Below are positions 1 to 37,157 of a stretch of 37,157 nucleotides of DNA, in pieces. The stretch's first letter is position 1. The number at the start of each line of letters is the position of its first letter. The stretch covers positions 1-37,157 of the forward strand of contig CALJJR010000183.1 of NCBI GenBank assembly GCA_937973905.1. Reading direction: 5' to 3'. A program made the translations under genes and the position numbers. The DNA is from an uncultured Arenicella sp. (GTDB lineage: Bacteria > Pseudomonadota > Gammaproteobacteria > Arenicellales > Arenicellaceae). Under the pieces are notes generated by a model. The model was given only the letters and a program-made list of their open reading frames with translations, ran no database searches and was not told where the DNA came from.

Positions 1-1
1 T

Positions 2-1666
2 GATGCGGTGATCGACGAAGCAGGTCGCTTTGCCGCCGAGGTGTTTGCGCCGATCAACCGTCAAGGTGATATTCAAGGTAGCAAAGCAAAAGATGGCGTA
101 GTAACTACACCGGAAGGTTTCAAAGAGGCTTACCAAAAATTTGTCGATAATGGCTGGTTGGGACTCGCGCAAAGCCCAAATTTTGGCGGGCAGGGGCTGC
201 CGTTTACCGTCCATATGATGGTTTCAGAATTTTGGAACAGTGCCAATATATCGATGGCTTTGTGCCCCATGTTGAGCGCAGGGGCGATCGATGCATTGAT
301 GGCTCATGCGGATGAGAAATTACAGAATGCTTATCTGGAAAAAATGATCTCAGGTGAGTGGACAGGGACCATGAACCTGACCGAGCCGCATGCCGGTTCA
401 GATCTGTCGTCATTGAAAACCAAGGCGACGCCGCAAGATGATCATTACCTACTCAAGGGGCAGAAAATTTATATCACTTGGGGTGAACACGACATGGCAG
501 AGAATATTGTGCATATAGTGCTCGCGCCACTGGTAGACGCACCGGCCGGTGTGAAAGGTCTCTCACTCTTCTTAGTGCCCAAGTTTCTGCCTAATGAAGA
601 CGGCAGCCTTGGAAACAGAAACGACGTTAAAGTTATTTCTACGGAACATAAGCTGGGCATTAATGCGAGCCCCACTTGTGTGATGTCTTTTGGCGAAAAT
701 GAAGGTGCTGTGGGTTATATGATCGGTGAACCAGGCCAAGGCTTGGCTTGTATGTTCACCTTGATGAATCATGCTCGCTTAGAGGTCGGCCTGGAAGGCG
801 TTGGCATTTCTGAAATGGCGTATCAAGACGCTTTAGATTACGCACGCCAACGTGTGCAGGGCAGAAATGCCGAAAGTGGTGAGCCGGCCCTAATTATCGA
901 GCACGCCGATGTGCAACGCATGTTAATGCAGATGAAGAGCATGACCGACGCCATGCGGGCGCTTTGCCTCGATGCGTCGATGTCTCACGATCTACGCGGC
1001 CACGCCAAAGATGAAGAAACCCGTGCGTTTCATGAAACTCGATTTGCGTTGTTAACACCGATCACCAAGGCTTGGTGTACAGAGCTGGTAAACGAGGTGA
1101 CATCGCTTGGCATCCAAGTGCATGGTGGTATGGGTTTTATTGAAGAAACCGGGGTAGCACAACACTATCGGGATGCTCGTATCACTGCGATTTACGAGGG
1201 AACCAATGCAATTCAAGCTAATGATTTAGTGGGCAGAAAATTGTTGCGCGACGGCGGCGCCGGACTGCAAGCACTGCTAACAGACATTGATGCAACCTTG
1301 GCCGAAGCTGCTGAAGGGCATGAACGTATGCAAACAAGCTTAGGTGCAGCTCGCCAAGAATTAGAACAGACGGCCAAGTTTATTCTCGATAACGCCGAGA
1401 ACAGCGCCTATTTTGAGGGCGCAGTAGCATTTAATTTTCTGATGCAATTTGGTTACGTTTTAGGCGGTTGGTATCACTATCGCAGTGCTTTAATCGCACA
1501 GCAAAAGTTGCGAGATGCTGCGCAAGACACTGAGTTTTTACAACGTAAAATAGCCGCTGCTTCCTTTTTCATGTCGCAGTTACTACCGCGCGCGGCTGCA
1601 TTTTCCGCGGCGGTTGTCGAAGGTGCCGATGACGGTTGTTCATTGTCAGCGACTTCATTTGCCTGA
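2..1666 (+). CDS. Acyl-CoA dehydrogenase (3-methylmercaptopropionyl-CoA dehydrogenase/DmdC-like), 5' end outside window
   Basis: Open frame continues to the left edge. Motifs LTEPHAGSDLSSLKTKA and IYEGTNAIQANDLVGRKL; extended C-terminal domain as in DmdC-like acyl-CoA dehydrogenases. Confidence 0.93.
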   Translation, partial: DAVIDEAGRFAAEVFAPINRQGDIQGSKAKDGVVTTPEGFKEAYQKFVDNGWLGLAQSPNFGGQGLPFTVHMMVSEFWNSANISMALCPMLSAGAIDALMAHADEKLQNAYLEKMISGEWTGTMNLTEPHAGSDLSSLKTKATPQDDHYLLKGQKIYITWGEHDMAENIVHIVLAPLVDAPAGVKGLSLFLVPKFLPNEDGSLGNRNDVKVISTEHKLGINASPTCVMSFGENEGAVGYMIGEPGQGLACMFTLMNHARLEVGLEGVGISEMAYQDALDYARQRVQGRNAESGEPALIIEHADVQRMLMQMKSMTDAMRALCLDASMSHDLRGHAKDEETRAFHETRFALLTPITKAWCTELVNEVTSLGIQVHGGMGFIEETGVAQHYRDARITAIYEGTNAIQANDLVGRKLLRDGGAGLQALLTDIDATLAEAAEGHERMQTSLGAARQELEQTAKFILDNAENSAYFEGAVAFNFLMQFGYVLGGWYHYRSALIAQQKLRDAAQDTEFLQRKIAAASFFMSQLLPRAAAFSAAVVEGADDGCSLSATSFA

Positions 1667-1669
1667 TCG

Positions 1670-2320
1670 ATGACTGTTGCCGCCTCAACACCTGCGCGCC
1701 GCCTAACTCAGGCTGAACGCACTGAAATATCAGATCAGCGCATGTTTGAGGCGACAGTGAATTTGATTGTTGAAAATGGCACCGCTGCAACGAGTTTGAA
1801 AGAAGTCGGTGAGCGCGCTGGCTACAGTCGTGGTTTGGCAGGGCATCGTTTTGGCAACAAAGATGCTCTATTCAGTTTCGTGGTTCGGCGTTTGGGTGAG
1901 ATTTGGCTTGCTCAATTGAAGCTGACAACAACTGGAGCTACTGGCTTTCAGGCAATTGAGAAAGCATTGGAACAGCACTATCAGTTTTGTGTTGATGCGC
2001 CACAGCAAGTCCAGACTTTCTATACGCTTTGGTTTGAGTCGGTGAACACGTCCACTGAACTGAGCGAGGCGATCCAAGGTATTCACCGCCGCCGCCATGC
2101 CGACGTAGTCGCTTGGATTAATCAATGCGATCAAATTTCTGCATCAGTCAAACAAAGCTCTGATGCTATCGCCGCACAATTTAGCGCTTCTGTTATCGGG
2201 ATAGTCTATTACTGGCTTGCTAACCCCAGTGACTTGAACCTAGCGCGCACACTTCACGATGGGCTTAAATTGACAATGTCACAACTGCTCAGCGAAAAAA
2301 ATAACGAGGAATTGCTATGA
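1670..2320 (+). CDS. TetR family transcriptional regulator
   Basis: N-terminal HTH: ISDQRMFEATVNLIVENGTAATSLKEVGERAGYSRGLAGHRFGNKDALF; 216 aa; stop overlaps the start of the next gene. Confidence 0.92.
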   Translation: MTVAASTPARRLTQAERTEISDQRMFEATVNLIVENGTAATSLKEVGERAGYSRGLAGHRFGNKDALFSFVVRRLGEIWLAQLKLTTTGATGFQAIEKALEQHYQFCVDAPQQVQTFYTLWFESVNTSTELSEAIQGIHRRRHADVVAWINQCDQISASVKQSSDAIAAQFSASVIGIVYYWLANPSDLNLARTLHDGLKLTMSQLLSEKNNEELL

Positions 2321-5300
2321 GTAAAGCAACGATCAAAACCGTAGTAAATCAACAGCAGCACGAAAGCCGCTCGATGCCATTGCGATTTGTTACCGCAGCC
2401 AGCTTGTTTGACGGGCATGATGCGTCCATCAATATTATGCGGCGTATTTTGCAATCTCAAGGCGTTGAAGTTATTCATCTGGCTCACAACCGCGCGGTGT
2501 CGGAAGTGGTGACAGCGGCCTTGCAGGAAGATGTTCAGGGTATTGCGCTGAGTTCCTATCAGGGTGGCCACGTTGAGTACTTCAAATACGTCGTAGACAT
2601 GCTGAAGGAGAATGGCGCCGATCACATTAAGGTGTTTGGCGGCGGTGGTGGTGTTATCGTGCCGAGCGAAATTGCTGAGCTGCATGCCTACGGAGTGGAT
2701 CGTATTTATTCGCCGCAAGATGGTATGGAGCTAGGCCTGGTTGGCATGATCGAGGACATGGTGCAGCGTGCCGGGCAAGTAAATGCCGAGCGTTTCAACG
2801 TTAGCGAAATTGAAAAAGATTCTTCTGATCACCGCGTTTTGGCACGTTTGATAACGGCCATCGAAGCCGGTGATTTGCCCAGTAAAGAATTATCGAAGCT
2901 GAAGCTGGCCGCAGGTAAAGCAACGCCCGTCTTAGGAATTACCGGCACTGGTGGCGCGGGAAAATCCTCGCTGACCGATGAGATAATTAGACGCTTTCGA
3001 GTCGATAGTTCTAATCAAGCGCGTATCGCGGTGCTCGCTATCGACCCCACACGACGCAAAACGGGTGGCGCTTTGCTTGGTGATCGTATCCGTATGAACG
3101 CGATTTACGACGACACTATTTTTATGCGCTCGGTTGCCACCAGAGGTTCTACGGGTGAGGTGCCAGAACACCTGAGCGATATCATCGCAGCGGTGCGACA
3201 CTTTGATTTCGACTTAGTGATTGTTGAGACCCCAGGTATTGGTCAGGGTGATGCTGGTATTGTGCCTTACGTAGATGCATCTATGTATGTCATGACGCCG
3301 GAATTCGGCGCGCAGAGCCAGCTGGAAAAAATCGATATGCTCGATTTTGCTGATCTTGTTGTGATTAATAAGTTTGATCGCAAAGGCGCGGAAGACGCGC
3401 GTAGAGATGTGGCCAAGCAAGTGCAAAGAAACCGTGAGCAATGGGACAAAAGTATTGATGAGATGCCGGTTTACGGCTCCATTGCGTCTCGGTTTGGCGA
3501 TGACGGTGTAAGCGCGGCATACCATGGCTTGTTACAAGTATTGCGCTCTAAGGGCTTAAGAGACTGGGAGTCAAAATTGCCCGTGATTGATTCCCGTATT
3601 CCATCGCAACGTTCAGTGATTGTGCCGACTTCGAGGCAGCGCTATCTGGCTGAGATAGCGGAATCTCTCAGGCTATTTCACGCCGAAACTGAAACCCAAT
3701 CGATATTAGCCAGAGAGCAACAGGCACTGGAGTTTACGCAAGGCTTACTGGCTCAAAATAATGCTGAAATCGACGCTCTGATGACTGAACGAGGGAATAA
3801 GTTAAGTCATGAAAATAAAATTTTGATTGAGCAATGGCCGGAGATTCGCGCCGGCTATTTAGGCCGTCAACGTGAAGAAACGCTCCCCAATGGTAAGACC
3901 ATAACAACGGCGCTTACTCGAGAGACTTTATCTGGCAATCACGTATCCAGAGTTGCCGTGCCTGAGATCCACGATCATGGTGCTCTTCTGCGCTGGCTCA
4001 GACGAGAAAACTTACCTGGCTTTTTTCCCTATACCGCGGGTGTTTTTCCGTTCAAACGTGAAGGTGAGGACCCCGCTAGAATGTTTGCGGGCGAAGGCGA
4101 TCCACAACGTACGAATAAACGGTTCAAACGATTATCTCAGCATTCTCCGGCAAAGCGTTTATCCACGGCGTTTGATTCAGTGACGCTGTACGGTTTTGAC
4201 CCCGCTACTCGCCCCGACATCTACGGCAAGATTGGTAATTCTGGCGTCTCAGTCGCGACCCTGGATGATATGAAGCAGCTCTTTGATGGCTTTGATTTAT
4301 GTGATCCATCGACGTCTGTCTCTATGACTATTAATGGGCCAGCACCTACGATTCTGGCGATGTTTTTGAATACGGCTATCGATCAGCAGATCGCGAAGTT
4401 TGTCGAACAGCATGACCGTCAGCCAACCCAAGAAGAGGGCGATGAGCTTAAGGCGCAAGCCTTACGCTCGGTACGTGGAACGGTGCAGGCCGATATTCTT
4501 AAAGAAGATCAAGGGCAGAACACCTGCATCTTCTCAACGGAATTCAGTCTGCGAATGATGGGTGATATCCAGCAGTACTTTATTGATCATGAGGTGCGGA
4601 ATTTTTACTCAGCGTCAATTTCCGGGTATCACATCGCTGAAGCTGGGGCGAACCCAATCTCTCAGCTTGCTTTCACTTTAGCAAACGGCTTCACCTTCGT
4701 TGAAACTTATTTAGCTAGAGGCATGCATATCGATGATTTTGCTCCGAACCTAAGCTTCTTTTTCTCAAATGGCATGGACCCTGAATACACTGTGATCGGC
4801 CGGGTCGCGCGCCGTATCTGGGCGGTTGCCATGCGCGAGAAATATGGCGCCAATGCGCGCAGCCAAAAGCTCAAATATCATATTCAAACGTCGGGCAGAT
4901 CGTTGCATGCACAAGAAATGCAGTTCAATGATATTCGCACCACGTTGCAAGCGCTGCTCGCGATCAACGACAATTGCAATAGTTTGCATACCAACGCCTT
5001 TGACGAAGCCATCACAACGCCGACTGAGGACTCAGTACGCCGCGCACTGGCCATACAGTTAATTATCAATCGCGAGTTCGGCCTGGCGAAGAATGAAAAC
5101 CCCAACCAAGGCGCATTCATTATTGATGAACTCACAGACTTGGTCGAAGAAGCCGTACTGCAAGAATTTGAACGAATCTCAGACCGCGGCGGCGTATTGG
5201 GTGCGATGGAAACTGGCTATCAGCGTGGTCGTATTCAAGAAGAGTCAATGAAGTACGAGACCCTCAAACATGATGGTAGTCTGCCCCTAATAGGCGTGAA

Positions 5301-5571
5301 TACCTTTTTGGCAGAGCAGGGCGAGGAAGAATTTACTGTTGAGCTTGCTCGCTCTACTGAAGAAGAAAAAAACAATCAAATCAATCGATTAGCTGATTTT
5401 CATCAAGAGCATTCGCAAGCCTCTGAACAGGCTCTGTCCGAGGTTAAGGAAACCGTGTTAGAAGGTGGCAATGGTTTTGCCGCACTGATGGATGCTGTGC
5501 GTCATTGTTCCCTGGGGCAGTTGACCGACGCGTTTTTTGAAGTCGGTGGCCAATACCGAAGGAATACATAA
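2317..5571 (+). CDS. icmF: Fused isobutyryl-CoA mutase (B12-binding domain + G-protein chaperone + mutase large subunit)
   Basis: N-terminal B12 domain with DGHDASINIMRRIL; P-loop GITGTGGAGKSS; C-terminal mutase with GTVQADILKEDQGQNTCIFSTEFSLRMMGDI; 1084 aa single ORF, the IcmF architecture. Confidence 0.95.
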   Translation: MSKATIKTVVNQQQHESRSMPLRFVTAASLFDGHDASINIMRRILQSQGVEVIHLAHNRAVSEVVTAALQEDVQGIALSSYQGGHVEYFKYVVDMLKENGADHIKVFGGGGGVIVPSEIAELHAYGVDRIYSPQDGMELGLVGMIEDMVQRAGQVNAERFNVSEIEKDSSDHRVLARLITAIEAGDLPSKELSKLKLAAGKATPVLGITGTGGAGKSSLTDEIIRRFRVDSSNQARIAVLAIDPTRRKTGGALLGDRIRMNAIYDDTIFMRSVATRGSTGEVPEHLSDIIAAVRHFDFDLVIVETPGIGQGDAGIVPYVDASMYVMTPEFGAQSQLEKIDMLDFADLVVINKFDRKGAEDARRDVAKQVQRNREQWDKSIDEMPVYGSIASRFGDDGVSAAYHGLLQVLRSKGLRDWESKLPVIDSRIPSQRSVIVPTSRQRYLAEIAESLRLFHAETETQSILAREQQALEFTQGLLAQNNAEIDALMTERGNKLSHENKILIEQWPEIRAGYLGRQREETLPNGKTITTALTRETLSGNHVSRVAVPEIHDHGALLRWLRRENLPGFFPYTAGVFPFKREGEDPARMFAGEGDPQRTNKRFKRLSQHSPAKRLSTAFDSVTLYGFDPATRPDIYGKIGNSGVSVATLDDMKQLFDGFDLCDPSTSVSMTINGPAPTILAMFLNTAIDQQIAKFVEQHDRQPTQEEGDELKAQALRSVRGTVQADILKEDQGQNTCIFSTEFSLRMMGDIQQYFIDHEVRNFYSASISGYHIAEAGANPISQLAFTLANGFTFVETYLARGMHIDDFAPNLSFFFSNGMDPEYTVIGRVARRIWAVAMREKYGANARSQKLKYHIQTSGRSLHAQEMQFNDIRTTLQALLAINDNCNSLHTNAFDEAITTPTEDSVRRALAIQLIINREFGLAKNENPNQGAFIIDELTDLVEEAVLQEFERISDRGGVLGAMETGYQRGRIQEESMKYETLKHDGSLPLIGVNTFLAEQGEEEFTVELARSTEEEKNNQINRLADFHQEHSQASEQALSEVKETVLEGGNGFAALMDAVRHCSLGQLTDAFFEVGGQYRRNT

Positions 5572-5774
5572 TGAAGAAAATGGATTCCACCAGCGAGCAG
5601 CGCGCCGCGGCTGCCACTTGGCCAATTCCTGACTTGGTTGAAGGGACGCACTTTTACATGGAGAAAGGATTTATGGTTTTCACCGAAGCCTACCATCAAG
5701 CGCGTGGGCGTTGTTGTGGGAACGCGTGCCGACATTGCCCTTTTGATCATGTCAACGTGAGAAGCGCTAGATAA
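5571..5774 (+). CDS. Small cysteine-rich protein, DUF5522-like (CCGNxCRHCPF)
   Basis: 67 aa, start overlaps the icmF stop (taATG). FMVFTEAYHQARGRCCGNACRHCPFDH is a compact family motif. Confidence 0.82.
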   Translation: MKKMDSTSEQRAAAATWPIPDLVEGTHFYMEKGFMVFTEAYHQARGRCCGNACRHCPFDHVNVRSAR

Positions 5775-5814
5775 ACCAACAAGTGTCGTTGGTTATGCCG
5801 CTCAGACACGGTCT

Positions 5815-6567
5815 ATGCGAGTAATTTGCTTGGTGCCATCTCTCACCGAAACGCTTATAGAGTGTGGCGTTAAGGTGGTTGGCAGAACTCGATTTTGTAT
5901 TCATCCAAGAGAGCGCGTTGCTGATATTCAACGAGTAGGGGGCACCAAAGGCGTCGATTGGGGTAAGTGCCGGGCATTAAAGCCTGACCTCGTTGTTTTT
6001 GATCGTGAGGAAAATATCAAGGAAATGGCAGAATCCTGTCCGTTTCCTTGGGTTGCTACTCATATTAGATCCGTTGCTGATTTGGCGCCTGAACTGGCTC
6101 GCTTAGCCAAAGCTACTGAGTCATCTGAACTGGCGAAGCACGCTGACGATTGGCAGCAAATATCTAATTCTAAGTCATTGCAGCAACCAAGTTTTAGCTC
6201 GCTGCCGGGTCTATTGCAGCCATTGCACGATTCAGGTGGCTTCGAGAGAATCGAATATATAATCTGGCGTGACCCTTGGATGGCGGTGGGCCCGACCACA
6301 TTCATTGGGTCGATGCTTGCTCAGCTAGGGTTCGCAGATCTGCTTGCGAAGCACCATGAAAACTACCCGGTCCTGGATGAACGAGCGATGCAAAGGGATG
6401 ACACTTTTTATTTGTTCTCATCTGAACCCTATCGTTTTCTGCGCTACCATGATGAACTTATTGATCAGGGCTTCAATGGCGCAATTGTCGATGGAGAAGT
6501 CTATTCTTGGTTCGGGATTCGCAGTTACCGAGCATTAAATCATTACCTCAATAACTCTTTAGATTAA
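5815..6567 (+). CDS. Helical-backbone metal receptor / cobalamin-binding (BtuF-like) protein, no obvious signal peptide
   Basis: [31 protein letters not shown]...[16 protein letters not shown] is typical of COG0614 substrate-binding folds; N-terminus starts directly in the fold. Confidence 0.85.
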
Positions 6568-6571
6568 GTCA

Positions 6572-7066
6572 ATGACTACAATTTCTACCCCCGATCTGTG
6601 TGATCAATTTGAAAACAATGAAGACGTGGAATTACGTGTACTGGATGCGTTGTTTAGCAATTTTGGTGCGCGTCACCAGTTCAGCGGTGAAGTCGTCACC
6701 ATAAAGTGTTTCGAGGATAACTCGGTTGTAAAGAAGTTGGTTGATGAACCCGGGCAGGGCCGCGTGATTGTGATGGATGGAGGAGGGTCACTCAGGCGCG
6801 CAATCTTGGGAGATATGTTGGCGGCCAATGCCGCAAAAAATGGTTGGTCGGGTCTTTTGATAAACGGCTGTATTCGGGATTGCGACGAAATCTCCGGCAT
6901 AGATTTGGGCGTAAAGGCGCTCAACACACACCCTATGAAAACGGAAAAAAGGGGCCTTGGTGATTTAAATGTGCCAGTCAGTTTTGCCGGGCACACAATC
7001 TCTCCTGGTGACTACCTCTACTCAGACAACAATGGCGTGTTGATCAGCAACAAACCATTGCTATAA
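6572..7066 (+). CDS. RraA family protein (RNase E regulator-like / putative 4-hydroxy-4-methyl-2-oxoglutarate aldolase)
   Basis: [12 protein letters not shown]...[45 protein letters not shown]...[14 protein letters not shown]. Confidence 0.92.
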
Positions 7067-7073
7067 GGTTGAA

Positions 7074-7616
7074 TTAGATTCCTTGGCCTTGTGGGGCCTG
7101 CACTCCAAACGAGAGTTCGCCGCTTGAATAAGAAGATCCAAAGGTATTTCGTAAGGTAGCCACTTGGCGAATCGCAGATTCGAGTTGCGCTTGGGTCAGT
7201 TCCGCGAGCGGATGAATATAGGCTGCGTACAGTAAGCCATCACCAATTGCGTAGCGAGCATCAAGCGCGAGGTGGTAGTTGGAAACCAGTGTGGCGATGA
7301 TTTCTTCTTGGCCTAACTCGGCTATTGGCGTCACCGGCGATATGATTCGCATACGATTCGCCACAGCGTCTGAGATCAACACCAAATCAGCACCTTGAAA
7401 GTTGAAGGCAAGCGAGTTGATTGGGCCGGAAGTAGATCCGGCATAGGCGCCAACAATTTCTGCTATGCGTTCTTGCGTCATCGCTTCTTCGCGGTGCTCA
7501 TCGTTGCTAGGTTGCTCTTGGGCAAACGCAAGGAAGCTAAACATAATAGTGACGATTAATGCCACTACTGACAAAGGCTTGAGAATTTGAATAGCTCCAG
7601 AAAGGGTCATAGTCAT
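7074..7616 (-). CDS. Exported YbjN / type III secretion chaperone-like fold protein
   Basis: N-terminal hydrophobic segment ending near AFAQEQ; later LVLISDAVANRMRIISPV...SNYHLALDARYAIGDGLLYAAYIHPLAELT resembles YbjN-like proteins. Confidence 0.65.
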   Translation of the reverse strand: MTMTLSGAIQILKPLSVVALIVTIMFSFLAFAQEQPSNDEHREEAMTQERIAEIVGAYAGSTSGPINSLAFNFQGADLVLISDAVANRMRIISPVTPIAELGQEEIIATLVSNYHLALDARYAIGDGLLYAAYIHPLAELTQAQLESAIRQVATLRNTFGSSYSSGELSFGVQAPQGQGI

Positions 7617-7677
7617 AGCGCCGAGTTATTGAGTTGGGCTGGTCATACCGTTAAAGACCGGATAGTGCCGTTGTTTA

Positions 7678-8496
7678 TCACCCACGCGATTTAAAAGTAG
7701 AACGTATATGCCATTTTGCGTCGTTGTAACGAGTGGTAAATTCGCTGCCGGTATTCACCCAAAAATGTTCGCGGTCAAACTGATAGATTGGGTGATAGTC
7801 GGTAGCTAATGCGGCGAGTTCAAAATCTCGAATCGATCTTGGGCGTCGTTTGCTAGTGGCCTCTAATATGTATTCCTTGCCATTTTTGAATAAGATAACC
7901 CAGGCATGGCCTTGGTTTCTGTGCTTGCCGAGCACAACTCGGGCTTTATGCCCTAAAGCAATTAACCAATCGGCAAGAACGATCGCGTGATCTTCGCAAT
8001 CGCCACGAGAATACAAAAACCCCTGTCTTGAATTCTGCCAAACCTCGGCTAAATGAGGGCCATAAAGTTGATGATCTAAGATATAGCCTTTGCGCAGGGA
8101 CAACGTGGCTAATGGTTCCCAGATTGACTCGGTATCAAACGGTTTGTAGCCAACTAAAAAACTGTTGGCAAACCACGTTTTTTGATCGACCCCCGACGCT
8201 GAGCCGGTGACTTCTTCGCCTTCTTCGCGAGACCAAGTGTAGTAAAAATGCCGGCGTGATTCTGGCATCTTGTGCACGATGGACTGTAGTTCAGCAGTGT
8301 TGAATGACCAATTGGCAGCGGTCGCATACACCGTGCCTCTTTGTTCATTGTCTTGCGTGGGTGTGAATTCTTCGAGTTGTTCGGCAATCTCTGCGCGTTG
8401 CAGTATTTGCGCTTGTTCTGCTTCTTCCTTGAGGCTTGGCAGGATCGTTAACAGCGCAATGGCGACAAGAAAAATAAACCAAACGAAAGATTTCAA
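7678..8496 (-). CDS. Transglutaminase-like domain protein, membrane-anchored/exported
   Basis: N-terminal TM; YSRGDCEDHAIVLADWLIALGHKARVVLGKHRNQGHAWVILFKNGKEYILEAT (Cys/His transglutaminase-like core). Confidence 0.82.
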   Translation of the reverse strand: MKSFVWFIFLVAIALLTILPSLKEEAEQAQILQRAEIAEQLEEFTPTQDNEQRGTVYATAANWSFNTAELQSIVHKMPESRRHFYYTWSREEGEEVTGSASGVDQKTWFANSFLVGYKPFDTESIWEPLATLSLRKGYILDHQLYGPHLAEVWQNSRQGFLYSRGDCEDHAIVLADWLIALGHKARVVLGKHRNQGHAWVILFKNGKEYILEATSKRRPRSIRDFELAALATDYHPIYQFDREHFWVNTGSEFTTRYNDAKWHIRSTFKSRG

Positions 8497-8498
8497 GG

Positions 8499-8729
8499 TC
8501 AGCCCTTAAGGCCGAAAGACACAATCAAGGCTACAAACAAAAGAATGGTGGACGCAAAGATGGAAACGGCGAGATTCCCATCTTGCAACTGCTTTTGGAT
8601 ATCAACATCACGTAACAGTACTCGATCGATCAAAATCAACGCGGCAACAGCGAGTACGAGTGCCACAATCGTGTACGCAAGATTGACCCCCAGATTAAAC
8701 AGGGTAGCGGCAATAAATTCAGCTTCCAT
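8499..8729 (-). CDS. DUF350-like small membrane protein
   Basis: Two hydrophobic helices and the DGNLAVSIFAST motif; directly upstream of the transglutaminase-like gene. Confidence 0.7.
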   Translation of the reverse strand: MEAEFIAATLFNLGVNLAYTIVALVLAVAALILIDRVLLRDVDIQKQLQDGNLAVSIFASTILLFVALIVSFGLKG

Positions 8730-8758
8730 ATATCCTCAATCTACGTAGTTGCCGCGAT

Positions 8759-9670
8759 TTAGTTGTCGCGGTGCGCCGCGATAACCTGTTTGGTCATTCG
8801 CTCAGTGGTAATAAAGCCCCAGTTGTAATCAGCGTATTTTTCCAGCGGATTGGCCGCCAAAATTTCTTCGTCAGTTTTGCCTGCTGCGACCATATCTCCC
8901 ACCAGCTTGGAGGCGTCCTCAAGCATTGCGATAGTAGAGCTAACATCATCTTTACTAGCTAGTGGTCCATGGCCGGGAATGATTTTAGTATTCGAGTCAC
9001 CGATTTCGCCTATCGCTGTTAAGGCCGCAATAACGCCGTTAAGTGAGCCGCCGTTGCCTGTATCTATATACGGAAAACGCCCGTTGAACATTATGTCGCC
9101 GGTATGGATCACATTGCTGTTTTGAAAGAAAATTACTGTGTCGCCATCAGTGTGGGCATTAGATAAGTGAACTAGGCGCAGAGCATCGCCATTTAGGTTT
9201 AGCGTCATCTCATCTGTAAACGTGATCTCAGGTAGGGCATCGGCGGGAGCTGCGACAAAGTCTTCGCCGTTGCCTACTCCATTTTTAACCAAGGATTCGC
9301 GCAATTTTCGATGACTAATCAAAGCAGTTCCGTCGGCCCCAAACGCTTCGTTATTGCCGATATGGTCGCCATGCACATGCGTATTGATGAGATAATCGAC
9401 CGGGCGATCCGTAATCTTGCCAATCTCGGTACGAAGTAGATCAAGTACCGAGGCCATGCCATTGTCAATAACGGCGACACCGTCGTCGCCAATCGATACT
9501 GCGATATTGCCACCAGTGAATCCTGTCGCGCCGTATAACATATGGATGTTGTCGGCCACTTTCTCGGTTGCAAAGGTGGGGGCTTCATCTTGTGCGTAGC
9601 TAGTATAGCTGGCACTGGCTAGCATGGCGGGAAGGACAAATTTGCTAAGGTTTTTTATTGAGAGGCGCAT
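8759..9670 (-). CDS. Exported MBL-fold metallohydrolase (class B3-like / SoxH-like)
   Basis: INTHVHGDHIGNNEAFG (HxHxDH), SNAHTDGDTVIFF, HTGDIMFNGRFPYID, IIPGHGPL; signal peptide from MRLSIKNLSKFVLPAMLASASYTSYAQ. ORF track start 9727 is probably too early; ATG at 9670 preferred. Confidence 0.9.
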   Translation of the reverse strand: MRLSIKNLSKFVLPAMLASASYTSYAQDEAPTFATEKVADNIHMLYGATGFTGGNIAVSIGDDGVAVIDNGMASVLDLLRTEIGKITDRPVDYLINTHVHGDHIGNNEAFGADGTALISHRKLRESLVKNGVGNGEDFVAAPADALPEITFTDEMTLNLNGDALRLVHLSNAHTDGDTVIFFQNSNVIHTGDIMFNGRFPYIDTGNGGSLNGVIAALTAIGEIGDSNTKIIPGHGPLASKDDVSSTIAMLEDASKLVGDMVAAGKTDEEILAANPLEKYADYNWGFITTERMTKQVIAAHRDN

Positions 9671-9823
9671 AGAAGTTCTGTTTTGGGTTCCTAATTTAGA
9701 CTGCCATATTATCCCTTGCTTGCGCACGTGTAAATTAACGAATCACTAAGCCCATGCTTGGCTACGCAGAACAGCCAAAATCCGCTATGATTCAACGCCA
9801 TTTTTAGCAACCGAATTACAGCA

Positions 9824-10927
9824 GTGACAACTTACACAATTGCAATCCTCCCTGGTGACGGAATCGGGCCTGAAATCATGGCCGAAGGCATTAAAGTATT
9901 AAAGGTGATCGAAGAGCGTAACGATTTCAGTTTCGATCTTGTTGAGGCACCTTTTGGCGCTGGGGCTTGGTTCAGTCACGGCAAATCTTTTCCTCTGGAA
10001 ACACAGGCCTTGGTTGACCGCGCTGACGCGGTGGTAAAAGGCCCGATCGGTTTGGATCATGAAAAATCGAAACAGATTCCTGTCGATGAGCAACCCGAAC
10101 GTGGTGCTTTGTTACCATTGCGTAAGCGACTCGACACCTTCGCCAATTATCGACCCGTGTATCTGCCGAAATCACTGGCGCACTTTTCTCCGCTTAAGCC
10201 CGAAGTGGTCGGAGACGGCATCGATATTTTGATGGTTCGTGAGCTGGTCGGTGGTCTATATTTTGGTGCCAAGGAGATGGGCACAGACGAAAACGGCAAA
10301 CGCTATGTACGTGAGATGTTGGAATATGACGAAGACCAAATTGCCAACATACTACGTACAGGTTTTGAGCTCGCCATGGGGCGTAAAAAAGTTCTACACA
10401 ATATCCATAAAAGCAATGTTCTCAAATCCAGTGTTTTATGGAATGAGATTCTTGAAGAAGTTGCCAAAGATTACCCTGGGGTTGAGGTAAAGCACACGCT
10501 GGTTGATGCGGCCGCTACCGCGCTTTGCTTGAACCCGTCGCAGTTCGATGTGATGGTGATGGAGAACATGTTTGGAGACATTCTCAGTGATCAAGGCGGC
10601 GGTATCCTTGGTTCTTTGGGCTTGATGCCATCAGCGTGTCTTGGCCCTAATGGCAAGGCTTATTACGAGCCATCGCATGGTTCGGCGCCGGATATTGAAG
10701 GGCAGCAAATTGCGAATCCGTATTCTATGATTGGCTCAATGGCGATGATGTTGGAGTACAGTTTCGGTCTAAAACAAGAAGCCGCGAATGTTTGGGATGC
10801 CATGCAAAGCGTATTCGCAGCCGGGTTTTCAACCTCAGATCTGTCCAAGCCCGGCGCTGGTGTTACGATGATCTCAACCAGTGATTTTGGCGATAAAGTT
10901 GTTGAGCACCTACGCGCCAATGGCTAG
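9824..10927 (+). CDS. 3-isopropylmalate dehydrogenase-like (isocitrate/isopropylmalate dehydrogenase family)
   Basis: GTG start; ILPGDGIGPEIM, LMVRELVGGLYFG, VMVMENMFGDILSDQGGGILGSLGLMPSA, YEPSHGSAPDIEGQQIANPYSMIGS. LeuB-type; leuC/leuD not adjacent. Confidence 0.9.
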   Translation: MTTYTIAILPGDGIGPEIMAEGIKVLKVIEERNDFSFDLVEAPFGAGAWFSHGKSFPLETQALVDRADAVVKGPIGLDHEKSKQIPVDEQPERGALLPLRKRLDTFANYRPVYLPKSLAHFSPLKPEVVGDGIDILMVRELVGGLYFGAKEMGTDENGKRYVREMLEYDEDQIANILRTGFELAMGRKKVLHNIHKSNVLKSSVLWNEILEEVAKDYPGVEVKHTLVDAAATALCLNPSQFDVMVMENMFGDILSDQGGGILGSLGLMPSACLGPNGKAYYEPSHGSAPDIEGQQIANPYSMIGSMAMMLEYSFGLKQEAANVWDAMQSVFAAGFSTSDLSKPGAGVTMISTSDFGDKVVEHLRANG

Positions 10928-10933
10928 CTGTAG

Positions 10934-11749
10934 ATGAATTTACCAATCTACCAAGTAGACGCCTTTGCTGACAGGCTATTCACAGGCAACCCTGCCGCAG
11001 TTTGTCCACTGCAGGGTTGGCTCGACGATTGGCAAATGCAGGCCATCGCGGCAGAGAATAACTTGGCCGAAACGGCATTTTTTGTCCCGCAAGGTAAAGG
11101 GTTCCAAATTCGTTGGTTCACGCCGGCGCTGGAAGTCGACCTGTGCGGACATGCAACGTTGGCTGCTGCGCATATTTTGTTCACCGAACTTGGTTTCGCC
11201 GAGGATATTATCGAATTTCACTCACGCAGCGGATTATTAACAGTCACACGCGATCAAGATCGGCTGACAATGGATTTCCCCGCCGAACCTGCTTTGGCGA
11301 CGCAAACGCCGCCGAACATGGAGGGCGCCCTGGGCTATCTGCCGAGCGAGGTTTTGTTCAACCAAGATTATTTGTGCGTCTTTGATGAAGAAACGATTAT
11401 TCGTGATATGCAGCCCGATTTTGCGGCACTGTCACACTTTGACGCTCGCGGAATAATTGTGACGGCACCCGCAGAAAAGTATGATTTCATATGCCGATTC
11501 TTTGCTCCGCAGGTTGGTATCAATGAGGATCCAGTCACTGGTTCAGCGTTCACCAAGCTCGCTCCTTACTGGTCGCGAAGGCTGGACAAAGAACAACTCT
11601 TTGCGCATCAAGCATCTAAAAGAGGAGGCGACGTTTGGTGCGAGGTCGATGAGGCTAAACAGGGGCGAATTGTGATCTCGGGCTCCGCAGTCACGTTTAT
11701 GCGTGGAACCATGAACCTCGGTGACCTAATCAATGCAGGTGCAGAGTAG
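10934..11749 (+). CDS. PhzF family isomerase/epimerase-like protein
   Basis: MNLPIYQVDAFADRLFTGNPAAVCPL, AAENNLAETAFFV, LCGHATLAAAHILF, NEDPVTGSAFTKLAPYW. Confidence 0.93.
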   Translation: MNLPIYQVDAFADRLFTGNPAAVCPLQGWLDDWQMQAIAAENNLAETAFFVPQGKGFQIRWFTPALEVDLCGHATLAAAHILFTELGFAEDIIEFHSRSGLLTVTRDQDRLTMDFPAEPALATQTPPNMEGALGYLPSEVLFNQDYLCVFDEETIIRDMQPDFAALSHFDARGIIVTAPAEKYDFICRFFAPQVGINEDPVTGSAFTKLAPYWSRRLDKEQLFAHQASKRGGDVWCEVDEAKQGRIVISGSAVTFMRGTMNLGDLINAGAE

Positions 11750-14700
11750 GGTCACCCAGCAAGGCCCAATTGTGCAACATAGGGTTATTGGGGCTCATCT
11801 CTAGTTTGGCCGCTTTGATTGCTCCGCCAAGAGTTTTAATGTCTTTGCTATTGCGAATAAAACGTTCTGCAAATATTGCGTTCTCTCGATATTCGCCCAA
11901 CACCGACGCCCCATGAACTGCGGCTGCACCTTGCGCACCCGCAAACAACCACTGGTGCGCCAGCGTGTTGATTGAAGGGCTTTCGTAATAGGTTGTATAG
12001 CAAGCGAGTGGCATCACTAGCAATGGGTTGTCGTGGTTCTGCAATGACTGAATGAATTCTGTATTCACAATACTCTGGTAACCCCAGGCAGAGGTGCTGG
12101 CGTGTCCAGCAAAGCTCACCAGATCGGCGCCAGCTTCAATGCTCTCTTTCAGCATTCGGCGAGCCGTCAAAATGGGGTCATCAACTGCACCATCGAGCAG
12201 CTCTTGCATGGATATCTGGTTCTTGGAACCCAATAAACCCGTTTGCACCAGCGGCGCGGTAACGCGGCCGAGCATCTGTTGATCGAAATTGAGGCCTCGT
12301 GCATCGGGCTGTTGTGTCAGCAAAACCGCATCAAGAAAGTTTTCTTCGCTGGCTTTTGCTGACCAGCGCTTAGACTTATCGATAATCGTAGTCAGATCGG
12401 CCTGATTGCGTGCGGGCCATCGACCAACACTCAACTCAGGAATATTGTCGCCGTTGAGGTCTGCGTAAGCGTTATCGGTGGGAGCATGACCGAAGATGCC
12501 GATAGGATGATAGTGCGTGGGGATCAAATTGATTGTATTTTGACCGCTCACATTTAAATAATCCCAACTATGCCCACCCACAATTAACAAGTTGTCGAGC
12601 GGAGCAAATTCATTGTTCAGTTCTAGATATCGATCTAGGGCTGCCGGCGTGGCGTTTCCAAAGCCATAAGTTTCAACTATATCCAACCAATTCAATTGGT
12701 GGACGCGTAATCCGTTTTCACTTTTCTGCGCTAAATATTCATCTAACTCTTCACTTAGCAGAGTAGGGTGGGTAACAACCAACAAGTCGCTGTCAATTTC
12801 ATGTTGGAGCTTCGGCACTGACACCAAAATGTTTTGAATCGGGTTCCAAGTAGATTCCAAAGCCACAGTGTAAAAAGTGCTGTCTTTATGCTCTAAAGGT
12901 TTGAAGAGCAAAACCCCATCCGGTGCGCGAGTAGCTCCTTGCATGATGACCAAGGCACCATTCTTTTGCCAAGCGAGCACGGGCGAGAATTTTGTCGATC
13001 GGGAATTCGGCGCGACTTGCACGATTCTGGAATCTGCAGCAACTTGAAACTCAAATCGATCTGCGTCACTTAGAAGGCTCGTATACTGCAATTCGATTTG
13101 ATCGACTAGAACGATATCAACGCCGTTGGCCGTATCGCCAGGCAAAGTGATAGTCAGTGTGTTCTCGCCTGCTAGTAGTGTGCCTTTTTTAAGGTTTAGC
13201 GCTAGTTGTTGCTCGCCAATGCCGTCAAAATCGAGTTCGTGAATGAGATGACCATTGACCCGAATCTGTACATGGTGATCTGGCTTGCCGGGCAAATTGA
13301 TGCTACCAAAGAGGCCGACCTTCAGTATTGCAGGCTCATTGCTCAGCGTTTTTTCATGCAGATCAAAACTATAGACCTTAGAGACGGGGTTGCCAGTAGT
13401 GAATAACTCGGCATCGTACCAAGGGTCGCCATTGTTTAACGCAGCGGAGTAGGCTCTTATTTGAGTAAGTTGCTGGCTGAATAATCCGTGGTTGTTGGCA
13501 ATGGCGGTCACTGAGCGCGGGTCGCCTTCACCAATCTGCGCGGGTCTGGCCAGACTTTCCGATAGTCGAAGCTGATAATTGTAATGCCGTAAGTAAATCG
13601 CATCCGCGCCGACCGGTTCAGTTGCGACAAAAAATATCTGGTCATCGTTGCTTAACAATGAATCCTTGCTTACGATGTGACGCGGATGGGCCTCGCCATT
13701 TAGAGTGAGTGCCAGCTTATCGATCGGTGTGCCGCGCCAGTTGGGTAGAACGGCCAATAAAGTCTCTGCTTTAATCAGCTGTATGCCGTAGTCTGAAGGC
13801 ACGAAGTTTGCAACTGATTTGGTCGGTGAATACCGTTGCTCGACAGATCTCGCAGCGCTGCGTGCATTGGTCTTAAGAATTCGGCCGTTGAACTCCAGGT
13901 ATCCAAGGTCTTTGAGCCGTTGATCGAACAAAGCACGCTGTTCTTGCCAGTCTATTGGTTCATTAATGGCTATTTCACCGTAGTCTTCACCATCCTGAAA
14001 CGGGCCATAAAACTCTTCAAATCCTGCGGTATCGACCGTTGAAATTCCAAATACGGTGATCTCGCCGTATTGCTCGCGTTTGAGCCGCACCGTTTTTTGA
14101 TACTCTCGTACACCAGAAGCGGCTTTACCTCCGCCAGGAATTAATCGTTTGTTGAGCTGGACCCATTCACCATTTTGTTCACCCCAAAGGTTGAATCCAA
14201 GATGAAAACTCTCCGCGCTGGTTTGCCATTCAAACAGCGCTTTGCGGCCGAATATATTTACATTCGCGCGATTCAAAGTGACCGGTGTGGTAAATGTCTC
14301 ACTGAAAGCAAACGCTGAAATCGCTTCGGTCGTATGTCGTCGATCGGGGTCTGAGATTTGATCTTCATCGGCAGTCAAAGTGATTTCGGTGGCGTTTACC
14401 GAACATCGTCTAAGTACATGCCCATCGATACCTGCCCGGGTTATAGAGCTGGCAATTGCAATCGGCGTGTTACTGAAGCATCCATTGGCAAAAGTAGCAC
14501 CTTCGCCAGAACTGCAACCATTGGAAAATCCATCAACCACGCGCGCGGTGTTTACCGCATTGAACGTCAATGATGCGGGACCCCCAAATGAGGAAAAATC
14601 CAACTGCGTGCAAGCGCTTTGCTCAACAGCGAGATAGCAGGCTCGCTCAGTTGTGGTGAGAGCTCCAACTCCAGCTTCCAGTCTGTCGATTGAGAGATCG

Positions 14701-15338
14701 AAGTCAGCCGCCGTCACGTTGCTGGTTGCAGTATCAATAAACACCGGTTCACCACCAGCGCCGGTGTTGTTGGTTGTTTGAATCGCTGTTAACAGAGCTG
14801 GCGCTGCACTAAAGGTGGTCGAAAAATCTACATCGACGGTGCCGGTAGGGCCGGCGCAGTCGTCGCAATTATCACTATAAGTTTGCGCATCGGTATTGAT
14901 GCAACTTGATTCAAAGGTAAGGCTATCGCTGCTGTTTGCGATGGGAACATCGGTGGTACCATTGGCCACAGCTACATACTCAAAAGTCATGCCGGGATGA
15001 GCGCCATCCGCATTCACGGGTTCGTAGCAAACTGCATCGAATCCAGTGTTATCAACATTTTGAATTCGGATAACGCAGGGGTCGCCACCGGCAAGAGTGG
15101 TCATGGCAAACACATTAGGCGGCGCCGTAGGAGGGCCGGCAAAAGTGGCCGGAAACTCGATTCTGGTAAAGGTGTTGTTGCTGGTTGCAGGTAACACCGC
15201 TTCGCCTACCACCAATACTGCGGGAGCGGCCGTGGCGCTGCTAGCCACCATCGTTATTCCTAAGATTAGACCTAGTATGGTCAGTTTCGAAAGCCTTCGG
15301 GCCAGATAAAACCAACTAGTGTTTTTTCCCAATTTCAT
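11730..15338 (-). CDS. Exported gingipain/peptidase C25-like multidomain protein
   Basis: Signal peptide (LTILGLILGITMVASSATAAPA); C-terminal C25-like domain with DNLLIVGGHSWDYL, PTDNAYADLNGDNIPELSVGRWPAR, VSFAGHAS (His) and MPLACYTTYYESPS (Cys), LLGDPTLHLH. Confidence 0.85.
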   Translation of the reverse strand: MKLGKNTSWFYLARRLSKLTILGLILGITMVASSATAAPAVLVVGEAVLPATSNNTFTRIEFPATFAGPPTAPPNVFAMTTLAGGDPCVIRIQNVDNTGFDAVCYEPVNADGAHPGMTFEYVAVANGTTDVPIANSSDSLTFESSCINTDAQTYSDNCDDCAGPTGTVDVDFSTTFSAAPALLTAIQTTNNTGAGGEPVFIDTATSNVTAADFDLSIDRLEAGVGALTTTERACYLAVEQSACTQLDFSSFGGPASLTFNAVNTARVVDGFSNGCSSGEGATFANGCFSNTPIAIASSITRAGIDGHVLRRCSVNATEITLTADEDQISDPDRRHTTEAISAFAFSETFTTPVTLNRANVNIFGRKALFEWQTSAESFHLGFNLWGEQNGEWVQLNKRLIPGGGKAASGVREYQKTVRLKREQYGEITVFGISTVDTAGFEEFYGPFQDGEDYGEIAINEPIDWQEQRALFDQRLKDLGYLEFNGRILKTNARSAARSVEQRYSPTKSVANFVPSDYGIQLIKAETLLAVLPNWRGTPIDKLALTLNGEAHPRHIVSKDSLLSNDDQIFFVATEPVGADAIYLRHYNYQLRLSESLARPAQIGEGDPRSVTAIANNHGLFSQQLTQIRAYSAALNNGDPWYDAELFTTGNPVSKVYSFDLHEKTLSNEPAILKVGLFGSINLPGKPDHHVQIRVNGHLIHELDFDGIGEQQLALNLKKGTLLAGENTLTITLPGDTANGVDIVLVDQIELQYTSLLSDADRFEFQVAADSRIVQVAPNSRSTKFSPVLAWQKNGALVIMQGATRAPDGVLLFKPLEHKDSTFYTVALESTWNPIQNILVSVPKLQHEIDSDLLVVTHPTLLSEELDEYLAQKSENGLRVHQLNWLDIVETYGFGNATPAALDRYLELNNEFAPLDNLLIVGGHSWDYLNVSGQNTINLIPTHYHPIGIFGHAPTDNAYADLNGDNIPELSVGRWPARNQADLTTIIDKSKRWSAKASEENFLDAVLLTQQPDARGLNFDQQMLGRVTAPLVQTGLLGSKNQISMQELLDGAVDDPILTARRMLKESIEAGADLVSFAGHASTSAWGYQSIVNTEFIQSLQNHDNPLLVMPLACYTTYYESPSINTLAHQWLFAGAQGAAAVHGASVLGEYRENAIFAERFIRNSKDIKTLGGAIKAAKLEMSPNNPMLHNWALLGDPTLHLH

Positions 15339-15522
15339 GCAACCTCCCCAGAATGGATTTATATCATAGCGCTAACCACCGGCTTTCTATGCAAATTTAA
15401 CAAATTTCCACTTTGTTAATAGTGACTTAGGAAAGCTTAAAAACAATGAATCCAAATGCCGCCAAAGCGCATCCTATGGGTTGAAGGCGGTGTAGATCGC
15501 CAATCACTGGAGAACAATCACA

Positions 15523-16263
15523 ATGAAAAAAACTCTAATCGCTTTTACTTTTGCCGTGTTTTGCCTGGTCGTTCCTGTGCTGATGGCCAAAGCTGTTGCC
15601 CAAGACGCTGAGCCGAATTCGGAGATTATGGCGCCTGAAGCGGAGTCGAATATAAAAATCGAAGTAGAAGGGCTGAGTGCGGAGCAAGAGGATCGTCTTC
15701 GCCGTGCGGTCGATGGTCTAGGCGACATATTGGGTGACCGCGTAAAAACTGAACTTGAAGTTAAACTTGACGATCTTAGCGTGGCTGAGAAAAGGCGCGC
15801 CAATCGTTCTTTAGACAATATGTTTGATGACGATGACTTTCCTTTTCAGAGCGGTGGTATTGGTCTGGGCGAAACAATCGTCGCTATAACAGCTTTAATC
15901 CTCACGCTCGGTTTGCCGGTGATTATTTTGTTAATGGTACTGATTTACGCTCAGCGTAAGCGTCGCCAAATGATGGAATTGGCGGGCATGTATGTAAAAG
16001 CAGATCAACCATTGCCGCCCCACGTGTTAGCAGAGTTCGGCAGCGGTATGACTCCAGAAAAGCGTATGCGCAGCGGCTTACAGCTCGTATTGGTAGGGGT
16101 TGCGATTATTGCTGTGTTGGGTGCTTTTGCCGGTGAGGCTGCAACCATTGGTTTGATTCCAGTTGCCATCGGGCTCTCACGACTAATTTATTGGCGTTAT
16201 GAGTCGAAACAACCGCCTAAAGACGAACAGCAACTGATCGATAATTTCAACTCAGACGACTAG
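15523..16263 (+). CDS. Membrane protein, DUF6249-like
   Basis: Signal peptide, acidic region, then several TM helices (VAITALILTLGLPVIILLMVLIYAQRKRRQMMELAGMYVKADQPLPP); immediately upstream of an ECF sigma factor. Confidence 0.7.
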   Translation: MKKTLIAFTFAVFCLVVPVLMAKAVAQDAEPNSEIMAPEAESNIKIEVEGLSAEQEDRLRRAVDGLGDILGDRVKTELEVKLDDLSVAEKRRANRSLDNMFDDDDFPFQSGGIGLGETIVAITALILTLGLPVIILLMVLIYAQRKRRQMMELAGMYVKADQPLPPHVLAEFGSGMTPEKRMRSGLQLVLVGVAIIAVLGAFAGEAATIGLIPVAIGLSRLIYWRYESKQPPKDEQQLIDNFNSDD

Positions 16264-16294
16264 CGGAGGTCGATGAGGAGACTAGAACACAATA

Positions 16295-16864
16295 ATGCAG
16301 CGTTCAGAAGAAGTGCTGATTGGGCTTGCGTTGAGCAGGCAAGATCAGCGCGCTTTTGCACAATTGGTTACGCGTCATCAATCGATGGTGCGTAATTCTT
16401 TGCGTCAACTATGTAATTGGGATGAGGGTCTGGCGGACGATCTGGCCCAAGAGACGTTTATTCAGGCTTATCAAAATCTTCGTCAATTCGATGGCAGGTC
16501 CAAATTCTCCAGTTGGCTGTATCGAATTGCCTACAATCAGTTTTTGCAGCATTGCCGTAAACAGTCTAGTAAGAAGCGCGCCGTAGAGTTAGAAGAACTA
16601 GACGGTCGAGAGGCCGACGGTGGCACGGTGGCTGCGGGTGAACGTGAAGACGATCTTCGTTTGCAAAAACAACTGGCCGCAGCACTTGCGGCAATCGAGC
16701 CCAAACGTCGCTGCGTGTTACATTTATTGCTGCACCGAGAATGCACGCAGCAAGAAATTTCTTCAATTTTGCAAATGCCTCTTGGTACTGTGAAAACACA
16801 TATCAACCGAGGCAGAGCAGAATTGCAACAAAAGTTGGCTGGCTGGCGGCCAGCCGCACAGTAG
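16295..16864 (+). CDS. ECF-type RNA polymerase sigma-70 factor
   Basis: Region 2 DDLAQETFIQAYQNLRQFDGRSKFSSWLYRIAYNQFL and region 4 CTQQEISSILQMPLGTVKTHINRGRAELQQKL. Confidence 0.95.
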   Translation: MQRSEEVLIGLALSRQDQRAFAQLVTRHQSMVRNSLRQLCNWDEGLADDLAQETFIQAYQNLRQFDGRSKFSSWLYRIAYNQFLQHCRKQSSKKRAVELEELDGREADGGTVAAGEREDDLRLQKQLAAALAAIEPKRRCVLHLLLHRECTQQEISSILQMPLGTVKTHINRGRAELQQKLAGWRPAAQ

Positions 16865-16942
16865 GCTGGAATGGCAAGGCGAGGACAGACTGAGTCGGCT
16901 TGTTTAGATGCCCGTCATCGATGGTGAGATACACTTATTATT

Positions 16943-17275
16943 ATGAATACCAGTAACAATATAGATGCACTTTTTCTTGAAGCTCGTGGTTCGGAGCCAG
17001 AGCTTTGCGACGAGAATTTTACCAAGGTTGTGGTTAACCGATTGCCTGCCCGCCCTGAACGGATGGTGCAGCGGGCGTGGGTGCCGGATATGGTCGGTAT
17101 AGTGGTAGCGATTGTGGCGATATTCTTTCTCATTGAACCAGCCCAATTAATTGAGAACTTACAGGCGCAAATTCCGCAAAGCATCGTCATTTCGTTATCG
17201 AACGTGTTGATGGTCTCTGGTATTTTGGTGTTGGCGGCTATGAGTGCATGGTGGATTGTTGAGAGAGAAGCATGA
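16943..17275 (+). CDS. Small two-TM protein, candidate anti-sigma partner
   Basis: 110 aa; short N-terminal cytosolic stretch then two hydrophobic helices; downstream of the sigma gene and overlaps the next gene by 4 nt. Confidence 0.65.
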   Translation: MNTSNNIDALFLEARGSEPELCDENFTKVVVNRLPARPERMVQRAWVPDMVGIVVAIVAIFFLIEPAQLIENLQAQIPQSIVISLSNVLMVSGILVLAAMSAWWIVEREA

Positions 17276-18432
17276 GCGGTAATCCCGGCCCGGATATAGC
17301 CCGTCATTTACCTTATTCTGTCGGTTCTTATTTTATTATTGTGATTGTTTCGCTGTTTTGTTGGCTGACAGCGTACAGCGCAGCGCAGGCGGAGTCTGCT
17401 CCTCGTTGGACCAAAGACGGGTTTCTAGAAAGCGCAGATCCATCCTCAGAGTTGCCAGGTTACCGTCCGCTAAAGAAGGTGCTTGTTGGGCTCGGCCGAG
17501 ACGAGCTGTTAAAGCTGCTCGATGGGGAATTGTCGGAGGTGGAGTTTGTTACCCCGTTAGAATTAGGTAAGAACTCTAGCGCCAATATTGACGCAGTATT
17601 GCTGTCTTGCGCGCAACCAAATTTGCTTGCAAACGTCTCTGGCGTGGCTTGGTTACATGCGTACTCAGCCGGGGTAGAAACCTGCCTGCAGCACCCCAGC
17701 ATGAGCGGCGCTAAGAATGTGCCAATTTTTACTAACGGTCGAGGCGCTGCTGCCTCAGTAATCGCGGAGCACGCTATTGCAATGACGATGGCTTTGTCGA
17801 GGGGCCTGCATCGCTTTCGTGACGAACAACTGTCGTCAAGATGGTCGCGGAGTATTCTTAATGAAGGTGGGGTTACCACCACGCTTGAAGGAAAAACGAT
17901 GCTGGTTTTGGGCCTTGGCTCTGTTGGAAAACAGGTGGCACGCAAAGCGAATGCGTTGGGGATGCGAGTAGTCGCCACACGCAATCGAAGCAAAAGCGGC
18001 CCAGACTACGTGGACTATGTTGGACTGGCCAGTGAAACAATGGAGCTAAGTAGGCAAGCGGATGTGATCGTCAATGCCTTGCCCCTTACCAACGACACAA
18101 AAGGCTTACTAGATAAGGACTTTTTTGCCGTGTTAAAACCTTCTGCATTGCTGATTTCTGTAGGGCGTGGCGGTACCACTGACACCGACGCTTTAATACA
18201 TGCGCTGGAGAATAAACTCATTGCTGGAGCAGGCTTGGATGTGACCGATCCAGAACCTTTGCCAGCTGAGCATCCGCTTTGGCAACAACGTGATGTGATC
18301 ATTACACCTCATCTTGCTGGTACCGGGGGAGAAGGACGAGGCAAAGCGATACGTTTGGCTGCCGACAATTTACGTCGTTATCAAGCCGGGCAACCGTTGC
18401 TAAATTTGGTTGATGTGGATCTTGGGTATTAG
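17272..18432 (+). CDS. D-2-hydroxyacid dehydrogenase family protein with N-terminal hydrophobic/signal-like segment
   Basis: LVLGLGSVGKQVARKANALGMRVVATRNR (Rossmann), SVGRGG, DVTDPEPLPAEHPLW, ITPHLAGTGG; N-terminus SVGSYFIIVIVSLFCWLTAYSAAQAES. Confidence 0.92.
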   Translation: MSGNPGPDIARHLPYSVGSYFIIVIVSLFCWLTAYSAAQAESAPRWTKDGFLESADPSSELPGYRPLKKVLVGLGRDELLKLLDGELSEVEFVTPLELGKNSSANIDAVLLSCAQPNLLANVSGVAWLHAYSAGVETCLQHPSMSGAKNVPIFTNGRGAAASVIAEHAIAMTMALSRGLHRFRDEQLSSRWSRSILNEGGVTTTLEGKTMLVLGLGSVGKQVARKANALGMRVVATRNRSKSGPDYVDYVGLASETMELSRQADVIVNALPLTNDTKGLLDKDFFAVLKPSALLISVGRGGTTDTDALIHALENKLIAGAGLDVTDPEPLPAEHPLWQQRDVIITPHLAGTGGEGRGKAIRLAADNLRRYQAGQPLLNLVDVDLGY

Positions 18433-18459
18433 CGCGACTAAGATGCGTTGAAAAACTGG

Positions 18460-19422
18460 TTAAGGCTGAGAAGGAGTCGAAAGATGCTGCTCCACAAATC
18501 GAACGATGTCATTGCTCAAGCGCTCCGGTGCCTCAATCATCGGAAGATGGCCGATGTCAGCATAACTGATAAATTCGGACCCACTGATCGCATCTAAAAA
18601 TTTATTGCCTTGAGTCATGGGGATAATCTGATCTGCGTCGCCCCAAACAATGAGCGTTGGCACCGTCAAGCCACCAATGTTGTTCCAGTCAGAATCGGAG
18701 CGCGGCATGGTGGCTAGATTCGCCAATGCTTCACGATTTCCTGGCAACCGCAAAAGCTCCCAATATCGATCAACTAATGAATCGGTCAAGAGTTCATGAT
18801 TATTGACGCTGCCTAGCAATGATTTCTCTATTAGTGCTCTGGGCGTGATATTGCGACCGATAAATCGTCCCACTGGATTGGCCAATATCCGAAACCCAAT
18901 ATTGGATCGGGATCTGCTTGCTCGCGGCGCTCCTGAAGAATTTAGAAGAATCAGCGCTTCGACCGCTTGCGGATGCCGCAAAGCCGCTCGCCATGCCACA
19001 CCGCCGCCGAGTGAATTCCCCATCCAGATCGCAGATTTGACGCCTCGGCTGACTAAGGTCTGGTGCGCCGCGTCGACCAGCATAGTAAAACTGATTGATT
19101 CAGCCGCTGACGAAAAACCATGCCCTGGTAGATCGATGCTAATCAGGCGAAAACGCGACTGCAGATAGTCGCTTATTGGTTCCCATGTCAGTAGAGAATC
19201 GCTGGTGCCATGAATCATTAATATCGTCGGCCCAGTCTTATTGCCAGTGTCGCGAAAGTGAACGCGGAGACCGCCCTCAAGAGTTATAAATTGGGGCTGC
19301 TCGCCGGCGTATTTTTTTAGGCTGTCTTGATAGTCTGTATTAGGTGTCCAAAGGCTGATTAGAGCTGCGATTAAGATCGCCAATAAGATTAGCAGTGAAT
19401 TTCTTAGTAAACGCATTATCAA
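18460..19422 (-). CDS. Membrane-anchored alpha/beta hydrolase
   Basis: N-terminal TM; MIHGTSDSLLTWEP, GNSLGGGVAWRAALRHP (nucleophile elbow), IVWGDADQIIP, ADIGHLPMIEAPE. Confidence 0.93.
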   Translation of the reverse strand: MIMRLLRNSLLILLAILIAALISLWTPNTDYQDSLKKYAGEQPQFITLEGGLRVHFRDTGNKTGPTILMIHGTSDSLLTWEPISDYLQSRFRLISIDLPGHGFSSAAESISFTMLVDAAHQTLVSRGVKSAIWMGNSLGGGVAWRAALRHPQAVEALILLNSSGAPRASRSRSNIGFRILANPVGRFIGRNITPRALIEKSLLGSVNNHELLTDSLVDRYWELLRLPGNREALANLATMPRSDSDWNNIGGLTVPTLIVWGDADQIIPMTQGNKFLDAISGSEFISYADIGHLPMIEAPERLSNDIVRFVEQHLSTPSQP

Positions 19423-19541
19423 ACCTCAGTGGTGTGGTCATAGCTACTGGAGGGCGTTACGCTGCAAAATGTCAGCACAAGCGAGACCAGAATTAATTGG
19501 GTTATTTTGAGAGGTTGGGAAACTATGGTGAGTGTATCTGC

Positions 19542-21143
19542 ATGAAGAGTGAATTTGACTACGTAATTGTAGGTGCAGGATCGGCCGGCTGCGTCTTGGC
19601 CAATCGGCTTTCCGAAAATCCCAACGTCACTGTTTGTCTATTGGAAGCAGGCGGCAGTCATAAAAACCCCTTTGTATGGATACCCGCAGGAACATTTGCA
19701 ATTTTAGCCACCAAGCTAAAGAACTGGGCCTTTGAAACTGTGCCACAGGCAGCATTGCATAATCGCCAAGGCTACCAACCCAGAGGCAAGGTTCTGGGTG
19801 GCTCATCCTCGATTAACGCCATGGTCTACATCCGCGGTCAACGCCAAGACTATGACGACTGGGCAGCTCAAGGTTGCTCCGGATGGTCGTTTGATGAGGT
19901 GCTTCCCTATTTTAAGAAAGCCGAGCACAACGAGGCGGGTGCTGACGATTTTCATGCCCAGGGCGGGCCGCTCAACGTTGCAGCGGTGACCGACCCTGCA
20001 CCAATCAATGAACTATTTATTCAGGCTGCGGTTGAGGCTGGTATTCCAGCAAGTAAAGATTTCAATGGGGCTGACCAAGAGGGCGTGGGGTATTTTCAGT
20101 TAACACAGAAGAATGCTGAGCGATGGTCGGCCGCACGGGCCTATCTCGACCCAGTTGCAGATCGGCCTAACTTAACCGTTGTGAAGCGTGCACTGACCCA
20201 ACGAGTGTTGTTTGCAGGCAAACGAGCAACTGGCGTTGAAGTTAAGGTCAAAAAAGAGAACCACACGATACTGGCACGACAAGAAGTCATACTCAGTGCT
20301 GGCGCCTTTGGTTCGCCGCAATTGCTTATGCTTTCCGGTGTGGGTGATCCTGATGAGCTCGCCAAACATGAGATCGAGTTGCAGCATGATTTGCCAGCAG
20401 TAGGTCGAAATCTGCAAGACCACCCAGACTATGTGTTGAGTTACAAATCCAGCTCTCTAGATACGGTTGGTTTCTCTATCTTAGGTGGGCTGAAAATGGC
20501 TGGGGAACTGGTTCGCTATTTGTTCAAACGACGCGGAACCTTGGCTACGAATTACGCTGAGTCGGGTGCGTTTATCAAATCCGACCCATCGCTGTCTCGC
20601 CCTGATGTGCAAATTCATTTTGTTCGCGCGCTCGTCGACGATCATGGGCGCAACTTGCACTGGGGCCATGGTTACGCATGCCATGTCTGTGTTTTAAGGC
20701 CCAAAAGCCGCGGCACGTTAAAACTTGCGAGTGCCGACCCTGCGGAGGCTCCGTTAATTGATGTTGCGTTTTTGCAAGAAAAGGAAGACCTAGAAACACT
20801 GGTCGCTGGTTCAAAGCTGACGCAAAAAATTATGCGTTCAAGTCAATTTGATCGCGTTAGAACCAGTGCGATGTATGAGAGTGACTCTGACGACGATGCT
20901 CGTTTTAGAGCCGATGTCATCGCCCGTTGCGACACTGTGTACCATCCCGTCGGAACCTGCAAAATGGGCACAGATGACGCTTCTGTAGTTGGTCCGGACC
21001 TTAAGGTTAATGGCCTTGAAGGTCTGCGTGTGGTTGATGCATCAGTAATGCCTGCCTTGGTTTCTGGTAATACCAATGCGCCGACCATTATGATCGCTGA
21101 AAAAGCCGCAGATATAATCAAGCAAGCTGGCGAAAAAGAGTAA
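19542..21143 (+). CDS. GMC family alcohol/choline dehydrogenase-like oxidoreductase
   Basis: [94 protein letters not shown] at 19542 preferred over 19497. Confidence 0.94.
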
Positions 21144-21153
21144 CGACATCAAT

Positions 21154-23097
21154 ATGAAATCAAAATTGTTTTTAATTCTCGCTGGCTTTTTGTTTGTCTC
21201 GCCAGGGTTTGCTCAAATAGAGGTCAGCCCGCATACGATTGCGGCCAATAAAAAAGTCGAGCAAGCACTCGATTTTAATAATCGAGATGATTTCGAAGCC
21301 GCCCATCGAGGGTTTCTGGCCACCGATGATGCAACCGTCACCGTCAATGCAGAAGGCGGCATAGTCTACGACTACGGGCAGCAGGGATTTCTGGAGCAGG
21401 CACCGCCCGCAACCGTAAACCCGAGTCTCTGGCGTCAGAGCCAATTAACGTCGATGCACGGTCTATTTGAGGTGACCAAAGGCATTTATCAAGTGCGCGG
21501 TTTTGACTTGTCTAATATCACCTTCATTGAAGGTGAGTCTGGCTGGATTGTGGTCGACCCACTTATCTCAAAGGAAGTGGCAGCCAAAGCACGAGCCCTA
21601 GTGGATAGAGAACTAGGTGAGCGGGCGATCAGCGCCGTTATATTCACCCATTCCCACATCGATCATTATGGTGGTGTTCGCGGCTTGTTGAACGAACAAG
21701 ATGTGGCTGATGGTGCGCAAATAATTGCACCTGAAAACTTTGTCTATGAAACGGTCAGCGAGAACGTCTTGGCCGGCAATGCTATGTCGCGACGCGCGAG
21801 TTATATGTTTGGCGGGCTTTTAGCCCAGTCACCTGTGGCGAATGTTGGCGTTGGGCTTGGTCAAAATATTTCCACCGGCACCTACGGGCTCATGGCGCCG
21901 ACCAAGGAAATCAAAGAAACCGGAGAGCGCCTCAATATCGATGGTGTGGAATTCGAATTCATCATGGCTTTGGGGGCAGAAGCCCCGTCTGAATTCATGT
22001 TTTACCTGCCTCAATTTAAAGCCTTCTGTCAGGCTGAGATAATCAACCATACTCTGCACAATATGCTGACGCCGAGAGGGGCAAAGGTGCGCGATGGACG
22101 CCTTTGGAGTAAATACATTGATGAAGCCATCGTGCTGTACGGTGAAAAAGCTGAAATCTCGTTTGGTTCACACCATTGGCCTACTTGGGGTAATGAAAAG
22201 CTCAATCAGTTTTGGGCCAGCCAAAGAGACCTGTATCGCTATATTCACGACCAAACCTTGCGGTTAGCCAATCAGGGCGTGACTCTCCAAGAAATACCCA
22301 GTCAACTAGAGCTGCCTGAATCACTTGCAACTCAGTTTGCCAACCGCAGCTACTATGGTGAGCTGGGATTTAATGCGCGCTCACAATACCAACTTTATTA
22401 CGGTTTCTTTGATGGGAATCCTGCAAACCTGAACCCTCTTGCACCGGCTGATGAGGCGGTGAAATTTGTAGAGTATATGGGCGGTGCAGATGCCGTCTTG
22501 GAACGTGCGCAGCGAGATTACACCAACGGAGAGTTCCAGTTTGTGGCCACCGTATTGAATAAGTTGGTGTTTGCGGATCCTGACAATCGTGCAGCTAAGG
22601 CACTGTTGAGTAAGGCTTATGCGCAGCTTGCTTATAAGGCTGAGTCGGGCGTGCATCGGAATTTCTATCTTACTGCGGCGCAAGAACTCACTTTCGGCTT
22701 GGCTGATGCACCGAGGCCCAATACGGCAAGCGAAGACATCGTGAAAGCGATTCCATTAAATCTTTATTTTGATTTGCTCGCAGTTCGCCTTAATGGCCCC
22801 AAAGCGGCTGATAAAGACTGGCAGATCAATTTTGAAATTCGAGACACTGGCGAGAAAGCCTTGTTGTTTTTGAGTAATGGCACGCTGCATCACCGTATGG
22901 GGCACAGCAACGAAGATGCTGATGCGACATTGAATCTGACCCGTGATGCTCTAGATCAACTAAACTTGAAATCGGCGAGCATGCTAGGTTTGATCGCCCG
23001 CGGGCAAGCGTCAATTAGTGGCAACCCAATTACACTCACACGATTTTTCGGATTGATTGAAGAGCCACCTTACTGGTTTAATATCGTCACTCCGTAA
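21154..23097 (+). CDS. Exported linear alkylsulfatase (SdsA/BDS1-like MBL-fold with C-terminal SCP2-like domain)
   Basis: Signal peptide; THSHIDHYGGVRG, IIAPENFVYETVSENVLAGNAMSRRASYMFG, EFMFYLPQFKAFCQAEIINHTLHNMLTPRGAKVRD; C-terminal NFEIRDTGEKALLFLSNGTLHHR. Confidence 0.93.
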   Translation: MKSKLFLILAGFLFVSPGFAQIEVSPHTIAANKKVEQALDFNNRDDFEAAHRGFLATDDATVTVNAEGGIVYDYGQQGFLEQAPPATVNPSLWRQSQLTSMHGLFEVTKGIYQVRGFDLSNITFIEGESGWIVVDPLISKEVAAKARALVDRELGERAISAVIFTHSHIDHYGGVRGLLNEQDVADGAQIIAPENFVYETVSENVLAGNAMSRRASYMFGGLLAQSPVANVGVGLGQNISTGTYGLMAPTKEIKETGERLNIDGVEFEFIMALGAEAPSEFMFYLPQFKAFCQAEIINHTLHNMLTPRGAKVRDGRLWSKYIDEAIVLYGEKAEISFGSHHWPTWGNEKLNQFWASQRDLYRYIHDQTLRLANQGVTLQEIPSQLELPESLATQFANRSYYGELGFNARSQYQLYYGFFDGNPANLNPLAPADEAVKFVEYMGGADAVLERAQRDYTNGEFQFVATVLNKLVFADPDNRAAKALLSKAYAQLAYKAESGVHRNFYLTAAQELTFGLADAPRPNTASEDIVKAIPLNLYFDLLAVRLNGPKAADKDWQINFEIRDTGEKALLFLSNGTLHHRMGHSNEDADATLNLTRDALDQLNLKSASMLGLIARGQASISGNPITLTRFFGLIEEPPYWFNIVTP

Positions 23098-23215
23098 ACG
23101 GCGGCGGTACGCGAGCTGTCTGCAAGAATTTATAAGCAAAATAAAGAGACTGCGTAGGGCATAGCGCCATGTCGCAGTTAATACTAACGAAACCACACAC
23201 TATAAAGAGGAAACC

Positions 23216-24844
23216 ATGCTTGGATTAATGATGGATGAGCAACTAACGATCACTGCATTGATGCGTTATGCCAAACAAATTTATCCCGACTCCACGATCA
23301 CATCAATCACCCATGATCATGAACGGTTTCGTTACACCTTTGGAGAATGTTTTACCCGAGTTGGTCAGCTGGCCAATGGCTTAAAAAAGATCGGCGCAGA
23401 GCCGGGCGATATGCTGGCGACATTGGCGTGGAATGATCATCGTCACATGGAAGTCTACTACGCAGCCTGTTGTGCCGGCAGTGTTTGCCACACCATTAAC
23501 CCAAGACTCTTTCCCGAGCAACTTAGTTATATTATCAACCACGCGGAAGACAAGTTTATTTTTGTCGACCCCATGTTTGTGCCTTTGCTTGAAGCATTGC
23601 TCGACCAAATACCCAACGTGGCTGGTTTCATTGTCATGGCCGGTGCCGATAGCATGCCAGAAACTAAACTGCCGAACGTGCACTGCTACGAAAACTTGCT
23701 AGAAGGTGAGAGCCCTGAATACGACTGGCCGCAGCTGGATGAAAATACCGCCTGCTCGTTGTGCTACACGTCGGGAACCACTGGCAATCCCAAGGGTGTT
23801 TTGTACTCACATCGTGCCTTGGTATTGCAGTGCTATGCGAGCTGCAGCGGCGGTGCCATGAGTTTGTCGAACCAAGATACTGTATTGCCAATCGTACCAA
23901 TGTTCCACGTAAACGCTTGGAATATGCCTTACTCGGCGTCGCTGGCCGGCTTCAACTTAGTCTTCCCCGGTTCAAAGATGGGTGACGGTGCAACCTTGCA
24001 GCAATTGATTGAAGAAGAAAACGTCACCTTTTCTGCGGGTGTGCCAACCGTTTGGCTTGGCTTACTCAATTACCTGCGCGAAACTGGCAAAAAAGTGGAA
24101 ACACTCAAAGGCGTTGTTGTTGGTGGTTCGGCTTGCCCGTTAAGCATCATGGAAGAATTTGAAAACGTGCATGATGTTTATTCACACGTCGGCTGGGGCA
24201 TGACTGAAATGGCGCCGATGGGTACCTTCAATACCCTCAAAAAACCGCGCGAAGATTACGCCGATGAAGAGTATGCCGTGTTACGTCAAAAAGGTGGTCG
24301 ACCTATTTTTGGGGTGCAAATGAAAATCGTGGATGAGCAAAATAACGAGTTGCCTTGGGATGGTGTTGCCTATGGCGCGCTGAAAGTGAAGGGCCCGTGG
24401 GTAGTGAAAAACTATTTCAAGAGCGATAAAGAAATTCTTGATGCCGAAGGCTGGTTTGATACCGGTGACGTGGCTACGGTAGACCCTGATGGGTATATGG
24501 CGATTACCGATCGCACCAAAGATGTGATTAAGTCCGGTGGTGAATGGATTTCGTCAATTGATTTGGAAAACTGTGCCATGGGCCACCCGGGCGTACTCGA
24601 AGCTGGCGTGATTGGTATTGTGCACCCCAAGTGGGATGAGCGGCCCTTGCTAGTCGTTGTGCGTGAACCTGGTTCAGAAGTGCAGGCCGCTGAAATCATC
24701 GAATACATGGAAGGCAAGGTAGCTAAATGGTGGTTGCCGGATGAAGTCGCTTTCGTCGATGAGTTGCCGCATACGGCAACGGGCAAAATTCATAAAGTGG
24801 GTCTGCGAGAGCAATTCAAAGATTTTTCTTTCAGCAACGTTTAA
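23216..24844 (+). CDS. AMP-binding fatty acid/3-methylmercaptopropionate-CoA ligase (AlkK/DmdB-like)
   Basis: Shine-Dalgarno-like AGAGGAAACC before [89 protein letters not shown]. Confidence 0.94.
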
Positions 24845-24859
24845 GCCCAAAGGTTATCC

Positions 24860-26269
24860 ATGCTAACTCGGTTCTCAATCGTTTCGTTCCTGCTGGTTTT
24901 GTTCTCAGCGTGTGCGACCTCACCAATCGCTGATTCTGAAGATTCCTCCGCAGATGAACTTGGCGATGCAGATGCTTTCGCGTCTACTTATGTCGTGCCA
25001 GACTCAGCGCCAACCGTTATCCGTAACGCGAGAGTATTGGTGGGTAACGGTGAAAGCTACACCACGGCTGATATTGTGTTTTCTGACGGTAAAATTACCG
25101 CAGTTGGAGAAAGCTTAGTTGCTCCAGATGGTGCGATTGAGATTGCTGCAGAGGGTAAGTGGGTAACTCCTGGGATTATCGATGTGCATTCGCACATGGG
25201 GGTTTATCCCAACCCTGCGATAGCTTCGCATTCTGACGGTAATGAAGCGGTTGCGCCCAATACCGCTGAAGTCTGGTCGGAACACTCAGTTTGGCCGCAA
25301 GACCCGAATTTTGAAAAAGCCATTGAAGGTGGTGTAACTACAGCGCAAATCTTACCTGGTTCAGCCAACCTGTTTGGTGGTCGCGGAGTGGTTCTAAAAA
25401 TCGTGCCGTCGATCACTATGCGTGGCATGAAATTCCCGAACGCGCCGCATAGTCTCAAAATGGCCTGCGGCGAAAACCCGAAGCGAGTCTATGGAAGCAA
25501 GGGTGGCCCGGGTACGCGAATGGGTAATATGGCGGGCTACCGTAAAGCTTGGATTGACGCGCAACAATACGCCAATGACTGGGCTGAATATGAAACTAAA
25601 AAAGCCAAAGACGCCAGCGCTAAAGCGCCCAAACGTGATCTGCGTTTAGAGACGCTGGCCGGCGTCTTAAACGGCGAAATACTCATTCACAATCACTGTT
25701 ATCGCGCCGATGAAATGGCCAATATGATTGAGCTGTCCAAGGAGTTTGATTACAAAATCTCGACCTTTCACCATGCTGTCGAAGCTTACAAAGTTGCACC
25801 GCTGCTTGTCGAGAATGAAATCTGTTCAGCAGTATGGGCCGATTGGTGGGGTTTTAAACAAGAGGCTTTTGATATGGTGCGCAGCAATGCCGCGTTACTT
25901 GAGTACGCCGGTGCTTGCGCGATCATTCACTCTGACGACGAAACTCAAATTCAGCGCCTACCGCAGGAAGCGGCCAAGGTGATGGCCGCCGCGGCTGAGA
26001 TAGATTTAGATTATCCACCAGAGTTAGCGATTAAATGGCTGACTGCGAACCCTGCTAAGGCGATTGGCTTGGCCGATCAGATTGGTACGCTGGAGGTAGG
26101 CAAAAACGCCGATGTTGTTGTGTGGAGCGCAAATCCATTCAGTGTCTACAGTAAGGCAGAATTGGTATGGATTGATGGCGCATTGCGTTCTGATCGAAGC
26201 AATCCACAACTACCACCGACCAGTGACTTTAACTTAGGGATTATCGAGCCCGAGGAGGATCGTCCATGA
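24860..26269 (+). CDS. Lipoprotein amidohydrolase (imidazolonepropionase-like), metal motif intact
   Basis: Lipobox VLFSAC; VTPGIIDVHSHMGVYPN (HxH), LIHNHCYRADEM, STFHHAVEAYK, AIIHSDDE, GKNADVVVWSANPFSVYSKAELVWIDG. Confidence 0.92.
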   Translation: MLTRFSIVSFLLVLFSACATSPIADSEDSSADELGDADAFASTYVVPDSAPTVIRNARVLVGNGESYTTADIVFSDGKITAVGESLVAPDGAIEIAAEGKWVTPGIIDVHSHMGVYPNPAIASHSDGNEAVAPNTAEVWSEHSVWPQDPNFEKAIEGGVTTAQILPGSANLFGGRGVVLKIVPSITMRGMKFPNAPHSLKMACGENPKRVYGSKGGPGTRMGNMAGYRKAWIDAQQYANDWAEYETKKAKDASAKAPKRDLRLETLAGVLNGEILIHNHCYRADEMANMIELSKEFDYKISTFHHAVEAYKVAPLLVENEICSAVWADWWGFKQEAFDMVRSNAALLEYAGACAIIHSDDETQIQRLPQEAAKVMAAAAEIDLDYPPELAIKWLTANPAKAIGLADQIGTLEVGKNADVVVWSANPFSVYSKAELVWIDGALRSDRSNPQLPPTSDFNLGIIEPEEDRP

Positions 26270-27525
26270 GGCTCTCGCAATTGATAAAGGCTGTATTCGT
26301 ATTCGCGCTGGTCAGCGCAAACCTGCAGGCGCAAACACTGATTAAGAATGTCGCCTTAGTAAGCGATTCGGGCGATTACCCCGCGGTGCAAGATGTCTTA
26401 ATCAAAGACGGTAAAATCCATGCGATTGGTGAGGCGCTGCAAGAATCCGACAGCTATACCATCATCGATGGTTCTGGCAAACGGCTCAGCACGGGCTTTT
26501 TCAACGCCAACACGGATCTTGGCATCCGTGAAGTCGGTGCCGTAGAAACAAGCGTTGATTCAAGTTCAGCTAATGCCAGAATTACCGCATCGCTCCGTGT
26601 CGCTGACGCAATCAATCCAAGCAGTACCTTGTTGCCCTACAATCGTTCTCTGGGTTTGACTCACGCGCTGGTCACGCCGTCAGCAAAAGCAGGTCTATTC
26701 GCGGGTACCGCTGCGGTCATCCGCTTGAATACGACTGGCACCGTGATTGATGAAGCAGCGGCCGTGGTGGTCGAATTAGGGAGCAAGGGCAAGCTCGTTG
26801 CAGGTGGGTCACGCGCCGCTGCGTTCGCGCAATTGCGAGAAGCGTTTGAAGATGCGCGTGATTACCGCGCAAATAGAGGAAGTTACAACAGCGGTAACCG
26901 CCGAGATTATCCACTGTCTCGTCAAGATCTACAGGCCTTAGCGTCTGTTATCTCCGGTCAGATGCCGTTGTTGGTCTTTGTCGACCGGGCGATTGATATT
27001 GAACGCGTATTGGACTTCGCCAAGCGGCAAGATATCAGATTGATTTTGGCCGGTGTGGAGGAAGGCTGGCGGGTTGCAGAGAAAATTGCTGACGCTAAGG
27101 TTCCCGTCATTGTAGACCCAATCAACAATCTGCCTTCGTCTTACGACACCTTGGGGTCAAGATTGGATAACGCCTCATTGCTGCATGAAGCGGGCGTGAC
27201 GCTCCTGTTCACCGGCATGAGTTGGCACAATACGCACAATGCCTACCTAGTGCGGCAGTCGGCCGGAAATGCGGTGGCTAATGGTTTGCCTTATCAGGTT
27301 GCCATCGCTGCCATGACCACTAATCCCGCTAAAGTCTTTGGCTTGAGCGACAGTTTAGCGCTCAAAGTTGGTGCCAAAGCTAATTTGGTTTTATGGGGCG
27401 GTGATCCTCTAGAACCCAGTACGAGGGTGGAAGCCGTGTGGATGGCGGGTGAGCAACAATCGTTGGTCACGCGTAGTACGCGTCTTAGAGATCGATACTT
27501 GTCGATCATTAAAGCGGCTCAGTGA
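26266..27525 (+). CDS. Exported amidohydrolase-family paralog with degenerate metal-binding motif
   Basis: Overlaps the previous gene by 4 nt; signal peptide; amidohydrolase framework (VLIKDGKIHAIGEAL, NPAKVFGLSDSLALKVGAKANLVLWGGDPLEPSTRVEAVWMAGE), but the HxH site reads TGFFNANTDLG. Confidence 0.88.
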   Translation: MRLSQLIKAVFVFALVSANLQAQTLIKNVALVSDSGDYPAVQDVLIKDGKIHAIGEALQESDSYTIIDGSGKRLSTGFFNANTDLGIREVGAVETSVDSSSANARITASLRVADAINPSSTLLPYNRSLGLTHALVTPSAKAGLFAGTAAVIRLNTTGTVIDEAAAVVVELGSKGKLVAGGSRAAAFAQLREAFEDARDYRANRGSYNSGNRRDYPLSRQDLQALASVISGQMPLLVFVDRAIDIERVLDFAKRQDIRLILAGVEEGWRVAEKIADAKVPVIVDPINNLPSSYDTLGSRLDNASLLHEAGVTLLFTGMSWHNTHNAYLVRQSAGNAVANGLPYQVAIAAMTTNPAKVFGLSDSLALKVGAKANLVLWGGDPLEPSTRVEAVWMAGEQQSLVTRSTRLRDRYLSIIKAAQ

Positions 27526-28058
27526 TTTCTTAGCTTGTAAATGCAGGTATACACAATTGGGAACAAGGTTAGGCTGAAGATCATGCCTGGCAGCATTGCC
27601 TGCCACTCGGCAAGCAGCTCCGGTTGCATTACTAAATGCTTATAACGGCCAATAAGACCCGGCACCATAAACGCCAGCAGATAGATGACCGGACGCTTTG
27701 GACTAATGCTAAGCAACCACCAAGCAAACGGGATTCCCCACAACATTTTTTGTATTTGTGTTTGCGCAAGCACCAGCGGTCGGTACCAGTTGCTCTGCGA
27801 CATGTTTTCAACCAACCATGCGTAGAGCGGGTTTTGGTTTTGCGTGTACGAAAACCAAAACAGGAGCAACAGTGTAAAAGCGAAACCTAAAGAGATCGCT
27901 TTTGCCAAGTTGATTGGCTCTATTCGAGCCGATTGCTCTGAGGCTTCGCTGTCATTCTTTGCTTTGCGCCAGACTAGTAATATGCCGGTGCTAACAGCGA
28001 AGAAAACTAGGTGAATGGTTGCGATTTCCGCGATCGCTCGAAACCAAAAGCTGCCCAT
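27519..28058 (-). CDS. Multi-pass membrane protein of unknown function
   Basis: 179 aa with about four hydrophobic segments; convergent with and overlapping the preceding amidohydrolase gene. Confidence 0.7.
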   Translation of the reverse strand: MGSFWFRAIAEIATIHLVFFAVSTGILLVWRKAKNDSEASEQSARIEPINLAKAISLGFAFTLLLLFWFSYTQNQNPLYAWLVENMSQSNWYRPLVLAQTQIQKMLWGIPFAWWLLSISPKRPVIYLLAFMVPGLIGRYKHLVMQPELLAEWQAMLPGMIFSLTLFPIVYTCIYKLRNH

Positions 28059-28192
28059 AAGTTTTTTTGCACATTGAGAGTTATCGTTAAAGTATAGCGC
28101 ACTAAAATATTGCTAAGACTGCCTATGGTTTGCCCGCAATTGCTAGTTGATTGAACTGAATCCATTTGTAGTTAGATGGTAGAGAGATAAAA

Positions 28193-29395
28193 ATGAAATT
28201 TATAAAAATTGCTTTATTGATTGTCGCGGTAATTGGTGCCAGCGCTTATCTTTGGTACACCCAACCCTGGGCAGACTATTCGCCGGCTAAAATTGCATCT
28301 CTAGAAGACCCAGAAAAGCTGACGTGGAATATGCAAAATATGCGCGAGCTTGTGCCTTCCGCCGAAGTGGCTACAGGCTCGCCCTATCAATGGACCGAGA
28401 ACAATCAACCCCTGGAGTTAAACTACACTTTTACCGGTAAAACGCATGCCTTAGAAGACTTTCTGGAGCGCTCAACCACAGCCGGTTTGATGGTGGTTAA
28501 GAGCGGCGAGATCGTTCACGAGCAATACCGCCAAGGAGCGAACACGGAAACTTTATTTACATCTTGGTCAGTCGCCAAGAGTTTTGTCGCGACCGGAATC
28601 GCAATAGCGGTAAAAGAAGGGGTTATCGGGAGTTTTGACGATTTGGCCGAGCAGTATGCACCTCAGTTCGCTGGTACTGATTATGGCGCCACGAAGATCT
28701 CGGAATTACTCGCGATGTCCTCTGGCATCAACTTTATAGAAAACTACGCCGATGGTGAATCGGATGTAAGACCGTTCTTTTTCGATAGTTTTATTCTTGG
28801 TAAAAATCCAGATTTGTTACTCAAACCGTTCGAACGTAGTAGGGCGCCAATGTCAGATTTAGATTACATCAGCTCGAACTCCCACGTGTTGTCTGCGGTG
28901 TTGCGCGGAGCATACGGGCAACCGCTAGCCAAGATCATGTCTGAGAAATTATGGCAGCCTCTTGGCATGTCGGGCGACGCGAACTGGCTGCTGCACCGAG
29001 ACGATGAGCAAGGCCAGGCGCTGGGTTATTGTTGTCTTAACTCACGTCTGCGAGACTATGCACGCTTTGGGCTGTTTTATTTGAATGCGCTTAATGAATT
29101 GGGAGTCGGCGCTGAAAAACTCCCAGCAGGCTGGGCACAGAGCCTAAAGCAGCCAGCCACAAACGCTCACCAGCCCGGAGGGGATAAGTACAGTGGTCGC
29201 GGATACAGTCAGCACTTTTGGTTGCCCATTAAGGCCCCAGGCGTGTTCTTCGCAGCGGGTATTTATGGGCAATATATTTGGATAGATCAAGCCAATGATC
29301 TGGTAATTGTGCGCACCTCGGCGGACCCCGAATGGACGGCCCGTTATCGCGAGTCAGAAGCAGTATTTAAAGCGATAACTGAATATTTTAATTAG
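28193..29395 (+). CDS. Serine hydrolase (beta-lactamase/class C-like)
   Basis: N-terminal TM; TSWSVAKSFVATGIAIAVKEG (SxxK), SDLDYISSNSHVLSAVL, typical beta-lactamase-related framework. Confidence 0.9.
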   Translation: MKFIKIALLIVAVIGASAYLWYTQPWADYSPAKIASLEDPEKLTWNMQNMRELVPSAEVATGSPYQWTENNQPLELNYTFTGKTHALEDFLERSTTAGLMVVKSGEIVHEQYRQGANTETLFTSWSVAKSFVATGIAIAVKEGVIGSFDDLAEQYAPQFAGTDYGATKISELLAMSSGINFIENYADGESDVRPFFFDSFILGKNPDLLLKPFERSRAPMSDLDYISSNSHVLSAVLRGAYGQPLAKIMSEKLWQPLGMSGDANWLLHRDDEQGQALGYCCLNSRLRDYARFGLFYLNALNELGVGAEKLPAGWAQSLKQPATNAHQPGGDKYSGRGYSQHFWLPIKAPGVFFAAGIYGQYIWIDQANDLVIVRTSADPEWTARYRESEAVFKAITEYFN

Positions 29396-30272
29396 CAACG
29401 CTGGGTATATTTGCGGTCAACAAGTGTTGCCCGCAGATGTCATCGAAATGCTCAGAGCACAAACCTTGAATCGCTTGAATTTTTACTTTTTCAAAGCCGC
29501 TTGCACTTAGTGCGTCGTGAAACATTGCTTCAGTGCGACTAAAGCAATTTAAGCCGTAATTCAGTTTTACACGCCCTCGCAACGTGCGGTCCGCTTCCCA
29601 GTCAGCTTGGCTTCGCCAGCCGGTTTCTTCTAGCACAATATGGAGCACGAGTTTTCCATCCGGTTTTAAGAGTCGTTGGGTTTCTCGCAAGATGTTTGCG
29701 AGAACTTCGTCCGTAACATGCTGAATAACAGCAAAAGAATAAACGAGGTCAATGCTCTCACTGCGTAATGCGTTCAGACTGGAGTGGTGAATGTAGCTGA
29801 GGTTTGAGCGTTTGTTAATGATGTTTGCGCAGGCTAAAACCCCATGAGAAATATCTACTGCGGTCACATCCTTGCCGAGTTCGGCAACGCTCGCAGCTAA
29901 AAAGCCGGGCCCACATCCATAGTCGATTACTGTCTCGGCTGAAGCGAGAAAGGGCGCCAAAATTTGGTCGCGAATTTTTAGTCTTGAATCTCGGTTGCGG
30001 CGGTACTCGGCTTCTAAGAATTGCTTATAAGTAAGTCGGTCGTATTTGTCGTCTAAATCGCGATAGAAATAGTGAGGGCTCCAAGCTAACAGCCTTAGAG
30101 CTGTCGGTCGACGCAAACTCTGAGGTAAGATTCGCAAAAACCAAGCTACCCAACGCGCGCCGAGAAAGGACTGGTTCTCAGACCCTTTACTCAACCAAGT
30201 CAAAAACAAAAATTTTAGTTGCTGCATGGTGGGTGGCGTTGAGAAAACTTGGGTGCGCCGATTATCCGACAA
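29388..30272 (-). CDS. Class I SAM-dependent methyltransferase
   Basis: ETVIDYGCGPGFLAASVAELGKDVTAVDIS, SIDLVYSFAVIQHVTDEVLANILRETQRLLKPDGKLVLHI. Confidence 0.92.
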   Translation of the reverse strand: MSDNRRTQVFSTPPTMQQLKFLFLTWLSKGSENQSFLGARWVAWFLRILPQSLRRPTALRLLAWSPHYFYRDLDDKYDRLTYKQFLEAEYRRNRDSRLKIRDQILAPFLASAETVIDYGCGPGFLAASVAELGKDVTAVDISHGVLACANIINKRSNLSYIHHSSLNALRSESIDLVYSFAVIQHVTDEVLANILRETQRLLKPDGKLVLHIVLEETGWRSQADWEADRTLRGRVKLNYGLNCFSRTEAMFHDALSASGFEKVKIQAIQGLCSEHFDDICGQHLLTANIPSVAN

Positions 30273-30294
30273 ATGTTTCGATTAGAATAGCGGT

Positions 30295-31464
30295 ATGAAA
30301 AGGTTTTGTTCAATTACCGCCTGCGTCATTTTGTGGGGCTTAGCATCGAATTCCATGTCTTGGGCGGCTTCTAAAATAAACTATCCGGCTGATGAAATTC
30401 TTGCCACGGTGCTAGCAAGTAAAAATCCGAAAATCGCTGGGGTTGTGCAACGTGCTGAGCATCACGAGCTGCAAATCGTGTTCACGCCCGTATTGTCAAA
30501 CGACCACTTCTTAATAGGCGACTCAGCGCAGTACGGTAAAGTGAGTTCTGAGTATTTTTATCCTGCCAGTACCGTGAAGCTGCCGGTTGCTCTGCTAGCT
30601 GCTGAGAGAATCAGTGGGGACTCACTTATTGGGCTGGATACAAAATACACAATTGGTGACGCGACGCAAGTTCATACAGTAGCAAACGATATTGAACTGA
30701 TATTCGCGATCAGCGACAACGAGGCGTTTAATCGCTTGTACGATTGGTTGGGCCGAGATTGGATCAATCAACGATTGTTCGAGCTCGGTTACCGAGAGAC
30801 GCAGATTATTCATCGCTTAGCCGTGGCAGATGCGTCTCGACCTGAGCGCCCTGCGCTCAGGTTTTATTCGCCTGAAACCGACCAGCCTATTTTATTTCAT
30901 GGGTCTGATGCAAAGAAACCGGAGTCTCTCAAGCTCGTCGGAAGACTAAAAGGCATCGCCCACATCGATAACGGACAGCAGCTTGAGCAAGGCTTCAATT
31001 TTTCAAACAAGAATAGTTTTGCCCTGGGCGACCAACATCTCATGTTACAGCGGCTCTATCTTGGAATTCCTGACTTTGCGTTATCTGAGCCGGCAGCCGA
31101 TTTTATTAAGACGGCGATGGCAAATGTCCCGCGAGATATTGGAATTGAAGATCCGGAGTACTACGATAGCTATGTCAAATTCTTTGTGTTTGGTGATCAG
31201 CACGAACCAATAGACTCACCGGTAAAAATTCACAACAAAGTAGGCTATGCCTACGGCACGTTGACTGACAACGCGTATATCGTTGATCAAGAGAATGGCG
31301 TTGCATTCTTTTTATCCGCAACCTTGTTGGTCAATGAGAACGGTGTATTCAATGATGATAATTATGAATATGACGAGGTTGGGATACCATTTCTGGCGGA
31401 GCTCGGCCGGCAACTTTTGCAGCAGATGATTGCGACGAAGCGTGCTACTGAGCGATTAAATTAA
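30295..31464 (+). CDS. Exported serine hydrolase (class A beta-lactamase-like fold)
   Basis: Signal peptide; YPASTVKLPVALLAAERI (SxxK), AISDNEAFNRLYDWLG (SDN), HNKVGYAYGTLTDNAYIVD (KTG-like position). Confidence 0.85.
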   Translation: MKRFCSITACVILWGLASNSMSWAASKINYPADEILATVLASKNPKIAGVVQRAEHHELQIVFTPVLSNDHFLIGDSAQYGKVSSEYFYPASTVKLPVALLAAERISGDSLIGLDTKYTIGDATQVHTVANDIELIFAISDNEAFNRLYDWLGRDWINQRLFELGYRETQIIHRLAVADASRPERPALRFYSPETDQPILFHGSDAKKPESLKLVGRLKGIAHIDNGQQLEQGFNFSNKNSFALGDQHLMLQRLYLGIPDFALSEPAADFIKTAMANVPRDIGIEDPEYYDSYVKFFVFGDQHEPIDSPVKIHNKVGYAYGTLTDNAYIVDQENGVAFFLSATLLVNENGVFNDDNYEYDEVGIPFLAELGRQLLQQMIATKRATERLN

Positions 31465-31996
31465 TATTTGAAAACTTGAACATGATCACCTCTTGCTCGT
31501 TCTGCCATCCCAGTCGCCGATAACCTAGACGGTGAAAGATTCGCTGCATGCCGGGTCGGCTCAACTTGCGATTTTCATTAATATTGACCACTCCAGGCAA
31601 GCCTTGATTGGCGAGATGCGTTTTCGCAAAGCACAACATCATCGCCGTGCCAACAATCATTAAACGACTTTGGCGATGATTTGGGTCGATAAACATTCGA
31701 TTTAACCAAACCTTCGGGCCGTCCTGTGTCACTTGCCCTTGGTACAGCGTGTTCACACCAATAAGTTGCTGGCCCTCTTGTTTGTACAACATGTAACAAA
31801 CTTCCGACGATCTGGAGCGCGCGGCCTCCACGCTGGCAATGACGCCGTTGTTCGTCCACAAACGAATACACTGCTCACGTTGTTCATTGGTGATCTTGCC
31901 AAACACTCGGCGCAACTCATATTGTTCAAACTGAAAATGTTCCAGTTGATCGAGCCGGAAAGGAAACAGCTCAGAGGGGACGTGAATATCAGGCAT
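31445..31996 (-). CDS. GNAT-like acetyltransferase/acyltransferase-like protein
   Basis: KVWLNRMFIDPNHRQSRLMIVGTAMMLCFAKTHLANQG... resembles the GNAT acyl-CoA binding region; start overlaps the P450 gene end. Confidence 0.55.
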   Translation of the reverse strand: MPDIHVPSELFPFRLDQLEHFQFEQYELRRVFGKITNEQREQCIRLWTNNGVIASVEAARSRSSEVCYMLYKQEGQQLIGVNTLYQGQVTQDGPKVWLNRMFIDPNHRQSRLMIVGTAMMLCFAKTHLANQGLPGVVNINENRKLSRPGMQRIFHRLGYRRLGWQNEQEVIMFKFSNINLIAQ

Positions 31997-33203
31997 GCTT
32001 AAAGTGCATTGGTAGTGTATCTAAGCCGCGCATCAGCCAAGTGGGGCGGCGAGTGGGGAGCTGCGCGATACCGAGTTCGCTTACTCGTGGCAGGAGTTCC
32101 TCAAATAGAATACGGATTTGCATGCGCGCCATCGAAGCGCCCAAGCAATGATGCGAGCCGCGCGCAAAGGCTAGGTGCTTAATGTTTTGTCTTTCCAAGT
32201 TAAATTGATCTGGGTTCAGGTTTACCTCGGGGTCACGCCCGGCAGCACCGAGAAAAGCAAATACATGGTCGCCTTCTTTTATTAGTATTTCGCCCAGATC
32301 AATGTCGGCCAGCGCACGCCGGCCGATCATCTGTATTGATGGATCGTAGCGCAAGCACTCTTCGACAGCTGTTGGAATCAGCCCAGGATCGTTTTTCAGC
32401 AAACCGAGTTGTTCAGGGTGTGCGAGTAGAGCGAACATTGCATTAGTGAGTAAGGAAGTCGTGGTTTCCTGCCCAGCAAACAACAAGAAAATGCAGTTGG
32501 CCAGCAAAGCTTGAGCATCTAAATCACCTTCATTCTCGTTGATGAAACGCGTCATTAAATCGTCGTCTTGAGCCGACTTTTTACGCGGGATTAAATCTCT
32601 AAAGTACGCCTCAACTTGTTTAGCGTCATTATTCATCTTGTTCTTGTAGCTAACATCTAGACGGTGAAAGTCCACTTGCACAGCGAGCGAGAAACTGCGT
32701 GTCCAGGAGAAAAAGTTCCCGCGGTCCTCAGGCGGAATGCCAATCAAATCGCACACCGTTGTGAGGGGGTAGGGATAAGCAATTTCCTGAGCAAAGTCGA
32801 AGCTTCGTTCTGACTTCCCCAGCACTTTATCTAACAACTTGTTGATCGTGTTACGAATACCATGCTCGAGCTGATTTACTACCTTGAGCGTAAAAATATC
32901 CGCGATGCGCCCACGTGTTCGAGTATGCAGCGGAGGGTTTTGAAACAACATCCATTGATCTAAGATCTGTAATGCCAGATTTTCTTCCTTAAGTTGATCA
33001 AGCTCTGAAGTATCACCACCTGGCCTTGGTGTTTGACCAATATTTCCGCGCCCGGCAGCAGGGTTGGCGAGAAACTTCGACATGACGTCGTAGCCGGTCA
33101 GCGTCCATTCAAAGTCACTACGCCTGAATGCAGGGTTTTCTGCTCGTTTAAGAGCATAAAAAGGGTAGGGGTCGAGCAAGAACTCGCGTGAATCAACGTC
33201 CAT
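31989..33203 (-). CDS. Cytochrome P450
   Basis: I-helix FLLFAGQETTTSLLTNAM, ExxR in AVEECLRYDPS, heme loop FARGSHHCLGASMARMQIRILFEELL. Confidence 0.96.
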   Translation of the reverse strand: MDVDSREFLLDPYPFYALKRAENPAFRRSDFEWTLTGYDVMSKFLANPAAGRGNIGQTPRPGGDTSELDQLKEENLALQILDQWMLFQNPPLHTRTRGRIADIFTLKVVNQLEHGIRNTINKLLDKVLGKSERSFDFAQEIAYPYPLTTVCDLIGIPPEDRGNFFSWTRSFSLAVQVDFHRLDVSYKNKMNNDAKQVEAYFRDLIPRKKSAQDDDLMTRFINENEGDLDAQALLANCIFLLFAGQETTTSLLTNAMFALLAHPEQLGLLKNDPGLIPTAVEECLRYDPSIQMIGRRALADIDLGEILIKEGDHVFAFLGAAGRDPEVNLNPDQFNLERQNIKHLAFARGSHHCLGASMARMQIRILFEELLPRVSELGIAQLPTRRPTWLMRGLDTLPMHFKHA

Positions 33204-33232
33204 CGATTGATTCTCTTACATATTGCGGCTAA

Positions 33233-33260
33233 TAAAAAGCCCGCATTACGCGGGCCTTTA
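33233..33260 (-). terminator. Rho-independent terminator downstream of tRNA-Leu
   Basis: Stem GCCCGC (33239-33244) / GCGGGC (33250-33255), 5-nt loop, followed on the minus strand by a T-rich tract. Confidence 0.85.
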
Positions 33261-33280
33261 TCTATATCTGCTTTCACTGA

Positions 33281-33368
33281 TGGTACCGAGGGTCGGAATC
33301 GAACCGACACTCCCGTGAAGGAACCGGATTTTGAATCCGGCGCGTCTACCAGGTCCGCCACCCCGGCG
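33281..33368 (-). tRNA. tRNA-Leu (anticodon CAA)
   Basis: Reverse complement GCCGGGGTGGCGGACCTGGTAGACGCGCCGGATTCAAAATCCGGTTCCTTCACGGGAGTGTCGGTTCGATTCCGACCCTCGGTACCA: anticodon stem-loop CCGGA-TTCAAAA-TCCGG, long variable arm, GGTTCGATTCC T-arm, encoded CCA. Confidence 0.96.
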
Positions 33369-33387
33369 TAACATCAGCGAGGCGAGA

Positions 33388-33417
33388 TTATAAGTGCGTC
33401 GCGCCTCGTTATTCAAT
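33388..33417 (-). promoter_or_regulatory. Putative sigma70 promoter of tRNA-Leu
   Basis: Minus strand TTGAAT-18 nt-TATAAT followed by a GC-rich discriminator just upstream of the tRNA. Confidence 0.55.
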
Positions 33418-33531
33418 GATTTTTCAATTGATTTTGAACCTAAACACGGTTCGACTTAGTAGTGTTCAGCTTAAATCCATTCGATCTGCTGTATCTCCTC
33501 TGCCTTGAGCTCGCGATGAAGCGAGTTAACG

Positions 33532-34779
33532 TCAGTACAGTGTTTTGAGCATTGCAGAAATCGCCGCCAAACCACGCGCAACTTGTTCTTCAGATTGCGC
33601 GTAATTGATTCGCAGGCATTGGCGAGTGTGCTCCCAACTCGGGTCAATGCCCATAAAAAATGCTTCGCCAGGAATCGCATAAACATGTTTTGTTTTGAGT
33701 CTTTGATACAAGGCTTCACTCGAAATCGGTAAGCCGTCCATCCACATCCACAAGAAAAACGCACCATCAGGGCGATGAATCCGAATTGGTAATTCTTTAA
33801 AGTGGTGGTCTATGAGCTGCAGCGCAGTGGCAAGCTTGGCTTCATAGAAGGGTTTGATGATCTCTTCAGTCAGGTGGTCAATCTCGCCATCTTTAATTAC
33901 ACGCGTCATCAACGCCGCGCCCACACTATTCGGAGCCAGCGTGATAATACCGCTGAGAGAAGACATCATTTGTGTGATCTCTTGGTTTGCAATCACAATG
34001 CCGGTGCGCGCGCCCGGCAAGCCTAATTTCGACAGCGACATGCACAAAATAATATTGTCGTGCCAGGGTGTCACCACCTCATTGTGAATAATATTGGGAA
34101 ACGGTTGGCCGTAAGCATTGTCGATGATCAGCGGAATATCATGAGCGCTCGCCAGCTGATTGAGCTGTTCAAGCTCGCGATTACTCACCACATTGCCGGT
34201 TGGGTTGGTCGGGCGAGAAAGACATAGAGCGGCAATGTCGTCATCAATATTCAAGTTGTCGAAGTCAACCCGATATTTAAACTGCTGTCTTCCAAGCAAT
34301 TCAATTTTAGGTCTTCTCGATCTGAACATGTCTTCGGCCAGGCCCGCGTCGGCATAGCCCACGTATTCGGGCGCCAGCGGAAACAAAATCCGTTTACGGC
34401 TGCCATCTGGCATATCGCCAGCAAGCGCATTAAACAGATAGAAGAAGCTGTTTTGGCTGCCATTGGTTAAGGAAATATTGGTGGGCTTGATTCCCCAATC
34501 AAACTTTTCGTTTAAGTAATCGCACAACACCGATCGAAACTCAGAAGCGCCTTGTGGGCCATCATACAATCCCACCGTTGCACCAAAGCCCTTGGAACTG
34601 AGTAGAGATTCCATTTCATTGGCAAAGATTTGCTGCGCCGCGGGGATCGATGCCGGGTTGCCACCGCCCAGCATCGCAAGCTCGGGGTGTTGAGAAGCGG
34701 CGGCCTCTTCAAGATCAACCATCAACTGATGGATGCCACTTTCGCGCGTGAATTTTTGGCCGAATTTAGAGAGTTTCAT
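33532..34779 (-). CDS. avtA: Valine-pyruvate aminotransferase
   Basis: MKLSKFGQKFTRESGIHQLMVDLEEA...MLGGGNPASIPAAQ...LFPLAPEYVGYADAGL...LCLSRPTNPTGNVVSN...LCMSLSKLGLPGARTGIVIANQEIT; ATG at 34779 preferred over 34833. Confidence 0.93.
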   Translation of the reverse strand: MKLSKFGQKFTRESGIHQLMVDLEEAAASQHPELAMLGGGNPASIPAAQQIFANEMESLLSSKGFGATVGLYDGPQGASEFRSVLCDYLNEKFDWGIKPTNISLTNGSQNSFFYLFNALAGDMPDGSRKRILFPLAPEYVGYADAGLAEDMFRSRRPKIELLGRQQFKYRVDFDNLNIDDDIAALCLSRPTNPTGNVVSNRELEQLNQLASAHDIPLIIDNAYGQPFPNIIHNEVVTPWHDNIILCMSLSKLGLPGARTGIVIANQEITQMMSSLSGIITLAPNSVGAALMTRVIKDGEIDHLTEEIIKPFYEAKLATALQLIDHHFKELPIRIHRPDGAFFLWMWMDGLPISSEALYQRLKTKHVYAIPGEAFFMGIDPSWEHTRQCLRINYAQSEEQVARGLAAISAMLKTLY

Positions 34780-34874
34780 AGCAACGTCTGTAGCTGAATT
34801 AAACTGATTATATCTGAGCATTGGTATCACCAACGCAATTGGTTTGGCTGCCGAAATCCGTTAAGCTTTAGCCT

Positions 34875-36383
34875 ATGAAAAGTAAAATGATTATTGCCCT
34901 AGATCAGGGAACAACGAGCTCTCGTGCAGTGCTATTTGACCATCAAGCCAGCATTGTCGATGTTGTTCAAGAGGAGTTTACCCAACATTTCCCCAAACCA
35001 GGTTGGGTGGAACATGATGCAACAGAAATCTGGGATTCTCAGTTTACCGTACTGCAAAAACTGGTCGCCAAAAATGCGCTGACGCCAGACGATATCGCAG
35101 CAGTCGGAATTACCAATCAACGCGAGACCACGGTTGTGTGGAACAAGCACACCGGCGAGCCAATCCATCATGCGATTGTCTGGCAAGATCGACGCACGGC
35201 GAGCCGTTGTGATGAGATAAAAGCAGCCGGTTGGGCGGAGAAAATTCAACAAAAAACCGGCCTTGTTATCGACGCTTATTTCTCCGCCAGCAAGGTGCAA
35301 TGGATACTCGACCACGTTGAAGGGGCGCGCGAAGCCGCGGAACAAGGTGACTTGTTGTTTGGTACCGTTGATAGTTGGGTAATCTGGAAACTCACTGAGG
35401 GCAGGGTGCATGCCACTGACCCCAGCAATGCTGCCCGCACAATGTTGCTGAACATTGACACCGGAGCATGGGACCAAGAGCTGCTTGATCTGTTTAATAT
35501 CCCCCGCTCAATGCTGCCTGAGGTCAGAGACAGTGCAGGTGACTTTGGTTACTTTGAATTTCAGGGTGAGAAAGTAGCGATTGCTGGCGTGGCTGGTGAT
35601 CAGCAGGCTGCTCTATTCGGCCAGACTTGTTTCGCCAAAGGTATGGCTAAAAATACCTACGGTACCGGCTGTTTTCTGTTGATGAATACTGGTCGCGAAC
35701 GTGTGGACAGTGAATCAGGTCTTTTATCTACCATTGCTTGGTCGCTCAATGGCGAAATTACCTATGCACTAGAGGGCAGTGTGTTCATCGGCGGTGCGGC
35801 GGTGCAATGGTTGCGCGATGAATTAGAGTTCATCGAAAACGCCAGTGACTCAGAAGCATTGGCCAAGCAGGCCAACCCAGAGAGTAATGTAGTGGTGGTG
35901 CCGGCTTTTGCAGGTTTAGGTGCGCCTTATTGGGATATGTATGCGCGCGGTGCGATATTTGGTTTGACGCGCGATTCAGGTAAACCAGAGATCGCCAAGG
36001 CGACTCTGCAGTCTTTGGCCTACCAGATTTTTGATGTGTTGGAAGCCATGCAAAAAGACAGTGGCATTAAGCTCAGCCAGCTGAACGTGGATGGTGGCGC
36101 TATTGCCAATAACTTCTTGGCTCAGTTTCAAGCTGATGTGCTACAAACCGAAGTTACCCGGCCCAAAGTACTGGAATCCACCGCATTAGGAGCAGCGTTT
36201 TTGGCCGGTATCGCGGTGGGCTATTGGCAAATGGATGAGCTCGGCAAAGTGCGTGACGTAGAACGAGCGTTCAAGCCTCAGCGTGAGAAGCCTGAAATTG
36301 ATCGCCTCTTAAAACGCTGGCACAAAGCTGTGGAACGCAGCCGCGATTGGCTCGATATTAATGATGAATTGTCGGAAGCCTAA
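34875..36383 (+). CDS. glpK: Glycerol kinase
   Basis: [124 protein letters not shown]. Confidence 0.98.
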
Positions 36384-36389
36384 GCGAAT

Positions 36390-36593
36390 ATGTCGGCTTC
36401 CGTAGAACGGTTGGAAGAGAAAGTTGCTTTTCTCGAGCAGGCTTTGCAACAATTGAGCGACGAGCATTTTGCCCAGCAAAAGGAGCTTCTGGATCTAAAA
36501 GAACTCGTGCATGCCTTAAAAGAAAAGCTTGTAAATCAATCGGATAGCCATGATTTCTCAACTCAGGTTGACGAAAAGCCTCCGCATTATTGA
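36390..36593 (+). CDS. slyX: SlyX family coiled-coil protein
   Basis: 67 aa heptad-rich sequence LEEKVAFLEQALQQLSDEHFAQQKELLDLKELVHALKEKL with C-terminal EKPPHY. Confidence 0.9.
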   Translation: MSASVERLEEKVAFLEQALQQLSDEHFAQQKELLDLKELVHALKEKLVNQSDSHDFSTQVDEKPPHY

Positions 36594-36657
36594 GCCTCGT
36601 ACTCGAGTGTCAGCACCCGCTGAATGACATATTTTTTTACATCCGCTCAAATTTCTA

Positions 36658-36686
36658 TTGACACTGTATAAACAGCTGTATAAATT
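36658..36686 (+). promoter_or_regulatory. Putative recA promoter
   Basis: TTGACA at 36658-36663, 17-nt spacer, TAAATT -10-like; overlaps the LexA-box-like sequence. Confidence 0.5.
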
Positions 36687-36691
36687 ACCAG
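36676..36691. promoter_or_regulatory. LexA (SOS) box-like operator upstream of recA
   Basis: CTGTATAAATTACCAG = CTG-N10-CAG. Confidence 0.75.
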
Positions 36692-36802
36692 TGTACATAT
36701 AAACAGTAATAAGTGTGCGTTAGCTCACGCCGTAATTGAGCCACACAATACTTTAGTCACACAACAACTAATCAACATCGAGTAGATATCCGGAGATTGA
36801 AA

Positions 36803-37157
36803 ATGGACGACAACAAACAAAAAGCGCTAGAAGCAGCTCTTACCCAAATCGAGCGTCAATATGGCAAAGGATCAGTCATGCGCATGGGGGATTCTAAAAT
36901 TGGCACTGGTATTGAAGCCATTCCAACCGGGTCGCTAGGCTTGGATATTGCCTTAGGCATAGGTGGCCTGCCAAAAGGCCGTGTGGTGGAAATTTATGGA
37001 CCTGAATCCTCGGGTAAAACCACTCTAACCTTACAAGTGATTGCCGAAGCCCAAAAACTCGGAGGAACCGCCGCTTTTATCGATGCAGAGCATGCGCTTG
37101 ACCCTCAATATGCGGGTCGCTTGGGCGTTAATGTTGAGGAGTTGTTAGTGTATCAGC
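36803..37157 (+). CDS. recA: Recombinase RecA, N-terminal portion (truncated by right edge)
   Basis: [101 protein letters not shown] read directly from the nucleotide sequence. Confidence 0.99.

Follow-up and report, generated by a model that had tools for sequence, protein, structure and literature searches.

P1 and P2, two adjacent genes in the window (the whole analysed stretch of DNA, 37,157 nt), encode homologous amidohydrolase-superfamily proteins, one with an intact metal site and one in which this site is lost. The products are probably the catalytic (P1) and non-catalytic (P2) subunits of one exported hetero-oligomeric hydrolase. P1 most likely requires P2 as a non-catalytic partner, since each of the 62 sampled genomes with one of the genes also has the other. 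The earlier note had proposed P2 as a pseudoenzyme partner, and both the loss of the full site in all sampled P2s and the co-occurrence in 62 of 62 genomes support that proposal.

Description of the gene pair

P1 has the canonical motif VTPGIIDVHSHMG, followed by IHNHC, FHHA and IHSDDE. P2 has a Sec signal, STGFFNANTDLG, LLVFVDRA and LLFTGMSWH. All of these are present as the earlier note had written them, and the 4-nt gene overlap that it described is borne out by an ATGA common to both reading frames (Table 1). Among 75 P1-P2 pairs, an overlap of the −4 type is possible in 50, the −1 type is found in 14, and 11 are of other types. Translation of P1 and P2 would be coupled via ATGA.

Table 1. 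Features of the P1-P2 pair, in positions of the window
Feature	Position	Strand	Length or basis
P1, exported amidohydrolase and lipoprotein with intact metal ligands	24860..26269	+	469 aa
P1 signal peptide and lipobox (FSA-C18, ends at Cys18)	24860..24913	+	read from sequence
P2, catalytically dead amidohydrolase homologue	26266..27525	+	419 aa
Sec signal peptide of P2, probable cleavage site behind residue 22 (LQA-Q)	26266..26331	+	sequence
ATGA 4-nt stop/start overlap of P1 and P2	26266..26269	+	read from sequence

Of the 64 scored non-fused P1 relatives, 54 have a lipobox, and 72 of the 73 scored P2 relatives have a hydrophobic N-terminus; the N-termini of P1 relatives are likewise hydrophobic. 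With a lipobox predominating among P1 relatives and a signal peptide among P2 relatives, both proteins should be located outside the cytoplasm.

Metal site

The metal ligands of P1 are H110 and H112 (strand 1), H279 (strand 5), H305 (strand 6) and D359 (strand 8). The aligned residues of P2 are N82, D84, F238, G263 and M318; the strand-8 region of the P2 alignment is gapped, and residue assignments there are less certain than in strands 1, 5 and 6. F238, G263 and M318, at the positions of H279, H305 and D359, agree with the earlier reading that the later ligand positions of P2 look substituted.

Ligands were surveyed in 74 P1 and 75 P2 sequences, with P1 as the ruler. All five are kept in every alignable P1 row, the exceptions being gaps in truncated rows. 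Among the P2 sequences, 47 keep none, 22 keep one, 6 keep two and none keeps three or more. The strand-6 histidine (H305 position) is replaced by glycine in 70 of 75 P2s; the other former ligand positions vary freely. HxH is absent from 73 of 75 P2s. It is retained, without the strand-5, -6 and -8 ligands, in the P2s of an Oligoflexia MAG (L033) and of locus L059. The claim that loss of HxH is conserved across genomes therefore needs a small correction: this loss is near-universal, and that of the full site is universal in the sample. Strain-specific loss and sequencing error in P2 were rejected, ligand loss being common to all sampled relatives.

K200 of P1 (LKMACGE), conserved in 73 of 74 rows, is by its motif a probable carboxylated lysine that may bridge the two metals. 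The P1 site would be of the catalytically competent type of the amidohydrolase superfamily, and P1 is a putative hydrolase. Cysteines C203, C280, C322 and C353 of P1 are each conserved at 98%, which is compatible with disulfides in the periplasm.

Columns of His, Cys, Asp, Glu or Lys conserved at 85% or above number 37 in P1. In the 66 main-clade P2s there are six, all Asp or Glu, and no conserved His or Cys column was found. P2 thus shows no alternative metal site, and the rebuilt site that the earlier note had named as a possible refutation was not seen. N82, D84, D240, E266, H321 and H324 were considered as alternative ligands and rejected, as no set of them is conserved; H324 occurs in 48 of the 66 main-clade P2s, without a conserved His partner.

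Homology and fold

P1 and P2 align to each other across nearly the full length (27% identity over query residues 21–399, E 5.8e-25); by this alignment and a shared best PDB match the two are genuine homologues, and their resemblance is not due to chance. P1 matches Pfam Amidohydro_3 with 61 bits, over the curated cut-off, and P2 matches Amidohydro_1 with 33.3 bits, passing the gathering cut-off of 25. Both fall below the curated cut-offs of the NCBIfam equivalogs for Xaa-Pro dipeptidase, imidazolonepropionase, allantoinase and dihydroorotase; the best equivalog scores are 66 bits (P1) and 37 bits (P2), each against a cut-off of 371.

The amidohydrolase 3ooq of Thermotoga maritima is the closest solved protein to P1 and P2 in sequence and fold, and the top PDB match of both (1.2e-62 for P1, 6.9e-28 for P2). 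The predicted single-chain model of P2, from a nine-row alignment, has a pLDDT of 82 and superposes on 3ooq with a TM-score of 0.78 (query) or 0.84 (target); as modelled, P2 retains the full, 3ooq-like amidohydrolase barrel. For P1 the single-chain model is weak, with a pLDDT of 66, probably because the alignment is shallow; its first structural match is still 3ooq. After 3ooq, the nearest folds to P1 and P2 are prolidases and arginine/lysine carboxypeptidases (3n2c, 3mkv, 3mtw, 3be7).

Distribution and inheritance

In a profile search of 399 genomes of the phylum (thresholds 1e-40 for P1 and 1e-20 for P2), each profile was matched in 62 genomes. The two genome lists are identical, with none discordant, so that the co-occurrence across genomes which the earlier note wished to see checked is complete in the sample. 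At every match among the 62 genomes the two genes share a strand and P1 directly precedes P2, including the second P1-P2 copy of one genome. Within the genus, P2 is present in 11 of 17 sampled relatives (one merely as a contig-edge fragment), and P1 is directly upstream wherever flanking sequence exists. P1-P2 is the sole unit retained within the genus; the neighbours change. Pairs are also present in Dasania, an Oligoflexia (Bdellovibrionota) MAG and a Gemmatimonadota MAG; on an Acidobacteria contig P2 is cut at the contig edge. Phyla other than the main one are represented by few loci only.

P2 is under purifying selection. In the five closest pairs its dN/dS is 0.03–0.10, comparable to P1, and in some more distant pairs it reaches 0.2–0.4. 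P2 thus combines the features expected of a pseudoenzyme with a partner, namely conserved ligand loss, purifying selection and, in the sample, obligate co-occurrence. P1 forms one clade in the tree (support 88). All 57 dead domains are split from all 52 metal-intact sequences by one branch (SH-aLRT 92). P1 and P2 have long been inherited as a unit, because most sub-clades recur in both halves of the tree.

One genome (G171) carries a second, very divergent P1-P2 pair beside its ordinary pair (L093, 3084–5701); the P2 of this locus keeps one ligand, and its branch is long and its position in the tree unsure. In a genome of the same genus as the window (G003), P1 has two in-frame stops and the adjoining P2 is open (L121, 6285–7750). 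The stops, which count against the subunit reading, could be recent decay or an assembly error.

Triads and single-gene relatives

Triads are present in eight loci (L087–L092, L095, L096). An ORF of about 1000 aa, composed of an N-terminal dead amidohydrolase-like domain and a ligand-intact P1-type domain, precedes a P2-type gene. The union of dead and live domains in one chain is an indirect hint, of the Rosetta-stone type, that favours contact. Apparent fusions of P1 with P2 were rejected as overlapping reading frames; the 967-aa frame in L068, for example, is not a fusion, because P1 is intact in another frame. Three single-gene relatives (Bacillota, Actinomycetota) have no partner gene beside them and show the strand-1 HxH.

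Gene neighbourhood

P1 and P2 close a co-directional run with genes for a GMC oxidoreductase (19497), an alkylsulfatase-type protein of the metallo-beta-lactamase fold (21154) and an AMP-forming ligase (23216). Of these neighbours (19497–24844), the GMC oxidoreductase and alkylsulfatase-type genes are found again close to P1-P2 in L121, and the ligase gene in L119. As these genes recur in scattered genus members only, the link of P1-P2 to a GMC/alkylsulfatase/AMP-ligase pathway is not firm, and such a pathway was rejected as a functional clue. No recurrent transporter, receptor or regulator was found beside the pair across the phylum.

A POT-type peptide transporter gene lies upstream of P1 in five loci (L108, L077, L082, L094, L107). 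A gene recognised by eye as Xaa-Pro aminopeptidase-like adjoins the single-gene relative of Acetoanaerobium. Together with the nearest folds, these neighbours faintly suggest that the substrate of P1 may be peptide-like and P1 possibly a peptidase.

Other gene arrangements were recorded. On a Qipengyuania citrea plasmid (L108, 2311–7861), genes for a GntR regulator, a POT peptide transporter, P1, P2 and an FKBP isomerase stand in a row. In L069, L073, L080, L085 and L104, all of one family, two genes resembling MsrP/MsrQ (a methionine sulfoxide reductase pair, recognised by eye) are directly upstream of P1. Elsewhere in the window are a 1202-aa protein (11730–15338, − strand), whose C-terminal domain is a Peptidase_C25 (gingipain-type) one and which weakly matches an H-type lectin, and a 1084-aa fused methylmalonyl-CoA mutase (2317–5571) with B12-binding and MeaB-type GTPase domains.

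Proposed role of P2

P1 would be a lipoprotein tethered in the cell envelope and would perform the catalysis. P2 would be an old paralogue, devoid of the whole metal site. Purifying selection would have kept it for its assembly with P1, in which it takes the place of one half of the homo-oligomer that the single-gene ancestors formed. It may stabilise P1, complete the entrance of the P1 active site, or gate P1. The ATGA overlap would lead to P1 and P2 being made in similar amounts.

Strict adjacency and overlap of the genes could reflect shared expression without contact, and adjacency by itself needs none. P2 might then be a separate periplasmic binding or sensor protein of the same operon, its old pocket binding the substrate or product of P1, and some P2 residues are indeed conserved without a metal (position 266 is Glu or Asp in all main-clade rows, W268 is present in 58 of 66, and R241 and D98 are further examples). 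Such a protein is unlikely here, as no recurrent transporter, receptor or regulator was found with the pair across the phylum and the triad fusion speaks for contact between dead domain and P1. A few amidohydrolase-superfamily enzymes are held to need no metal. P2 would be a further enzyme, metal-independent or with unusual ligands and acting, for instance, on the product of P1, if the strong selection on it and the HxH of L033 and L059 were signs of catalysis; this is improbable, given six conserved Asp/Glu columns and none of His or Cys, against 37 columns of His, Cys, Asp, Glu or Lys in P1, and former ligand columns that vary freely save for the change of H305 to Gly.

The 1:1 presence, gene overlap and loss of catalysis would also suit a chaperone or maturation factor, serving the folding or metallation of P1 and absent from the final enzyme. 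P2 keeps the full enzyme fold, however, not a reduced one, and no such factor adjoins the single-gene relatives, which leaves this role quite improbable. That P2 is a functionless, decaying duplicate is hardly credible: its catalytic residues are lost, but the gene is open and under purifying selection across several phyla, co-occurrence with P1 in the sample is complete, and the dN/dS of about 0.03–0.10 in the closest pairs contradicts decay. A non-catalytic subunit that assembles with P1 is the preferred reading.

Relation to known systems and significance

P1 shares with 3ooq the residues at the ligand positions and the segment LKMAxGENPKRVYG. Unlike 3ooq, P1 is a lipoprotein and has four conserved cysteines, and P2 is without ligands; the aligned part of 3ooq carries no export signal, and the chains of the entry are all of one sequence, with no dead partner. 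No published function of the 3ooq protein was found in the open-access literature. The prolidase / Xaa-Arg carboxypeptidase group (3n2c, 3mkv, 3mtw, 3be7) belongs to the same superfamily at low identity (about 14–17%), and P1 and P2 are far below the cut-off of the NCBIfam Xaa-Pro dipeptidase model. We know of no dead partner in this group. CRMP / dihydropyrimidinase-related proteins have an amidohydrolase fold without metal and assemble into homo- and hetero-oligomers. They are weak matches to P1, are animal, cytosolic proteins of the dihydropyrimidinase branch and by sequence are not the nearest relatives of P2; P1-P2 is similar to this group in working principle and is not a member of it.

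In Pseudomonas aeruginosa, an inactive pseudo-dihydroorotase chain is needed for the activity of ATCase (PMC7053772). Like P2 as proposed here, it is an inactive chain of the amidohydrolase superfamily on which the activity of a partner depends. There the partner, a transcarbamoylase, is not related to the inactive chain, and the complex lies in the cytosol; P2 instead has an amidohydrolase homologue as its partner, and the two are exported proteins. By analogy, P1-P2 resembles this system in logic and is not a member of it.

No description of the P1-P2 pair was found in the open-access literature, subscription papers lying outside the search, and the pair is apparently, for now, undescribed. 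There is an even chance that it represents a class, not yet described, of exported hetero-oligomeric amidohydrolases with a dead homologous subunit (two dead domains in triads) as an obligate part, which might for example lend residues to the active site of P1 or gate it. Both genes of the Qipengyuania pair are annotated simply as amidohydrolases; P2 would be mistaken for an enzyme, because both genes tend to be so annotated. P1 expressed alone may yield inactive protein. The active/dead pair, the single-gene relatives outside it and the triads would form a natural series from homo-oligomer to obligate hetero-oligomer, in which the role of a dead subunit may be followed.
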